Source of the DNA: Deltaproteobacteria bacterium | GTDB lineage: Bacteria > Myxococcota > JACPTQ01 | Assembly (NCBI GenBank): GCA_016192705.1 | Contig: JACPTQ010000017.1 | Span: forward strand, 1 to 64,000 | DNA length: 64,000 nt | Direction: 5' to 3' | Shown here: positions 1 to 64,000 of the stretch, in pieces | How the letters are laid out: each line of letters begins with the position of its first letter | Position numbering within the stretch: position 1 is the first letter of the stretch | Translations under genes and position numbers: made by a program | Notes under the pieces: generated by a model | The model's database searches: none | Told to the model about the DNA's origin: nothing | Seen by the model: the letters and a program-made list of their open reading frames with translations, nothing else

Positions 1-1
1 G

Positions 2-2671
2 ACGCGCACCGATATTGACGACGGACATAAGGTTGACGACGCGCCGGCATTCGAACCGGGCGCGCTCGTTGGGCGGTACATCATCATCGGGCGACTCGGC
101 GCGGGTGGGATGGGCGTTGTTTATGCGGCGTACGATCCGACGCTTGATCGCCGCATTGCATTGAAAGTCGTCCATCCCGCGCGGCGGGCGGCCTCGCGCG
201 GCCGTGATTCCGAGAACGACCCGGCGCAGCTTCGCCTGGTTCGCGAAGCTCAGGCGATGGCGCGGCTCGCGCACCCAAATGTCGTTGCGGTCCACGATGT
301 TGGGACGCTCGGCGACGCGGTTTTTATTGCCATGGAGTTTATCGACGGCGAGACGCTTGGAAGCTGGCTCCGCGCGGCGCCGCGAACAACGAGCGAAGTG
401 CTGGCGGTCTTTTGTGAAGCGGGGCGTGGGCTTGCGGCCGCGCACGCGGCTGGGATCGTTCACCGCGACTTCAAGCCGGAAAATGTTTTGGTGGGCAGAA
501 CGGGTCGCGTGGCAGTCGCCGATTTCGGTCTCGCGCGCGTGCACGACGATTCGGTCGCGAAGCAACCCGCATCGCCCGAGGAAGCGCTCGAAGATACCGC
601 GGCGCCAAAGCCGGCGCGGGCCGATCTGACGCGGCCCGGTGAACGAATGGGGACGCCGACGTACATGGCGCCCGAGCAGTATCTTGGTCGGCCAACCGAC
701 GCGCGCACCGACCAGTTCAGCTTTTGCGTCGCGCTTTACGAGGCGCTCTATGGGCGACGGCCGTTCGCCGGGTCGGATGTCGATGACCTCGCGGTTCGCG
801 TCACGACGGGAAATATCACGCCGCCACCCAGGGACGCGCGGGTGTCGCCGCGGATCGCGCAGGCGATCGTGCGAGCCTTGAAGCCGAATCCGGCCGAGAG
901 GTTCACGGCGATGAGCGATTTGCTGAGCGCGCTCGAACACCGAACGGTGTGGAAGCGCCCAGCGTTTGTTGTGACCGTCGCAGCGTTTGTCGCGCTTGGA
1001 GTTGGCGCGGTCGTTGTCGATCGCATTCATGCATCGCGCGACGAGGCGTGTGCAGGGACTGAGCGCGTAGAGGATGGCGTCTGGGGTTCGGCGGAGCGGG
1101 CGGCGATCGAGGCGGCGTTTCGGGCGACGGGAGCACCCGGTGCGGACGAGGCGTGGCGCGCGGTTCTGCGCGGCGTCGCGGCGTATGTTTCCGCGCTCGG
1201 TGCGGCGCGAAAGGAGGCGTGCGAAGCGACCCGCGTGCGCGGGGAGCAGTCCGAGGAGTTGCTCGACCTTCGCGTCCAGTGCATCGCGGATTTGCGTGAG
1301 CGGCTGGGGGCGCTGACGGCGCTTTTCGCGAAGGCTGATTCAGCGATGGTTGGTAAAGCCGCCGATGCGGTGAGCGAGTTGCCGAGCGTTCGCGCGTGTG
1401 CGGACGCGGAGGCGCTGAAGACCGGCGTGCGTTTGCCGAAAGATGAGGCGACGCGCACCAAGGTTGCGAAGCTTCGAAAGGAGCTGAACAACGTTGACGC
1501 GCGGTTTTTAGCGGGCAAGCTCAGCACCGCGAAGACGATGGCGGTGCGCGCTCTTGGAAAGGCTGACAAGCTTGGGTACGAGCCGGTTCGGGCCGAGGCG
1601 TTCGCGCTTCTCGCAACCGTCATGACGCGCGAAGGGTCGTTCAAACCGGCGGAAGAGTTTTTGATGAGGGCGATCGTCGCCGCGGAATCGAGTCGCCACG
1701 ATCGCGTTGCCGCGAAGGCATGGGCTACACTTGTGCACGTTGTTGGCTTCGAGCAGGGACGGATCGACGAGGGGCTTCGGCTCGCGCGATTCGCTGAAGC
1801 GGCCGCTCTGCGGCTTGGTCGGCCCGACGATGAGCTTGAAGCGCGCCTCGCGAATTCGCTTAACTCCATTCACCAGGCACGCGGTGACTTTGAAAAGGCA
1901 CGGGCGTTTGCCGAAAAGGCGGCTGCCGCAGCGGAGCGGGCGTTTGGGTCCGATTACCGGCGTGCAATGCCGTATCGGATCAATCTGGCCATGGTTCTCG
2001 CGCAGTCTGGACAAGGAGCCGACGCGCAAGAACGGCTTCGGCAGGCGCTCGCGGTTGCGGAAAAGGAGCTTGGCCCCAATCACCCGGACATCGGTGACTA
2101 CCACTTGTCGAATCTCGCGTGGTTTCTTTTGCGCGACGGGAAGTGTGCCGAGGCGCTGCCTGTCGCTGAACGTGCGTATCGGATCTCACGGCGTGCTTTC
2201 GGGGATCTGCCGGGGACGCGGCATGTGGCGCAAGTGTATGGTGAGGTCTTGCGGTGCGTGGGGCGACCGCGCGAGGCACTTTCGTACGTTGAAAAGGCGA
2301 AGAGTTTTTTTGAGAAGCTGGAGGGGGGAAAAGGTGTTGTTTTCGCGCGGGTGTTGTTCAGCCTCGCGGCGATTCACGTCGATCTCGGGGAGCTCGAGAA
2401 GGCGCATGCGGCGAGTGAGCGCGCGTTGGGGCTTGTGGCGGAAACACCCGGTGACCCGATTCTTGAGGCCGATGCGAAGATGCTTCACGCGATTGTTCTC
2501 GACCGGATGAAGCAAGACTTGAGTCGCGTGGCAAACCTCGTCGCGGAGGCGCGGGGCGTTTATGCGCGGCTCGGAAAGCGCGGCGAGTCGCAGTTGAAGG
2601 CGCTCGACTCGATTTTTGGCGCGAAGGGGACCGCGAAGATGGGGAGTGTGGACGCCGGCGTTCGGCGTTAA
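2..2671 (+). CDS. Pkn-type Ser/Thr protein kinase with C-terminal TPRs (5' end outside window)
   Basis: The reading frame is open back to the window edge. The first in-frame ATG (110) lies inside the glycine loop (GAGGMG), so the true start is upstream and the gene is partial. Hanks-type kinase motifs follow in order: GAGGMGVVY at about residue 34, catalytic HRDFKPEN near 153, ADFGLAR near 174, and a TYMAPEQ segment. A single transmembrane stretch (about 320-337) separates the kinase from a long alpha-helical C-terminal half with TPR-like repeats. This is the usual layout of membrane-anchored bacterial Pkn kinases, with the kinase in the cytoplasm and a repeat-rich sensing or scaffolding part. 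The substrate is unknown. The 3' end overlaps the convergent hisS stop codon. Confidence 0.93.
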   Translation, partial: TRTDIDDGHKVDDAPAFEPGALVGRYIIIGRLGAGGMGVVYAAYDPTLDRRIALKVVHPARRAASRGRDSENDPAQLRLVREAQAMARLAHPNVVAVHDVGTLGDAVFIAMEFIDGETLGSWLRAAPRTTSEVLAVFCEAGRGLAAAHAAGIVHRDFKPENVLVGRTGRVAVADFGLARVHDDSVAKQPASPEEALEDTAAPKPARADLTRPGERMGTPTYMAPEQYLGRPTDARTDQFSFCVALYEALYGRRPFAGSDVDDLAVRVTTGNITPPPRDARVSPRIAQAIVRALKPNPAERFTAMSDLLSALEHRTVWKRPAFVVTVAAFVALGVGAVVVDRIHASRDEACAGTERVEDGVWGSAERAAIEAAFRATGAPGADEAWRAVLRGVAAYVSALGAARKEACEATRVRGEQSEELLDLRVQCIADLRERLGALTALFAKADSAMVGKAADAVSELPSVRACADAEALKTGVRLPKDEATRTKVAKLRKELNNVDARFLAGKLSTAKTMAVRALGKADKLGYEPVRAEAFALLATVMTREGSFKPAEEFLMRAIVAAESSRHDRVAAKAWATLVHVVGFEQGRIDEGLRLARFAEAAALRLGRPDDELEARLANSLNSIHQARGDFEKARAFAEKAAAAAERAFGSDYRRAMPYRINLAMVLAQSGQGADAQERLRQALAVAEKELGPNHPDIGDYHLSNLAWFLLRDGKCAEALPVAERAYRISRRAFGDLPGTRHVAQVYGEVLRCVGRPREALSYVEKAKSFFEKLEGGKGVVFARVLFSLAAIHVDLGELEKAHAASERALGLVAETPGDPILEADAKMLHAIVLDRMKQDLSRVANLVAEARGVYARLGKRGESQLKALDSIFGAKGTAKMGSVDAGVRR

Positions 2672-3942
2672 AGATGCGCGGTGTCGGTAAGTCGCGCGCG
2701 AAGTGCATCGAGCCCTGAGCTGACGTCGACTTCAGTTTGCTCGCCGGACGCCATGTTCTTGAGCTGGACAACGTTTCGGCCAACCTCCGTGTCGCCGACG
2801 ATCGCGACGAATATTGCGCCGAGTGCGCCAGCGCGCCGCAACTGTGCTTTGAGTGATTTCGTTCCGTAGTCACACTCCGCGGCGATGCTGGTGCGACGGA
2901 GAGTTGCAAGGGCGCGGTGTGCGAAGCGAGCCGCAGCGTCACCCATCGTCGCGAAGAAGATGAGCGGGGTTTGTTTATCAGCATCGTCGTCGGCGATGAG
3001 CGACACGAGGCGCTCGATCCCGAACGCGAAACCGACGCCGGGAACCGCGGGGCCACCGAGCGCGGCGACGAGGCCGTCGTAGCGACCGCCGCCGCAGACG
3101 GTGTTTTGCGCGCCGACGTCGCCCAGCGTGGCGACAAATTCAAACGTCGTGTGCGTGTAGTAATCGAGGCCGCGGACAATGCGCGGCTCGAGAACAAACG
3201 AGACGCCCGAATCCGCGAGGCCCGCTTGCACGCCCGCGAAGTGGATACGGCACGCGTCACAGAGCACTTCGATTGTCGTTGGGGCGCTTGCCGTGGCTTC
3301 GATGCAGCCGGGGTTTTTGCAGTCGAGCGTGCGAAGCGGGTTTGTCGCGCTGCGGCGCTGGCAATCGCCGCACAAGCGGTCAGCGACGCCATCGAGGAAG
3401 CGCGTGAGGGTGGCGCGGTAGAGCGGGCGGCACGTGGCGCAGCCGAGCGAATTCAAGCGGAGCTCGACGCCCGGCGTTTTGACGGCGGCGAGAATCTCCG
3501 CGACGAGTGCGAGTTGTTCGGCGTCGATCCACGGGTCGTCGCTGCCGAACGCCTCGGCGCCGATCTGAAAGAATTCGCGGTAGCGTCCTTTTTGAGGGCG
3601 TTCGTGGCGATACATCGGGCCGACGTAAAACCACTTCGAGACGGGCTCGACGGTGTGACGGTTGCTTTCGATGTAGGCGCGCACGATCCCCGCGGTTCCC
3701 TCGGGGCGAAGCGTGAGCGATTTTCCGTTGCGGTCGGTGAAGGTGTAGGTTTCTTTTTCGACGATGTCGGTCGTCTCGCCGACGCTGCGAACGAAGAGTT
3801 CCGTCGACTCGATGATCGGCGTGCGAACCTCACGGTAGCCGAAAGCGGCGAACGTGCGCCGCGCCGCTGATTCGACACGATGCCATTTCGCCGACGCCTC
3901 GGGGAGGAGGTCATTCATGCCGCGAACCGATTCGATCTTCAT
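2668..3942 (-). CDS. hisS: histidyl-tRNA synthetase
   Basis: Class II aminoacyl-tRNA synthetase that charges tRNA-His. The N-terminus MKIESVRGMNDLLP is typical of HisRS. Motif 2 (YRHERPQKGRYREF), the histidine-binding motif RGLDYYTHTTFEF and motif 3 (GVGFAFGIERL) are present, followed by a C-terminal anticodon-binding domain. The length of 424 aa is normal. The frame stays open upstream through an Ala/Pro-rich stretch, but that stretch is a GCGGNN repeat tract and not conserved HisRS sequence, so the ATG at 3942 was chosen. The 3' end overlaps the convergent kinase gene by a few bases. Confidence 0.96.
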   Translation of the reverse strand: MKIESVRGMNDLLPEASAKWHRVESAARRTFAAFGYREVRTPIIESTELFVRSVGETTDIVEKETYTFTDRNGKSLTLRPEGTAGIVRAYIESNRHTVEPVSKWFYVGPMYRHERPQKGRYREFFQIGAEAFGSDDPWIDAEQLALVAEILAAVKTPGVELRLNSLGCATCRPLYRATLTRFLDGVADRLCGDCQRRSATNPLRTLDCKNPGCIEATASAPTTIEVLCDACRIHFAGVQAGLADSGVSFVLEPRIVRGLDYYTHTTFEFVATLGDVGAQNTVCGGGRYDGLVAALGGPAVPGVGFAFGIERLVSLIADDDADKQTPLIFFATMGDAAARFAHRALATLRRTSIAAECDYGTKSLKAQLRRAGALGAIFVAIVGDTEVGRNVVQLKNMASGEQTEVDVSSGLDALRARLTDTAHL

Positions 3943-3960
3943 GGCGCGGGTTGTAGCAGA

Positions 3961-4017
3961 TGGGGGCGCGGAGGCGGAAGCGGGAGCGGGTGCGGAAGCG
4001 GAAGCGGGTGCGGAGGC
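3961..4017. repeat. GCGGNN-type simple tract
   Basis: A run of GCGGAAGC/GCGGGTGC units lies between divergent hisS and the histidine kinase. The same degenerate tract recurs at many places in the window (about 9830, 15060, 31110, 34690, 38080, 46800 and 51050). Confidence 0.75.
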
Positions 4018-4048
4018 TGGGTGTCCGATGTGATAAAACACGGGCGCG

Positions 4049-6271
4049 ATGACGGTTGAGAGCCCCACCGGTTCGCGCCCGCAGCCCGGACGACCACGGA
4101 CCGCGCTTACGAGTCGCCTCATTGTTTTCGTCGCGGTCTTTTCGTTCGGGCCGCTCCTTGTTTCGAACCTCTGGGGTTACTTGAACACGAGTCGCATCAC
4201 GGCGGAGGCCGTCGAACGCAACGCCGCGAATGTCGCCGCGCTCGAGGCCGCGCAAACGTACGACTTCGTCCGCTCGCGCCACGACTTCGTTGGTTCGCTC
4301 GTCGCGGGGAACGAACATCTTCTCGCCCTCTTGCAGGCCAGCCCCTCGTCCCCGCTCCCGGCACGCTCGGCGTTGATGAAGAAACACTTGCTTGCGAAGG
4401 CGCAGGAAACGCGCGGGGTCGAAGACCTTCAAGTCCTGTCACCCCGAGGCTTTCTGCTCGCCGCGACGTCCAAGGAGCATGCGCCCGGCCTCGACCTCTC
4501 CCGCACGACGTGTTTCGAGAAAGGGCGAAGCGTCGTGTCGATCGCAGGGTTCGAGTACGGTGGCCCAGAGCCGGTCCTCGTGACCGCCGCGCCAATCCGC
4601 GACTCGGGTGGGAACGTCCACGGAACCGTCTGCGCGAAGTTTCGCTTCGAGATCCAACGAGAGCTCATCGCCGCGCGCGAAACGCGCACGACAAACGCGA
4701 TGCTCACCCTCATCGATGACGCGGGCCGAATCGTCGCCGGGTCGTTTCACGACGCGCTCGCCGCGCCGTATGGCCACGTCTTTCGGCCCGGCCGTGCCCC
4801 CACGTTCGCGGGCCGACGAGAGCCGTGGATCGGAACTTACCTTTTGTCATCAGGCGAGCCGGCCATCGTCGCATTCGCCCCGGTTCGCGAGCTGGGGTGG
4901 GGAATCGTCGTCGAGATCCCCCATCGAGACGCGTTTCTCATGCTCGCTCGCCTCAAGAACCAGGCCATCCTGTTCGGCGTGGTGTTCGCCGTCCTCTTGC
5001 TCGCCGCCATCTTCCTCATCTCAAAAACATTGACCCGCCCGCTCCGCCTGCTCGCCGATACCGCGCATCAACTCGCCTCTGGCGCGCTCGGCGCTCGCGT
5101 CGATGCGTTGAGTGGACCCCGCGAAGTCGCAACGCTTGCGAGCGCATTCAACGAGATGAGCCGCGCCCTCAAGGCATCGCACGAACACTTGGAGGCGCGC
5201 ATCGAGGAGCGCACGCAGGAGTTGCGAAAGAGTCAGGAGTTCACCGAGCACCTCTTCAACTCGATCGACCAACGCGTGATCGTTGTCGATCGCGACCATC
5301 GAATCCTGCGCGCGAACGCGACGACGTTGCGCCTGTACGGCCGCGACGTCGTGGGTCAGAAGTGTCATGACCTCTTCGAAGGGAGCGACGCGCGATGTGA
5401 TCACTGCCCCATCGATCGCGTCTTTGAAACATCGGTCCCCGCGTTCGCCGAACGCTCACAGCGCGTGGGCGAGCGTCAAGAGATCGTTCGGCTCGACGGA
5501 TTTCCCGTGCGATCCTCCGACGGCGCTGTTGCGTCGGTCATTGAAATCGCGCGCATCGTCACCGCTGAGAAACGGTTCGAGGCGCAGCTCATGCACCAGG
5601 AAAAGATGGCGGCGTTTGGTCTCTTGGCAGCCGGCATAGCCCACGAGATCGGGAATCCGCTCGCTTCGATCGCGTCGCAGTTGCACGTCACGCGGGACAA
5701 TCCCACACCCGCGAGAACAGAGGAGACGCTCGCTGTCGTGGAGAAGTCCGTCCAGCGAATCGCGGGGCTATTGCGCGACCTCGTCGATTTCGCGCGTCGA
5801 AAGCGGGATGACGTGGTGCTCGTCGACGTCAACCGCGTGGTCGACGACGTGACGCGCCTCATTTCGCACGATCCGCGCGCGCGACAGGTCCGGTTTGAAA
5901 AGCGACTTTGCGTGGGCGGGGCCGCAGTGATGGCGCGTGAGGACGACTTGGTTCAAGTCTTGCTCAACTTGGGAATCAACGCGCTCGATGCTATGCCGGC
6001 CGGAGGAGTGGTGCTCGTCGAAACGGCCGTCGAAGACAGCTGGGTAACGATTCGCGTGTCCGACGCGGGCGCCGGCGTCGCGCCTGACCTCCGCGAGCGA
6101 ATCTTTGAACCGTTTTTCACGACGAAAAAAAGCGGGCGCGGGACAGGGCTTGGACTTTTTGTGAGCCGGGGGATCGTGGAGGGTCTTGGCGGAGCGATTG
6201 GACTCGCGGACGCATCGGGCGCGGGCGCGTCCTTTTTCGTTAAGTTGCCGCGCGGGAGGATGATTGAATGA
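4049..6271 (+). CDS. Membrane sensor histidine kinase (Cache-like sensor, HAMP, PAS)
   Basis: A 740-aa sensor kinase. Transmembrane helices at about 24-45 and 305-330 enclose an extracytoplasmic region of roughly 260 residues with a Cache-like layout. HAMP (about 330-385) and a PAS domain (about 405-500) follow. The PAS domain has a cluster of cysteines (CHDLF, CDHCP), which might bind metal or sense redox. The dimerisation box AAGIAHEIGNPLASI (phospho-His near 531) and a HATPase with GRGTGLGLF complete it. The stop overlaps the start of the next gene (ATGA), so it is translationally coupled to the NtrC-type regulator that is presumably its partner. The ligand is unknown. Confidence 0.93.
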   Translation: MTVESPTGSRPQPGRPRTALTSRLIVFVAVFSFGPLLVSNLWGYLNTSRITAEAVERNAANVAALEAAQTYDFVRSRHDFVGSLVAGNEHLLALLQASPSSPLPARSALMKKHLLAKAQETRGVEDLQVLSPRGFLLAATSKEHAPGLDLSRTTCFEKGRSVVSIAGFEYGGPEPVLVTAAPIRDSGGNVHGTVCAKFRFEIQRELIAARETRTTNAMLTLIDDAGRIVAGSFHDALAAPYGHVFRPGRAPTFAGRREPWIGTYLLSSGEPAIVAFAPVRELGWGIVVEIPHRDAFLMLARLKNQAILFGVVFAVLLLAAIFLISKTLTRPLRLLADTAHQLASGALGARVDALSGPREVATLASAFNEMSRALKASHEHLEARIEERTQELRKSQEFTEHLFNSIDQRVIVVDRDHRILRANATTLRLYGRDVVGQKCHDLFEGSDARCDHCPIDRVFETSVPAFAERSQRVGERQEIVRLDGFPVRSSDGAVASVIEIARIVTAEKRFEAQLMHQEKMAAFGLLAAGIAHEIGNPLASIASQLHVTRDNPTPARTEETLAVVEKSVQRIAGLLRDLVDFARRKRDDVVLVDVNRVVDDVTRLISHDPRARQVRFEKRLCVGGAAVMAREDDLVQVLLNLGINALDAMPAGGVVLVETAVEDSWVTIRVSDAGAGVAPDLRERIFEPFFTTKKSGRGTGLGLFVSRGIVEGLGGAIGLADASGAGASFFVKLPRGRMIE

Positions 6272-7605
6272 TTGCGCGTGTGCTCGTCGCGGAAGACGAA
6301 GAGATTCTGCGCACGAATCTCTGTGACTATCTCTCGCGCGCTGGTTACGCCGCGGATGGCGCGGCGGACGGACAAGAGGCGCTCGAACGCGTTCTCGCGA
6401 CCGATTACGCGGTGCTGCTCGCCGACATTCGGATGCCGCGCCTCGACGGGATTTCTCTCTTGAAGCGCGTCGTCGCCGAACGCCCGGAGACGGCCGTCCT
6501 CATAACGACCGCGTACGCGACCGTCGATTCGGCTGTCGAATCTTTACGGTACGGCGCCTTCGACTACCTCTTGAAGCCGGTGGTTTTCGAAGATCTGCTG
6601 CAGAAGCTGGGTAACCTGGTCTCATTCCGCCAGATGAAAGAGGAGGTCCTAAGACTCAGACGTGAGATTTCTCGGCGTCTCGGCTTCGAGGGGATCGTCG
6701 GCGACAGCGAGGCGGTGAAGCAGGTCTTGGCGCTCGTCGATCGTGTCGCCCCAACACCGTCGACCGTTCTCGTGACGGGCGAGACCGGCACCGGCAAGGA
6801 GCTCGTCGCTCGGGCGATCCACGCGAAGTCGGCGCAAAACGCGCGGGAGTTTCTCGCAGTAAACTTGTCGGCAATCCCGGCCGACTTGGTGGAAGCGCAG
6901 CTCTTTGGTCACGAGCGCGGCGCTTTCACCGGTGCGACGAAAAGCCGCGAGGGAGTCTTGAGGGCGGCCCACGGCGGGACGGTGTTTCTCGACGAGGTCG
7001 GCGAACTGCCGAGCGCTGCGCAGGCCAAGCTGCTCCGCGCAATCGAGGGGCACGAAGTGACACCGGTTGGCGCGGATCGCCCGTCGCGCGTGGAATTCCG
7101 CCTCATCGCCGCAACGAACCATGCGCTCGAAGAGGCCGTCGCGACCGGACGATTTCGGGGCGATCTTTTTTATCGTCTCAACGTTTTTCGGATCGCGGTC
7201 CCACCACTTCGCGAGCGGCGCGAGGACATCCCAGCGCTCGTGAAACACTTCGTTCGACGGCACGCCGAAGCGACGGGGCGCTTTGATCACGCGGTGACCA
7301 ATCCCGCGATGCGAATGCTCGTCTCGTACCCCTGGCCCGGAAACGTTCGCGAACTGTCGAACGTGATTGAGCGCGCAGGAATCCTGGCGGGTGACGCCGC
7401 GATCGACGTCGGGCATCTGCCCGCCGAGTTTCGCTCGTCCAGCGCCGCGCCGATTCACCTCCGCGAGGCTGTTCAAGAGTTTGAGCGGCAGCACATCACG
7501 GCTGTTCTTCGTGCCGCGCGCGGAAACAAGGAAGAGACCGCTCGGCTCTTGGGCGTTGACCCCGCGACACTCTACCGACGCATCGCGAAGTACGAGCTCG
7601 AGTAA
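6268..7605 (+). CDS. NtrC-family sigma-54-dependent response regulator
   Basis: A 445-aa activator. It has a receiver domain (phospho-acceptor Asp in ADIRMPRLDG, about residue 53), an AAA+ domain with Walker A GETGTGKE, the sigma-54 contact loop GAFTGA and Walker B VFLDEVGEL, and a C-terminal Fis-type helix-turn-helix (about 405-445). The start overlaps the stop of the preceding kinase. The family activates promoters of the -24/-12 class by ATP hydrolysis. Its targets are not evident. No matching promoter was recognised immediately around it, though the downstream kinase and permease genes are plausible members of the same regulon. Confidence 0.95.
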   Translation: MIARVLVAEDEEILRTNLCDYLSRAGYAADGAADGQEALERVLATDYAVLLADIRMPRLDGISLLKRVVAERPETAVLITTAYATVDSAVESLRYGAFDYLLKPVVFEDLLQKLGNLVSFRQMKEEVLRLRREISRRLGFEGIVGDSEAVKQVLALVDRVAPTPSTVLVTGETGTGKELVARAIHAKSAQNAREFLAVNLSAIPADLVEAQLFGHERGAFTGATKSREGVLRAAHGGTVFLDEVGELPSAAQAKLLRAIEGHEVTPVGADRPSRVEFRLIAATNHALEEAVATGRFRGDLFYRLNVFRIAVPPLRERREDIPALVKHFVRRHAEATGRFDHAVTNPAMRMLVSYPWPGNVRELSNVIERAGILAGDAAIDVGHLPAEFRSSSAAPIHLREAVQEFERQHITAVLRAARGNKEETARLLGVDPATLYRRIAKYELE

Positions 7606-7656
7606 AACTCGCAGAGCGTGATTTATTCGGCCCGGGCCCCGTGATATTCGTCGTCC

Positions 7657-9762
7657 GTGGATTTGCGCGTCCAAACTGCGCTCATCGCGGCCATCGTGAC
7701 GCTCACGACCGCCGTCGCTGTCCTCCTTCGATCGCGGCGGCTCACCGTGCACACCGCTTTCGTTACGTTTGGGTTCAGCCTTTTTATCTGGCAGCTCTTC
7801 GAATTCCTCACCGTCGTTTTTCCGGCGGCGCCACTCATTCACCAGGTCTCCGTCGCCGCGGTGACACCAATCCCATCGACGGCGCTCGCGTTCTTTCTCG
7901 CGTTCCTCGGCTCCGAGATCCCCTGGGCGCGTCGCATTCTTCGTGTGACTTGGCCGGCGAGCCTAGGCCTCGCGGCGCTCAACCTTCTCGTCCCTTTTGA
8001 AACTCGACCCGGATGGCCGCAACTTCTTACGTTTGTTTACGTCGTTGCGGTTCTTGGTGTGTCGCTGTCGCTGCTTTATCGCCAATTCAAGAAACACGAA
8101 GAGGAACGCGAGGGGCGTCGCCTGTTTTACTTGCTGGTCGGAACCATCGTCGCCATTTGCTTTGGAGCGCTCGATGCCTTGCCGCGCATTGGGATCCCGT
8201 TCCCGGCGCTCGGCAGCATCGCGGTCATCGTCACGGTCTTTCTTTTTTATCAGACGCTCTTGCGAACGCGCCTTCTCGACTTGAACGAATTCTTTGGACG
8301 CGCGCTGGTTCTCGCGGTGCTCGGGGTTTTTATCGTCGCGGTGAACGCCGTGCTGGTGCTTTGGGTTTCGGGTTGGGGTGCGGTTCTCTTCAATTCGTTC
8401 GTGGCGGCGCTCGTGGTGCTCATCCTTGTCGACCCGCTGCGTGGCAAAGTCGAGGAAGTCGTGTTGCGCGCGCTTTTTCGTGAATCGTTCGAGCTGCGCG
8501 CTCGGCTCGAAGCGCTGCGACGCGATCTCGCGAACGTCATCCAGCTTGGCGACATGACGCAGGTCATCTTGCGATCGATCGAGGAGTCGCGTCGCGCGAC
8601 GCACGCGTCGATCTTTTTGCTTGGCGACGATGGGCAGTCGTACGCCCTGATGGCGAACGTCGGGCCGAAACCCGAAGAGCGGCTCGACATTGCGCGAGAG
8701 CGGACGTTTATCGAGCGGCTTCGGCGCGAAGGGAGTGCGCTTGTTGTTGAAATGCTCGAGCGCGATTTGGCCGATGCGACGAGTCGGCGCGAGAAAGAAG
8801 GGCGCGAGAAGGAGGGGCGCGAAGAGATTGAGCGGATTCGCGAGCTGATCCGCGCGCTTGCGGCGCTTAAGGCGGGGGTCGTTTTTCCGTTCCTGTCGGG
8901 CGATGCGCTGCTTGGTTTTCTGTGTCTTCAGGATGAGCGGCTTCGCGAGGCGTATTCGACAGACGAAATCGCGCTCTTTTTGGATGTCGCGTCACAGGCG
9001 ACGATCGTCATCGAGAATTCGAAGCTGTACGACCGCATGAAGGAACGCGATCGGCTCGCGGCGCTGGGCGAAATGTCGGCTGGGCTTGCGCACGAAATTC
9101 GAAATCCGCTCGGTGCGATCAAAGGCGCTGCGCAATATCTCGAGACGGGCGGCGCGAGTGAGGCGAAGGAGTTTTTGGGCGTCATCGTCGAGGAAGTGAA
9201 TCGGCTCGACGAGGTTGTCTCGCAGTTTCTCGATTACGCGCGGCCGCTCAAGAGCGCGTCGACGCTGCTCGACCTGAACGCGATCGTAAGAAAGGCGGCG
9301 CTCGTTTGGGAGGCGCAGGGCGTGCCGCCGGGCATCGAGGTGCACTTCGCGCTCGCGCCGGAGCTTCCGCCGGTTGCGGCCGACCCGCAACAGATGAAGC
9401 AGGTGTTTATTAATTTTGCGCTTAACGCGTTTGAAGCGATGCCGAGCGGCGGTCGACTCGACGTTTCGACGTCGGTGACGCCCGACCCGTTCATGGGCGA
9501 AGACCACGTGCGGGTGTCGTTTAAGGATACGGGGCAGGGGATCGGCGCTGCGGAGATGAAGCGGCTGTTCATTCCATTTTTTACGACGAAGGAGAGAGGG
9601 ACGGGGCTTGGGCTTGCGATTTGTCAGCGAATTGCGGAGGCGAATGGCGGGACGATCGAAGTGCGAAGTCGCAAAGGGAAGGGCGCGACGTTTTCGTTGC
9701 GGCTCATTGCGGCGCGGAAGAACGGGGCGGACGCAGAGGACGAAAGGCGGGCCGTGACGTGA
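7657..9762 (+). CDS. Polytopic membrane histidine kinase with GAF domain
   Basis: A 701-aa kinase starting at GTG. The first 270 or so residues contain about nine hydrophobic helices, resembling multi-spanning sensor regions. A GAF-type domain (about 290-465), a HisKA box with LAHEIRNPLGAIKG (phospho-His near 479) and a HATPase with the G-box GTGLGLAI follow. The architecture resembles NtrB/AtoS-like kinases that phosphorylate sigma-54 activators, so the NtrC-type regulator just upstream is a candidate partner. This is inference from position. The stop codon overlaps the GTG start of the permease gene. Confidence 0.92.
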   Translation: MDLRVQTALIAAIVTLTTAVAVLLRSRRLTVHTAFVTFGFSLFIWQLFEFLTVVFPAAPLIHQVSVAAVTPIPSTALAFFLAFLGSEIPWARRILRVTWPASLGLAALNLLVPFETRPGWPQLLTFVYVVAVLGVSLSLLYRQFKKHEEEREGRRLFYLLVGTIVAICFGALDALPRIGIPFPALGSIAVIVTVFLFYQTLLRTRLLDLNEFFGRALVLAVLGVFIVAVNAVLVLWVSGWGAVLFNSFVAALVVLILVDPLRGKVEEVVLRALFRESFELRARLEALRRDLANVIQLGDMTQVILRSIEESRRATHASIFLLGDDGQSYALMANVGPKPEERLDIARERTFIERLRREGSALVVEMLERDLADATSRREKEGREKEGREEIERIRELIRALAALKAGVVFPFLSGDALLGFLCLQDERLREAYSTDEIALFLDVASQATIVIENSKLYDRMKERDRLAALGEMSAGLAHEIRNPLGAIKGAAQYLETGGASEAKEFLGVIVEEVNRLDEVVSQFLDYARPLKSASTLLDLNAIVRKAALVWEAQGVPPGIEVHFALAPELPPVAADPQQMKQVFINFALNAFEAMPSGGRLDVSTSVTPDPFMGEDHVRVSFKDTGQGIGAAEMKRLFIPFFTTKERGTGLGLAICQRIAEANGGTIEVRSRKGKGATFSLRLIAARKNGADAEDERRAVT

Positions 9763-11231
9763 GGGGCGCTGGGAAGTGGATGCGTGCGGTGGTCGTCGTG
9801 GGTGCGGTGGTGGCGGTTGCGGGAGCGGAGGCTGTTGCGCGAGCGGAGGCGGGGGCGGGAGCGGGTGCGGGCGGGGGCGCGGAAGCCGCGGGCGAACCTC
9901 AGCCCGTCGCGGGGCTCATTGCGGCTCTGAACGCGGGCGACGCGGCGCAGATCGATCGCGCGGTGCGTGCGTTCCCGTTTGTGATCGTTCTCGAGGAGCC
10001 GGCTCTGCGCGGCGAGTTCAAGTTTTTGAAGCGTGAGGCGCCTCGCATCGTCGCGTGTACAGAACGCGCACGCGTCGGTGCGCGGCTCGGCGTCGACGCG
10101 AAGTTCAGCGCGGACGATGCGTGGTTCACTGAAATCTACACGCGGCTTCGCACGAGTGGGCTCGAGAGTCTCGTGACGTTTCGCGAAACGCCCGATGGGC
10201 GCGCGAGCGACACACAGTGGGTCGCGTCGGCGTGGGTCAAGGACGGCGCGTTCGCGGGCGCGATCCTCTCGTCACGAACCGTCGGCAAGCAATTCCCCTG
10301 GGCGCTCCTCGTCGGCATCTTCGCGGGCGCCCTCGGCTTCGGCGCCGCGGTTTTCCTTGGACGAACGCTGCGGCGACACGCGACAGCGTACGCCTTTGTG
10401 GCACCAACGTTTCTCGCAACCGCCGTTCTTCTTCTTTTCCCGATCGGATACGGCGTTGGCCTCGCCTTCATGTCGGGCGGCCCAGAAGGGCTCGACTTTA
10501 CGGGGTTCGCCAACTTCTCGGCCATCCTCGGGTCAGGTGAGTTTTACGCGACGCTCGGCGTCACGGTCCTCTGGACGGCGGTCAACGTTGCGCTTCATGT
10601 CGCCATCGGCGTCGCGCTTGCGCTCGCCCTTGCGGCGCCTTGGTTTCGCCTGCGTGGCGTTTTCCGCGCACTCCTTATTTTGCCGTGGGCGGTCCCCAAC
10701 TACATCACGGCGATTTTGTGGCGCGGGATGTTCGACTATCAATCGGGCGTTGTGAACGGCTTTCTGTCGGCGCTCGGCGTCGATCGCGTCGAGTGGTTCA
10801 GCTCGTTCGCATCGGCGTTCACCGCGAACGTCGTCACGAACACATGGCTCGGTTTCCCGTTCATGATGGTCATGACGCTCGGCGCGCTTCAGTCGATCCC
10901 GAGCGACCTGTACGAAGCGGCTGACGTCGACGGTGCGTCGCGATGGGCAAAGTTCCGCTCGATCACGCTCCCGCTCCTCGGCCCCGCGCTTTTCCCAGCG
11001 GTGCTCATGGGGAGCTTTTGGACGTTCAACATGTTCAACGTCATCTATCTCGTGTCGGGTGGCGAACCGCACGGCACGACCAACATTCTCATCACCGAAG
11101 TTTATCGCTGGTTCAAAGTCCACAACCGGTACGGGATCGCAGCGGCCTACGCGGTTATCATCTTTTTTGTGCTCGTGTTCTGGACGATCGCGACGAATCG
11201 GCTCAAGCGCCGCGTCGAGGCGATGGTCTGA
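9759..11231 (+). CDS. MalF-type ABC sugar transporter permease, orphan, with added N-terminal domain
   Basis: The C-terminal 290 residues are a binding-protein-dependent permease with six or so membrane helices and the EAA loop (EAADVDGASRWAKF, then ITLPLLGP) that contacts the ATPase subunit. It resembles MalF/UgpA. The N-terminus has a signal-like hydrophobic segment, an Ala/Gly low-complexity linker encoded by GCGGNN repeats, and an extracytoplasmic region of about 130 residues not seen in ordinary MalF. The GTG at 9759 overlaps the upstream stop (GTGA) and has an AAGG site before it; ATG 9780 is the alternative. No MalG or ATPase gene is adjacent. A binding-protein gene occurs 29 kb away. 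Confidence 0.85.
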   Translation: MRGAGKWMRAVVVVGAVVAVAGAEAVARAEAGAGAGAGGGAEAAGEPQPVAGLIAALNAGDAAQIDRAVRAFPFVIVLEEPALRGEFKFLKREAPRIVACTERARVGARLGVDAKFSADDAWFTEIYTRLRTSGLESLVTFRETPDGRASDTQWVASAWVKDGAFAGAILSSRTVGKQFPWALLVGIFAGALGFGAAVFLGRTLRRHATAYAFVAPTFLATAVLLLFPIGYGVGLAFMSGGPEGLDFTGFANFSAILGSGEFYATLGVTVLWTAVNVALHVAIGVALALALAAPWFRLRGVFRALLILPWAVPNYITAILWRGMFDYQSGVVNGFLSALGVDRVEWFSSFASAFTANVVTNTWLGFPFMMVMTLGALQSIPSDLYEAADVDGASRWAKFRSITLPLLGPALFPAVLMGSFWTFNMFNVIYLVSGGEPHGTTNILITEVYRWFKVHNRYGIAAAYAVIIFFVLVFWTIATNRLKRRVEAMV

Positions 11232-12928
11232 TGCGCACCATGGTTTGGGCGCTCGCAGGCGCGCTTTTCTTTTTTCCGCGACTCCTTCGGCGATGCTTGT
11301 TCGCGCTGCGGCGCCCCCGGATTCTCAAATATGTCCTCGCGGGCGATGTCGTTTTTCAGTCGCCTGCGCGACGCTGGTTTCCGCCGCGGCGCAAGGTGAT
11401 TGCGCTCGATGCGCTCGACGACGAATGGATCGCCGTTGGCGCCGATCCCAAAGTTCATGCGGTCATCGTCGTCTTCGAGGCGCTGCACGGTGGATACGTC
11501 GCAGCCACCGCAATTTTTGAGCGGCTGAAGAAACTGCGCGAGACAAAGCGGGTCGTTGTTTACGCGCCCCATTTGGGAAACCGCGATCTCGTTGCGGCGA
11601 CTGGTGCGACGTCGATTGCGCTCCCGCCGTCGGGTGGCGTTCACCTGACGGGGATTGGCGTCGAAGTGACGCACGTGCGTGGTTTGCTTGCACACGCGTC
11701 GGTGCACGTCGATGTCGATGCCGCGGGAAAGTACAAAGGCGCGCTTGAACGTTTCACGCGCGACGATTTGTCGGCGCCGCAGCGCGAGGTCTTGGAGTCG
11801 ATTCTCGATTCATGGTCGGGCGATTTTGCGGCGCGAATCGCCGAGGGGCGTGGTCGAACGCGCGACGACGTTGCCGCGTGGATTGCGCACGGCCCATACA
11901 CGGCCGAAGCCGCGCGGCAAGCGGGCCTCATCGACTGCGTTACGTACGAAGACGATTTGAGGGACGACCCGACCGGGGGTGGCGACTCAAAGAAGAAGGC
12001 GCCCCCCGTGGTGGAGCGGGCGCGTGCGGGTTCACCGATTCCGCCGCGTGTATGGCCGCGCCTTCCCGCGAGTCAGGCGATCGCCGTCGTGACGATGAAG
12101 GGCCTTATCCACATGGGAGCGAGCCGTTCGTTTCCCGCGCTGACCGTGGGTGAGAAAACCGTTCGAGCCGCGCTTAAACGGGCGCGCGAAAATCGGCGCG
12201 TGCGGGGCGTGTTGCTCGCGATCGATTCGGGTGGCGGCTCCGCGCTTGCGTCGGATCTCATTTGGGACGAGGTCGTGCGGACGCGTCGCGAAAAGCCGGT
12301 TGTGGCGTGGATGGGGAACGTCGCGGCCTCGGGCGGATATTATGCGGCCGCACCGGCGAACGAGATCGTTGCGTCGCCGTTCACCTTGACCGGATCGATT
12401 GGCGTCATTTCGGGGCGATTTATTCTGGCGGATCTTTTTCGGCGACTTGGCGTGACGCGCACGCTGGTCGCGCGGGGACGATTCGCCGAGCTCGATGCGG
12501 TCGGCCAGCCGCTCAGCGACGAAGCGCGCGCCGTGATTCAAGCGCAGGTTGCGGACTGCTACGAGCGATTCTTGTCGCGCGTCGCGGAGGGGCGGAAACT
12601 TCCAGTCGACGACGTACGCAAACTTGCGGAGGGGCGTGTCTACGCGGGGCGCGACGCCGTGACGCATCATCTCGTCGATCACCTGGGCGACTTCACGTTC
12701 GCGCTCGATCGCGTTCGCGAGCTTGCAAAAGCACCCCGCGGACGGCCCGTGTCCTTTGATCCAGCCGGGAGTCCCTTTGCGCGCGGCGACCGCACGTCAC
12801 TCCACGCGCTCATCGAAATTGTTTGGGGAGCCGTCAGCGATCCCGCGCTCGCGGAAGTCATCGCCCTCGCCAATTTGTGCGACGGTGCTCCGCTCGCCCT
12901 CATGCCCGACCGCTATGCGCTGTGCTGA
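11231..12928 (+). CDS. sppA: Signal peptide peptidase SppA, long form (family S49)
   Basis: A membrane serine protease of the S49 family that degrades cleaved signal peptides at the inner membrane. The 565-aa protein has an N-terminal membrane segment and two tandem S49 domains, as in the E. coli 67-kDa enzyme. The catalytic Lys is in DAAGKYKGALERF (first domain) and the catalytic Ser in NVAASGGYYAA (second domain). The ATG overlaps the permease stop (TGATG), so the two are cotranslated. The longer frame upstream lies inside the permease gene and is not used. Confidence 0.93.
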   Translation: MRTMVWALAGALFFFPRLLRRCLFALRRPRILKYVLAGDVVFQSPARRWFPPRRKVIALDALDDEWIAVGADPKVHAVIVVFEALHGGYVAATAIFERLKKLRETKRVVVYAPHLGNRDLVAATGATSIALPPSGGVHLTGIGVEVTHVRGLLAHASVHVDVDAAGKYKGALERFTRDDLSAPQREVLESILDSWSGDFAARIAEGRGRTRDDVAAWIAHGPYTAEAARQAGLIDCVTYEDDLRDDPTGGGDSKKKAPPVVERARAGSPIPPRVWPRLPASQAIAVVTMKGLIHMGASRSFPALTVGEKTVRAALKRARENRRVRGVLLAIDSGGGSALASDLIWDEVVRTRREKPVVAWMGNVAASGGYYAAAPANEIVASPFTLTGSIGVISGRFILADLFRRLGVTRTLVARGRFAELDAVGQPLSDEARAVIQAQVADCYERFLSRVAEGRKLPVDDVRKLAEGRVYAGRDAVTHHLVDHLGDFTFALDRVRELAKAPRGRPVSFDPAGSPFARGDRTSLHALIEIVWGAVSDPALAEVIALANLCDGAPLALMPDRYALC

Positions 12929-12956
12929 GAGACCGCTGCAGATTCGTTAAAGACCC

Positions 12957-13370
12957 TTACTCGGCGCGTGACTCCACGTACACGACTTCGATCTCCCCGG
13001 TTGAATCGTCCGCCGAAACGGCGAGACAGATATCCAACCCGAGGTATCCGAAGTACGTCTGATCCTCGATCCACGGCTTTTCCGGGCAACTCGCACGAAC
13101 CTCCACCTCATGCCAGATCTGCGCGGGATGCTGTCTCTGGCGAAACGTTGTCTGGCCCAGGTGGTACTCGCCCGTGAGTTTCCGACGATCGGGAAACCCC
13201 CCTCCATCGCTCATAAACGTCGGATCGCAGACAAACGCATTGACCTCCCGATCAACGATCGCCAGCACTTCGGCCCATCGACCGCGGAAGAGTGCTTCCG
13301 CTTCCGCGCTATCACTCCAGGTATTTGATTCTGTTCCCCAGTCGGGAACGGGCACGCGTCGCATCCCCAT
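12957..13370 (-). CDS. Conserved-looking hypothetical protein, 137 aa
   Basis: The start was chosen at MGMRRVPVP because a strong AGGAGGG site lies six bases upstream. The protein is soluble, acidic and Trp/Asp-rich, without signal peptide or membrane segment. No family is recognised. It lies just downstream of and on the same strand as the HAD phosphatase gene (17-bp gap), so the two probably form a transcription unit. The function is unknown. Confidence 0.75.
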   Translation of the reverse strand: MGMRRVPVPDWGTESNTWSDSAEAEALFRGRWAEVLAIVDREVNAFVCDPTFMSDGGGFPDRRKLTGEYHLGQTTFRQRQHPAQIWHEVEVRASCPEKPWIEDQTYFGYLGLDICLAVSADDSTGEIEVVYVESRAE

Positions 13371-13387
13371 TTTGGGCCCTCCTGGAT

Positions 13388-14032
13388 TCACAGCCGGTTG
13401 ATCCAGGTCTCCACGTCGAAGAGCGTGTCGCCCACAAAATCGGCGGCGCTCTGATCTTCGCCGGGTGTACAGCCCGCGCGCACGGCCGCGACGCAAAGGC
13501 CAGCTGCGTGAGCCGCCGCAATTCCATCTGAGGTGTCTTCGATGGCGAGAGCTTCGTGGGGCAAAACCGCGAATCGTGAAAGCGCTGTTTGGTACGGGTC
13601 GGGCGACGGCTTTCCGCGCGCGTAGTCTTCGGACGCCACGAACCCGTGGAAGAGATCGGCGATGCCGATTGCGGCGAGCGACAGCGCCACCTCCTCGCGC
13701 GAGGATCCGGACACGACGGTTTGCAAGAAACGGCTGCCGAGGCGGCGCGGAACCTCTTGGGCACCGGGGAGTGCGCGAACGCCGCGTTCTTGCGCAACTG
13801 CGGCACGTTCTCGAACGGCGAGGGCGATGAGGTCGTGCCGTGCGATGGTCAGCGCGTGGTTTTTGCAGACGAGCGCGTGGACTTCGTTCCAACTGTGGCC
13901 GACAACGAACCGTCGTTCTGCGGCGGATGCGGTCTTTCCGAGCGCCGCGAGCACGCGCGAGATAACGTCCGCGTTGTCGGCTTCGCTGTCGACGAGCGTC
14001 CCGTCGAGGTCGTAGAAAATCGCGCGTCGCAT
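13388..14032 (-). CDS. HAD-superfamily hydrolase, phosphoglycolate/beta-phosphoglucomutase-like
   Basis: A 214-aa HAD protein. Motif I is FYDLDGTLVDSEAD near the N-terminus (nucleophile Asp in DLDGT), motif II is VSGSSRE, motif III is the Lys in ARGKPSPDPY, and motif IV is AIEDTSDGI. A helical cap follows motif I. This pattern belongs to the Gph/CbbY/beta-phosphoglucomutase branch, which acts on small phosphorylated metabolites. The exact substrate cannot be read from sequence. The frame runs open upstream into a mobile element; ATG 14032 directly precedes motif I. Confidence 0.88.
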   Translation of the reverse strand: MRRAIFYDLDGTLVDSEADNADVISRVLAALGKTASAAERRFVVGHSWNEVHALVCKNHALTIARHDLIALAVRERAAVAQERGVRALPGAQEVPRRLGSRFLQTVVSGSSREEVALSLAAIGIADLFHGFVASEDYARGKPSPDPYQTALSRFAVLPHEALAIEDTSDGIAAAHAAGLCVAAVRAGCTPGEDQSAADFVGDTLFDVETWINRL

Positions 14033-14079
14033 AGCCGAGGCGTAGCCCCGCGCGTCGCACGCTGTCAATTGCCGCTTGA

Positions 14080-14792
14080 GCCCTGATTCCCGGATGACGG
14101 CCAAGATTTGCGTGGGCGGGCGGGATCTGGGCGCGCGCCGGCTCGCGGAAGTCCTCGGGTCTGACAAGAAATGTGGGTCTGCGCGAAATGAATCAGACAT
14201 TATGAGACCGGCAACTCCGTGTACCGTCGGCACCTCATCCCCTGCGGACGCGAGCCTCTGCTTGCCCAATCCCCGCCCGCCCAACCAGAAACTGGCCGTT
14301 TCCCTGGAACGGCGGTTGAGAGATTTGGGTGTCGATCGAGCGTCAGCCGACACCCAACGGGTGAACCCTTCGTATCGCCCTCAAGCCTTAGAAAAATGTC
14401 CCCGGGGAAGCGCGACCCACATTCTCGTAGCGTCGGCAGGGGCACCGCATAGGCGCGCCTATTCTGCGAGCGGTCTGCAGGCAAGCCGGTGGCTTGCCTG
14501 TGCGAGCAGAATGGCGAGGGCGACGGAACACCCGAAATCTTTGTGTGCTCGGAGTTGCAAATGCCGGTTGTGCTCGACCGAACTTGGTGTCGCGGCAGTG
14601 CCGCGCAGCCCGCAGCCCCACCTTTGAGCAGGGTCTGCAGCGCGATATCGGCTGGGATCACCGACTCTCGCTTGCCTCTTTACAGTGGCTCAGTCGTGCG
14701 CGTTAGTTCAGACCCGAGGACGTCGGCGCGCCGAAGCGGCACCTGCCGACGCTACGCGCGGAAGATGACTGGTCGCTTAACCGGGGATTGGG
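14080..14792 (-). mobile_element. MITE-like element, copy 1 (inverted, with nested insert)
   Basis: One of three copies (others at 35452 and 41560); this one is inverted relative to them. It is flanked by the 9-bp direct repeat GCCGCTTGA (14071-14079 and 14793-14801). The ends form imperfect inverted repeats (ATCCCCGGTTAA type), with a second inner inverted pair, GTCCTCGGGTCTGA/TCAGACCCGAGGAC. The copy is about 160 bp longer than the others because of a nested insert (14481-14631). It has no transposase. A reading frame is partly shared between copies, but no recognised protein is encoded. It fills the gap between the HAD gene and the TPR-like gene. Confidence 0.85.
14481..14631. mobile_element. 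Nested 151-bp insert with hairpin, within MITE copy 1
   Basis: The segment is absent from the other two element copies. It is bracketed by the direct repeat GGTCTGCAG (14472-14480 and 14632-14640), as expected for a second insertion with a 9-bp target duplication. At its left edge CAGGCAAGCC-GGT-GGCTTGCCTG (14478-14500) is a perfect 10-bp stem with a 3-base loop. A smaller palindrome, GCGGCAGTGCCGC, lies near 14592-14604. Confidence 0.65.
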
Positions 14793-14842
14793 GCCGCTTG
14801 AAAAGTGGACGCGGGCGCCCTCGGGCTCCTAGAATTCTCGTT

Positions 14843-15592
14843 ATGCATCGAGATGCGCGCCGTGGGGCGTCCGCCGAGCCGGCCTATAGGGCTGATGTTC
14901 GCCGTCTTCTGGAGCGCGGTCTTCGTGAGTTTGGACTCAATCAGGTCGACGCCGCGATCGCGCTGTGGGAGGCGGTTTTGGGCATCGATCCCGCAAACCT
15001 ACGCGCGACGCGGTACATCGCCTATGCACACGGTGTGGGTCGGGGAGCGGCTGCGAAAGCGGAAACGTTTGCGGGTGCGGTAACGGAAGCGGAAGCGGAT
15101 GCGGAAGCCGAGGCGGATGCGGGTGCGGAGGCCGGCGAGGCGACGGGGGACGTCGAAGAAATGGTCGTCAACGCGGAGACGATCGGCGGCGCCGTCGAGC
15201 CGCTCCGCCGAAAGATGCAGGAGCTCTTTGCACTTGGAAATTTCACCGACACGTTTGTGGTTGCGAACAACATTCTGGCCGCGCTTCCCGACGACGTCGA
15301 AGCGATCGCGACGCGTCAGCGTGCAAGCGATGCGTTGCAGAAGATCTATTTGTCAAAGATCGCCTCTCTCGACGAACCGGTTGAGGTGCGGCTCACGCCA
15401 GAGGAGATTGTGTGGCTAAACTTGAACGCTCTCGAGTCGGACGTGTTCGGACGCATCGACGGCAAGACGACGTTGGCGGCACTTCTTCCATCGGTTGACC
15501 CGGAACGTCTCGACGCCCTCCGATTCTTGGCGCGCCTCGCTGACGATGGGTCGATCGGAGTTCCCGGAAGACGGACGTTGAAAAAACGCTAA
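14843..15592 (+). CDS. TPR-like hypothetical protein with charged linker
   Basis: A 249-aa soluble protein. The start was chosen at MHRDARRG; upstream frame lies in the mobile element. The N-terminal third contains a TPR-like helix pair (DAAIALWEAVLGIDPANLRA). Next comes a Glu/Ala/Asp-rich low-complexity linker (about 75-105) encoded by GCGGAAGCGG repeats, then a second TPR-like pair and a C-terminal region with LTPEEIVWLNL and IDGKTTLAALL. No enzymatic motif is visible. It may be a scaffold or adaptor, but the function is unknown. Confidence 0.75.
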   Translation: MHRDARRGASAEPAYRADVRRLLERGLREFGLNQVDAAIALWEAVLGIDPANLRATRYIAYAHGVGRGAAAKAETFAGAVTEAEADAEAEADAGAEAGEATGDVEEMVVNAETIGGAVEPLRRKMQELFALGNFTDTFVVANNILAALPDDVEAIATRQRASDALQKIYLSKIASLDEPVEVRLTPEEIVWLNLNALESDVFGRIDGKTTLAALLPSVDPERLDALRFLARLADDGSIGVPGRRTLKKR

Positions 15593-15670
15593 TTCCTGCC
15601 TTTATGCTTTCCTGATAAGAGTGGTTTTTGTTTTCCTCTGGGGTTGTGAAACCGAGTGAAAGGGAGCGCC

Positions 15671-16876
15671 ATGTCGCAGGTGAAGAAGATTGTGCTCGCT
15701 TATTCGGGCGGGCTGGACACGTCGGTCATTTTGAAGTGGTTGGTCGAGACGTATCGCGCGGAAGTGATTGCGTACGTTGCCGATGTTGGACAGGGCGACG
15801 AGGTCGCCGAAGTTTGTGAGAAGGCGAAGAAGACGGGCGCGTCGCGCGTTTTCGTAAAGGACTTGCGCGCAGCGTTTGTCGAGGACGCGGTGTTCCCGGC
15901 GCTGCGTGCGAATGCGGCGTACGAAGCGGGCTATCTGCTTGGGACGTCGCTCGCTCGGCCGATCATCGCCGAGGGGCAGATGGACGTCGCACACGAAGTG
16001 GGAGCCGACGCGGTGTCGCACGGCGCGACCGGTAAGGGGAACGACCAGGTGCGGTTCGAGCTGGCGTATTATCACTTCGACCCGGCGATCCGCGTCATCG
16101 CCCCATGGCGCGAATGGGACTTGCGCTCGCGCACCGACTGCATCGCGTACGCGAAGGCGCACGGAATTCCGGTACCGGTCACAACTGAGAAACCGTACTC
16201 ATCCGATCGCAATCTGTTCCACATCAGCTTTGAGGGCGGTGTACTCGAGGACCCGTGGGCCGAGCCGAACGACGATATGTTTGTGCTCACACGATCACCC
16301 GAGCGCGCGCCGGATAGGCCCGTGGTCGTCGAGGTCACGTTCGAGGCGGGCGTACCGGTTGCGGTCGATGGCGAGCGGCAGGGCGCGGTCGCGCTTCTTG
16401 AGCGGCTGAATGCGCTCGCGGGTGAGCACGGCGTCGGTCGGCTCGACATCGTCGAGAGTCGCGCTGTTGGGATGAAGTCGCGCGGCGTTTACGAAACGCC
16501 GGGCGGAACGGTGCTGCACGCGGCGCATCGGGCTGTTGAGTCGGTGACACTCGACCGCGAGGTGATGCGGATTCGCGATTCGCTGGTGCCCGAGTACGCG
16601 CGTCTCGCTTACGCTGGATATTGGTTTTCGCCGGAGCGCGAGGCGCTGCAACGGTTTGTCGATGAGACGCAACGCCGTGTGACCGGCACCGCGCGCATGA
16701 AACTGTACAAGGGATCGTGCGCGGTGGTCGGCCGAAAGAGCGCCGACTCGCTCTATCGCCCCGAGTTTGCGACGTTTGAGCGCGACAACGTTTACCGGCA
16801 GGCCGACGCCGACGGGTTCATCCGCATTTCGTCGCTGCGCCTGCGGCTCGACGCCCTTCGTGCGCGGGGGTTGTAA
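15671..16876 (+). CDS. argG: Argininosuccinate synthase
   Basis: Joins citrulline and aspartate with ATP to form argininosuccinate, the penultimate step of arginine synthesis. The N-terminal PP-loop is [27 protein letters not shown] and the Arg/Asp-binding motifs ([18 protein letters not shown]-like) are present. The 401-aa length is normal. ATG 15671 is preceded by AAAGGGAG; a GTG five codons upstream in the same frame is less likely. No other arg gene is adjacent. Confidence 0.97.
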
Positions 16877-16951
16877 GAGAACAGACGGCAACGCGGTGCG
16901 TTGCTGACAGGCGTTGCTCCGGGCCGCCCGCTGGGGTATTTAACCGCGGAA

Positions 16952-18670
16952 ATGTCTCGCTCGGTGGTTGTTTATCTCCATTCGCACCTCCCGTGGGTTC
17001 TTGGCCACGGACGTTGGCCGCATGGCTCGGACTGGTTGTGCGAGGCGGTCGCTGAAACTTACTTGCCGCTCACCGCAGTTTTTCGATCCCTCTTGCGCGA
17101 CGGAATTCACGCGCGTTGCGTATTGGGTGTAACGCCCGTTTTGGCGGAGCAGCTCGCGCATCCCGAGTTTGCGAAAGAGTTTGAACACTACCTCGCGCAT
17201 AAAATCGATTCGGCGGAGCGCGACGCACGAAACTTCGCGTCGACCTCGCCAGAACTTGAAGCGCTCGCGCGGCGTTGGATCGATTTTTATCGTTCGACGG
17301 AGCGATTGTTTTTCACAGACCTCGGCTGCGACTTGGTTGGAGCGTGGCGAAGCCTCGCCGCACAGGGCGCGATCGAATTGGCCACGTCCGCCGCGACGCA
17401 CGGCTACCTTCCGCTTCTTGCGCGCGACGATTCCATTCGACGTCAGCTCGCGGTTGGCGTCGCGACGCACACGCGGCATTTTGGTCGACGACCGCACGGC
17501 GTTTGGTTGCCCGAGTGCGCGTATCGTCCGGCCGGATGGTGGGAGTCGCCGTTTCCAGATTTTCAGCTTTCAGCGGAGCGCCCCGGGGTCGAGACGTTTC
17601 TCGACGAAGCGGGGCTTGGTTATTTTGTTGTCGACAGCCACCTGTTTCGGGGTGGCCGGCCCGCAACATTCTATTTGGAGCGTTTTCAGAATCCGGCCGT
17701 CGCGCCCGCGAGAACCGCGACGATTGGAGATTCCGACGCGGGTGGCGGAGGCGATGCGCGCGGGCGGTTCCCGATCGATCGGGCCTACACCGTTGGCGAC
17801 GCGCGGGTGGCCGTGTTTGCGCGCGATCCCGCGGCGGCTCGGCAAGTCTGGAGCCGCGCCGAGGGCTACCCAGGTGACGGCGCGTACCTCGAGTTTCACA
17901 AGAAGCACTACCCAGGCGGGATGCGGTATTGGAGCGTGACGGAATCGGGGGGCGATTTGGGGGCCAAGCAAGTGTACGATCCAGCCCTCGCCGAGGTCCG
18001 TGTGCGTTCGCACGCCGAACATTTTGTCGGTGTGCTTGGGCGGTCGCTCGCGGGCGCGGCGCGTGGCGTCGCGTGTGTCGCGTTTGACACCGAGCTTTTT
18101 GGGCATTGGTGGTTCGAGGGGCCGGCCTGGTTGGAGGCGGTCTTGCGGGCGGTGGCGCGGAAACAGGCCGACTTTTCGATCGAGACGCCGGGACACACGC
18201 TCGAGGCGGTGCCGCCTTCGCGTTCGATTTCGCTCCCCGAGGGGTCATGGGGCGATGGCGGTGGGCACGGCGTTTGGCTGAACGACAACACGCGATGGAC
18301 TTGGCGCCTTGTTTACGACGCGGAGTTGCGGATGGCGGAGGCGGCGCGGCGGGCGTCGGAGCTTCCGGCGGCGCGGCGCGTGGGGGCGGGGCGAATTTTG
18401 CGCGAGATGGGGCGCGAGCTGCTTTTGCTCGAGTCGTCGGATTGGCAATTCTTGATTACGACGGCGGGCGCGCCGGATTATGCCGAGCGGCGGCTTCGCG
18501 AACATCACGATACGTTCCGGCGAATTGCGGCGGTTTGGGAGCGGTTTATCGAGCGCGGCGCGTTGTCCGATGAGGATGGTGCGATTTTGGATGCGATCGA
18601 GAAGTTGCCGCGGCCGTTCGCTGCGGTCGACGAGCGAGTTTGGTGGGGAGAAGGAAAAGCAGGTAACTGA
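16952..18670 (+). CDS. GH57 family alpha-1,4-glucan branching enzyme
   Basis: A 572-aa glycoside hydrolase family 57 protein. The N-terminal HSHLPWV, the nucleophile region VWLPECAYRP (Glu) and the acid/base region FDTELFGHWWFEG (Asp) match GH57 branching enzymes of the Thermus/Thermococcus type, including the C-terminal helical domain. It forms alpha-1,6 branches in glycogen. galT and glgA follow on the same strand, giving a glycogen/galactose unit, and the GH57 enzyme would replace GlgB. ATG 16952 was chosen because homology begins there (MSRSVVVYLHSHLPW). Confidence 0.92.
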   Translation: MSRSVVVYLHSHLPWVLGHGRWPHGSDWLCEAVAETYLPLTAVFRSLLRDGIHARCVLGVTPVLAEQLAHPEFAKEFEHYLAHKIDSAERDARNFASTSPELEALARRWIDFYRSTERLFFTDLGCDLVGAWRSLAAQGAIELATSAATHGYLPLLARDDSIRRQLAVGVATHTRHFGRRPHGVWLPECAYRPAGWWESPFPDFQLSAERPGVETFLDEAGLGYFVVDSHLFRGGRPATFYLERFQNPAVAPARTATIGDSDAGGGGDARGRFPIDRAYTVGDARVAVFARDPAAARQVWSRAEGYPGDGAYLEFHKKHYPGGMRYWSVTESGGDLGAKQVYDPALAEVRVRSHAEHFVGVLGRSLAGAARGVACVAFDTELFGHWWFEGPAWLEAVLRAVARKQADFSIETPGHTLEAVPPSRSISLPEGSWGDGGGHGVWLNDNTRWTWRLVYDAELRMAEAARRASELPAARRVGAGRILREMGRELLLLESSDWQFLITTAGAPDYAERRLREHHDTFRRIAAVWERFIERGALSDEDGAILDAIEKLPRPFAAVDERVWWGEGKAGN

Positions 18671-18685
18671 AATAATGGATTCTAG

Positions 18686-18810
18686 AGGTTGCTCAAAAAC
18701 GTCCAGATGCAAGGCAGGCGCGGAAAGCCGCGAGCTGACGCAGTATTCAGATATACGCGGAAGCGAGCGGCGGCGCGCCAACGCCGCAGATGGGTGTTTT
18801 TCAGCAACCT
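18686..18810. repeat. 125-bp interspersed repeat with inverted ends
   Basis: The ends AGGTTGCTCAAAAAC and TTTTTCAGCAACCT form inverted repeats, with GC-rich inner sequence. It resembles a short palindromic intergenic repeat family seen in many proteobacterial genomes. It lies between the branching-enzyme gene and galT, just upstream of the galT ribosome-binding site, and would form a hairpin in the transcript. No coding capacity. Confidence 0.75.
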
Positions 18811-18824
18811 GAAAGGGAGCGAGC

Positions 18825-19829
18825 GTGCCTGAACTTCGAAAAGATCCAGTCATTGGGCGGTGGGTCATCATCGCGACCGAGCGGGCCAAGCGCCCCGACG
18901 AATTCAAGCACGACAAGATCGTGCCGAAGGGTGGGTTTTGCCCGTTTTGTTCGGGGAACGAGGACAAGACGCCGCCCGAGGTGCTGGCGTATCGGACCCC
19001 CGAGAGTCATGCGAATGGCAAAGGTTGGCGCGTGCGTGTTGTGCCGAACAAGTTTCCGGCGCTGATGATCGAGGGTGGGTTGAACCGCGAGGGCGACGGC
19101 GTCTACGACAAAATGAATGGCGTCGGCGCGCACGAGGTCATCGTTGAAACGCCCGACCATTCAAAGTCGCTGTGCGACTTGACTGCGAAAGAAGTCGAGG
19201 AGGTGCTCTGGGCGTTTCGCGATCGCATTCTCGATTTGCGAAAGGACACGCGGTTTAAGTACATCCTCCTCTTTAAGAATCATGGGGCCGCCGCGGGCGC
19301 GTCGCTTGAACACACGCACTCGCAGCTCATCGCGTTGCCGGTTGTGCCGCGAACGGTTCATTCCGAGATGTACGGCGCGCGCGAATACTACAACTTCAAG
19401 GAGCGTTGCGTTTTTTGTGACGTGGTTCGCCAAGAGCTTGAGGCGGGGAAGCGGCTCATTCTCGAAAACGCGGACTTTGCGGTGATTTCGCCGTATGCGC
19501 CGCGCTTCCCGTTTGAGACGTGGATTTTGCCCAAGGTGCACGATGCGCATTTTGAAGATTGCAAAACGAACGAATACGCGAATCTCGCGGCGGCGTTGCG
19601 GACGACGCTTCGACGGCTCAACATTGCGCTCAATAATCCGCCGTACAACTTTATCTTGCACACGTTGCCGCTCACGGAAAAGTCGAGCCCGTACTACCAC
19701 TGGCACATCGAGATCATGCCGATCTTGACGCGCGTCGCGGGATTCGAGTGGGGGAGCGGGTTTTATATCAATCCAACACCGCCCGAAGATGCGGCCGAGT
19801 TTTTGCGCGGGCTTGCGAGCGAGGATTAG
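18825..19829 (+). CDS. galT: Galactose-1-phosphate uridylyltransferase
   Basis: Transfers UMP between UDP-glucose and galactose-1-phosphate in the Leloir pathway. The N-terminus has DPVIGRWVIIATERAKRP and the zinc CxxC (FCPFCSGNED). The HIT-like motif is SLEHTHSQLIALP, and the second half has YYHWHIEIMP. The usual HPHGQ active-site motif reads HTHSQ here, as in the bacterial GalT-like branch, so a nucleotidylyltransferase on another sugar phosphate is possible. The GTG start has AAAGGGAG upstream. It ends five bases before glgA, so the two are cotranscribed. Confidence 0.92.
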   Translation: MPELRKDPVIGRWVIIATERAKRPDEFKHDKIVPKGGFCPFCSGNEDKTPPEVLAYRTPESHANGKGWRVRVVPNKFPALMIEGGLNREGDGVYDKMNGVGAHEVIVETPDHSKSLCDLTAKEVEEVLWAFRDRILDLRKDTRFKYILLFKNHGAAAGASLEHTHSQLIALPVVPRTVHSEMYGAREYYNFKERCVFCDVVRQELEAGKRLILENADFAVISPYAPRFPFETWILPKVHDAHFEDCKTNEYANLAAALRTTLRRLNIALNNPPYNFILHTLPLTEKSSPYYHWHIEIMPILTRVAGFEWGSGFYINPTPPEDAAEFLRGLASED

Positions 19830-19834
19830 GAATC

Positions 19835-21352
19835 ATGAAAAAGAAAATGAAACGAATTCGCCGCGAGCCGGCGCCGGCGTTGCCGCTTGTTGTGCTTCTG
19901 TCGAGCGAGGCGGTTCCGTTTTCGAAGACCGGGGGGCTCGCGGACGTCGCGGGCGCATTGCCGATCGCGCTCAGAAAGGCCGGATTTGACGTCGTTCTCG
20001 TGACGCCGCGGTACGGCTCGGTCGACCCGGCGAAGTTTCGGTTGGCCAAGCGGTTGAAGCCGATGTCGGTACCGCTCGGCGCGAAGAGCTATGACGTCGA
20101 CACGTTCGAGGGGAAAGTTGGCGACGCGCGTGTTTTTCTGATCGATTATCCGCCGGCGTTTGCGCGCGAGGGGCTGTATCGCGATGCGAGCGGTGATTTC
20201 GCGGACAACGCGTTTCGATTTGCGCTTTTTTCGCGGAGCCTGTTCGAGCTTTGCCTGACGTTCGATTTGCGGCCGGCGATTCTCCATGCGAACGATTGGC
20301 AGGCGGCCTTAGCGCTTTATTATTTGAAGCGTGAATTTGCCGCGCACCCTTTGTTCGCTTCGACACGCGGAGTTTTCACAATTCATAACCTCGCGTACCA
20401 GGGACTCTTTCCGCCGGCCGTGTTGGAGGAACTCGGTGTTGGTTGGGATCTGTTTAAGCCCGAGGGGATCGAGTTTTGGGGAAAGGTTAACTTTCTGAAA
20501 GCCGGGGTTTTGTTTGCGGATGCGGTTACGACGGTGAGCGAGCGTTACGCGGCCGAGATTCAGACGAAGGAGTTTGGGTGCGGGCTCGAAGGGCTTCTGC
20601 AGGCGCGCGCGGGCGTGCTTTCGGGCATCGTGAACGGGATCGATGCGGACGTTTGGAATCCGCGGACCGACAAGCTGATTCCCGCGACCTACTCAGAGGT
20701 GTCGATGACGGGAAAGGGAAAGTGCAAGCTTGCGCTGCAAGGGGAGCTGGGACTTGCGCGGGATCCCGACGTGCCGCTCATCGGAATGATCTCGCGGCTC
20801 GCGGATCAAAAAGGGTTCGACTTGGTTGAGGCCGCAGCGGATTGGATGATGGCCGAAGGGGTTCAGGTCGCGGTTTTGGGGACGGGGGAGGCGGTTCACG
20901 AGGCGGCGGCGCGGGCGCTTGCGGCGCGATACCCGGGCCGGTTTTCGGCGACGATCGGGTTTAATGATGGGCTCGCGCATCGGATTGAAGCGGGGACCGA
21001 CATGTTCATGATGCCGTCGCGGTACGAGCCGTGCGGTCTCAATCAACTTTACTCGCTGCGCTACGGAACAGTGCCAATCGTGCGGGCGACGGGCGGGCTC
21101 GACGACACCGTTGACGACGTTGATGAGCTCGGGCGGAGCGGCACGGGTTTCAAGTTCCACGATGCGACGGGCGAAGCGCTCTTGGGCGCCGTTCAGCGTG
21201 CGGTTCGTGCGTACAGCGACGCGGCGGTTTGGCGCGGCATCGTGCGGCGCGGCATGGCGCGTGATTTTACGTGGGGTACGTCGGCTGAGCGTTATGCGCG
21301 GCTCTATCGCGGGCTGATGGCGGACGCACTGGCGGCTCGGGTTGCGGGTTAA
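19835..21352 (+). CDS. glgA: Glycogen synthase (ADP-glucose type, GT5)
   Basis: Elongates glycogen chains from ADP-glucose. The donor-binding motif KTGGLADVAGALP is near the N-terminus, HANDWQAAL in the middle, GLVSR-like motif IGMISRLADQKGFDL and the C-terminal MPSRYEPCGLNQLYSLRYGTVP near the end, all GT5 hallmarks. It has 505 aa. The basic N-terminus MKKKMKRIRREP extends slightly before homology begins, so MKRIRREP is an alternative start. Directly follows galT. Confidence 0.95.
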   Translation: MKKKMKRIRREPAPALPLVVLLSSEAVPFSKTGGLADVAGALPIALRKAGFDVVLVTPRYGSVDPAKFRLAKRLKPMSVPLGAKSYDVDTFEGKVGDARVFLIDYPPAFAREGLYRDASGDFADNAFRFALFSRSLFELCLTFDLRPAILHANDWQAALALYYLKREFAAHPLFASTRGVFTIHNLAYQGLFPPAVLEELGVGWDLFKPEGIEFWGKVNFLKAGVLFADAVTTVSERYAAEIQTKEFGCGLEGLLQARAGVLSGIVNGIDADVWNPRTDKLIPATYSEVSMTGKGKCKLALQGELGLARDPDVPLIGMISRLADQKGFDLVEAAADWMMAEGVQVAVLGTGEAVHEAAARALAARYPGRFSATIGFNDGLAHRIEAGTDMFMMPSRYEPCGLNQLYSLRYGTVPIVRATGGLDDTVDDVDELGRSGTGFKFHDATGEALLGAVQRAVRAYSDAAVWRGIVRRGMARDFTWGTSAERYARLYRGLMADALAARVAG

Positions 21353-21376
21353 CACCTCGCAGGAACGCGGTCTCCG

Positions 21377-22210
21377 TCAAATATTGTCGAACGAGTCGAA
21401 CGGATGCTCGAGCATCTGGCGGAGCGTCTTTGATAAGACCGAGGCGTGGTAACCATCGATGAAGCGGTGATCAAACGTCGCGTTCACTTTCATAACCTTC
21501 GCCGCGACGACGGCGCCGTTGTCGACGATGGGCGCGTCGTGGACGGCGCCAAGCGCGATGAGAATGGGGACGTGCGAATACGGCACGAGCGGTACGTAGC
21601 CGATGTCGAGGCCGATTGAGCCGATGTTCGTGATCATCAGCGACCCGAACGGGTCTTTTGGGAGGCCCGCCCAGCGGAGGTCGAGGTTGAGCGTGTACAT
21701 CAAAAACCCGAGGAGCTTCAGAAACTTGTTCATGAGCATCCCGGGGAATTTCATCATCGACTTTCGCGTCTTTTCGAGCGACGGATCTTTGCGCGCGCGA
21801 ATGAGCGCGACCTTCGCCTCCAATTCATCGACGAGCTCGCCGAGCGTTTTCTCCTCGACGCGTTCGAGTTTCGCGCCCGACAAGTCGATTTTATCTTCGC
21901 CCTCGTCGTTCATGACGACCTGAAGGAAGATGTCGACGTGCGGCCGCAAGTAAATGCGGTTGTAACGGAGAACGGCGTTCGCGTCGGGGCAGCGCTTGAG
22001 CGCCGCGGCGACGCCTTTTGCGACGAGGTGCGTGACGGTCAATCGCTTTCCCGTTTTCTCGCGGAACGCCGCGAGGTATTTCAGCGCCTCGTCCATTCGA
22101 ATTTCGAGAGTTCCGTAGACGGACGGGTCATAGGCGTCCTGCCAAGTTCCAATGGCGATTTTCCGAAAACTCGAAAGGTCTTTTTTGCGGACCAGCTGTA
22201 CGTTCGGCAT
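21377..22210 (-). CDS. Stand-alone 2-oxoacid dehydrogenase E2-type acyltransferase domain
   Basis: 277 aa matching only the catalytic core of dihydrolipoamide acyltransferases. The catalytic motif is ATFDHRFIDGYHAS near the C-terminus (canonical DHRxxDG), and MITNIGSIGLD is conserved. There is no lipoyl domain or E1-binding domain, and no E1/E3 genes are nearby, so it is not a normal complex component. Such minimal proteins occur in actinobacteria and myxobacteria with unclear roles, perhaps as soluble acyltransferases. It starts ten bases after the helicase stop on the same strand. Confidence 0.85.
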   Translation of the reverse strand: MPNVQLVRKKDLSSFRKIAIGTWQDAYDPSVYGTLEIRMDEALKYLAAFREKTGKRLTVTHLVAKGVAAALKRCPDANAVLRYNRIYLRPHVDIFLQVVMNDEGEDKIDLSGAKLERVEEKTLGELVDELEAKVALIRARKDPSLEKTRKSMMKFPGMLMNKFLKLLGFLMYTLNLDLRWAGLPKDPFGSLMITNIGSIGLDIGYVPLVPYSHVPILIALGAVHDAPIVDNGAVVAAKVMKVNATFDHRFIDGYHASVLSKTLRQMLEHPFDSFDNI

Positions 22211-22220
22211 GTCGTTGTAC

Positions 22221-24077
22221 TCAGCGCGGTGAGCGCCCGCGACGGGGACCGCGACCGCCACCTCCGCGTGGGCCGCGCTCGCGAGCCGGTTCGGCGCGAA
22301 GTTGAATTTCGCCGAAGTGCCGATCGGGCGCGCGTTCGATGAACGTATCGGCGGCGTCGTCGGCGAGTTCGACGAACGAAAACCGGTCGAGGACCGTGAT
22401 GCCATGTACCTGTTCTGGTGTCGTGCGCGCGATGGTTGCGACGAGGCGACGCAGACCCTCTTCGTCAATCCCCGCTTCGTGACCGATGTTGAGGTGGAGT
22501 CGCACGAGACCCGCTGGTCCGCCGCCCGAGGCAGGCTCGGAGGCAAATCCGCGGTCGCGGTCGTGTTCAGACCTTGAAAACCGTTCACGATCACGTTCAC
22601 GTTCACGATCACGGTCACGACTACGGTCACGTTCACGATCGCGGTTTTCGGATGCGGGCACGGGAGCGGGAGCGGTTGCGGAAGCGGTTGCGGGCGCGGG
22701 AGCGGGAGCGGATGCGGGTGCTGAAGCCGCGGGCGGTGCCGGCGCGGCAACCGGCCTCTCCGCGCCAAATTGTTTCAATAGAAACGCGACAATGTGGACC
22801 GCCTCGTGATTCTCAAGAACGCGCTTCGCGAGCCCCTCATACTCCAGGACCTCTTCAGAAGCCGCTTGTGCAGCGAGCTCCGTCAGCCGCCTGCGCTCTT
22901 CGCGCTGCGCAACTTCTTCGACGCTCGGGAGCTTTCGCTCAGCGAACCGCACGCTGTAGCGCTTCTTGATTTCACGAAGGCTCACAAGCTCGCGGCCATC
23001 GAGCAGCGAAATCGCCGTACCCTTGCGACCGATTCGCCCAGTTCGCCCCACGCGATGCAAATATATTTCGGGGTCTTCGGGGAGCGTGTAGTTGAAAACG
23101 TGAGACAGACCCGCGATGTCGATGCCACGCGACGCGACATCCGTCGCGACGACGAGCTTTGCCGTTCCCGCCTTTGCGCGCGACATAACCTGTTCGCGTT
23201 CGCGCTGCGTCAGCTCCCCGGAAATCGCCTCGTTCGCGACGCCATTGTTCGTTAGAAAGTTCCCCACGAGTTGAACGTCGTCGCGCGTGTTGCAAAAGAT
23301 GAGCGCTGTCTCGGGGCGCTCGGTTTCAATGATGCGAAGGAGATTCCGCGGCCGCGAAATCTCGGGTTCGGCGTAGTAGATGATGTGTTCGATGGCGTCG
23401 ACGGTCATCGAGTCGCGCGACAGGTCGAGGCGAATCGGGTCGCGGAGGTGCCGACTCGCAAGCCCCTCGATGGCGGGCGGAAGCGTCGCCGAAAAAAGAA
23501 GCGTCTGTTGCCCCGCGGGCAGCTGGTCAAGGATATGAACGACATCCTCCCAAAACCCCATCGACAACATCTCGTCGGCTTCGTCGAGAACGCGAATCCG
23601 CATCGCATCGGTGCGCAAACTCCCGCGGCGTAAATGGTCAAGGAGGCGCCCCGGCGTTGCGACAACGACCTCGATGCCGGCCTTAAGCTCCTGAAGTTGT
23701 CGGTCGAACGACACCCCGCCATAAATCGCCAGCACACGAACACCCTTCTTTCGTCCAAGCGCCGCAACTTCCTCGGTCACTTGAGCGCACAGCTCGCGCG
23801 TTGGGGTTAAAACAAGCGCCTGAACGCCACGCCCCGCGTCAATCAACTCAACGAGCGGGATTCCGAACGCCGCGGTTTTGCCCGTCCCAGTCTTGGACTG
23901 CACAACGACGTCTCGCTTCTCGAGAATGGGCCGAATCGCGGCGGCCTGAACGGCGGTCATCGCGGCGTAACCGAGCGATTCGATCCCGGCTAGGACTTCA
24001 CGTGACAGGCTTTGCGTCGAAAAAGGGCTCGCGTTCGGATCGGGAGCCGATGGGGTTGTTGAACTTTCAGTATTCAT
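22221..24077 (-). CDS. DEAD-box RNA helicase with RRM-like tail
   Basis: A 618-aa ATP-dependent RNA helicase of the DeaD/CsdA type. Motif I is SKTGTGKTAAF, Ia PTRELCAQ, Ib TPGRLLDHL, II DEADEML, III SAT, and VI HRVGRTGRIGR. The tail has an Ala/Pro linker, an Arg/Asp/Glu-rich stretch (RDRERDRSRD type, low-complexity at DNA level), an RRM-like DbpA domain and a basic RG-rich end. It probably remodels rRNA or mRNA, often in the cold. The start at MNTESSTT (24077) follows a good upstream region; the open frame before it is non-homologous. Confidence 0.95.
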   Translation of the reverse strand: MNTESSTTPSAPDPNASPFSTQSLSREVLAGIESLGYAAMTAVQAAAIRPILEKRDVVVQSKTGTGKTAAFGIPLVELIDAGRGVQALVLTPTRELCAQVTEEVAALGRKKGVRVLAIYGGVSFDRQLQELKAGIEVVVATPGRLLDHLRRGSLRTDAMRIRVLDEADEMLSMGFWEDVVHILDQLPAGQQTLLFSATLPPAIEGLASRHLRDPIRLDLSRDSMTVDAIEHIIYYAEPEISRPRNLLRIIETERPETALIFCNTRDDVQLVGNFLTNNGVANEAISGELTQREREQVMSRAKAGTAKLVVATDVASRGIDIAGLSHVFNYTLPEDPEIYLHRVGRTGRIGRKGTAISLLDGRELVSLREIKKRYSVRFAERKLPSVEEVAQREERRRLTELAAQAASEEVLEYEGLAKRVLENHEAVHIVAFLLKQFGAERPVAAPAPPAASAPASAPAPAPATASATAPAPVPASENRDRERDRSRDRDRERERDRERFSRSEHDRDRGFASEPASGGGPAGLVRLHLNIGHEAGIDEEGLRRLVATIARTTPEQVHGITVLDRFSFVELADDAADTFIERAPDRHFGEIQLRAEPARERGPRGGGGRGPRRGRSPR

Positions 24078-24123
24078 GGGGAGCGACTTGTAGCACCGGG
24101 GGCGTGCATCCACAACGCTCCGC

Positions 24124-27100
24124 TTAACTTTCAACCGCCACGCCGAGTCGCCGGCGAAGCGAGAAATACTCATCCGATTCGATGAATCCAACGAGATCGA
24201 GCGCGGCCTCTTCGTCGTCCCGGGCGGTGAGCACCTCGTGGACCGCGACCGTCGGATCGCCCACAACGGCCAGGCCAACTCGGTCCGCGGCGGCCGTGAG
24301 CGTGACGCGGAATGTATCGAACGAACTGTCGGCCCGGTGCGAGAGCCAGTTTGCGACCAACGCCGGGACGTCGCGTCGCGCCCCACGAGATAAGTCCTTG
24401 CTCACAATTCGCCACGTCCGCTCGAGGGTCTCGCGCGGGGCGACGAGTGTGCCACGTCCCTCGCCGACACCAAACGCGAGGGCTTCGCAAACGATCTCGA
24501 TCTCAAGGGCGGTTCGTCCCGCGAGCGCCGAAAAGCCGCTTCGCACCCATTCGATGGCACCGCCCAGCCAGAAGCGGACCCGCGGCGTCTCAATCAGATC
24601 GCTCGCTTCGGGCGACAAGACGATGGCGGGTGGCGAGGTCGCGACAACGGTTGCGAGGGGTTGCGGAAACGTGCGTCCCGCTGGGCGCGCCGCGACGTAA
24701 AGGTGAAACTCCCGCGTGCCGACGAGGTCCGCGATGCGCATGACGTCATCCCAGAGGCTGCTCGAATCCCGAACGCGCCCCGATTTCGAAACGCCCCAAT
24801 CGGCGAGGTCGGTCGCGAACACTTTCGGGAGCGCACCGGCGATCGACCCGAGGAGCGGCCGTAGAACCGATGACGCCGCGGAATGCGCGAGGAGTTGCGC
24901 GCGGTCGGGCGCCGACATTGGACCCGCGATGGCCAGAGGACGGTTGCGCCTTTTGTTCCATAGGGTGGCGGCCCGCGGGTCTTGCCGCGCCAGTTTTTCT
25001 TCGCCGACGATTCCAGCCAAGACAGCGGCAAAAACGAAGGCGTGGTCGGCGTCGCCCGCAACGTCGTACAAGCGGACGAGTTCGCCTAAGACGTTTTCGG
25101 AGGTTGGCAGGCGGCGCAGCAGTCGGCGGCCCTCGCGGATCGCCTCGGCACGACTCTCATCTCGGTCCTTAAGAAGAGCGAACAGTGCCCATCGTGCCTC
25201 GCGGTAGGTTTCGTCGAGTGCGAGCGCGGCACGAAACTGCTCAGCGGCTTTTGCCGGATCGAGAAGTTTGTCACGAAGCACCTCCGCAATGGCGACGTGA
25301 CGGCGCGCGCGATCGGCGCGGGAACCGCTCGGGGCGGCCTGGAGCGAGCGAAGCGCGGCGCTGCCCCACGCTTTCCAGAGGGCTGGCTCGCTGGACGTTT
25401 CGGCCCACGCGCGAAGTTGTTCCACGGCGGCGGTGCATTTCGGGTCCGCCACGAGTGCGCGCAGGGCGGCCTCGCGTGCCGCGTCGAGGTCGAGCACAAG
25501 GTCGGCGCAAACGCGGCCGAGCCGGAGCAGAGTGGCGGCTTGTTCCTCGGGCGATGACGCGAGGTTGAGGAGGCGATCAAGCGCCCGCCGCGCGTTGTCC
25601 GCATCCTTGCGGGTCTCAAAAATGCGCGCGACGCGGTCGAGAGTTTCCTTGTCGGATGGATCGCGTGACAAGAGTCGGTGGTACGCCTCGAGCGCGCGGT
25701 CGGCCTCATGAAGGCGCTCGTCGTAGATCGTCGCGACCGCATGCAGGGCTTCCCGAAGGCGTTCGTATTCGCCGCCACCTTCGAGTCGTGCGACTTCCTC
25801 CCACGCGTCAATCGCGCGTGTCCATTCGTGCCGCTCAGCTTCAAGGAGCGCAATGTCCCGGTACGCGTCGACAACAGCCTTCGGGGTCGCGTGCGCGGGC
25901 CCGCTCGGAATCGCAACCGCCTCGCGGAGATGACCGAGCGTCGCGTCGCGATCGTGGAATTCGCCGCGCTCGATTTCGGCCAGTTTCAGGAGGAGCGCAC
26001 GGCGAGCTTCCGGGTCGGTCTCTTTCTCAAGATTTTTCTTTAGAAAGTCGACCAGACGATCCCAATCGCCTGTCCCGCGAAGTGTTTCCTGAAGCGCATT
26101 CGCGAGCTCTGGGTCCAGGGCTTCCGTTCGAGCGGCCGCCCGAACGAGGATGTCGGCGGCGCGTTCCGGGTCGCGCGCCTTACGCGCCCAGAGATTCGCA
26201 GCACGCTTAAGCGCGACAACGCTTTGCTGACGATCCATCGCCGCGTCACCGACCGCCTCAGCCGCCTTTGCCGCCGTCGTCCAGTCGCCGCGATCGGTCG
26301 CGAATCTTTCGAGCGCCTCCCACGCGGGAACGAAGTCCGGGGCGATTGAGACAATTTCCGTGAGCGTTGCGCCCGCGAGATCGGATTCACCCAGATCGAC
26401 CTCGGCAATGTGCGCGAGCTCCATGAGGACGGCAACCTGCTCCGCGCGATCGCGCGCAAACGCCACAAGATGGTCGAGCGCGAACTTCAGATCGCGGGCG
26501 TCGTGTCGCGTGCGCGCAATGTCCGCCAGCCGTTGCCAAGCCTGGACGTTTGACGGCTCAAGAGCCGTCAGTCGCAAGAGGAACGCCCTCTCGGCTTCAA
26601 TCCCACCGCTTGGCGTCGCCTCACGCGCAAGCCGCGCCCCGAGCGTCGCAAAGATGCGCGCACGGCCGGGGTCGCTCGACGATGCCGCAAGTCGCTCGTA
26701 AAGCGCTTCGAGGGCCGCCGTGGCGCGCGACTCAATAAAAACCATCTCGCGAATCGCATCGCTCCCGCCGTTTTGATCGCTTTCGGAGGGCGAGGCGACG
26801 GGGGTCACGAGCTGTCGCGCCGCTTGTGCGGGGCGTCCCATCAAAAAAGCCGTTATCCACGCGGCATCTGCTCTGGACGACAACTGCGCCGCTCGCTCCC
26901 AATCACCCGATAGGCGCGCGAGATGCGCCATAAGGACTTCCGTCGCTGGATGCGACGGTGTATCGACCAGAATCTGTTTCGCCGCCTCGATGTCTCCAAG
27001 CGTCAACTGGGCAACCGCCGCCCGCAGACCGAGGAGCGTCCGCGCCTCGCCGTCCGCGCGTTGCCACGCTTCCGCGGACAGCTGCAGAACGGCATCGGCA

Positions 27101-28026
27101 TCTTTCAAATGTCTGGAGAGTTGGAGAAGCGCTTCGTGGGCGCCCTTGTGCAGCGGCTCTTCGTCGAGAACAGCGCGAAACGCATTTGCCGCGGCCGCGT
27201 TGTCGCCCAGTTTGTCCCGCGCGATGGTTCCCAAGCGAAGAAGGGTGCTCACGCGACGCGCGCGGCGCGTTTCGGTTCCGCCAGGGGCGCGTGATGTCGC
27301 CTCCAATTCGCGTGCCGTCATGTCGTAGAGCGCGCGAAAGTTTCCCAACCGTGTGTAAAGGCGCCCGAGCGCGCGGAGAGCCGGGACGTGAAGTGGGGCC
27401 GCGACGAGCACCCGCTCGTAGGCGGCGATGGCGCCCGTTGCGTCGTTCAGGCGTTCGTCGAGCAACTCGCCGGTGCGCGTGAGGAGCGCGGCGATTTGGT
27501 GGCGATCGGAAGTGAGGTCGACCTCGCGCAGATTAATGTCGACAAGGTCGCGCCACCGCTCAACTTCCGCGAGGAGTCGCGCGAGTGAGCGGAGGGCGGC
27601 GAGATTGGCCGGCGACAAGTCGAGAATACGTTGGACCGCCGCGATCGCGCGGTTCGGGTCTCGGAGCCGATCGTGTGCGACTGTGGCAAGCCGGTCGAGG
27701 AGATGGATGCGATGGTCGACGGCGCGCGTGGTTGCGATTTCGGCGTCGAGGAGTGCGGCGAGGTCGCTCCAGCGCGCGGCCCGCGTGTAAGCGGCGCCAA
27801 GGGCGCGCGTTGCGGGCGCAAAGCCGGGAATGAGGCGCAGGACCTCTTCGAAAAGTTCGATGGCCAGTTCGGCCTCGCCACTTCCGGGAGTTGAAGGACC
27901 GCCGAGGATTTCTGCGGCGCGATAAAGGAGTGCCGCCCGTTCGTCGACCGTTGCGGCGCGGGCCGCTTGCTCGACGTCACGCCCGGCGGTCTCCTTGGTT
28001 CGTCCAAGCCGCGTGCGCGGCCTCAA
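24124..28026 (-). CDS. Giant TPR-repeat protein, 3' part of a frameshifted gene
   Basis: About 1,300 aa of tandem TPR-like helix pairs (LLDRLATVAHDRL, AVLQLSAEAW and similar), followed by a region of about 250 residues with no repeats. There is no good start codon near the point where repeat-like sequence begins (about 28000). A TTG at 28026 is the nearest in-frame possibility; an open frame continues to 28476, but that part reads as out-of-frame translation of the next upstream gene. The repeat pattern continues from the gene ending at 27977 if one base is skipped near 28000. It is best read as one gene of about 1,680 codons broken by a +1 shift, either a mutation or a sequencing error. Probable scaffold; function unknown. 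Confidence 0.8.
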   Translation of the reverse strand: MRPRTRLGRTKETAGRDVEQAARAATVDERAALLYRAAEILGGPSTPGSGEAELAIELFEEVLRLIPGFAPATRALGAAYTRAARWSDLAALLDAEIATTRAVDHRIHLLDRLATVAHDRLRDPNRAIAAVQRILDLSPANLAALRSLARLLAEVERWRDLVDINLREVDLTSDRHQIAALLTRTGELLDERLNDATGAIAAYERVLVAAPLHVPALRALGRLYTRLGNFRALYDMTARELEATSRAPGGTETRRARRVSTLLRLGTIARDKLGDNAAAANAFRAVLDEEPLHKGAHEALLQLSRHLKDADAVLQLSAEAWQRADGEARTLLGLRAAVAQLTLGDIEAAKQILVDTPSHPATEVLMAHLARLSGDWERAAQLSSRADAAWITAFLMGRPAQAARQLVTPVASPSESDQNGGSDAIREMVFIESRATAALEALYERLAASSSDPGRARIFATLGARLAREATPSGGIEAERAFLLRLTALEPSNVQAWQRLADIARTRHDARDLKFALDHLVAFARDRAEQVAVLMELAHIAEVDLGESDLAGATLTEIVSIAPDFVPAWEALERFATDRGDWTTAAKAAEAVGDAAMDRQQSVVALKRAANLWARKARDPERAADILVRAAARTEALDPELANALQETLRGTGDWDRLVDFLKKNLEKETDPEARRALLLKLAEIERGEFHDRDATLGHLREAVAIPSGPAHATPKAVVDAYRDIALLEAERHEWTRAIDAWEEVARLEGGGEYERLREALHAVATIYDERLHEADRALEAYHRLLSRDPSDKETLDRVARIFETRKDADNARRALDRLLNLASSPEEQAATLLRLGRVCADLVLDLDAAREAALRALVADPKCTAAVEQLRAWAETSSEPALWKAWGSAALRSLQAAPSGSRADRARRHVAIAEVLRDKLLDPAKAAEQFRAALALDETYREARWALFALLKDRDESRAEAIREGRRLLRRLPTSENVLGELVRLYDVAGDADHAFVFAAVLAGIVGEEKLARQDPRAATLWNKRRNRPLAIAGPMSAPDRAQLLAHSAASSVLRPLLGSIAGALPKVFATDLADWGVSKSGRVRDSSSLWDDVMRIADLVGTREFHLYVAARPAGRTFPQPLATVVATSPPAIVLSPEASDLIETPRVRFWLGGAIEWVRSGFSALAGRTALEIEIVCEALAFGVGEGRGTLVAPRETLERTWRIVSKDLSRGARRDVPALVANWLSHRADSSFDTFRVTLTAAADRVGLAVVGDPTVAVHEVLTARDDEEAALDLVGFIESDEYFSLRRRLGVAVES

Positions 28027-29173
28027 GCGTCTCCGCGACGGCCAACCATGCGCCCGCGTCATCGGGCGAGACTTCGACGGCCTCCTGGGCAAGCGCGAGC
28101 GATTCGGCGCTGGTTTTTGCATGGCGGCGCTCGCGCGCGAGGGCATCGCAGAGCGCCGCGCGGGCAACGGCTTCGTGTGGCACGAGCGACAACGCGTGCC
28201 GATAATGATTGAGCGCTGCTTTGAGGTCGGGCGATCGTTCCTCAGCGAGAACCCCCAAGAGCAGCTCAAGCCCGAGAGCGGGTGCGGTCGCCCCATCGCC
28301 CGTTGTGACGTTGCGCGAGAGGTGTGCCCCGAGGTCGTCGAGCGCGCGCGCTTCTTCGTGTCGTCGACCCAGCCCGCCCGCCATTGCGGCATACGCCGCG
28401 AGAATCGCGGGTGCCAGATCGCCGGGTCGGTCGAGCAAGGGCGCGAGAATGTCGAGGGCCTGCTCGCGTTCGCCACGCCGCTCCTTCATCAGCGCAAGAC
28501 GAAAGCCAACGGATGCGCGATCAAGTTTCGCGGATTCAAACCAACTGGCCAGGTGCCGTTCGAGCTCCCCCTCGTCGCGTAGGCGCGCGAGAAAACGCCA
28601 AAGCTCGCGCTCGGCCACGCCCTCGACACGCGCGGCTTCCACGGCCCGTCGCAAATGGAGGCGCGCGCGATCGAAGTCTCCGAGACGCGTCGCAACAAAG
28701 AGCGCGGCCTCGACATGCAAGGCGGCCCGGCTCTCGGCATCGGCGGCGACCGCGATTTCGCGCTCGTAAAGGTCGAGCGCGGGTCCAAACTTGTGTCGTG
28801 CGATCAGGTGGTGTCGGGCCCCGCGAAGCGCCGGCACAAACTCTGGCGCCTTTTCAAGCGCCGCGAGGAAGAGGGTGGTCGCACGCGCCGAATCGTGGGC
28901 GCGCCAAGCGATAAGGTTTCCCGCGTGGGTGAGGAGCAGCGCCGATCGTTGCGCGTCCGTGGTGCGGCTCGCCTCGTCCGTGAGCCGGCGAACGTCGCCT
29001 TCGAGCGCCTCGCGCGCGGCACGCTCGAGCTCGAGGGGCGTTTCGTCGACGAGGTCAGATTCGTCGACGGTCAGGGTCTCATCGTCGAGAGGTGCGCCGG
29101 CAGGACTGTCGTCGTTGTTCAGTCCGGTCGACGGGTCGCTCGTCCATTCGTCGCGTCTGTTACGCCGCCCCAT
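27977..29173 (-). CDS. Giant TPR-repeat protein, 5' part of a frameshifted gene
   Basis: 398 aa with an acidic N-terminus (DDETLTVDESDLVDE) followed by TPR-like repeats (ATTLFLAALEKAPEF, ALDLYEREIAV, AALNHYRHALSL, ALAQEAVEVSP). It ends abruptly inside a repeat (ETLEAAHAAWTNQGDRRA, stop). The next repeat, GRDVEQAARAATVDERAALL, is found at once in another frame. ATG 29173 begins the gene. The two parts would form one protein of about 1,680 residues. No signal peptide or membrane segment is visible, so it is probably cytoplasmic. Confidence 0.82.
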   Translation of the reverse strand: MGRRNRRDEWTSDPSTGLNNDDSPAGAPLDDETLTVDESDLVDETPLELERAAREALEGDVRRLTDEASRTTDAQRSALLLTHAGNLIAWRAHDSARATTLFLAALEKAPEFVPALRGARHHLIARHKFGPALDLYEREIAVAADAESRAALHVEAALFVATRLGDFDRARLHLRRAVEAARVEGVAERELWRFLARLRDEGELERHLASWFESAKLDRASVGFRLALMKERRGEREQALDILAPLLDRPGDLAPAILAAYAAMAGGLGRRHEEARALDDLGAHLSRNVTTGDGATAPALGLELLLGVLAEERSPDLKAALNHYRHALSLVPHEAVARAALCDALARERRHAKTSAESLALAQEAVEVSPDDAGAWLAVAETLEAAHAAWTNQGDRRA

Positions 29174-29193
29174 GGGTCAGCCTCCATTTCGCG

Positions 29194-29547
29194 TTAGGAA
29201 TGGACTCCGTTGGACCCCGACGGCGCTTGACGCTTCAACCCGCAGTAACGGCAAACGCCCGCCGCATCAAGAGTTCCCGTGCAAAGGTCGTCTGGGCATG
29301 GGATTCGCTCGTCGTGAAGGGACGGCGTCTCGCCTTCGATCGATCGCGCGTCCGCGGCGTCGAGCGGCGCTGATTCGCGCTCCGTCGTCGCGGCGTTTGT
29401 GTCAGGCGCCTCTTCAGCCTGTTGTTTCATCGCGGTCCCCGGTTTCGGCCCGGCCGCTCCGCAGTAATTGCAGCGTCCGTTTTCATTTACGGTTCCGGTG
29501 CAGAGATCATCGACGCACGGAACACGCTCAACATCGGCGGTCGACAT
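29194..29547 (-). CDS. Tandem zinc-ribbon protein
   Basis: 117 aa with two nearly identical cysteine motifs: RVPCVDDLCTGTVNENGRC followed by NYCG, and RIPCPDDLCTGTLDAAGVC followed by RYCG. Each has four Cys in a CxxxxC-x9/10-CxxC arrangement expected to bind one zinc. A Glu/Ala/Thr-rich linker separates them. The start overlaps the HEAT-repeat gene stop (TAATG), so the two are translationally coupled. Probably a protein- or nucleic-acid-binding adaptor. No enzymatic signature. Confidence 0.82.
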   Translation of the reverse strand: MSTADVERVPCVDDLCTGTVNENGRCNYCGAAGPKPGTAMKQQAEEAPDTNAATTERESAPLDAADARSIEGETPSLHDERIPCPDDLCTGTLDAAGVCRYCGLKRQAPSGSNGVHS

Positions 29548-30599
29548 TAAAACGTACCGACCATGCCGACGCCGAAAGGAGACGCCACGAACTTGAAGGT
29601 TGGGCGGAGCTTCTCTGCGCGGCGGCCTTCCTCGATGCGGTCGTTGTACGCGGAGATCGAAAGCGGTGTTGCAATGATGTTGGTTGTGTAGGCGATCCCC
29701 GCGAGTCCAACGCCGACAAAAAAGAGCGCCTTCATCCCTGGGTTTTTCGATCCAAACCCCTCGGTCTCGAAGGCGCCGCCGGTCGCGCCAACGATCATCA
29801 ACGCCGCGCCGACGCCACCCGCTGCGGCTTCGGCGATTCCCCAGCCGATCTTGCCGGCGTAAATGAGGCTGAGCCCAGGAATTGGAACAAGCGACAACAA
29901 AACCCCCGTCGTTTGCGATTTCGGCTCGCCGAAGAGGGGGGTCTCGCGGTCATCGGCGGGCGTTCGCGCGCGAATCGTCGCGTCGTCAACGCCGAGCGCA
30001 CGGAGCGCCTTGACGACTTCTTTGCGAACAACCGGCGTGGCGTCACGAAGCGCGCGAAAGAGCGTCTCGCGTCCGCGTGCATCGCCGAGGCGGCCGATCG
30101 CCCAGGCTGCGCGCGCGCGCACGCCCGTGTCGGCGTCGCTGCCGACGAGGCCCGCGACCGCCGAGTAACCGGCTGCGTCGCGAACATTTCCGATCGCCCA
30201 GGCGACCATGTAGCGGACGTCGCGACTTGCGTCCGATGCGGCGCCCGAGAGCGCTTTCGCGATGTCGGTGCGCTCACTCGCCGGGAGCGCTGCGCCAATA
30301 CTGCCGAGCGCATAAGCCGCCTTCTCGCGCACCTTCGCGGCGCTGTCGGACGTGAGAGCTTTTCCGAGTGCCGTAATCGCCTCGCGCGCCCGCCGCTTGC
30401 CGAGCGCTTCGGCCGCACCGACGCGCGTCGCCTCATCCGATGCGGTCAGCAAAATGATGACCTCACCGAGAGGTCGTTCGGGCGCCGCCGTTTTGCCCGG
30501 TGTTGTTTCGGGCTCAGGCGCGAGGTCTTCGGCGAAGGCTACGCCCGCCGCAAGAGTGATGAACAGGGAGCATAGAAGAGCGCGCAACTCACACCTCAC
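29547..30599 (-). CDS. Secreted/membrane HEAT-repeat protein
   Basis: 350 aa. The N-terminal signal peptide ends at AGVAFA. About five HEAT-type repeats follow (DEATRVGAAEALGKRR, AKVREKAAYALGSIG, RDVRYMVAWAIGNVRD, TGVRARAAWAIGRLGD, PVVRKEVVKALRALG). The C-terminal 140 residues hold hydrophobic glycine-rich segments resembling a membrane-embedded or beta-type region. The GTG at 30599 was taken; a TTG four codons later with a GAGG site upstream is an alternative. Probably an envelope scaffold. Overlaps the zinc-ribbon gene by one base. Confidence 0.85.
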   Translation of the reverse strand: MRCELRALLCSLFITLAAGVAFAEDLAPEPETTPGKTAAPERPLGEVIILLTASDEATRVGAAEALGKRRAREAITALGKALTSDSAAKVREKAAYALGSIGAALPASERTDIAKALSGAASDASRDVRYMVAWAIGNVRDAAGYSAVAGLVGSDADTGVRARAAWAIGRLGDARGRETLFRALRDATPVVRKEVVKALRALGVDDATIRARTPADDRETPLFGEPKSQTTGVLLSLVPIPGLSLIYAGKIGWGIAEAAAGGVGAALMIVGATGGAFETEGFGSKNPGMKALFFVGVGLAGIAYTTNIIATPLSISAYNDRIEEGRRAEKLRPTFKFVASPFGVGMVGTF

Positions 30600-30727
30600 T
30601 TTGAATGTTCAGGTTCGACGGGTGAATTTAGGCGCGACCCGTTTTGCCGTCAACCGCGTGTATCCGACGGGTGCGGGGATCGGGGTGCGGGTTGAGGTGC
30701 GCGGCGTCACCAAGTACTCTCTAGGAC

Positions 30728-31516
30728 GTGGCGCTCGCGGTCTTGAGTTACTCCTGCCCACTCGCAGACGATTGCGAAAACGAACCCGAAGGGATAGGCG
30801 CGCGCTGCCCGTATCGCCGCGGCTGCGGGACGTGTCACTACTTCGATGCGCCGTCGTCCGACAGTGAAAGCCGCCTTCTGGGAGGTTGCCGTGCCGGGCA
30901 GCGCATGGGGCGATTCTATTGCATGGCCGAGGTGTGCGAGCACTATAAGCCGGTGCGACCGCCGGGGCCGCTGCCGAAGCCGCCGCTTGGGTTTCGGCGT
31001 GCGCCGGGGACGGAAGAGAAGAGAAGAGAAGAAAAATGCAACCACAGAGGCACAGAGACGCTGAGATCTGAGGGAGAAGAAAAAAGGCGCGCAGATAGAA
31101 GAATAGGAGCGGAGGCGGGAGCGGGTTCGGTAGCGGGTTCGGCGAAGGAGGTGGATCTCGATATGGACCGAAACGAATTCAAAGCGCTGGTGCGTGAAGT
31201 TCTGGCCGAGGAGTTTGGGTTTGGTTACCCGGAGCTGGGCGACCGGTGGGTCGGCGGTGAGATTCAGATTGTGCCAGGAAAGACGGGGGTTCAGTCGAAG
31301 CGCATTCCGATCGACGCGTTTTTTCACAAGATCGTCATGTTGCGCGATCGGCTGCGCGTGCTCGAGCAGGCGCTGAACGCGCACGCGAAGCTCGGCGACG
31401 AGGAGAAAGTGCGGCTCCAAGGTTACATCACGAAATGTTACGGAACGCTCACGACGTTCAACGTGCTGTTTGCGGATCGCGCGGATTACTTCACCGGCGA
31501 CAAATCAAGCGAATAG
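30728..31516 (+). CDS. Cys-rich protein with in-frame repeat insertion, possibly two fused genes
   Basis: 262 aa from a GTG start. Residues 1-75 contain about eight cysteines (CPYRRGCGTCHYF, FYCMAEVCEHY) that could bind metal. Residues about 94-145 are low-complexity, encoded by purine-rich, ACAGAGGCACAGAGAC-type and GCGGGAGCGGG repeats. The last 117 residues (from MDRNEFKALVREVLAEEF) are a soluble helical domain. A perfect AAGGAGGT lies nine bases before the ATG at 31163, so the C-terminal domain may be made separately. No family is recognised for either half. Confidence 0.7.
   Translation: MALAVLSYSCPLADDCENEPEGIGARCPYRRGCGTCHYFDAPSSDSESRLLGGCRAGQRMGRFYCMAEVCEHYKPVRPPGPLPKPPLGFRRAPGTEEKRREEKCNHRGTETLRSEGEEKRRADRRIGAEAGAGSVAGSAKEVDLDMDRNEFKALVREVLAEEFGFGYPELGDRWVGGEIQIVPGKTGVQSKRIPIDAFFHKIVMLRDRLRVLEQALNAHAKLGDEEKVRLQGYITKCYGTLTTFNVLFADRADYFTGDKSSE
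31008..31140. repeat. Intergenic-type repeat embedded in coding frame
   Basis: A purine-rich run (AGAAGAGAAGAG) is followed by CCACAGAGGCACAGAGAC and then a GCGGGAGCGGG tract. The middle motif resembles a short dispersed repeat common in environmental bacterial genomes. It stays in frame through the Cys-rich gene. Confidence 0.65.
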
Positions 31517-31534
31517 ACCGCTGGGGACACCTCC

Positions 31535-32053
31535 GTGAACCCTTCGTGCTTCAGTGCTTCCGTGGTTCCTCTTTACTTTGCTTGCACATGCGCCTTCGCG
31601 TGCGCCCCGGCCCTTGTGCGCGGCCCCGTCGTTGAAAACGCCGATCTGCGCGACCTTGAAGGCGAGCCGCTGCGCGTCGAGGCATATCGCGGGCGCGTCG
31701 TCGCTCTCCATTTCGTCGCGACGTGGGCGACGCTGTCGCTCGTCGATGTGAAGTATCTCGCGGCGCTCGACGAACGCGTCGGATATCAAGGGCTCACGGT
31801 TATCATCGCGGTCACCGACCGCGAAGGTGCGCGTGTCGCGGCGCCACTCAAGTCGGCGTTTCGACTCGGGTGTCGCGTCGCGAGTGCCGATGCGCCTGTG
31901 GTCGAAGGCAGGACGCCGCTTGGCCGAATCGCCGCCGTGCCGTTCACCGCGCTTCTCGATCGCCAAGGGCGCGTCGTCTTTCGCACCAATGCACCGCTCG
32001 ACCGCCCCGCGTTCGAGCGCCTCGTCAACCGCTTGTTGCGCGAAGAGCCGTAA
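31535..32053 (+). CDS. Thioredoxin-fold (TlpA-like) lipoprotein lacking the CxxC active site
   Basis: 172 aa. A lipoprotein-like N-terminus with several Cys (FACTCAFACAP) is followed by a TlpA/AhpC-type fold: EAYRGRVVALHFVATW, then ATLSLVD where a CxxC would sit, YQGLTVIIAVTD, the cis-Pro region AAVPFTALLD and RQGRVVFRTN. The active-site cysteines are missing, so disulfide chemistry is unlikely. The first codons lie in a GTGCTTCAGTGCTTCCGTGG-type repeat, so the start is uncertain; a GTG near 31562 is another choice. Confidence 0.75.
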   Translation: MNPSCFSASVVPLYFACTCAFACAPALVRGPVVENADLRDLEGEPLRVEAYRGRVVALHFVATWATLSLVDVKYLAALDERVGYQGLTVIIAVTDREGARVAAPLKSAFRLGCRVASADAPVVEGRTPLGRIAAVPFTALLDRQGRVVFRTNAPLDRPAFERLVNRLLREEP

Positions 32054-32149
32054 AACAGCAGATGGAGACCGGCGGAGCGGGCGCGTCGATGTCGCACGTG
32101 AGCAGCGATGGCCGGAGGTTGTCGACTTGATCCGCAGAGGCGCGCGTGA

Positions 32150-33621
<1,472 letters not shown>

Positions 33622-33622
<1 letters not shown>

Positions 33623-34020
33623 TGCAGTTGGATGTCGTAACGCCGCGGGGACTTGTGCTGAGTGATACCGCTGAAGAAGTCTATGCGCCTGGGTACGTTG
33701 GTGAATTTGGTGTGTTGCCGGGACATCACCCGTTTTTGACGGCCGTGAAGACGGGGGAGCTGCGTTACAAAAAGGGAAACGACTGGAAGTTTCTCGCGTG
33801 CGCGGGCGGTTTCATCGAGGTGACGGGCGATAAGGTGCTCGTGCTTGCGTACTCGTGCGAGCCGTCGGAGGGGATCGACGTCGGGCGTGCGCAGGCGGCG
33901 CTCGAGCGTGCCGAAGCGAAACTGCGGGACGCGATGCACACCGAGGACGCGGTGTTCAAGAAGTACTCCGCGAAGGTTGAACGCGCGACGGCGCGCATTG
34001 CGGTTGCGTCGAAGCGTTAA
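33622..34020 (+). CDS. atpC: F1 ATP synthase subunit epsilon
   Basis: 132-aa epsilon subunit, part of the central stalk and a regulator of ATPase activity. The N-terminal beta-sandwich (LDVVTPRGLVLSDTAEEVYAPG, GEFGVLPGHHPFLTAVKTGEL) and the C-terminal helical hairpin (AQAALERAEAKLRDA) are both present. Translationally coupled to atpD. Confidence 0.95.
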
Positions 34021-34079
34021 CGTAAGAACTCCTCATTGTGATGTGGCGAGCCGTGTTCGGTGACGCGCGGGTCGGCTCG

Positions 34080-35411
34080 CTAAGCCGCTGAGCCAAGCAG
34101 CCGGTCAAAAGCCGCACCCAGGGCGGCGCCAACGCGAAGGAAGGCGTCGGCCGCGGACGGGCGCGAAGCCAGCGCGACGTCGCCGTAAATGAAAGCAACG
34201 GTTCGGCCACGGGCAACAACCGGTACTGCGGTGACGCGGGCCGGTGGCGTGCCGCCGAGGAACGCGGTCATAAAAAGGTCGATGGGGCCGCTTCCCGGCT
34301 TGTCTTCGACGACATCCTGCGTCGTGAGGGCCTGTTGAAAAACCGACGGAAGTGAGAGTGGCACGAGAAACGATCGCGCTTTCGTGAGTGAGAGCGCAGG
34401 CCCGCGTCCGGCCCAGCCGACGATGAGCTCGCCTTTCAAGGTTGCGAGCAGAACGCGATCCGCTTGGGGCGTGAGCGCATCGAGCGCCAGCTCAGCCATG
34501 TCGTCGCGACTCGATGCGGCTGCGAGGGCCGTGAGCGCATCATCAACAGAGAGGGCTCGCTCTTTGTCACGACGGCGGCGCGCTGCGATGGGCTTTCGCT
34601 GGGGGCCTTCCTCAGCGTGGATGAGCCCCATGATCTCGTCGACGATCTCAGCGTCGGCTGGCGGTCGCGGTCGCGGGCGCGTGCGCGGGGGAGAGAGAGC
34701 GGGTGCGGAGGCGGAAGCGGTTGCGGAAGCGGGGGCGGGCGCGGGTGAGGAAGCGGGGGCGACCGCTGGGATAGGCGCCGTATCTCCGAGCACGGCTTCT
34801 GGCGCCGCGGCAACCACGGGGGTCATGCGAACGGTTGGAGATTCCCAAGCCGGCTGTTCCAAGAGCGGCGCCGGCGCGACCGGAGGCTGCGGCTTAACCA
34901 CGGCCGTCGGTTCGGTCATCTGCTCCCAGTTGACGAGAACCGATTCTTCCGCTTTCGCGAGCGAGGGCGGGCGAACGTTCCATGTGATTCCGTAATAGCT
35001 CTTGAGCGCGCGCGCGAGTCCGCGAATGGTCGCCACCATCGGTTTGACAGGAAACCCCGTGAAAAACTCAATCTCATCTGAGATGCGTTGATCGAACGGA
35101 TCGGAAACCGCGATCTCGAGAACGCCGTTCGAGAATTCAATCGGCATCACGTGATGTTCGCCTGCAATGTCCTCCGGGATGATTTGGATCATCTCGGGGT
35201 CGATGAGGCCGAGAAGGTCGTCGCTCACAAACCCGACGTCGAGCTTTTCGGAGACGTACTTTGCAAGCGCAGTGTCGTCGATAAAGCCCAGCTCAAACAA
35301 CGATTCCGCGAGGGTTCCGCCGTGGAGTACCGCGTTTTCGTTTGCCGCGCGGACTTGATCGGCCGATACGACGCCACCCTCGATAAGGTCGTTTCCGAGT
35401 TTTTCGCTCAC
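34080..35411 (-). CDS. MshEN (GspE/PilB N-terminal) domain protein without ATPase
   Basis: 443 aa. The first 140 or so residues are an MshEN-type domain as found at the N-terminus of type II secretion and pilus ATPases (LIEGGVVSADQVRAA, LFELGFIDDTALAKYVSEKL, MIQIIPEDIA, ISDEIEFFTGFPV); in some members this domain binds cyclic di-GMP. No Walker A/B follows, so it is not an ATPase. A long Pro/Ala linker, partly encoded by GCGGNN repeats, leads to a C-terminal domain of about 150 residues with GAF-like character (ALDALTPQADRVLLATLKGE, VVARGRTVAFIYGD). Start is GTG. Probable regulatory protein. Confidence 0.82.
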   Translation of the reverse strand: MSEKLGNDLIEGGVVSADQVRAANENAVLHGGTLAESLFELGFIDDTALAKYVSEKLDVGFVSDDLLGLIDPEMIQIIPEDIAGEHHVMPIEFSNGVLEIAVSDPFDQRISDEIEFFTGFPVKPMVATIRGLARALKSYYGITWNVRPPSLAKAEESVLVNWEQMTEPTAVVKPQPPVAPAPLLEQPAWESPTVRMTPVVAAAPEAVLGDTAPIPAVAPASSPAPAPASATASASAPALSPPRTRPRPRPPADAEIVDEIMGLIHAEEGPQRKPIAARRRRDKERALSVDDALTALAAASSRDDMAELALDALTPQADRVLLATLKGELIVGWAGRGPALSLTKARSFLVPLSLPSVFQQALTTQDVVEDKPGSGPIDLFMTAFLGGTPPARVTAVPVVARGRTVAFIYGDVALASRPSAADAFLRVGAALGAAFDRLLGSAA

Positions 35412-35451
35412 GATGGAAAAAGTCTACCAGAAAGGTCAGCGTGGTTGTACA

Positions 35452-36001
35452 CCCCTCGATCCCCGGATAGGCGGCCAGTTCGCTTCTGTGCGTGAGGGTC
35501 GGCAGGTGCCGCTCCGGCGCGCCGACGTCCTCGGGTCTGAACTCACTCGCGCGACATAGCCGCTGCTCAAAGGCAAGCGAAATTTTGGCGATCCCATCCC
35601 ATTTTGCGCTGCAGACCCTGCGGAGGCGCGCCTATGCGAGCCCCTGCCGACCCTACGCGAGTCCGGGCGGACCGCTTCCGGAGACGTTTTTTCTGGGTTT
35701 GAGGGCGGTTCGAAGAGTTCACCCGCCGGGTGTCGGCTAACGATCGATCGACCCGCAAGTCTCTTAACCGCCGTTCCAGGAAAACGGCCGGGTTCTGATT
35801 GGGCGGACGGGGATTGGGCTTGCTCCGGATCGCGTCCGCAGGGGATGAGGTGCCGATGGGGCGTGGGATTGCCGTTCTCGTGATGTTTGATTTATTTCGT
35901 GCAGACTTACAGTTCATGTCAGACCCGAGGACTTCCGCGAGCCGGAGCAAGCCCAAACCCGACCGCCCCACGCTGGTCTTGGTCGTTAACCCGGAACCAC
36001 G
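35452..36001 (+). mobile_element. MITE-like element, copy 2
   Basis: About 550 bp, flanked by the direct repeat GGTTGTACA (35443-35451 and 36002-36010; identity continues into CCCC). The inverted inner ends GTCCTCGGGTCTGA (from about 35529) and TCAGACCCGAGGAC (from about 35918), and the outer ATCCCCGG/TTAACCCGG ends, match copies 1 and 3. It sits in the last codons of the glycosyltransferase gene to its right: removing it restores the ending GVQPR-stop, whereas the present gene ends GVQPVVPG-stop with the stop supplied by the element. Confidence 0.88.
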
Positions 36002-37107
36002 GGTTGTACACCCCGGGCTGAGAGCTCGGCGTAAAGGGCGTCGTACGCGGCCGCCATGTCGCGTGCGTCGAAGCGGGAGACGGCGGCTTCGCGCGCGGCT
36101 TCGCGCATCTGCGTCACGCGGTTGTGCGACTCGGAGAGCAGTTTGAGCGTGGCGACAAGCTCGTCGGATTGACGCGGGTCGACAGCCAATGCGCCGTCGT
36201 TGCCGAGAAGTTCCGTGAGCGGCTCGATGCGTCCGACGAGGATGGGCGTGCCGACTTCGAGCGACTCGAGAAGGACAAGCGGCAAGTCAATCTTAGCGAA
36301 TGTATCGTCGGTCGGGAGGAGCGCCACGTCGGCTGCGAGCAGGAGCTCTCGGATGCCGACGACTTCGCCCAAGAACGAGACATTGGAATAGGCGCGCAGT
36401 TCGGCCCGGAGGCGGGAATCGATATCGCGCGCGAGCTGGGTTTTGGTGCGGCACGCGAAAACGACGCGGACCCGCGGGGCGGCGAGCGCGAGGCGCGGCA
36501 CGCACTCGGCGATGAAATTCGCGGTGTTCGAAAATTCGAGATCACCTGCGTAGAGCGCGACAAACGCTTCGGTGTCAAAACCAAATCGGTGCCGTGCGGA
36601 GCTGCGGGCGTCGGAACTCGGACATTCGCCAATGGGGATACCGGGTGGAATGCAGACGGCTCCTGGAATTTGGTGCGCGCGAAAACGTGAGACGGTGACG
36701 ATTCGATCGGCAAAGAGGTTGGGCAAGAGGGATGCGACATCGCGGGGCGCTGAAAGGACGGTCTGTACGGTTTTCTGCGATCGATGAAGTTTTGCAATCG
36801 CGCGCGCGACGCTGCTCGTTGTGCGATTCGGCGCGAAAAAATAGTGGACGATGTTGGCGGTGCGCTGGCGCGCGAGGAACCAAGCGACGCGGGCGTTCTC
36901 GATGAGGCGCGGGCCAAAGGTTCGTGCGTCGCGGTAAACCGGGACCTGCGTGACGTTTGCGGGGAATGGACTCGCCACGGGACGCGCCGTGAGGACGGTG
37001 AAATCTGTGGTCCGCGCGAATGTCACGACGTCGCGGGCGACGTTTTTCCCGCTGTCGTTCCACGGTGGAACGAGCGGCTTCGAAACGATAAGGACACGCG
37101 GGGTCAC
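35986..37107 (-). CDS. GT4-type glycosyltransferase
   Basis: 373 aa, two Rossmann-type halves of the GT-B fold. The N-terminal half has VLIVSKPLVPPW, the middle VTVSRFRAHQIPGAVCIPPGIP, and the C-terminal donor site LPLVLLESLEVGTPILVG (E-x7-E variant). It probably builds a cell-surface glycan or glycolipid. The GTG start overlaps the stop of the upstream glycosyltransferase (GTGA), placing three glycosyltransferases in one operon (39025 to 35986). The C-terminal four residues come from an inserted mobile element. Confidence 0.9.
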   Translation of the reverse strand: MTPRVLIVSKPLVPPWNDSGKNVARDVVTFARTTDFTVLTARPVASPFPANVTQVPVYRDARTFGPRLIENARVAWFLARQRTANIVHYFFAPNRTTSSVARAIAKLHRSQKTVQTVLSAPRDVASLLPNLFADRIVTVSRFRAHQIPGAVCIPPGIPIGECPSSDARSSARHRFGFDTEAFVALYAGDLEFSNTANFIAECVPRLALAAPRVRVVFACRTKTQLARDIDSRLRAELRAYSNVSFLGEVVGIRELLLAADVALLPTDDTFAKIDLPLVLLESLEVGTPILVGRIEPLTELLGNDGALAVDPRQSDELVATLKLLSESHNRVTQMREAAREAAVSRFDARDMAAAYDALYAELSARGVQPVVPG

Positions 37108-38270
37108 AGGACGGCGTCCAGGATGATGCGTCGGTACGCCGCAGCGATGCGGGGCCACGCAAAGTCGAGGGCGCGACGGTGCGCAGCCGCTGACAAGCGT
37201 GAGCGAAGGGCGCTGTCATCGCGGAGTCGCGTGAGCGCGTTGGCGAGGGCGCGCGGCGAATCGGGCGGTACGAGGAGCGCTTCGTGGCCGTCGCGTGCGA
37301 TGTCGGGGATACGGCCGACGTTGGAGGCAACAATGGGGCGGCCAACCATCATCGCTTCGAGGAGGACACGCGGGGCGCCTTCGCGGCGCGACGGGAGAAC
37401 GCAGCCATCGTGCGCGGCAAGGACGCGAGCGACTTCATGCGTCGGCACAGCGCCGAGGCAATGTGCGCGAGCCGGCGGTCGCACGGAGCCGCGACCCGCA
37501 ACGGTGACCTTTAGCCACGGGAGATGATCCATCGCGCGACCAAGCACATCGAGCCCTTTCTCGCGTTCGAGGCGGCCAACAAAAGCCACGCGTGAAAATG
37601 TTGAAGCGGGTGGACTTGGCGCGGCCACAGGAACACCCATAGGTATGTGCGCGGCACGTGCGAGAATCCGGGGACCGAGAAACGGAATCGCGTCGACGAG
37701 CCATCGATCGCTTCCGTGGCTTACGGCGACGTGCGGACGCCGGGCGAGACGTGCAATGGCGGCGCCCACGACGCCGGCCGGAAGGAGCCAATGCGACACC
37801 ACGACGTCGGCGTTTCGCGCATGCGTGCGCGCGGCATCGAAGAGCGCGTGGAAGGCGCGCGGGATTTGGGTCGCGGCAAACGGGTTTCGCCGAAGGTTTG
37901 CGAGCACGCCGCCGCCGTAAAAGAGACGTGGGTCGCGCGCGTAAGGAACCCTCACGATCTCGATGCGAGGTATTGCGGGAGCGGGAATTTGACGCAAAGG
38001 CGCGGAGGCGCCAAGGGAAGAGGTCTCATTCCTTGCGTCTTTGCTCCTTTGCGCCTTGGCGCTGAAATCTTCTGCGGGAGCGGGTGCGGGTGCGGGTGCG
38101 GAGGCGGGTGCGGGAGAGGAGACGGGCGCGTGTGGCGCGTCCTTTCGACCAGCTTCGGGAACGAGCACCGTCGCTGGGAACCCCACCGCTTCGACCCATT
38201 CGCGGACGAAGTGCCCCGCGTAGTCGCCGTCAAATCGGGGCCAAGACGACGTGAGGACGAGGAGCTTCAA
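37104..38270 (-). CDS. GT4-type glycosyltransferase with repeat-encoded linker
   Basis: 388 aa of GT-B fold. The start LKLLVLTSSWPRFDGDYAG is a TTG that overlaps the preceding gene's stop (TTGA). The C-terminal signature is CVLPSRREGAPRVLLEAMMVGRPIV (split EGAPRVLLEAM core). After residue 45 or so there is an Ala/Pro linker and a segment, EDFSAKAQRSKDA, encoded by a GCGGGAGCGGG tract plus a 78-bp palindromic repeat (37992-38069), in frame. The insert falls between two beta-alpha units of the N-terminal domain, where a loop can tolerate it. Confidence 0.88.
   Translation of the reverse strand: MKLLVLTSSWPRFDGDYAGHFVREWVEAVGFPATVLVPEAGRKDAPHAPVSSPAPASAPAPAPAPAEDFSAKAQRSKDARNETSSLGASAPLRQIPAPAIPRIEIVRVPYARDPRLFYGGGVLANLRRNPFAATQIPRAFHALFDAARTHARNADVVVSHWLLPAGVVGAAIARLARRPHVAVSHGSDRWLVDAIPFLGPRILARAAHIPMGVPVAAPSPPASTFSRVAFVGRLEREKGLDVLGRAMDHLPWLKVTVAGRGSVRPPARAHCLGAVPTHEVARVLAAHDGCVLPSRREGAPRVLLEAMMVGRPIVASNVGRIPDIARDGHEALLVPPDSPRALANALTRLRDDSALRSRLSAAAHRRALDFAWPRIAAAYRRIILDAVL
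37992..38069. repeat. 78-bp palindromic repeat inside glycosyltransferase gene
   Basis: Begins ACGCAAAGGCGCGGAGGCGC and ends CCTTGGCGCTGAAATC; the halves are imperfect inverted repeats. A sibling at 41372-41449 lies in another gene in the same orientation and reading frame. Both are followed by a GCGGGAGCGGG tract. Confidence 0.8.
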
Positions 38271-39025
38271 GATCGGATGGGCGCGGCGGCCGGAAGTCGT
38301 CGTGCGACCGTTGTCGCGGCGGCACGGCGGAAAGCGGCGCGGGCGAGGATCCAAAGAATTCTTGGAACGTCGCGCGTGAGGCGAATGCCTGATTCTTCGT
38401 CACCGTAAATCGGGCGGACGACGACATCGGTGATGCGCGCGCCCTGCAACGTGAGTCGCGAGATGAGGTCGATGGGGTATCCGTAGCGTGGGTACAGGCG
38501 GTCAAGCGGAAGCGCCAAAGCCGCTTGTCGCGTGATCACGGTGTATCCGCACTGCGAGTCCGTCAGGTGCGGCGTGCCGCAGGCGAGTCGCGTGAGGCGC
38601 GTCAGGATCGCGTTCCCGACGCGACGGACGAACGGCATCGACGCGCGAACCGACGCATGACCGAGGCGGTTCCCCTTGACGTAGTCGGCGTCCCCACTTG
38701 CGAGGGGACGGAGAAGCGCACGGAGGTCGCCGGGATCCATTTGGTTGTCGGCCGCCATGACGACGATCCAGTCGGCACCGCGATTGAGCGCTCGAGCGTA
38801 TCCGGTCGCGATGGCGGCACCGACGCCTCGGTTTGACGCCATGCGAAGGATTGACACGCGTTCGTCACGCACGCGGGCCGCGCGGTCGGCGGTCGCGTCG
38901 GTCGAAGCATCGTCAACCACGACAATCTGGTCGATGAAGCGCGGTACGCTGCGGAGCGTACGCACAATGAACTTCTCCTCATTGAACGCGGGTACGACGA
39001 CGGCGATTTGTCGTCCATAAAGCAT
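38267..39025 (-). CDS. GT2-family glycosyltransferase (DPM-like)
   Basis: 252 aa GT-A fold. Motifs: VVVPAFNEEKFI, VVVDDASTDATA, AADNQMDPGDL in place of the usual DxD region, and QCGYTVI. This resembles dolichyl/undecaprenyl-phosphate mannosyl- or glucosyltransferases without the C-terminal membrane helices. Such enzymes make lipid-linked sugars for envelope glycans. It is first in a three-gene glycosyltransferase operon; the stop overlaps the TTG of the next gene. Confidence 0.9.
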   Translation of the reverse strand: MLYGRQIAVVVPAFNEEKFIVRTLRSVPRFIDQIVVVDDASTDATADRAARVRDERVSILRMASNRGVGAAIATGYARALNRGADWIVVMAADNQMDPGDLRALLRPLASGDADYVKGNRLGHASVRASMPFVRRVGNAILTRLTRLACGTPHLTDSQCGYTVITRQAALALPLDRLYPRYGYPIDLISRLTLQGARITDVVVRPIYGDEESGIRLTRDVPRILWILARAAFRRAAATTVARRLPAAAPIRS

Positions 39026-39077
39026 GGCTGCCTTCTAGCACGCGGCTCTGCGACGCGCCACGCCGGGCGCGCGGGTC

Positions 39078-39632
39078 TCAGCGCGGGTTAGGTGTCGTCG
39101 ACGGAGCGGGTGCGGGTGCGGGTGTTGCGGCACGCGCCGGTTCGTTTTTTAGGTCGTCTTCGATCCGCTTCACGACGGCTTCGAGCCCCGTCAGGTTGCG
39201 CGCAACGCCGATGAACGATTTGACCGCCGCGGCGGCCTCTTTCTCCAACCCCGCATCGCGGTACAACCGAACGAGACCCCACCACGGCCGCGCCGCATGA
39301 ATGCCGTCCTCTTTTCTTGCGAGGTCAGCCGCCGTGCGAAATGTGCGTACCGCCGCTTCGGATCGTCCGGCCAATTTGTGGGCCGTGCCGATCGCGTAGA
39401 GGATGCGCAAATCTTTGGGGCGGCGTTCGAGAATCTTCTCGAGGTCAGCGAGCGCCGACTCTTTCCCAGCGACGAGCGCGCGGAGCGCCATGGCGAGGTC
39501 GGGAACTGGGGTTTTGGTCGTCGGCTGGGAAGCGGCGGCTCCACGTTTCGCATCTTTTTCGGCGCTGTTTGGGACGGTCGGCGTCGGCGCACCGAGAACG
39601 ACCACGGCGATGAAACTGGCAACCATCATCAT
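39078..39632 (-). CDS. Exported TPR-repeat protein
   Basis: 184 aa. The N-terminal signal-like segment MMMVASFIAVVVLGAPT is followed by a Thr/Lys linker and TPR-like repeats (ALADLEKILERRPKDLRIL, SEAAVRTFRTAADLARKE), ending in an Ala/Pro/Thr tail (APAPAPSTTP) encoded by a GCGGGTGCGGG tract. The start was chosen at the triple Met next to the hydrophobic segment. Transcribed divergently from the DUF1648 gene across a 46-bp gap that must hold both promoters (TACTAT and TATAGT overlap there). Function unknown. Confidence 0.78.
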   Translation of the reverse strand: MMMVASFIAVVVLGAPTPTVPNSAEKDAKRGAAASQPTTKTPVPDLAMALRALVAGKESALADLEKILERRPKDLRILYAIGTAHKLAGRSEAAVRTFRTAADLARKEDGIHAARPWWGLVRLYRDAGLEKEAAAAVKSFIGVARNLTGLEAVVKRIEDDLKNEPARAATPAPAPAPSTTPNPR

Positions 39633-39678
39633 CTCTATAGTAGATGAAACGAGGGCGACGTTCCACGAGGAGGCGAAA

Positions 39679-40227
39679 ATGAGTGAGAGTTTGTCACCGT
39701 CGAGAACTGGCGCAGCGATACCGATGGCGGTTGCCGCATTTCTGTTTGTGGCACTCGTCACCATGTCGGTCGCGTCGTATGGAGCGCTGCCTGAGAAGAT
39801 CCCCGTTCATTTCAGCTTATCGGGTGTACCCGATGGCTGGTCGGAGAAGGTCATTGGCGCGTGGTTTCTCCCCATCGTTGCGGTCGTGATGAACCTCATC
39901 TTCTGGGGATGTGCGTGGATTGTGCGCAACAAGCCGACCTGGGTCAACGTTCCGAGAAGAGCTGAGTTTGTGGCGCTTTCTCCCGAGGCCCGCGCGCCCG
40001 TGACCGCGATGCTCACGCATTTCCTCGCGTGGATCGCCGCACTGGTCGAGGGGCTTTTCATCTTTATTCAAGCGGGAATGTTCGCGGTGGCGATGGGAAC
40101 GTGGACGCTTCTCCCCGGGTGGCCGTTCATCGGTTTCATTGGCGTCTTCGTCGTTTACATCGTCGTGATGTATGTGCGCATCGCCCGCGCAATTCGACGC
40201 GCAACTACCGTTTCGACGCCATCTTGA
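39679..40227 (+). CDS. DUF1648-domain membrane protein
   Basis: 182 aa with four predicted membrane helices. The DUF1648 signature LPEKIPVHFSLSGVPDGW follows the first helix. DUF1648 proteins include SdpI-type immunity proteins and regulators, but no SdpI-specific features were recognised, so the role is open. ATG 39679 has a perfect AGGAGG site six bases upstream. The 3' end overlaps the convergent sugar-binding protein gene by 23 bp. Confidence 0.85.
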   Translation: MSESLSPSRTGAAIPMAVAAFLFVALVTMSVASYGALPEKIPVHFSLSGVPDGWSEKVIGAWFLPIVAVVMNLIFWGCAWIVRNKPTWVNVPRRAEFVALSPEARAPVTAMLTHFLAWIAALVEGLFIFIQAGMFAVAMGTWTLLPGWPFIGFIGVFVVYIVVMYVRIARAIRRATTVSTPS

Positions 40228-41551
40228 TCGACGCCTCGGCTTCGCGCTGCGCGGCTTTGAGCGCGTCTTCGGGCTTTGCGAGTCCGCGCAGAACTTTCGA
40301 CAGCGCCTTTTGGAGCGGCGTCCAAACGTGCCGCATCTCGGGGACGGCCGGTGTTGCGACGGCGCGTTCGAGTTGCCCGCGAAACGCCATGAGGATGGCG
40401 TCGGTTTTGACCTTTGGATTGTCGTAAACGTTAGCGTTCGCGACAGGCTGCCGACCGACGAGTGCGCGCTCGAGCGCTTCCTCATCGCGCGTCAGGTGCT
40501 CTGCGGCTTTGGCGGCCGCGGCAATTTTCGTCGACTTTGCTGAAACGATAACGCCCTCCGATGTGAAGAGCGTCGCGGCGGCCATCCCGGTCGCGCTCAC
40601 CCCTGGGAGCGGTGCGACGCCAAAATCGACCGACTCGATGTCTCCCAAAAACCACGGACCCTGAATGACCATCGCTGCTTTCCCCGCGTTGAACAGGTTC
40701 GACACGAGGCCGCCCGAGACCTCTTTGGGGACGACGCCGTGCTCCGCGTCGAGTGCGCGCGCGAACGCGAGGGCTTTCGCCTGCTCGGGCGAATCGAGCG
40801 CGGGCGCGTTTTGCACGGTCAGGAACTTCGCGCCAAACCCGTGCATCCACGGTGCGTGAAAGAATGGGTCGCCGTTTTCGTAGACCAGCCCGAAAACTCC
40901 CTTCGCCTTGTCGGTCGCCGCTTTCGCGACTTGGACCATTCGGTCGGTCGAAGGTGGCGGGTCTTTTACGAGTGCGCGGTTGTAAAAGAGGGCGAGCGGT
41001 TTCACGGCGAGCGGGAGCCCAAAGAGCGAGCCGCGCTGAACGAAGGCGTCAAGCGCGGGGCGAATAAATCGGCGCGCAATCGCTTCGGTCATGTGCGCGT
41101 CGAGCGGCGCGATGAGCCCGGTCTTTGCCCAGTCGCCAATCCGGTCGTGCGCGAAGATAAAAAGGTCGGGGCCATGCCCGCGTGGGATGGCGTTCGATAT
41201 TTTGTCGGGGAGCGCGTCGAACGGGACGGCGAGGAGCTCGATCGTAAAGCCCGCGGCACGGGCGTTGATGCGTGCAGCGGAGGCTTCGAGCGCGGCCCGC
41301 TCCTTAGCGCGGTAGCTGTGCCAGAGCATGAGTTTTACGGCTTCGGGTGCCGATGCGGAAGAAGAAGCTAAACGCAAAGGCGCGGAGACGCCAAGTGGCG
41401 AGCCTTCTTTCCCTGGGTCTTTGCGGCTTGGCGCCTTGGCGTTGAAATCCCCTGCGGGAGCGGGCGGCAGCTTCGGCGAGTCTTTGCAGGAAAGGAGAAC
41501 GAGCGGAAAAAGCGAGAGGCACGCGACGAAGTGTTTCATCCGCGCGCTCAT
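40205..41551 (-). CDS. ABC-type extracellular sugar-binding lipoprotein (MalE-like)
   Basis: 448 aa. The lipobox is LVLLSC after an N-terminal hydrophobic stretch. Mature residues 20-50 are a linker containing GDFNAKAPSRKDPGKEGS, encoded by a 78-bp palindromic repeat shared with a glycosyltransferase gene. The rest is a family 1 solute-binding fold (LMLWHSYRAKERAALE, GHGPDLFIFAHDRIGDWA, GLPLAVKPLALFYN, AAMVIQGPWFLG). No permease or ATPase is adjacent; the orphan MalF gene at 9759 is a possible partner. A mobile element sits about 8 bp upstream of the start codon and may have displaced its promoter. Confidence 0.9.
   Translation of the reverse strand: MSARMKHFVACLSLFPLVLLSCKDSPKLPPAPAGDFNAKAPSRKDPGKEGSPLGVSAPLRLASSSASAPEAVKLMLWHSYRAKERAALEASAARINARAAGFTIELLAVPFDALPDKISNAIPRGHGPDLFIFAHDRIGDWAKTGLIAPLDAHMTEAIARRFIRPALDAFVQRGSLFGLPLAVKPLALFYNRALVKDPPPSTDRMVQVAKAATDKAKGVFGLVYENGDPFFHAPWMHGFGAKFLTVQNAPALDSPEQAKALAFARALDAEHGVVPKEVSGGLVSNLFNAGKAAMVIQGPWFLGDIESVDFGVAPLPGVSATGMAAATLFTSEGVIVSAKSTKIAAAAKAAEHLTRDEEALERALVGRQPVANANVYDNPKVKTDAILMAFRGQLERAVATPAVPEMRHVWTPLQKALSKVLRGLAKPEDALKAAQREAEASIKMASKR
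41372..41449. repeat. 78-bp palindromic repeat inside sugar-binding protein gene
   Basis: Begins ACGCAAAGGCGCGGAGACGC and ends CCTTGGCGTTGAAATC. Closely related to 37992-38069, in the same orientation and followed by GCGGGAGCGGG. It is read in the same frame in both genes. Confidence 0.8.
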
Positions 41552-41559
41552 AGCAAAGC

Positions 41560-42110
41560 CCCAATCCCCGGTTAAGCGATTCGTTCGCTCGTGAGCGTGA
41601 GGGTCGACAGGAGCCCGCTTCGGCGCGCCGACGTCCTCGGGTCTGATTTGAGACGGGCGAACGGTCCACGGTTCAGAGGCTCGCGAAAGCTCGGTGGTCC
41701 CAGCCGTTATCGCGCTGCAGACCCTGCGGAAGCGCGCCTCTGCGGCGCCCCTGCCGACCCCACGCAAATCAGGGTGGACCGCTTTCCGGAGACGTATTTT
41801 CTGGGCTTGAGGGCGGTAAGAAGATATCACCCGCTGGGTGTCGGCTGACGATCGAGCGACCCCCAAATCTCGTAACCGCCGTTCCAGGGAAACGGCCGGG
41901 TTCTGACTGGGCGGACGGGGATTGGGGACGCAAAGGCTCGCATCCGCAGGGGATGAGGTGCCGATGGGGCGTGGATTTGCCGTTCTCATGATGTTTGATT
42001 CGTTTCGTGCAGACTCACATTTCATGTCAGACCCGAGGACTTTTGCGAGCCGGAGCGATCCCAAACCCGACCGCCCCATTCTGATCTTGGCGGTTAACCG
42101 AGAATCAAGA
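41560..42110 (+). mobile_element. MITE-like element, copy 3
   Basis: About 550 bp flanked by the direct repeat ATAGCAAAGC (41550-41559 and 42111-42120). It starts CCCAATCCCCGGTTAAGC and ends with an imperfect inverted counterpart (GGTTAACCGAGAATCA). The inner inverted pair is GTCCTCGGGTCTGA/TCAGACCCGAGGAC. The left repeat overlaps the start codon of the sugar-binding protein gene, so insertion was at its 5' edge. The other end lies about 50 bp from the coaX start. Confidence 0.88.
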
Positions 42111-42170
42111 ATAGCAAAGCGGGGAGTGAAGTTCCAGCGAGATCGCGTCCATGTTATAGAGACGATCGCC

Positions 42171-42935
42171 ATGCTTTTCGTGATCGACATCGGCAACACC
42201 AACACCGTGCTCGGCGTTTACGACGGCGCGACGCTCGGTGAGCACTGGCGCATCGAGAGCAAGAAGGGGCGCACGGGCGACGAATACGGCGTGTTGCTTC
42301 GGCAACTCCTCGCGGCGTCGAACTTCAACCCGCGCGTGGTGTCGGGCGCCATCATCTCGTCGGTCGTGCCGCCCCTCACGCACACGTTTGAAGAGATGGT
42401 CGAGCGCCATTTTGGCGTGCGCGCGCTCGTCGTCGGGCCAGGGCTCAAGACGGGGATGCCGATTCTGTACGAGAATCCGCGCGAGGTCGGTGCGGATCGA
42501 ATCGTCAACGCGGTCGCGGCGTACGAAAGCGTCAAGGGCGGTGCCATCGTCGTCGATTTCGGGACGGCGACGACGCTCGATTGCGTGACGCCGGCCGGCG
42601 AGTATTTGGGCGGTGCGATCGCGCCTGGAATCCAGATTTCGGCGGACGCGCTTTTTCACCACGCGTCGAAGCTTCCGCGCGTCGATTTCGTGCGGCCCAA
42701 AACAGTCGTCGGACGAAATACGGTTCACAGCATGCAGGCGGGAATCTTATTCGGCTACGTTGGCCTCGTCGACGGTCTCGTCACGCGCTCCAAGGCGGAG
42801 CTTGGGTTTCCGGTGACCGTCATCGCGACGGGCGGGCTCGCGCCGGTCATTGCGCCCGAGTCGTCGACGATCGATCGCGTCGATGAATTCCTGACGCTCG
42901 AGGGGCTTCGAATCCTCTTCGATCGAAATCGGTAA
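42171..42935 (+). CDS. coaX: Type III pantothenate kinase
   Basis: Phosphorylates pantothenate, the first step of coenzyme A synthesis. 254 aa with the ASKHA-fold motifs [14 protein letters not shown] at the N-terminus, [12 protein letters not shown] in the middle, [13 protein letters not shown], and [14 protein letters not shown] 42171 begins exactly at homology; upstream frame is mobile-element sequence. A hairpin about 40 bp after the stop may help terminate it before the gas vesicle operon. Confidence 0.96.
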
Positions 42936-42974
42936 GTCGCGTATCAAATCGAACCACGCGCGGCCCATCGTTCC

Positions 42975-43002
42975 CTGCCTCGGGAAGCGCGGTCCCGGGC
43001 AG
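42975..43002. terminator. Hairpin downstream of coaX
   Basis: CTGCCTCGGGA and TCCCGGGCAG pair with one bulged T across a 7-base loop. There is no T-run after it, so an intrinsic terminator is only possible. Confidence 0.4.
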
Positions 43003-43012
43003 AGACGTCTCT
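43001..43012. promoter_or_regulatory. Perfect palindrome, candidate activator site for gvpA
   Basis: AGAGACGTCTCT is a 12-bp perfect palindrome about 110 bp upstream of the -24 element of the gvpA promoter. That is within the usual distance for NtrC-type enhancer sites. No second copy was seen near the other sigma-54 promoter, so the role is speculative. Confidence 0.35.
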
Positions 43013-43117
43013 AACGCATCGCGCCCATCACCCCACACGGTCCAAGCGCGCGCGGAATCGTCCGTGTCTTCGCCCTGCTTCGTGCGCGGTTCGTTTCTCG
43101 GATTGAAATTTCGTACG

Positions 43118-43133
43118 TGGCACCGGCATTGCT
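43118..43133 (+). promoter_or_regulatory. Sigma-54 (-24/-12) promoter of the gas vesicle operon
   Basis: TGGCACCGGCATTGCT matches the RpoN consensus TGGCAC-N5-TTGCW exactly, with GG and GC ten bases apart. Transcription would start near 43144, giving a leader of about 46 bases before gvpA. It is the only promoter-like element seen in the 254-bp gap after coaX. Confidence 0.85.
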
Positions 43134-43189
43134 CTCTCGTTCTGCTGGCCGCCGAGACGCGGCCGGGGAACCTGAAGGAGGTGAAAGAG

Positions 43190-43411
43190 ATGGCTAAGAT
43201 CATGAAATCGACAGATTCGTCGAGTCTGGCGGAGGTCGTGGATCGAATCCTCGACAAGGGAATCGTTATCGATGCGTGGGCCAAGGTGTCATTGGTCGGC
43301 ATCGAGCTCCTTTCGGTGGAAGCCCGCGTCGTGGTTGCGTCGGTCGAGACGTACCTGAAGTACGCCGAGGCGATCGGATTGACGGCAACAGCAGCCGCAC
43401 CGACCGCGTAA
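43190..43411 (+). CDS. gvpA: Gas vesicle major structural protein GvpA
   Basis: 73 aa. The core [54 protein letters not shown] region (split here across the helix-beta-beta-helix fold) is diagnostic of GvpA, the ribbed shell subunit of gas vesicles; key segments are [13 protein letters not shown] and [16 protein letters not shown]. The tail is short and Ala-rich. AAGGAGGTGA precedes the ATG at ideal spacing, as expected for a highly made protein. First gene of the forward cluster, behind a sigma-54 promoter and followed by a strong hairpin. Confidence 0.97.
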
Positions 43412-43431
43412 GGACGAGGGACTTCGCGTTG

Positions 43432-43470
43432 CCTGCCCGGGAGCGGCTTTCGGGTCGCCTCTCGGGCAGG
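43432..43470 (+). terminator. Strong hairpin after gvpA (attenuator or mRNA stabiliser)
   Basis: CCTGCCCGGGAG (43432-43443) pairs with CTCTCGGGCAGG (43459-43470) over 12 bp with one G-U pair, around a 15-base loop. There is no T-run. It lies between gvpA and the next gene, where it could protect a gvpA message or reduce read-through, keeping GvpA in excess over later proteins. Confidence 0.6.
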
Positions 43471-43500
43471 ACCGCGTCGATGAGAGAAGGAGAGGTAACC

Positions 43501-43971
43501 ATGGACCTACATTTCACGAGCTTCAACGCCGAATGGGCCCGCGCGTTTCGACGAGACCTCACGGCGGGCCTTCAGCAGCGTCGCGATTTTCTGAACAAGA
43601 TGCGAAATCATACGTTTGCGTTTTTGGCGAGCGCGGCTCGGGAGCGACGCGAGGCGGCAAACGATTTCCGGCAACGGGCGCACCGGGAGTCGGAGGGTCG
43701 GCATTTGTTCAGAAGTGAGCTGCGGTCGGATGTTCACGCACTCCGCAGCCGGTTCGCGTTCGGTCTTCAGCAGATGGCCAAGGAGCTTCAGGCGACGTCG
43801 GAGGCTTTCCGTGGCGCATCTCGTGGTGGAGGCGGAGCGTCGTTTCGCAGGAATACGGGGGGAGCCGCGCATTCGGCGTCGAGTCAAATGGACGACACCG
43901 AATTCACAGCGACGTACGACGGTCGCGACGCGGTGTCGGGGTCGCGGCATTCGAAGAAACGCCACAGCTAA
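43501..43971 (+). CDS. Candidate GvpC-like gas vesicle shell protein
   Basis: 156 aa, very Arg/Ala/Gln-rich and helical, not matching any gvp family I can name with certainty. Two helical segments look related: FRRDLTAGLQQRRDFLNKMR and FRSELRSDVHALRSRF, with FAFGLQQMAKEL after it. A Gly/Ser/Arg-rich tail follows. Position directly after gvpA, the amphipathic repeat character, and lack of membrane segments suit a GvpC-type protein that binds the outside of the vesicle and strengthens it. GvpC is poorly conserved between phyla. The start has GGAGAGG upstream. The function is inferred from context only. Confidence 0.6.
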   Translation: MDLHFTSFNAEWARAFRRDLTAGLQQRRDFLNKMRNHTFAFLASAARERREAANDFRQRAHRESEGRHLFRSELRSDVHALRSRFAFGLQQMAKELQATSEAFRGASRGGGGASFRRNTGGAAHSASSQMDDTEFTATYDGRDAVSGSRHSKKRHS

Positions 43972-43989
43972 CGATAGGGAGGGCGACGC

Positions 43990-45021
43990 ATGGCGAATGG
44001 AAACGGGTGTGGTCTCGCGGCCGTCGACGAGGCCTCGAGCGGCTTGGCCAGTGCTTCGGAGCTAGCGGCGGTCAGCGTCGAGGCGGGTGACTGCTTCGTT
44101 GCGACGCCCGAGGTCCGCCGTTTGGCGGAGCGGGCGCTCGTCTATCTAAACGCCGGCTACCCCGTTCACTTTTCCGGCCCGGCCGGAACGGGAAAGACGA
44201 CGCTCGCCCTCCACGTCGCGGCTCTTCGAGGCCGCCCCGTCAGCCTCATGCATGGCGACGACGAGTTTGGCTCGAGCGACCTCGTGGGCGGCGAGTACGG
44301 CTACCGAAAATCGAAGCTCGTCGACAACTTCATCCACTCGGTGCTTCGAACCGAAGAGACGATGAACACGCTGTGGGCCGACAACCGACTCACCTTGGCG
44401 TGTAAGACTGGCGACACGCTTGTGTACGACGAGTTCACGCGGTCGCGTCCCGAGGCGAACAACGCGCTCCTTTCGGTGCTCGAGGAACGGCTCTTGACGG
44501 TGCCGACGCGCCGCGGGGGTGACGGGTTTCTCGAAGTGCACCCCGAGTTTCGCGCCATCTTCACGTCGAACCCCGAGGAGTACGCCGGCGTCCACCGAAC
44601 GCAGGACGCGCTCGTCGATCGATTCATCACGATCCGCATCGAGCATTACGACCGCGAAACCGAGGTCGAGATCACGCGCGCCAAGGGGGGCATCGGGCGC
44701 GACGAAGCGGAGGTCATCGTGGACATCGTTCGCGACCTCAGGCGAATGCGGGTGTCGAAGCAAGGGCCGAGCCTTCGTGCGAGCATCATGATCGGTCGCG
44801 TCATGAGTCAGGAGGGCGCGCACCCACGGCAGGGCGATGCGTTTTTTGGCGAGATTTGCCGCGACGTTCTCGGAGGTCTCACGGCCAAGATCACGCGGGA
44901 CGGCGAGCGCGGGATCACGTCGACCGTCGATGAAGTTGTCGCCAAGCACTTGAAGGAAGAGCGGCGGGACAAGAAGCGTCGGCCGTTTAGCGAGGTCGCG
45001 GTTGCGAGAAAGGGGGGTTAA
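43990..45021 (+). CDS. gvpN: Gas vesicle AAA ATPase GvpN
   Basis: 343-aa MoxR/CbbQ-like AAA ATPase. Walker A HFSGPAGTGKTTLALHVA and Walker B DTLVYDEFTRSRPEANNALLSVLEE (core VYDEFTR) are present, with NPEEYAGVHRTQDALVDRF typical of GvpN. It is needed for gas vesicle growth or assembly in several species. The start ATG has GGGAGGG upstream. The unusual length of N-terminal extension (about 35 residues) and a charged C-terminal tail are minor variations. Confidence 0.95.
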   Translation: MANGNGCGLAAVDEASSGLASASELAAVSVEAGDCFVATPEVRRLAERALVYLNAGYPVHFSGPAGTGKTTLALHVAALRGRPVSLMHGDDEFGSSDLVGGEYGYRKSKLVDNFIHSVLRTEETMNTLWADNRLTLACKTGDTLVYDEFTRSRPEANNALLSVLEERLLTVPTRRGGDGFLEVHPEFRAIFTSNPEEYAGVHRTQDALVDRFITIRIEHYDRETEVEITRAKGGIGRDEAEVIVDIVRDLRRMRVSKQGPSLRASIMIGRVMSQEGAHPRQGDAFFGEICRDVLGGLTAKITRDGERGITSTVDEVVAKHLKEERRDKKRRPFSEVAVARKGG

Positions 45022-45026
45022 GGGCG

Positions 45027-45347
45027 ATGGCGGTTCCAGTTCGCGGAATTCAAGACGTCAAGACGCTCGGGTTCTTGCGGGGAAGCGGCGCCCACGGAAA
45101 GGACCAGCACGTCTTCCTGTTTCGGCTCGCGACGCTCGAGCTTGAGCGGACGCGCCGGTTGCGTGAACGAGAGGCGGCCGTGAAGCGGATGAACGCGGTC
45201 GATGCGCGGCTTGTGGAGGTTGAGCGGTTGATCCAGAACCAGCAAGAGGCGCTTGGTGTCACGCGAAATCGTGCACAGGCCGGCAACGCCGCGCGTGCTC
45301 TGGCCACCGCCGGTCGAGCGCGTCGCGTGCTCCGGTACGGGAGGTGA
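45027..45347 (+). CDS. Small coiled-coil protein in gas vesicle operon
   Basis: 106 aa. The N-terminal VRGIQDVKTLGFLRG is followed by a long charged helix (LELERTRRLREREAAVKRMNA, VERLIQNQQEALGV) and a basic tail. AAGGGGGG before the ATG and a 5-bp gap after gvpN mean it is cotranscribed. No family is recognised. It may act as an accessory or adaptor protein for vesicle assembly; that is inferred from context. Confidence 0.7.
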   Translation: MAVPVRGIQDVKTLGFLRGSGAHGKDQHVFLFRLATLELERTRRLREREAAVKRMNAVDARLVEVERLIQNQQEALGVTRNRAQAGNAARALATAGRARRVLRYGR

Positions 45348-45354
45348 CGGCGTC

Positions 45355-45573
45355 GTGCGAATTAAGCTGAACTGCCTTTCGTGTGGGCACACGATGGAAC
45401 TCAGCGAAGCGTATGAGGACTTCGAGGGCGAGGTGCGGTGCTGGGGCTGCCAATCGTCGCTTGAGGTTGTGCTTCACGAAGGCAAGCTTCGATCGATTCG
45501 CAGAATCTCCAGCGAAGCGAATGGGGCGTCGTCCCGTCGGGGCGAGGCGCGCGTAAACGAAGAAGAAAGGTGA
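45355..45573 (+). CDS. Small zinc-ribbon protein in gas vesicle operon
   Basis: 72 aa, GTG start chosen because GGGAGGTGA lies upstream. CLSCGHTMELSEAYEDFEG followed by VRCWGC gives two CxxC knuckles about 21 residues apart, a rubredoxin/zinc-ribbon-like pattern. The C-terminus is basic. It sits between the coiled-coil gene and gvpF/L with short gaps. Not one of the classical gvp letters; role unknown. Confidence 0.75.
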   Translation: MRIKLNCLSCGHTMELSEAYEDFEGEVRCWGCQSSLEVVLHEGKLRSIRRISSEANGASSRRGEARVNEEER

Positions 45574-45576
45574 GCG

Positions 45577-46341
45577 ATGCCACGTGAAGGGCGCTATCTC
45601 TACGGACTCGCCCGGACGGACAAGGATCTCGATTTCGGGGCGATCGGGCTTGAGTTCGCGGGTGCGCCGGGCCGCGTCCACACCGTGCGCGTCGATTCGG
45701 TCGCCGCGGTCGTCAGCCCATTTGCGGGCACCGACAAGGTGATGCCACTTCGAAAAAACCTCGAACCGCACCACCGCGTGATCCGTGAGGTGATGAAGAC
45801 CGTGACGATTGCGCCGCTCGCGTTTGGTCATGTGGCGAAGAGCGAAGACGCCGTGCTGAGCACGCTTCGGCGAAACCGCGACAACATTCGGGACGGGCTC
45901 GATCGCGTGGACGGCATGGTCGAACTGTCGCTCAAAGTGAAATGGGACGTCGACAACATTTTCGAGTACTTCGTCGGACTCGATTCGGATCTCGCGGCGT
46001 ATCGCGATGAAATCTTTGGTCGCGCGTATGCGCCCGGGCAGCCCGAGAAGCTGGAACTCGGGCGAATGTTTGAACAGCGGCTGACCCACGAGCGCGAAGT
46101 CGACACCGATCGCGTCGTCGAGGCGTTTGGGCCGGCCTGCAGCGACGTCAAGGTCAATCCGCCGAAGAACGAAAAGAGCGTCATGGATCTTGCGTTTCTC
46201 GTGCCGCGCGACGGCGTCGCCGCGTTCGAGGAATGCTTGTCGGAGGTCGCGTCGGGGTTTCCGGCGCAGTACACGTTTGATTTCGGCGGCCCGTGGGCGC
46301 CATTCAACTTCGTCGAGATCGACCTTCGTCAGGTCGAGTGA
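45577..46341 (+). CDS. gvpF: Gas vesicle protein GvpF/GvpL family
   Basis: 254 aa with the GvpF/L pattern: the N-terminal RYLYGLAR, VVSPFAG, the central VTIAPLAFGHVAKSEDAVLSTL, and the C-terminal DFGGPWAPFNFVEIDL. GvpF/L proteins are minor assembly factors that bind GvpA; GvpF has a two-domain structure. Two more members are encoded at 58462 and 59152 on the other strand. Which is F and which L cannot be decided from sequence alone. The ATG follows an AAAGGTGAG site. Confidence 0.92.
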   Translation: MPREGRYLYGLARTDKDLDFGAIGLEFAGAPGRVHTVRVDSVAAVVSPFAGTDKVMPLRKNLEPHHRVIREVMKTVTIAPLAFGHVAKSEDAVLSTLRRNRDNIRDGLDRVDGMVELSLKVKWDVDNIFEYFVGLDSDLAAYRDEIFGRAYAPGQPEKLELGRMFEQRLTHEREVDTDRVVEAFGPACSDVKVNPPKNEKSVMDLAFLVPRDGVAAFEECLSEVASGFPAQYTFDFGGPWAPFNFVEIDLRQVE

Positions 46342-46350
46342 GGTGGAGAC

Positions 46351-46581
46351 GTGGGGCTTTTGAGAGGACTGTTAACGGTGTTTGAGAAAGTCGCCGCTGA
46401 GGCCGACGCGGAGATGTTCAACGAGGACGCGGTCCGCGCTGAGCTCACGGATCTGTATTTCAAGTTGGAGGCCGGGGCGGTGAGTGAGGAGGAGTTTGCG
46501 CGACGCGAGGCGGAGCTGGTTTTGCGGCTCGAGGAGATCGAGAGGCGCGGGCGGCAACGGGGGCGACATGGACGGAGCTAG
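46351..46581 (+). CDS. gvpG: Gas vesicle protein GvpG
   Basis: 76 aa, GTG start. MGLLRGLLTVFEKVAAEADAE and the following acidic helix (LTDLYFKLEAGAVSEEEFARRE) match GvpG, a minor accessory protein needed early in gas vesicle assembly. Its 3' end overlaps the next gene by 14 bp. The neighbours gvpF and a gvpA paralogue are in the usual order for bacterial clusters. Confidence 0.9.
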   Translation: MGLLRGLLTVFEKVAAEADAEMFNEDAVRAELTDLYFKLEAGAVSEEEFARREAELVLRLEEIERRGRQRGRHGRS

Positions 46582-46873
46582 CGGGAAAAGAGTTTTTGTC
46601 AGGAAGGCAAGAAGGCAGAAATCAGTTCTGGCGCTTTCGCGGCAGCGGCGGGTCAGCCTTTGCGAGACGCTCGACCGTGTGCTCAACAAGGGCGCGGTGG
46701 TCGCGGGCGACGTCATCATCTCGGTTGCGGGCATTGACCTCGTTTATGTTGGGGTCAACCTCGTCGTTGCCTCGCACGACACGATGCGGGCGTGGTCGGA
46801 AGCGGGCGCGGAAGCGGGCGCGGGAGCGGGCGCGGATGCGGAAGCGGGAGCGGGAGCGGGAGCGGGGGCATAG
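46568..46873 (+). CDS. GvpA-family paralogue (GvpJ/M-type) with repeat-encoded tail
   Basis: 101 aa. SLCETLDRVLNKGAVVAGDV and IDLVYVGVNLVVASHDTM form a GvpA-like core of about 55 residues, preceded by a basic N-terminus. The last 25 residues (EAGAEAGAGAG and so on) come entirely from a GCGGAAGCGGGCGCGG tract. Minor GvpA homologues J and M nucleate vesicles; this one may be either. Overlaps gvpG and ends three bases before gvpK. The ATG is preceded by a weak GGGGGCG site. Confidence 0.85.
   Translation: MDGASGKRVFVRKARRQKSVLALSRQRRVSLCETLDRVLNKGAVVAGDVIISVAGIDLVYVGVNLVVASHDTMRAWSEAGAEAGAGAGADAEAGAGAGAGA
46793..46870. repeat. GCGGNN tract forming the tail of the GvpA paralogue
   Basis: About 78 bp of GCGGAAGCGG/GCGGGAGCGG units at the gene end, extending its C-terminus with Ala, Gly and Glu. 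The same tract type occurs throughout the window. Confidence 0.8.
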
Positions 46874-46876
46874 ACG

Positions 46877-47275
46877 ATGCGTGTGTGTGACGTTCGCGGT
46901 CGGCCGAGTGACTTTGAAGCGTTCGCTGAAACGAACGACGTGCCGAAACCGAAGTTGCCGCGACGCGTGAATCTCGAGCCCGAGAAGGTTGAAGAGGGGC
47001 TCGTGAAACTTGTTTTATCGCTCGTCGAGCTGATTCGCCAGCTGATGGAAAAACAGGCGCTTCGGCGCATCGAGAGCGGGAGCCTTTCGGTCGACGAGGT
47101 CGAGCGGCTTGGGACGGCGCTCGCGCGGCTCGAACAGAAAATGATCGAGCTTAAGGCGCACTTCAAAATCGACAGCCTCAACATCGATCTCGGCCCACTG
47201 GGAAATCTCTTCGATGAGGTGAACCAACATGGAACGAACACAACCAAAAGTTATTCACGCAACCAACACGAGTAA
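46877..47275 (+). CDS. gvpK: Gas vesicle protein GvpK
   Basis: 132 aa. The core RVNLEPEKVEEGLVKLVLSL and LIRQLMEKQALRRIESGSL, followed by EVERLGTALARLEQKMIELK, is typical of GvpK, a minor accessory protein needed for proper vesicle formation. The C-terminus extends past the usual end and overlaps the next gene by 47 bp, so the last 15 residues (GTNTTKSYSRNQHE) are not conserved GvpK sequence. Confidence 0.93.
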   Translation: MRVCDVRGRPSDFEAFAETNDVPKPKLPRRVNLEPEKVEEGLVKLVLSLVELIRQLMEKQALRRIESGSLSVDEVERLGTALARLEQKMIELKAHFKIDSLNIDLGPLGNLFDEVNQHGTNTTKSYSRNQHE

Positions 47276-47576
47276 CCTCGCTGATATCCTCGAGCGGGTT
47301 CTCGATAAGGGGATCGTCATCACCGGCGATATCAAGGTGAAGTTGGTCGACATCGAGCTTTTGTCGATCCAGATTCGGTTGCTTGTCTGCTCGGTCGACA
47401 AGGCGCGTGAGATGGGGATCGACTGGTGGCTGCGAAACCCAGACTTTTCGTCGACGGCGGTTCCGGTTCCAGCGAGCGTCAAGGCGGTGACTGAGGGCGG
47501 CGAGCGAGAAGAGTTGGCCGAATTGAAACGGCGGCTGGTTACGCTCGAGCAGAAGGCCGTCGTCGCACCGAGTTGA
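47229..47576 (+). CDS. gvpJ: GvpA-family paralogue, GvpJ-like
   Basis: 115 aa. NTSNLADILERVLDKGIVIT and KLVDIELLSIQIRLLVCSVDKAREMGIDWW (in two conserved blocks, GvpA-like core) resemble GvpJ, which carries longer tails than GvpA. The C-terminus has a helical stretch (REELAELKRRLVTLEQ). It is the last forward gvp gene before the NHL-repeat gene. It starts inside gvpK, coupling translation. Confidence 0.88.
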   Translation: MERTQPKVIHATNTSNLADILERVLDKGIVITGDIKVKLVDIELLSIQIRLLVCSVDKAREMGIDWWLRNPDFSSTAVPVPASVKAVTEGGEREELAELKRRLVTLEQKAVVAPS

Positions 47577-47631
47577 GAGCGTCCGCGCGGGACTCATTGC
47601 TAAAGGAGCATGGTGGCTCGATAATGGTTCC

Positions 47632-50600
47632 ATGCGGGGCTACGCTTCACTCGGCGTTTGGTCCTCTTGCTGCGCGCTCCTCGCGGCTTTTGGCTGCACC
47701 ACAAAAAAGGAAAGCACGTCGAGAACCATCGCGACCATTCACAAGCTTCCCGCCGATTTCCTCCCAGCCGTAGCGAGCTCGATCCAGCAGATTGTGCTGC
47801 TCGTCGACGAGCGGCCTGGGCAGAGCGGCATCTATGAAGCGTCGCAGGACGTGACCTGCCAAACGGTCGAAGGACTGCAGACCTGCACCGACATCGGGAA
47901 CTTCGACTCCGACTCGAATCTCGAGGCGCGCGTCCGCGTGCAGGGAACGCCGTTCGCGTCTCAGTCGACTTACACGATGTTTATCCAGCGCGCGCCCGTC
48001 GGTGAGGGGATCCGCCTCGTGGGAGAGATCCAACGTCTGGACGGAGGCGTCCTCGAGACAGTCGCAAACGCCGAGGCAACCACGACGGACGAGGGTGGGC
48101 TCATCGACTTTGGGAGCGGCCAGAAAACGGTCACGCTCACGTATGCCTGTGCCCCATACATCGCCTGCCGCAGTGCCGACACAATTCCACCCGAGACGAC
48201 CATCACCGGCGCCCCCGGCGTGCTCGCGACGCTCCCAGCCGTCTTCTCGTTCGTCTGCAACGAATCGGTCTGCTCGTTTGCGTGTTCCATCGACGATGCG
48301 GGCGCGACGGCGTGCACCTCCCCGCATACGATCGCCTCGCTCGCCGACGGCACCCACACGTTCTTCGTTCGTGCGACCGACGACGCCGGAAACGCCGACC
48401 CAACGCCGGCGCAAGTGACTTGGACGTCAGACGGGACTCGACCCTTCTCATCCCTCTCGATCGACGGCGCGGCCTTTGCGTTCGGGAGCCAGGTGAGCGT
48501 CAGCGGAACGGCGTCCGACAACCTCTCGGGGCTCGCCCTCCTCGAGGTGTCGACGGACGGTGGGGGGAGCTGGGTCGCTCGGCCCGTTGACGGCGGTGCT
48601 TGGAGTCACACTTTCCCGGCGGCGATCTTCTCGCACCGAGTTCTCAGTCGCGCGACGGACGACGCGGGAAATGTCGAGACGCCGGACGGTGGGGCTGTGA
48701 TCTACACGACGGCCCTTCCCGCGATCGACTTGCTGGGGTACACGAACCGAGAGTTGAATCGGGAGATCTGTCGCGGCGTCCCAGGCGCGACCGGGCTCTG
48801 GAGGCCCCGAGGCGTTACGCTTTACGGAAGCTGGCTCTACGTCGTGGACAGTAACAACAACCGTGTCCTCGCGTTCAGCAGCTCAGGGGGAAACCCGATC
48901 GATCACATCGCGGACGGCGTCATCGGGCAACCGGACCTGGACAGCTGCGGCGCCCGACTCACGGCCACCGGCCTGAATGGCCCGACCCACATCGCGACGG
49001 GTGACATCGACATGTGGACGACGGCCCTATTTGTGTCGGACACGGCAAACAACCGGGTCATCGCCTACGCGACGGCGAAGGGGGTTTGCATCCCACCTTG
49101 CGTCTTCGCCACACCCGACGCCGGCTGGGTCCTCGGCCAGACCGACTTCACGACCGCCGACGCTGGGTCGGGCCTATCGCAAATGAACGGCCCGGAAGGG
49201 CTCGCGTTCGACGGCAAGTGGAAGCGCCTGTTCGTCGCCGACCGGAACAACAACCGAGTCCTGATCTTCGCGATCGACGCCGGCCTCACGACAGGACAGC
49301 CGGCGATCGCGCAAATCGGCGACCCGACGTGCCCCCCGTATTCGGCTTCGGTCACGTGCCTAAGAACCCCACGCGGAGTCGTGCACGACCCCGAGTTTGA
49401 CCGGCTCTTCGTGTCGGATTCGGCAAACCGGGTGCTCGTCTTCAACCTGGATGGTGGCCTCCCGATTTTCGACGGCGGCGGCGTCGAGGCGGCGAATCTT
49501 TTGGGCCAGACCAGCTTCACGGGGCAGAACAGCGGGACGTCCCAGTCGGCCTTTTCGTCGCCCGCGGGAATCGCATACGCCTCAAACAAGTTCACCGGCA
49601 TGCGGCGCCTCTTTGTCGCGGACGAATACAACAACCGCGTGCTTGCCTTCGACGTCTCGGCGATGACAGACGCCAGCGTGCCGAAGCTCGCCGTGACCGT
49701 GCTCGGGCAGTCGCGCTTTGATGCCGGCGGCGCTGGCGTGGGTTCCGGGATGAGCGAACCACGCGGCGTCTGGGCCTCCGACAGCAATCTCATCGTTGCC
49801 GACTCGCGCAACAACCGGATCCTCTTCTTCAAGCTCGACGGTGGCTCGGCCGACGACGGGAGCGACGCGGGCTCACTCCTCGGGCACCATGACCCGTCTG
49901 GATTTCCCGTCTGGGACAGCGACTGCTCGAACGGTCCAAACCGCGTGAACATCAACGCGCCGAGCGTCGCGGTCGCTGACGGTGCGCGGCGTCGAATCTT
50001 CGTTGCCGACATCGGCGGCGAGTTCGGCGACGTCGCGCGCGTCCTCGTCTTTCCGACCGATGACGCCGGTGAGATCGCCGACCGCACCGCGAGCGCCGTG
50101 CTCGGGCAGCCCGACTTCGCCCACTGCTATCGCCCGCATTCCCAGCCAGTCGGTGGAAACGCCGCGACCGACCCACGCCGCGACGTCGGGATCGTCTGGG
50201 GCATGGAGCTCGACCGCGCGCGCAATCTCCTTTTCGTGAGCGACTACGCCCTCGGTCGAATATTGGTGTGGGACGTCGCGAATCTCGTGAGCGGGGCGCC
50301 CGCGAGCTACGTTCTCGGGAAACCCGACTTTGACGGCGGAGCCTGGGCGAGCGCGCCGACGGCGACGAATCTGAGCAGCCCAACACATCTCGCCCTAGAT
50401 GCCACGCGCAATCGACTCTTCGTCGCCGATTTTTACAGGAACGGCGTCGTCGTCTTCGACGTGACAACCCTTTCGAATGGGCAAGCCGCGACAAACGTCT
50501 TGGGTCAGGGGAGCCTCACGACCGCCGATGCGGGAAGCGGTGCGAGCGGCCTGCGAGGCCCGCTCGGGGTCGCGCACCAGGTCAGCACGAACCGCCTTTT

Positions 50601-51018
50601 TGTTTCCGACTTCTACAACGCGCGGGTCGTTGTCTTCGACCTCGCGAACATGACGACAGGGATGGCCGCCTCATTCGTGCTCGGCAAGACGAGCCTCACG
50701 GCGGCACTCGGGGCCCCCGCGAGCCAGACTGAGCTGGTGAGCCCGCTCGGCGTAGCGGTTGACGACACCCGAAAGCGCCTTTTTGTGGCCGAGTACTTTG
50801 CAAGTCGTGTGGTCGCGTTCGATCTCGCGAGCGGCCCGACGAACGGGATGCCAGCCTTTAATGTGATCGGACAGCGCGACTTCCAGACGATCGACGCGGG
50901 CATCGGGGCACAAGGGCTTTATGTCGCCGGTGGGGTGAACCTCGACCCGACTGGCCGCAGGCTTTACGTGGGGGATTGGGGCGGCGCACGCCTTCTCGTG
51001 TTCGACGTCGGCCCCTGA
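47632..51018 (+). CDS. Large NHL-repeat lipoprotein
   Basis: 1,128 aa. The lipoprotein signal ends ALLAAFGC. An N-terminal region is followed by two Ig-like/chitobiase-type segments (PETTITGAPG, HTFFVRATDDAGN) and about ten NHL-type repeats with the pattern LFVSD/LFVADxxNNRVLxF and VLGQxxF (for example RLFVADRNNNRVLIF). NHL beta-propellers of this class are common outer-surface proteins of myxobacteria and planctomycetes; the ligand is unknown. ATG 47632 was chosen; a small frame MVAR-stop lies just upstream after an AAAGGAG site. Confidence 0.93.
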   Translation: MRGYASLGVWSSCCALLAAFGCTTKKESTSRTIATIHKLPADFLPAVASSIQQIVLLVDERPGQSGIYEASQDVTCQTVEGLQTCTDIGNFDSDSNLEARVRVQGTPFASQSTYTMFIQRAPVGEGIRLVGEIQRLDGGVLETVANAEATTTDEGGLIDFGSGQKTVTLTYACAPYIACRSADTIPPETTITGAPGVLATLPAVFSFVCNESVCSFACSIDDAGATACTSPHTIASLADGTHTFFVRATDDAGNADPTPAQVTWTSDGTRPFSSLSIDGAAFAFGSQVSVSGTASDNLSGLALLEVSTDGGGSWVARPVDGGAWSHTFPAAIFSHRVLSRATDDAGNVETPDGGAVIYTTALPAIDLLGYTNRELNREICRGVPGATGLWRPRGVTLYGSWLYVVDSNNNRVLAFSSSGGNPIDHIADGVIGQPDLDSCGARLTATGLNGPTHIATGDIDMWTTALFVSDTANNRVIAYATAKGVCIPPCVFATPDAGWVLGQTDFTTADAGSGLSQMNGPEGLAFDGKWKRLFVADRNNNRVLIFAIDAGLTTGQPAIAQIGDPTCPPYSASVTCLRTPRGVVHDPEFDRLFVSDSANRVLVFNLDGGLPIFDGGGVEAANLLGQTSFTGQNSGTSQSAFSSPAGIAYASNKFTGMRRLFVADEYNNRVLAFDVSAMTDASVPKLAVTVLGQSRFDAGGAGVGSGMSEPRGVWASDSNLIVADSRNNRILFFKLDGGSADDGSDAGSLLGHHDPSGFPVWDSDCSNGPNRVNINAPSVAVADGARRRIFVADIGGEFGDVARVLVFPTDDAGEIADRTASAVLGQPDFAHCYRPHSQPVGGNAATDPRRDVGIVWGMELDRARNLLFVSDYALGRILVWDVANLVSGAPASYVLGKPDFDGGAWASAPTATNLSSPTHLALDATRNRLFVADFYRNGVVVFDVTTLSNGQAATNVLGQGSLTTADAGSGASGLRGPLGVAHQVSTNRLFVSDFYNARVVVFDLANMTTGMAASFVLGKTSLTAALGAPASQTELVSPLGVAVDDTRKRLFVAEYFASRVVAFDLASGPTNGMPAFNVIGQRDFQTIDAGIGAQGLYVAGGVNLDPTGRRLYVGDWGGARLLVFDVGP

Positions 51019-51039
51019 GAAAGCCAACCGCGGGCCTCA

Positions 51040-51180
51040 TCCCGCCTCCGCTCCCGCACCCGCATCCGCGCCCGGTCCCGCATTCCGCTCCCTCATTCTG
51101 CTCCCACTCCCACTCCCGCATCCGCCCCCGCTCCCGCTCCCGCGTCCGCATCCGCTCCCGCATCCGCATCCGCTTTCCTT
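51040..51180. repeat. CCGCATCCGCTCCC-type simple tract upstream of four-helix-bundle gene
   Basis: About 140 bp of pyrimidine-biased CCGCNN units that fills most of the 244-bp gap between the NHL lipoprotein and the following gene. It is the complement of the GCGGNN tracts elsewhere. A G-rich counterpart lies at 51899-51940, in inverted orientation, beyond the convergent second gene. Confidence 0.8.
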
Positions 51181-51262
51181 CGCTCATCGCCTCCTCTCTC
51201 ACCGCCTCGCGGGCCCTTTTCCTCGCGGGGGCCGCGCTCGGCGGTTTCGAGAGGAGGTTCTG

Positions 51263-51613
51263 ATGCATCACTTCATCGCTTACGACGTCGCGTTTCAGCT
51301 CGCCGCTTCCGTTCGTCCCCTGCTTGATTCGCTTCGCCGCAAAGATCGCTCTCTCGAAGATCAGCTTCGACGCGCCATTGCGAGCATCGTGTTGAATATC
51401 AGTGAGGGTGATGGCAAATCCTCTCTCCGCGATCAAGCGCGGTTCTTTGAGATCGCGAGGGGAAGCTGTCGTGAAGCGCGTGCGGCTCTCCGGCTCGCGG
51501 CGATATGGGGATACATCGACGAGCTGACCGTCGCCGAAAACGACGCGATTGCGGATCGAGTTTGCGCTTTGCTCTCGCGCCTTATCGTACAAGCTTCGTT
51601 AACATCGCGATGA
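51263..51613 (+). CDS. Four-helix-bundle protein (23S rRNA IVP/S23 family)
   Basis: 116 aa. LEDQLRRAIASIVLNISEGDGK and the helix-rich remainder (ARFFEIARGSCREARAALRLAA) match the four-helix-bundle family found in rRNA intervening sequences and related to the Avd accessory protein of diversity-generating retroelements. A GGAGG site precedes the ATG. Preceded by a C-rich tract. Its 3' end overlaps a convergent paralogue by 32 bp. Not inside an rRNA here; molecular role unknown. Confidence 0.9.
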   Translation: MHHFIAYDVAFQLAASVRPLLDSLRRKDRSLEDQLRRAIASIVLNISEGDGKSSLRDQARFFEIARGSCREARAALRLAAIWGYIDELTVAENDAIADRVCALLSRLIVQASLTSR

Positions 51614-51938
51614 CGCGCGACAGCAACGAGCCGATGTCAGCGGGCGCGTCGTCAATGAGGTCAAGGAGCGCGGCTGACTCACACGCTTCGCCCCGCGCAA
51701 TCGCGTAACATCTGCGCTTATCGGCCTTCGCGACGCGCCCCGCGCCCTCGGCGACGTTCGTGAGAACCGAGAGCGACGCTCGGCGAAACTGATTACGCAA
51801 GACTTGATTCGCGATCGGGAGTCGCTGAGCGAGACGAGTGAAGTCTCGAGCCACGCGGTAGCAGTCGAGGCGCTCGAGGGACGAAGACGCGGAAACGATG
51901 GCGGTAGGGGTTGCGGTAGCGGTCGGCGGTTGCGGCAT
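51582..51938 (-). CDS. Four-helix-bundle protein (23S rRNA IVP/S23 family), second copy
   Basis: 118 aa, with LERLDCYRVARDFTRLAQRL, QFRRASLSVLTNVAEGAGRV and YAIARGEACESAALLDLI helices. The first 20 residues (MPQPPTATATPTAIVSASSS) are low-complexity, encoded by the GCGGTAGCGG tract. Convergent with the previous member; the pair is bracketed by inverted simple-sequence tracts. Divergent in sequence from the other two copies. Confidence 0.88.
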   Translation of the reverse strand: MPQPPTATATPTAIVSASSSLERLDCYRVARDFTRLAQRLPIANQVLRNQFRRASLSVLTNVAEGAGRVAKADKRRCYAIARGEACESAALLDLIDDAPADIGSLLSRVIAMLTKLVR

Positions 51939-52051
51939 AAGATCTCCTTTTCGTAAGGGTGAGCCGAATCTTTCGGCCCTTAACCGAAGCGCGGAGCGCG
52001 AAGGGGGCCGAAAGTGAGGCGAACCGTCGAAAGCAGAACCCGCCTCCGCTC

Positions 52052-53197
52052 CTAGCGCTTGCTGCCCCGTCGGTCGAGCGGCAGTGTCAGCGTAAACCGC
52101 ACCGCGTTTTCGATGTTCGCGGCGACGAGCTCACCGCCCTCTTCCCTTGCGATCTGCCGCGACAAAAAAAGTCCGAGGCCAGTTCCATGGGCCTTCGTCG
52201 TATAGAACGGCCGAAACAGGCATTTAAGCGCATCCGCCGCAATGGGGGGGCCGTCGTTTTCGATGTCGACGATCGCCCGTTCGGTCGCGACCTCCAAGCG
52301 CGTGCGAACGCGCAGAATGCCGCCGTGGTGCGCGAGAGCATCGAACGCGTTTTTGACCAGGTTGAGAAGAATCTGCTTCACGCCGTCCACGTCCTGGTGC
52401 ATGAGCGGCAAAGAATCGTCGAAGGACGTTTGGACTTCGATCCCGCGTTCCCGGCACTCGGACGCGGTGAAGCGGAGCACGTCGCCAACGATGTCCTTCA
52501 GATTCGCGAGCTCGCGGTGGGGCGTTCTCGTCACCGTGAAGTCGACGGTGCGCCGCAAAAGAACATGCATTCGCTGAACGTTCTCGAGCGCGGTCGCCGT
52601 GAAGTTCGCAGCGCCGTCTTTGTTCTCGACGAAGCGCTTATGCAAATGCTGGAGGCTCGAACCGATGATGGTGAGCGGATTACCAAGTTCGTGGGCGATG
52701 ACCGCCATGAAGCGACTGATGCTCGCGAGCTTCTCCATTTGAGCGCGCGGGACTCTGACCACGTCGTCAGAGACTTGCGCCGTATTCGTGTGCAACGCGC
52801 CATCGGCTTTGAGCGCCCGCTCGACGGTTTCAACCATGACGTCGTTCTGGAACGGCTTATCCAAGTACGCAAAGAAGCCCTGCTCGAGCGCGAGCCGTCG
52901 GAGAGCGTCATTCCCATACGAGGTCATGATCACCGAACGCAGTTTCGGCAGTCGCGCGCTCATCTCGCCCATAAGCGCAAGACCGGTTGAATCGGGAAGG
53001 CGGTAGTCGACCACCGCGACCTCGCAGTCGAAGCCAGCCGCAATCGCGCGGAGGGCGCCGGCCGCCGTGTGCGCCGTTTGGACGACATGACCGCGCTCCA
53101 TCAGGATTTCGGCGAGGAGCCAACACATATGCTCCTGGTCGTCGACGACAAGAATTCGGCCGCGGGGCGTTCCTTCAGCTTCTTGGGACCGCGGCAT
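52052..53197 (-). CDS. Receiver-histidine kinase hybrid, likely gas vesicle regulator
   Basis: 381 aa with a reversed layout: N-terminal receiver (ILVVDDQEHMCWLLA; acceptor Asp in VVDYRLPDSTG), then a HisKA box with MAVIAHELGNPLTIIGSSLQ, then a HATPase (LLNLVKNAFDAL, HGTGLGLFLSRQ). No membrane segment, so a cytoplasmic relay. Its start overlaps the NtrC-type gene upstream by 23 bp. It is the last gene of a five-gene reverse operon and the probable partner of that regulator. Signal unknown. Confidence 0.92.
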   Translation of the reverse strand: MPRSQEAEGTPRGRILVVDDQEHMCWLLAEILMERGHVVQTAHTAAGALRAIAAGFDCEVAVVDYRLPDSTGLALMGEMSARLPKLRSVIMTSYGNDALRRLALEQGFFAYLDKPFQNDVMVETVERALKADGALHTNTAQVSDDVVRVPRAQMEKLASISRFMAVIAHELGNPLTIIGSSLQHLHKRFVENKDGAANFTATALENVQRMHVLLRRTVDFTVTRTPHRELANLKDIVGDVLRFTASECRERGIEVQTSFDDSLPLMHQDVDGVKQILLNLVKNAFDALAHHGGILRVRTRLEVATERAIVDIENDGPPIAADALKCLFRPFYTTKAHGTGLGLFLSRQIAREEGGELVAANIENAVRFTLTLPLDRRGSKR

Positions 53198-54599
53198 GGG
53201 ACGCCACCTCGAACCCGTGGTGTCGGAGCTTTAGGCGCAACGTTTTGGGATCCACCCCGAGGCGCTTCGCCAACTGCGCACCGCTCGTTTGTTTCTGATG
53301 AAGGAGGTGCTGCAAGAGCAAACGCTCGGCCGTCTCGGCGGCTTTGGCGCCCAGCGCCTTCAAATCGAACGACGCCGAGCCAAGGTCGACTTCGAATTCA
53401 ATCTTGAGCCGATCGGTGTCGCCGGCTCCTTTCGAGACGGCCCCTTCCAGAGCGCCTTCAACGCTGTCCGCAGAAATCTCCTTCGGCAGGTGCTCGGGAC
53501 AAACGACATCGTCCGCGAGTACGACGGCGGACTTTATGGTGCTTTCGAGCTCGCGAACGTTTCCTGGCCACTTGTAAGCCTCGAGCTTTTCGATCGCCGC
53601 TCCCGATAGTTTGCGGGCTTTTGCCCGGAACTCCCGCGCGTAGCGATGAAGGAAGTGCTCGGCAACGAGTCGAATGTCGCCGTTCCGTTCGCGAAGCGGC
53701 GGCAAGTTGATCGTCATCTCCTGGAGTCGGTAAAAAAGGTCTCGCCGAAACTTACCGTTTTGGATCGCCTCGGGCAGGTCAATGTTCGTCGCCGAGATCA
53801 CGCGAACGTCGAGGTGGACCTCCTCGCGGCTCCCGACGCGCTGCATCGTTCGCTCCTGAAGCAATCGCAGGAGTTTTGTTTGGTACAGCATCGGGAGGTT
53901 CCCGATTTCGTCGAGAAAGAGCGTCCCGCCTTGCGCGAGTTCGAGCCGTCCGATCCGCGACGCCACGGCGCCCGTGAACGACCCCTTTTCAAACCCAAAG
54001 AGCTCACTTTCGATGAGGCTCTCGGGGAGCATGGCGCAATCGACGACGACGAACGGTCCGCCCTGGCGTTTGCTCGCGGTGTGAATCGCGCGCGCGAACA
54101 GCTCCTTCCCGGTTCCTGTTTCGCCAAGGAGCAGCATGTTGACTTCGGGCACCGCGAACTTGAGAGCGAGCGCGTGGGTCTCGCGAAACGCGACGCTTTC
54201 GCCCACAAGCACCGGAGCTTCGCGCAGCCTGTCGCAGTGAAACGCGAGAAGGGTATCGACCGATGCGAGCAGCGCTTCGTTGTCAAACGGTTTGCTGATG
54301 AAATCGGTCGCGCCCGCCTTGATGGCCCGGACGGCGGCCCGAATGTCCCCGAACGCGGTGATCATAACGACCGGTGTCTCGGGCGCGTTCTTTCGTAAGC
54401 GGTGCAGCGTCTCGATTCCATCGAAGCCCGCCAAGTTGAGGTCGAGAAGAACGAGGTCGGGCGGGCTTTCCCGCGCGACTTTGATCGCCGCGTCATGGCC
54501 GTGAGCACAATCGGCGGTGTGCCCGCGCTCGTTCAGCAGCGCGGTGAGGAGGTTACAGAGCGCCTCTTCGTCATCAACGATCAAGATGTGCGCCATCAA
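53175..54599 (-). CDS. NtrC-family sigma-54-dependent activator, candidate gas vesicle regulator
   Basis: 474 aa. Receiver domain (ILIVDDEEALCNLL; acceptor Asp in LLDLNLAGFDG), AAA+ with Walker A LLGETGTGKELFARAIH, the sigma-54 contact loop reading GSFTGA instead of GAFTGA, Walker B TLFLDEIGNLP, and a C-terminal Fis-type helix-turn-helix (QLAKRLGVDPKTLRLKLRHH). Ser at this loop position occurs in some functional activators. The ATG overlaps the Cdc48-like gene stop (ATGA). The only sigma-54 promoters noted nearby are those of gvpA and the Hsp20 operon, which makes it their likely activator. Confidence 0.93.
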   Translation of the reverse strand: MMAHILIVDDEEALCNLLTALLNERGHTADCAHGHDAAIKVARESPPDLVLLDLNLAGFDGIETLHRLRKNAPETPVVMITAFGDIRAAVRAIKAGATDFISKPFDNEALLASVDTLLAFHCDRLREAPVLVGESVAFRETHALALKFAVPEVNMLLLGETGTGKELFARAIHTASKRQGGPFVVVDCAMLPESLIESELFGFEKGSFTGAVASRIGRLELAQGGTLFLDEIGNLPMLYQTKLLRLLQERTMQRVGSREEVHLDVRVISATNIDLPEAIQNGKFRRDLFYRLQEMTINLPPLRERNGDIRLVAEHFLHRYAREFRAKARKLSGAAIEKLEAYKWPGNVRELESTIKSAVVLADDVVCPEHLPKEISADSVEGALEGAVSKGAGDTDRLKIEFEVDLGSASFDLKALGAKAAETAERLLLQHLLHQKQTSGAQLAKRLGVDPKTLRLKLRHHGFEVASHAAVPRS

Positions 54600-56809
54600 A
54601 ATTCCTTTCTTGACTGGTTCATCTTAACCCTCTTGTCGGCATCTGGCACACGGGAATCCGCGCCCTGCACCTCCTGGATCGCCGCGACGATTCGTTGTCG
54701 CGTGATTTTGAGCCGCGCGGGATCCGCATCCGGGTGCGCTTCGATGAAATCGCGAACGGTGAGTAGCGCCGCTCGTCGACAAACCGTCTCGATGTCCGCG
54801 CCCGTTAGCCCTTCCGAACGCTTTGAAAGCTCCGCGATATCAACATCGTTCGCAACGGGTTTCCCCTTGAGATGGACTTTAAGAATCTGCGCGCGCCCGT
54901 CGCCATCCGGCGGTGGTACTTCGAGCAACAGATCAAAACGCCCCGGCCGAAGGAGCGCCGGGTCGAGCCGATCCTTTCGGTTGGTCGCCGCGATCACGAG
55001 GACGCCCTTCAACTCCTCGACGCCATCCATCTCGGTTAGGAGTTGGCTGATCACGCGCTCGGAGACGCCTGAATCGTGACTCGAGACGCTTCTGATCGGG
55101 GCGAGCGCGTCGATTTCGTCGAAAAAGACGATGCACGGCGCGGCCTGGCGGGCCTTCTTGAAAACTTCTCGCACGCCGCGTTCACTCTCGCCCACGAACT
55201 TTGAGAGAAGCGCTGGCCCCTTGACCGAGATGAAGTTGACGCCGCTTTGCGACGCGATGGCCTTCGCGAGCAGCGTCTTTCCGGTGCCGGGCCGCCCGTG
55301 GAGAAGAATTCCCTTCACGGCGCGCACGCCTGCGTGGCGAAGGAGGTTGTCGTACTTGAGCGGCCACTCGACGGCCTCGCGCAATTCGCGCTTGACGTCG
55401 TCGAGACCGCCCACTTGATCCCACGCGACGTCCGGCACTTCGACGAAAACCTCGCGAATCGCCGACGGCTCAACTTCGGCGAGCGCCGTGAGGAAATGCG
55501 CCATCGTCACTTTCAGCGAGAGGAGCAGCTCGTACGAAAGTTCGTGGCTCGCGAAGTCGATCTCGGGCATCACCGTGCGGAGCGTCGTCATCGCCGCCTC
55601 GCGACACAGCGCCTCGAGATCGGCGCCGACGAAGCCGTGCGTGATGGCCGATAGTTTTGCGATGTCGACGTCGTCCGCGAGCGGCATGCCGCGCGTGTGG
55701 ATGTCGAGAATCTCGCGGCGCGCGTTGGCGTCCGGGATGCCGATTTCGATTTCGCGGTCGAACCGGCCCGGGCGACGAAGCGCGGGGTCGAGGACGTTCG
55801 GCAGATTTGTGGCGCCGATGACGATCACTTGGCCGCGCGATTCGAGGCCATCCATGAGCGCGAGGAGTTGCGCGACGACGCGCTTTTCAACGTCGCCCTG
55901 AACGTTTTCGCGCTTGGGTGCGATGGCATCGAGCTCGTCGAGGAAGATGATACAGGGCGCGTTCTTGCTCGCTTGCTCGAAAATCCCGCGGAGCTTCGCT
56001 TCGCTCTCGCCGTAAAACTTGTGGATGACCTCGGGCCCGCTTACCGAGATGAACGCGGCCTCGGTTTCGTGTGCCACGGCGCGCGCGAGGAGGGTCTTGC
56101 CGGTTCCGGGTGGGCCGTGCAGGAGAACGCCTTTGGGCGCGTTGATTCCGAGGCGCTCGAAGATTTGCGGGAAGCGGAGCGGAAGCTCGACCATTTCGCG
56201 GACGCGGCGAATCTCTTTGCGAAGGCCGCCGATGTCCTCGTAGGCGATGCCGTCCGACCGCGTGGTCTTTTCGCCCTCCGATTCGATCGCGATCTTCGTT
56301 TGCGGGTGCACGACCACACAGCCCTCTTTCGGTTGCGTCGCGACGACCTGGAAGTCTTGCGTGCGCGAGCCGAACAGCATCGCGCGGACGCGATCACCCG
56401 CGCACAGGGGCAAACCTTCGAGGAGTCGCCCGACATAACGTGTGTCGTCCTCGGGGCTTCGTGCCGACAACGCGCCGACCGGTTGCAGCACAATCTTAAC
56501 CGCCGCAGCGTGGCTTGCTTTTTTAAGCGTGACGCGCTGGTCGAGACCCGACTTGGCGTTGCCGCGCGTGATGCCGTCGATCTGGACGATCCCCTTGCCG
56601 CGGTTCTCGGCGTACGCGGGCATCGCCTTCGAGACCGTTTTGCGCTCGCCGTCGATCGACACGATGTCTCCAACGTCGGCGCCGAGCCGCTCCAAATCTT
56701 TTGGGTCGAGGCGCGCGATTCCGCGCCCGACATCTTTGCCGAGAGCCTCCGCGACGCGCAGCGAAATGCCCGCGCCGCCCAGCGGGTTTTTTTTCGCTTC
56801 AGGCGCCAT
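54596..56809 (-). CDS. Cdc48/VAT-like double AAA+ ATPase
   Basis: 737 aa with an N-terminal double-psi-barrel-type substrate domain (about 1-190) and two AAA modules: D1 Walker A GPPGTGKTLLARAVA, Walker B CIIFLDELDAIAPK; D2 Walker A GRPGTGKTLLAKAIA (GRP instead of GPP), Walker B CIVFFDEIDALAPI. It closely follows the archaeal/eukaryal Cdc48/p97/VAT plan of protein unfolding. Such proteins are unusual in bacteria and some gas vesicle clusters carry them. Coupled by overlap to both neighbours. A role in vesicle assembly or disassembly is inferred from location. Confidence 0.93.
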   Translation of the reverse strand: MAPEAKKNPLGGAGISLRVAEALGKDVGRGIARLDPKDLERLGADVGDIVSIDGERKTVSKAMPAYAENRGKGIVQIDGITRGNAKSGLDQRVTLKKASHAAAVKIVLQPVGALSARSPEDDTRYVGRLLEGLPLCAGDRVRAMLFGSRTQDFQVVATQPKEGCVVVHPQTKIAIESEGEKTTRSDGIAYEDIGGLRKEIRRVREMVELPLRFPQIFERLGINAPKGVLLHGPPGTGKTLLARAVAHETEAAFISVSGPEVIHKFYGESEAKLRGIFEQASKNAPCIIFLDELDAIAPKRENVQGDVEKRVVAQLLALMDGLESRGQVIVIGATNLPNVLDPALRRPGRFDREIEIGIPDANARREILDIHTRGMPLADDVDIAKLSAITHGFVGADLEALCREAAMTTLRTVMPEIDFASHELSYELLLSLKVTMAHFLTALAEVEPSAIREVFVEVPDVAWDQVGGLDDVKRELREAVEWPLKYDNLLRHAGVRAVKGILLHGRPGTGKTLLAKAIASQSGVNFISVKGPALLSKFVGESERGVREVFKKARQAAPCIVFFDEIDALAPIRSVSSHDSGVSERVISQLLTEMDGVEELKGVLVIAATNRKDRLDPALLRPGRFDLLLEVPPPDGDGRAQILKVHLKGKPVANDVDIAELSKRSEGLTGADIETVCRRAALLTVRDFIEAHPDADPARLKITRQRIVAAIQEVQGADSRVPDADKRVKMNQSRKEF

Positions 56810-57458
56810 GCCCGCCCTCGTTGAACTTCCACCAGCGCTCCGCGCCGAGAGGAAGGCTGTGGATGAGATGCCGCTCGTCGAATTTGCCCGCGAGGATTTC
56901 GTCGACGCGGTGAAGGAGCCCGATGAAGAGAATGGCAGTCTCGCCGTCCAGAAGCGTTTTGTCGATGCGGTCCGCGATGAACGCGTCGCGCGCCTGCAGG
57001 AGTGCATCCCCCTCGCGCTTGAGCGACACGACCACCGCGTCGGGAGCCTGCCCCTCCGCGGCGAGCACGAGTTTTTGAACGCGGCGGTATTCAGCGACCA
57101 TCAGCGCGGGCTCCTCAGTCCCCATGAGCTTTGCGCCGCGCGCCATGAGCTCGACAAGAAGTTGGTGGTTTCGACTCGACTGCGACGCAAGGTCGCGGAC
57201 GATGTCCTCTTCTCGCCCGCACACCGGAAGCCCATCCTGGTAAAGGCGCGTCCGTTGCCAATCCAAGGGGAGGGCCAAAAGCTTCTCACGAAGTCCGACC
57301 CACATCGCTTCGATCGACGCCGCACGTCGCTCAGACGCATCGGCGCCAAACGCCGACCGGACTTGTCGCAGAACCTCGTCCGCGACACTCCCCAAGTCGA
57401 CCGCCGAGTGGACGACCGGCACATAGATCAGACTGCGCACGCATTCGCCCCGCGCCAC
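56799..57458 (-). CDS. Unknown protein in gas vesicle-linked regulatory operon
   Basis: 219 aa, soluble, helical. Conserved-looking segments: YVPVVHSAVDLGSVADEVL, YQDGLPVCGREEDIVRDLA, ELMARGAKLMGTE, and RDAFIADRIDKTLLDGETA followed by ILFIGLLHRVDE. No family or enzyme motif is recognised. Starts inside the receiver gene and ends inside the Cdc48-like gene, so it is tightly coupled to both. It could be an adaptor or sensor of the operon. Confidence 0.78.
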   Translation of the reverse strand: MARGECVRSLIYVPVVHSAVDLGSVADEVLRQVRSAFGADASERRAASIEAMWVGLREKLLALPLDWQRTRLYQDGLPVCGREEDIVRDLASQSSRNHQLLVELMARGAKLMGTEEPALMVAEYRRVQKLVLAAEGQAPDAVVVSLKREGDALLQARDAFIADRIDKTLLDGETAILFIGLLHRVDEILAGKFDERHLIHSLPLGAERWWKFNEGGHGA

Positions 57459-57844
57459 GTCGCCGTTCCGTCCGGTAATCCTTCACGGAGCACCGACTTC
57501 AAGAGATCGCGGTCGAATGGCTTCGTGATGAACTCGAACGCACCGAGCAGCATCGCTTCGCGCGCCGTCTTTATCGTCCCGTTCGCGGCGAGAATTACCA
57601 CGGGACCTTCAAATCCGCGATATCGGAGCGCGCGGAGTGTTGCGACACCGTCCATGTTTGCGCGCACGACGTCGAGCAGGATGAAGTCGGGCTTCTCGTC
57701 ACCTAAAAGCGCGAGGGCCTCGACGCCACTCGATACGGCGACAACGTGGTAACTCTCCTCTCGCAGAAGACGCTCAAGGAGCGCGCAAGTCTCCAGATCG
57801 TCGCCAACGACCATCACGGTTCGTGTCCGATTGTCACAACCCAT
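57428..57844 (-). CDS. Stand-alone response-regulator receiver
   Basis: 138 aa of CheY-like fold. The acidic pair is in VMVVGDDLETC, the phospho-acceptor Asp in FILLDVVRANMDG and the Lys in FITKPFDRDLL. There is no output domain, so it would relay or sequester phosphate. First gene of a five-gene reverse operon (57844 to 52052), with a perfect AGAGGAGGT upstream of the ATG. The gene upstream on the same strand lies 617 bp away across a four-helix-bundle insertion. Confidence 0.9.
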   Translation of the reverse strand: MGCDNRTRTVMVVGDDLETCALLERLLREESYHVVAVSSGVEALALLGDEKPDFILLDVVRANMDGVATLRALRYRGFEGPVVILAANGTIKTAREAMLLGAFEFITKPFDRDLLKSVLREGLPDGTATWRGANACAV

Positions 57845-57922
57845 TTTGACCTCCTCTTGTTTCCCGGGGGCAATCGCTTTGAATACGCCGGAAGCAGCGC
57901 GATCCTATTCCTATCGTGCTTT

Positions 57923-57958
57923 TCCTCGTCGTCGTTGTCGTGCACGTCCTCGTCCACG
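57923..57958. repeat. Simple tract, left arm of inverted pair
   Basis: CCTCGTCGTCGTTGTCGTGC and following CGTCCTCGTCC units, inverted relative to 58393-58440. The pair brackets a four-helix-bundle gene. Confidence 0.7.
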
Positions 57959-58043
57959 TTCCTGTTCCGCCCCATTGGGCTCGGTCCCCCTGAGGCGATG
58001 CGGTGGCAACAGATACCGAGTCTTTGTCGATACCCCTCACATA

Positions 58044-58388
58044 ATGCTCGATTACGAGAAGCTTGATGTCTACCGCTGTTCGCTTGAATTCCTGTCGTTC
58101 GCTCTTCGGCTCGCGACCCGAATGCCAAAAGGTTACTCGTACTTGGGCGATCAACTTCGTCGCGCGGCGACAGCGATTCCGCTCAATATCGCCGAAGGAA
58201 CAGGGAAGGTCACCGCGCCCGACCGCGCCCACTTTCATGCCATCGCACGCGGGTCCGCGATGGAGTGCGGTGCTCTCGTCGACGTTGCCGGAATCCTTGG
58301 ACTGGCGAATGAATCGGAGAAACGGGACGCTAAGGACCTCGTGGTTCGGATTGTTTCGATGCTTAGCAAGATGTGCCTCTATCGATAA
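58044..58388 (+). CDS. Four-helix-bundle protein (23S rRNA IVP/S23 family), third copy
   Basis: 114 aa. LDYEKLDVYRCSLEFLSFAL, QLRRAATAIPLNIAEGTGKV and FHAIARGSAMECGALVDVAG are the family core, ending in a helix with VRIVSMLSKM. ATG 58044 starts at the core. It lies opposite in strand to all surrounding gas vesicle-linked genes and is bracketed by inverted simple-sequence tracts, so it looks inserted between two parts of that locus. Confidence 0.9.
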   Translation: MLDYEKLDVYRCSLEFLSFALRLATRMPKGYSYLGDQLRRAATAIPLNIAEGTGKVTAPDRAHFHAIARGSAMECGALVDVAGILGLANESEKRDAKDLVVRIVSMLSKMCLYR

Positions 58389-58392
58389 ACGC

Positions 58393-58440
58393 GAACGAGG
58401 ACGTGTACGATCTACGAGCACGACAACGACAACGACAGGA
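58393..58440. repeat. Simple tract, right arm of inverted pair
   Basis: GAACGAGGACGTGTACGATC and CGACAACGACAACGACAGG units are the complement of the left arm at 57923, placing the gene between inverted repeats. Confidence 0.7.
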
Positions 58441-58461
58441 AGGTCGGAAACGAAACTAGCA

Positions 58462-59148
58462 TTATTCCTCATATTGATACGAATCCCCTCTTCCGTTGAC
58501 AGACCTTCCAGCGAGCCGAAGCGCCGGCGCCTCGCAAAAGCTAAACGGCGCCCACGGTCCGCTTCCCAAGAGCGGCAGCTGTGGCGTATCTCGGCGAACG
58601 TCATCGAGGGCACGCCAAAACGCGGGCGCGGCGAGACGCGGAATAAGGAAGCACCCTTCGAAGATCAGCCCAGTTGCGCCGTGCATCAGCCGTTCACGGC
58701 GATCTTCGGGTCGCGGGGCGAGGGCGCGAACTCGGTCAAGCGACACGGGGATTTGAGTGCGCGCGTTGTCGCTCGGTCGTGCGTTCGACGATCGGACAAC
58801 CGCTCTAACTCCCATCTCCACGCGGCCTCGAAAGTGACGAAGCTGGTTGTCGAGCGTGTCCGCGTTTTGTTCCAAGAGCCGCGCGATTTCGCTTTCGGAG
58901 CTAACAAAAATGCCGAGCCTGAAGGGAATGACGGCGGAGCACGCTTTTTGCGCGTTCGCGACGACGCGGGCGTGCCAGAGCGCGAGCCGGGTCTGGTTCG
59001 CGCGATCGGGCGGGCGTCCGATGATCGCGGCAAGTCGTCGGCTCGAACGATTGAGGACGACGTAACATCCTCGGATGCACAAGCGGTTCGCCTCGTTTCC
59101 GGGAATAACAGCGCAAAGGTCAAGTGGGCCGGCGTCATGTTTCGACAC
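58462..59148 (-). CDS. Divergent GvpF/GvpL-family protein
   Basis: 228 aa, GTG start with GGAGGG upstream. The RLGIFVSSESEIARLLEQ block and the C-terminal LGSGPWAPFSFCE match GvpF/L, but the N-terminal third diverges. Third member of this family in the window. Gap to the preceding gvpF-like gene is only three bases. Likely an assembly factor with altered specificity. Confidence 0.75.
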   Translation of the reverse strand: MSKHDAGPLDLCAVIPGNEANRLCIRGCYVVLNRSSRRLAAIIGRPPDRANQTRLALWHARVVANAQKACSAVIPFRLGIFVSSESEIARLLEQNADTLDNQLRHFRGRVEMGVRAVVRSSNARPSDNARTQIPVSLDRVRALAPRPEDRRERLMHGATGLIFEGCFLIPRLAAPAFWRALDDVRRDTPQLPLLGSGPWAPFSFCEAPALRLAGRSVNGRGDSYQYEE

Positions 59149-59151
59149 GCG

Positions 59152-60018
59152 CTACCCTCCTTGCGCCCCGGCGGCATCGGGCGTCGAATCGTCCGCGTCG
59201 TCACAAAAACTGTAAGCCGCCCAAGGCCCCGTCAACTCGCAGTCGAGACCCTGTTCCACGACTTTCATTTTAATATCGGTCATCGCGTCCTTGAATGCTT
59301 CGCGCCCCGAAATGCTGACCAGCGCCGCGAGATTGAGAACCGGCGCTTCGGGGCGATCGGTCGCGGAGATCGGGTTGATGGGGCGGAGGCGCACGTCATC
59401 AGAGACTTGTTCGACGGCCTCGACGATCTGTTCGACAAGGGCGTCGAGGTGCGACGCGGCGAGCTCCAGAAGGCGCGCATCGCGTTGCCTTCGAAGGACG
59501 AACGCGTGCCCGGGGCTTGCGGCGGCGATGGCGGCGTCATCGTTTCGAACGTCCGGGTCGTTCACGGCAGCGGCCGATTGCAGCCGGTGCTCATCGCAAA
59601 ACACCTTGAGGCCCCACTCCTCGCGTCCCTTAAGGCGGCTCAAGGTCGCCAAGAACCGTTCTTGGTAGAGAGCGAGAGTGCGTTCGACCGCGTCGTCGCT
59701 GCTGAAGAGCGTGCAAAGGCGCGCGGGGATGACGGTGCCGTGGCGCATCGCTTGCTCGAGCACAGCTTTGTGTTTGCGCGCAATGACCGCGACCCATTCG
59801 ATCGACTTGAGGTTTTTCTCGAGCGCCGCGGGCGAGAAGTCGATCGCCGAGACCGGCTCGACAATCGCCTTGAGGGCTCCCTGCGATATTCCGAAGAGCG
59901 CGATGCCGGCGTCGCGCGGAAGCGCTTGGTCGACGGGAACGACACCGTAGAGGTACACGATCCGCTCGTCCGTTTCTGCTTCCACGCGTCCTCCCGTAGT
60001 TTGTTGACTGGACGACAC
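59152..60018 (-). CDS. gvpL: Gas vesicle protein GvpF/GvpL family
   Basis: 288 aa, GTG start. VYLYGVVP, IARKHKAVLEQAMRHGTVIP, RLCTLFSSDDAVERTL, WGLKVF and LTGPWAAYSFCDD give a clear GvpF/L pattern. Acidic tails at both ends. Located between an Hsp20 gene (12 bp upstream) and a second divergent family member. Minor structural or assembly role with GvpA expected. Confidence 0.9.
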   Translation of the reverse strand: MSSSQQTTGGRVEAETDERIVYLYGVVPVDQALPRDAGIALFGISQGALKAIVEPVSAIDFSPAALEKNLKSIEWVAVIARKHKAVLEQAMRHGTVIPARLCTLFSSDDAVERTLALYQERFLATLSRLKGREEWGLKVFCDEHRLQSAAAVNDPDVRNDDAAIAAASPGHAFVLRRQRDARLLELAASHLDALVEQIVEAVEQVSDDVRLRPINPISATDRPEAPVLNLAALVSISGREAFKDAMTDIKMKVVEQGLDCELTGPWAAYSFCDDADDSTPDAAGAQGG

Positions 60019-60029
60019 TCGGCACCCCG

Positions 60030-60542
60030 CTATGGGACCTTCGTAAACTTGATCTCACAAACACCGTTTCGGAACGAAAGTTTCGCGCCTTCTGCTGACA
60101 CGCGCGGCGGCAAGAGCATCTCCTTACGGTATTTTCGATCGCCGCACGTCGCAGAGAGCGTCAACACGTCGTCCTTGACGTCGAAGCGAACATCGTCAGC
60201 GCTGACGCCGGGCAGCTCCGCGACAACCAGCAGGTGGTCGCCTTCGTCGAAAAGATCGACTATCGGCTCGCGCGCTTCTTCAACAAACGCGCGCCCGCCG
60301 TCGCGTTTCACGTTGCCGAACGACTCGACGAGCGGTTTGCCGCCGCCGATTTTGACCGAGAAACCGTAGACCGCTTTGACCTTCTTGTCGTCGCCCACTT
60401 CGCCTTTGCGCGTGAATTCACCGCCGCTCTCTTCGGCTTTCTCAGCAAGGTCTGACAAGAAATCGACGAAACTGCCAAAACTTTGGAACAGGCTGCCGAA
60501 ACCAGCTCCGCCTTCTTTTCCCGATGTCCGCTTTTTTCCCAC
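60030..60542 (-). CDS. Hsp20/alpha-crystallin-like protein of the gas vesicle locus (GvpH-like)
   Basis: 170 aa. The C-terminal half is an alpha-crystallin-type domain: DLFDEGDHLLVVAELPGVSADDV, then DVLTLSATCGDRKYRKEMLLP. The N-terminal half is Lys/Gly-rich with a helical segment (LFQSFGSFVDFLSDLAEKAEE), as in GvpH-type chaperones. GTG 60542 was chosen because GGGAGGG lies just upstream; a TTG seven codons earlier also opens the frame. A near-consensus sigma-54 promoter is about 50 bp upstream. First gene of the operon with two GvpF/L genes. Confidence 0.88.
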   Translation of the reverse strand: MGKKRTSGKEGGAGFGSLFQSFGSFVDFLSDLAEKAEESGGEFTRKGEVGDDKKVKAVYGFSVKIGGGKPLVESFGNVKRDGGRAFVEEAREPIVDLFDEGDHLLVVAELPGVSADDVRFDVKDDVLTLSATCGDRKYRKEMLLPPRVSAEGAKLSFRNGVCEIKFTKVP

Positions 60543-60593
60543 GGGGCCCTCCCATTTTCTCAAGCCGAGTCGTCAGGTTACTCGACGTAGAAG

Positions 60594-60609
60594 AGCAACG
60601 GTCGTGCCC
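60594..60609 (-). promoter_or_regulatory. Sigma-54 (-24/-12) promoter of Hsp20/GvpF operon
   Basis: On the minus strand GGGCACGACCGTTGCT differs from the consensus TGGCAC-N5-TTGCW in one base. The GG and GC elements have correct spacing, and the inferred start near 60583 leaves about 40 bases of leader before GTG 60542. The nearby gap to 60807 holds no gene. Confidence 0.75.
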
Positions 60610-60807
60610 TCTCGCTGGAGGATTTGGCGACGCGTCACGGATGGGAGTTTAGCCTGGAGAAAGGGGATCGGACGTTGCAGCAAAACGATACACGAGCGCG
60701 CGGGCGATCACGCCCGGGCGGACGCACCCGACGGCGGGAACAAGGTCGCAACGTGAGTGGGGCGTTGTAAGCGCTGCGTGCGGTGTCGACCACGTGTTTG
60801 TGTTGAA

Positions 60808-63800
60808 TCAGCGCGGGGCGCCAACGATGACGAAGGGTGCCCAAAAGAATGGAGCCGCGTAGGGAGCGGTTGCGGTAGCGGGCGTGCCCCGCAAGAGTGC
60901 AAGCTTGGCGTCGCGTAGGGCGTGCGCGGCACGCGGCGTGCCCGGAGGACCGAAGCGTCGGTACATTTCGACCATCAGCAGGGCGGTCGACTCGTCACCG
61001 ACTGACCAGAGGCTCACAACAACACGCGGCGCACCGGCGAAAAGAAACGCGTGCGTGAGGCCGACAACCCCTTCTCCCTTGACTTGGCGCCCGCTGCCCG
61101 TTTGGCACGCCGAAAGGACGACCGCTTCGGCGTTGAGCGAGAGTGCCTGAATCTCGCGCAGCTCTAAGAAGCCATCGTCGGCGTCCTTCGGATCGAGCGT
61201 GAGAGCCAGCGCCTGAAAGTTATCGGCGAGGAGGCCGTGACTCGCGAAATGGACAAAACGGTTGTTGCGGAGCCGCGGCGATTTCACGATCGATTCGCGT
61301 GCGTCGCCGCGCAAATAGAGGTTCGCCGCACCCGGAAACAGTTTTGAAATTCGATCGACTTCGGTTGCGGTTGCGGGAAGCCGCGTCAGGAGCGGCCCGT
61401 CCCACGCGACGGTTGCGAGCGCGCGCGATCGCGATGCGCCTTCGATGGCGGTTTCGGGTTGGCCGCGACGAAACGCGCCGTAATCATAAACGGGGTCGCC
61501 GACCGCGAAAAAACCGGTCTGTGCGGGGGGCGTTTTTCGTTCGCGCTCGCGAAGGGCGACGAGAACAGAGGCGCTCGGGACGTACGACACGGCGTTTCGC
61601 TCGATGAGGAACATCATTCGCTTTTGCTCCGGGTCGCCGTCGACGATGAGCGCCTCGAATGGAAGCGCGGCGAGCGGGCCGTCGGGGACGATGATGAGAT
61701 CGCGTCCCGATGCGATGAGAGCGGGTTCGATCGAGCCGAGGAGAACGCGGCTGAGCGCGAGGCCGTCGCGAATGAACGCCTTGGGGCGCGCGATTTCGCG
61801 TTGAACGAGGTACGCGTCGCGGTACGCCGCAACCTTTTCCTCGAGCTTGGCTGCGGGGAGCGCGAGTCGGTGGTAAACGAGGCGCTCCTTTGTGGCAACG
61901 ATGACGAGCGTGTCCGCGCGTCCCACTGAGTAAAGGATGAGCGTTTCGCTCGGGGCGAGGTGGTCGCGCTGAAGCGCCGCGACGGAAAGCGCGGGTGCGC
62001 GTGCCGGTATTGCAACGAGCGGGTTCGCGGCTTTGATCTCGGCGCGAAGTGTGTCGAGCTCGTCGAGGAGTTTCTTGCGGCGGCTTTCGAGGACCGTGAT
62101 GCGAGCAGCCTGGCGCGCCGTCGTCGCGCGGCCCAGGAGCCCTGCGATTTGCTTTTGCACGAAGCCGAGCGTTCGCGAGGCGACGCGCTCGCGGTCGATG
62201 AGCACCGCCTCTCCCGCGCGGGCCCCACTCCAAGCCGTGCCGCGGCTCGTCAGCCAGTCAAGAAGCGCCCGCGCCTTTTGCCGCTCGAGCGCCTCGACGG
62301 CCGCTGCGATTCCCGTCGCGTTCCCACCGCTCCCCTCAAATGTCAGGTCGGCGATGTCGCGATAAATGTTCCCGGCGTTCGCGAAGTACGCCATCTTGAA
62401 TTCGTCCGCCTTGAGCAAGTCGCGCTGTTCGTCGACCATCTGTGCGACGGCTGTGAGCGCGGCGAGGGCGCCCGATCGATCGCCCTCTTTTCGTTTAATG
62501 GCCGCGGTGATCAAGAGGTCGAGGTGCTGGGCCGATGCGCCCCGCGAGGACAACAATTTGCGCGCGGCTTCAAGCTCGCGGGCGGCAGCCGCTGGGTCGT
62601 TGTCGAAGTCGAGGCGGTGGATGGCGCTCACATATCGGGAGTGCGCGAGCGCCGCTCTGTAATTGAGACGCTCCTGCGCGGCGATGGCCTTGTCGAGAAG
62701 CGAGCGCGCATCGGAGCGGCGTCCCTCTTCGGCTGCAATCGCGCTCAAAAAGACCTGGATTTCGGCGATTGCCGCTGCGTCTTTTATCTCTTCGTACAAC
62801 TTCAGCGCCTCTTCGGCCCGGGCCCGCGCATCCCTGCGGCGCGTCAACGTCGACAGCACGCGCGCCATATCGAAGAGCGACTGGGCGAGCTCACGCTTGT
62901 TGGCAAAACGCCGCTTGAGCGCAAGCGCGCGCTCATGGTGCTCGAGCGCCTTCTCGGGCAGGCCGAGCGCAACGTAGGTGTTTCCGATGTTGGCGATCAC
63001 GACGGCTCGAAAGCGCGCGAAGGCCGGGAGTTTTGCGAATTCAGCTTCGGCCTTTCGGTAGAGTTGAAGCGCGCGCACCGGGTCACCGCGCTCACGGTAT
63101 GCGGCGCCGAGGTTTACCTGCGTTCCGGCGAGCGCCGTGAAGTCTTTAGCCTTCGTTTCCATCGCGAGGACGCGCTCAAGGATTTTGATCGCTTCGTCGA
63201 GGTGCCCCGCAGACGAAAGGAGTTTCCCAAGGTCGCCAAGAGCCGTCGCAAGTTTCTTCTTGTCGCCGAGCGCCTCGCGCATCGCGACGGCCTGGCGCGC
63301 GCGGACGAGAGCGCAGTCGAAATCAGAGCGGTGGCCGCACGCGTTGGCGCCCCCCATGAGAATATCCGCTTCGAGGACGCGGTCGCCAAGCGACATCGCG
63401 ATTTTGATCGCCGCGTCGAACTTCGCGTCGGCGTCGTCCCAGCGTCCGAGACTCGTGAGCTCGGTGACCTGCGAGGCGAGAACTTCCGCGATTTGACGGC
63501 GCTCACCAAGCTCACGCCACATCGCTTCCAAACGGACGAGAGCCGCGAGACTTCCTTCAAAGTCGCCGTTTATCTTTTTGTAGAACGCGATCCGCTTGAC
63601 GTACGTGGTCGCGACGCGCGCATTCTTCTCCGAAAGGCACCGCAGGGTGGCGGTTTCGAGGAGAGTCACACCCAATTTGAAATCAGGGAGCTGATACGCG
63701 GCGTGCGCGGCGCGCCCGTAAAATATTCCCGCAGGGCAGGCGAGCCCCACGGCCTCGAGGAGCATCGCGGAACGACGATAGTCTGCGAGGGCGGCTCGCT

Positions 63801-64000
63801 TCTTATTGGTCTTGAGGAGGTTCTCGCCGCTCGCGAGAAGTTTAGGGATCATCACCGTTGTCGCGGCTTGCAGGTGTTTGCGCGCGGACGACGAAATGCG
63901 CGCCGCAAATGCTTTGAGGGCGCCGATTTCCCCGAGCCCGTGACGAAGTTGGAGGAGTCCCGTGTAAGGCGGCGTGAACGACGGATCGTTTTCAATCGAG
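60808..64000 (-). CDS. TPR-CHAT protease-like protein (5' end outside window)
   Basis: The minus-strand frame is open to the right edge, so the gene begins beyond 64000; the ATG at 63855 is only an internal candidate. About 400 residues of TPR-like repeats (AIKILERVLAMETKAKDF, ALQLYRKAEAEFAKL) precede a CHAT domain. The CHAT core has His in FVHFASHGLLAD and Cys in VVLSACQTGSG, the catalytic dyad of this caspase-like peptidase family, then RVVVSLWSVGDESTALLM. CHAT-TPR proteins act in bacterial stress, cell death and defence. Partners are unknown. Confidence 0.92.
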   Translation of the reverse strand, partial: SIENDPSFTPPYTGLLQLRHGLGEIGALKAFAARISSSARKHLQAATTVMIPKLLASGENLLKTNKKRAALADYRRSAMLLEAVGLACPAGIFYGRAAHAAYQLPDFKLGVTLLETATLRCLSEKNARVATTYVKRIAFYKKINGDFEGSLAALVRLEAMWRELGERRQIAEVLASQVTELTSLGRWDDADAKFDAAIKIAMSLGDRVLEADILMGGANACGHRSDFDCALVRARQAVAMREALGDKKKLATALGDLGKLLSSAGHLDEAIKILERVLAMETKAKDFTALAGTQVNLGAAYRERGDPVRALQLYRKAEAEFAKLPAFARFRAVVIANIGNTYVALGLPEKALEHHERALALKRRFANKRELAQSLFDMARVLSTLTRRRDARARAEEALKLYEEIKDAAAIAEIQVFLSAIAAEEGRRSDARSLLDKAIAAQERLNYRAALAHSRYVSAIHRLDFDNDPAAAARELEAARKLLSSRGASAQHLDLLITAAIKRKEGDRSGALAALTAVAQMVDEQRDLLKADEFKMAYFANAGNIYRDIADLTFEGSGGNATGIAAAVEALERQKARALLDWLTSRGTAWSGARAGEAVLIDRERVASRTLGFVQKQIAGLLGRATTARQAARITVLESRRKKLLDELDTLRAEIKAANPLVAIPARAPALSVAALQRDHLAPSETLILYSVGRADTLVIVATKERLVYHRLALPAAKLEEKVAAYRDAYLVQREIARPKAFIRDGLALSRVLLGSIEPALIASGRDLIIVPDGPLAALPFEALIVDGDPEQKRMMFLIERNAVSYVPSASVLVALRERERKTPPAQTGFFAVGDPVYDYGAFRRGQPETAIEGASRSRALATVAWDGPLLTRLPATATEVDRISKLFPGAANLYLRGDARESIVKSPRLRNNRFVHFASHGLLADNFQALALTLDPKDADDGFLELREIQALSLNAEAVVLSACQTGSGRQVKGEGVVGLTHAFLFAGAPRVVVSLWSVGDESTALLMVEMYRRFGPPGTPRAAHALRDAKLALLRGTPATATAPYAAPFFWAPFVIVGAPR

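Follow-up and report, generated by a model that had tools for sequence, protein, structure and literature searches.

The gas vesicle operon of this Myxococcota-like genome (5.2 Mb in 88 contigs) is very probably transcribed from a genuine sigma-54 promoter at positions 43118-43133 of the window, the whole 64,000-nucleotide stretch of DNA analysed here. This sequence-based reading is well supported, since the site is kept in all relatives with near-identical GvpA, its occurrence is coupled to rpoN, and an NtrC-like activator is encoded in the same locus. The genome was placed in this phylum from its relatives and from matches to Anaeromyxobacter.

A putative -24/-12 promoter upstream of gvpA

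Read directly on the plus strand, positions 43118-43133 (TGGCACCGGCATTGCT) consist of TGGCAC, the spacer CGGCA and TTGCT, exactly as the initial annotation had reported. The invariant GG (43119-43120) and GC (43131-43132) are 10 bp apart, which is the canonical spacing. The distance to the start codon, which the same annotation had called appropriate, is 56 bp from a well-supported ATG (43190): a strong ribosome-binding site (RBS; AAGGAGGTG, 43175-43183) lies upstream of it, and GvpA homologues share the N-terminal start MAK.. at this position. From the sigma-54 spacing, transcription is predicted to begin at approximately 43144. The window contains one exact match to TGGCACN5TTGCW, and this is the site before gvpA. 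Two near-consensus sigma-54-like sites with one mismatch each are found at 59741-59756 (plus strand) and 60594-60609 (minus strand). The locus contains the following features.

42971-42986, no strand assigned: candidate activator-binding dyad (UAS), TTCCCTGCCTCGGGAA, centred 140 bp upstream of the GG, tentative
43118-43133, plus: putative -24/-12 sigma-54 promoter of gvpA, TGGCAC-N5-TTGCT (sequence; kept in relatives)
43144-43189, plus: predicted 5' leader, about 46 nt, including the RBS (sequence and inference)
43190-43411, plus: gvpA, main gas vesicle shell protein, 73 aa (PF00741)
43425-43475, plus: strong GC-rich hairpin directly 3' of gvpA, CCTGCCCGGGAG...CTCTCGGGCAGG (hairpins at the equivalent position in relatives)
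43501-43971, plus: orf2, 156-aa protein in the gvpA-gvpN gap (homologues in Myxococcota genomes G165 and G098)
43990-45021, plus: gvpN-like AAA ATPase (AAA_5; 53-77% identity to genes in the gvpN position elsewhere)
45027-45347, plus: orf4, conserved gvp-cluster protein (comparison of gvp clusters)
45253-45573, plus: orf5, small conserved zinc-ribbon-like protein of gvp clusters; translation probably begins downstream of 45253
45577-46341, plus: gvpF/L (PF06386)
46351-46581, plus: gvpG (PF05120)
46484-46873, plus: gvpA-family paralogue, gvpJ-like (PF00741)
46877-47275, plus: gvpK (PF05121)
47229-47576, plus: gvpA-family paralogue, gvpS-like (PF00741)
52052-53197, minus: receiver-histidine kinase fusion (Pfam)
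53175-54599, minus: NtrC-like sigma-54 activator, predicted GvrA-type (receiver, AAA domain, Fis-like C-terminus)
54596-57007, minus: CDC48-family AAA ATPase, which usually accompanies the activator in gvp clusters

The operon runs in the order gvpA, orf2, gvpN, orf4, orf5, gvpF/L, gvpG, a gvpA-family gene, gvpK and a second gvpA-family gene. The product of orf2, which matches no Pfam or NCBIfam family, could be a GvpC-like stiffening protein. The hairpin following gvpA is possibly an attenuator or an mRNA stabiliser that sets the excess of GvpA; hairpins of differing sequence also follow gvpA in distant relatives (L124, L129, L133, L135, L017, L030, L032, L024, L025, L178). A dispersed repeat of about 430 bp, present in about 40 genome copies of 81-94% identity, occurs in the window at 41560-41990 and 35459-35882, one copy being about 1.2 kb upstream of gvpA. 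Two adjacent genes on opposite strands (51263-51613 and 51582-51938) belong to the 23S rRNA-intervening-sequence protein family.

Regulatory genes of the gvp locus

The host genome encodes one intact rpoN, whose RpoN box reads ARRTIAKYRE. The gvp genes are followed by a gene for an NHL-repeat protein, two small genes and a convergent operon encoding CDC48, the NtrC-like activator and the receiver-histidine kinase, which lies 9 kb from gvpA at the far end of the locus. The activator carries a GSFTGA loop, the Walker A sequence GETGTGKE and a C-terminus judged by eye to be Fis-like. In both G165 and Anaeromyxobacter the genes are arranged CDC48-HK-activator-RR-gvpA, HK-activator-RR lying immediately upstream of gvpA, and the window activator shares 55-61% full-length identity with these orthologues versus approximately 35-44% with most other activators. 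The two halves of the fusion protein match separate RR (54-57%) and HK (48-52%) genes adjoining gvpA in relatives; the window arrangement is a rearranged version with a fused receiver and kinase. Across phyla, gvp loci repeat the order activator-CDC48-gvpF-HK-RR-gvpA. The CDC48/p97-like ATPase, whose annotation suggests no clear part in gas vesicle biology, is near-constant in gvp clusters (L014, L016, L017, L020, L021, L023-L025, L027, L029, L030, L032, L040).

Candidate UAS dyads are found about 90-146 bp upstream of the sigma-54 site in most relatives, their letters not being conserved one for one; they are no more than suggestive, such counts being inflated by the relatedness of the sequences and by the use of simple shuffles. 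In a 57-row tree, gvp-linked activators formed three supported clades on a backbone without resolution. The two or three independent origins hinted at by this tree were not upheld by a cleaner 34-row tree, which joins the Myxococcota and main activator clades with an SH-aLRT of 95 and for which one clade containing all three groups is not rejected (p-AU 0.5).

Since the genome encodes about 36 sigma-54 activators, another of them could serve the gvpA promoter, in which case the linked NtrC-like protein would act on other genes, such as its own CDC48 operon. The distance and convergent orientation of the linked operon would fit this scenario, as would genome G098 (L124-L126, G098:C39), which keeps the sigma-54 site and carries a divergent CDC48 gene beside its gvp operon, and whose best matches to the linked activator reach at most 40% full-length identity and include no orthologue. 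We nevertheless regard it as rather unlikely: gvp-linked activators recur beside gvpA across phyla, two of the clades that they form come together in the 34-row tree, the orthologous HK-activator-RR genes directly adjoin gvpA in G165 and Anaeromyxobacter, and GvrA is needed for full gvpA1 transcription in Serratia. The linked NtrC-like activator is, on these comparisons, the likely partner of the gvpA promoter.

Position and conservation of the site

The motif alone is uninformative, because exact matches occur genome-wide at chance level (9, versus 12 for a reversed control pattern), and genome-wide enrichment was consequently dropped as support. In shuffled windows, the exact motif had a mean count of 0.04, with 4 of 100 shuffles containing at least one, and matches with up to two mismatches were at chance level in the window (20 observed, 18.75 expected). 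The significance of the site therefore rests on its position and conservation. By estimate from the genome-wide counts, an exact motif would fall by chance 40-100 bp before gvpA with a probability of about 6e-5.

Among 195 genomes of the phylum that were searched, 32 contained a GvpA-like match. All five Myxococcota genomes with near-identical GvpA (about 95% identity or more; G165, G098, G044, G045 and G046) keep the site at a similar gap of 50-56 bp, so that the conservation check in close relatives proposed in the initial annotation does not refute the promoter reading. A tie between the motif and the host phylum was rejected, since the site is absent in Myxococcota genomes whose GvpA is at most 80% identical. 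An alignment of ten Myxococcota gvpA upstream regions, not all independent because L033 is the same genome as G046, revealed TGGCA and TGC as conserved blocks with a free spacer, in surrounding DNA that could not be aligned.

We scanned 80 gvpA loci drawn from genome contigs with a weight matrix set from the sigma-54 consensus and left unfitted; many of these loci are MAG contigs, a few of which may be mis-binned, for example L015 ("Riflebacteria", GvpA 97% identical). Most Pseudomonadota and Thermodesulfobacteriota loci, and several loci of Acidobacteriota, Planctomycetota, Lentisphaerota, Spirochaetota and Ignavibacteriota, have a strong site 46-98 bp before gvpA; in Chromatiaceae it lies farther out, about 190-200 bp upstream. 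With a gap of 40-100 bp, a strong site precedes 22 of 53 non-cyanobacterial gvpA genes, whereas among the remaining ORF starts of these loci it precedes 4 of 767. Across the 50 genomes tested for rpoN, the motif is present in 23 of the 34 that carry the gene and in none of the 16 that lack it. Cyanobacterial GvpA is similar (75-85% identical), yet none of 25 cyanobacterial gvpA loci has a sigma-54-like site above threshold, and rpoN is missing from all 14 cyanobacterial genomes that were checked for it. The motif also tends to occur together with an activator encoded in the cluster (p = 9e-6 overall; p = 0.013 without Cyanobacteria). Plasmid clusters of Methylosinus and Methylocella have the site 73 and 80 bp before gvpA, respectively (TGGCTCCGTTCTTGCA in Methylocella tundrae), and shortly before gvpA their annotation lists a 'sigma-54 dependent transcriptional regulator', a sensor-kinase-like protein and a response regulator. 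Counter-examples are L039, L070 and L090, where a cluster activator is present and a strong canonical site is absent; neither such a site nor an annotated activator is present in the stretch shown of the Spartinivicinus (L179) and Octadecabacter (L180) plasmid clusters.

The genome-wide counts and the two-mismatch matches in the window are what a chance resemblance would produce, in which case a housekeeping or other promoter would drive gvpA. Conservation at the same spacing in every close relative while the surrounding DNA has diverged, the enrichment before gvpA over other ORFs and the dependence on rpoN make this extremely improbable, and no sigma-70-like promoter was found upstream of gvpA. 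An open frame does run from an in-frame GTG (43064) through the site, but that the block is a constrained stretch within an extended gvpA frame, or the binding site of a factor other than sigma-54, is just as hard to credit, given the free spacer between TGGCA and TGC fixed at sigma-54 spacing, the RBS and shared MAK.. start at ATG 43190, and the tracking of rpoN.

Discussion

Sigma-54 control of gas vesicles, which we propose for the gvpA promoter described here, is already known in principle, because the case of Serratia sp. ATCC 39006 has been published. There, the gvpA1 start was mapped by 5'RACE with a consensus sigma-54 site upstream, the gene is controlled by the NtrC-family protein GvrA, with GvrB and GvrC also needed, and an operon starting with gvrA recurs in proteobacterial gvp clusters (PMC4982088). 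According to PMC11778176, which cites Hill 2021, a Serratia rpoN transposon mutant makes no gas vesicles. The statement in the initial annotation that gas vesicle genes are generally not described as RpoN-dependent therefore does not hold for Serratia (PMC4982088, PMC11778176), while it stands for Cyanobacteria, which lack both site and rpoN.

The window resembles the Serratia gvpA1/gvrA-gvrC system in having a -12/-24 site before the first gvpA, a gene for an NtrC-family activator within the gvp locus and two operons, one structural and one regulatory; Serratia needs rpoN for gas vesicles, and the window genome encodes one intact RpoN. It differs in that the regulatory operon is convergent and at the far end, a single protein combines receiver and kinase, and the predicted GvrA-type activator falls on a separate Myxococcota branch. 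Clusters of Pseudomonadota, Thermodesulfobacteriota, Acidobacteriota and Planctomycetota (for example L017, L020, L030, L032, L040) likewise combine a strong sigma-54 site before gvpA with an activator and CDC48 in the cluster, followed by gvpN and gvpF/G/J/K/S. In contrast to the window, they are typically arranged in a single direction as activator-CDC48-gvpF-HK-RR-gvpA, and their activators belong to another clade in the 57-row tree, which joins the Myxococcota clade in the smaller one.

The site, its position and conservation, its coupling to rpoN and the activator and kinase genes in the locus constitute the sequence evidence, from which we infer a start site, an activator identity, a UAS, a phosphorelay and a signal. 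Sigma-54 RNA polymerase would wait in a closed complex at the gvpA promoter. The receiver/histidine-kinase protein (52052-53197) would sense a signal and phosphorylate the NtrC-like activator (53175-54599), which might then bind upstream of the promoter, perhaps at the dyad at 42971-42986. Its ATPase, through the GSFTGA loop, could open the closed complex, and the polymerase would start the gvpA-orf2-gvpN-...-gvpS operon from 43118-43133. Since opening would need the signal-driven activator, gas vesicle synthesis would be off unless the signal is present.

We lean, by a modest margin of belief, towards the view that sigma-54 with a cluster-borne GvrA-like activator is the common, possibly ancestral, form of gvp control in rpoN-bearing Gram-negative bacteria, which spread with the operon through at least seven phyla and to which Cyanobacteria are the exception. 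Gas vesicles go unmentioned in a survey of the sigma-54 regulon (PMC12316311). Our literature search, which covered sources other than subscription journals and theses, found no paper on gas vesicles in Anaeromyxobacter and no account of promoter conservation across phyla or of any Myxococcota case. What appears to be new here is a broader distribution of predicted sigma-54 gvpA sites, in unrelated bacteria, than we found described.

If this reading is true, gas vesicles in many uncultured bacteria would not be constitutive and would await a two-component signal relayed by an ATP-driven activator. This would provide a testable handle on the timing of flotation and would also explain why transplanted clusters may remain silent where the right activator is missing. 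A result from a single organism, Serratia, would thereby become a general rule with clear exceptions.
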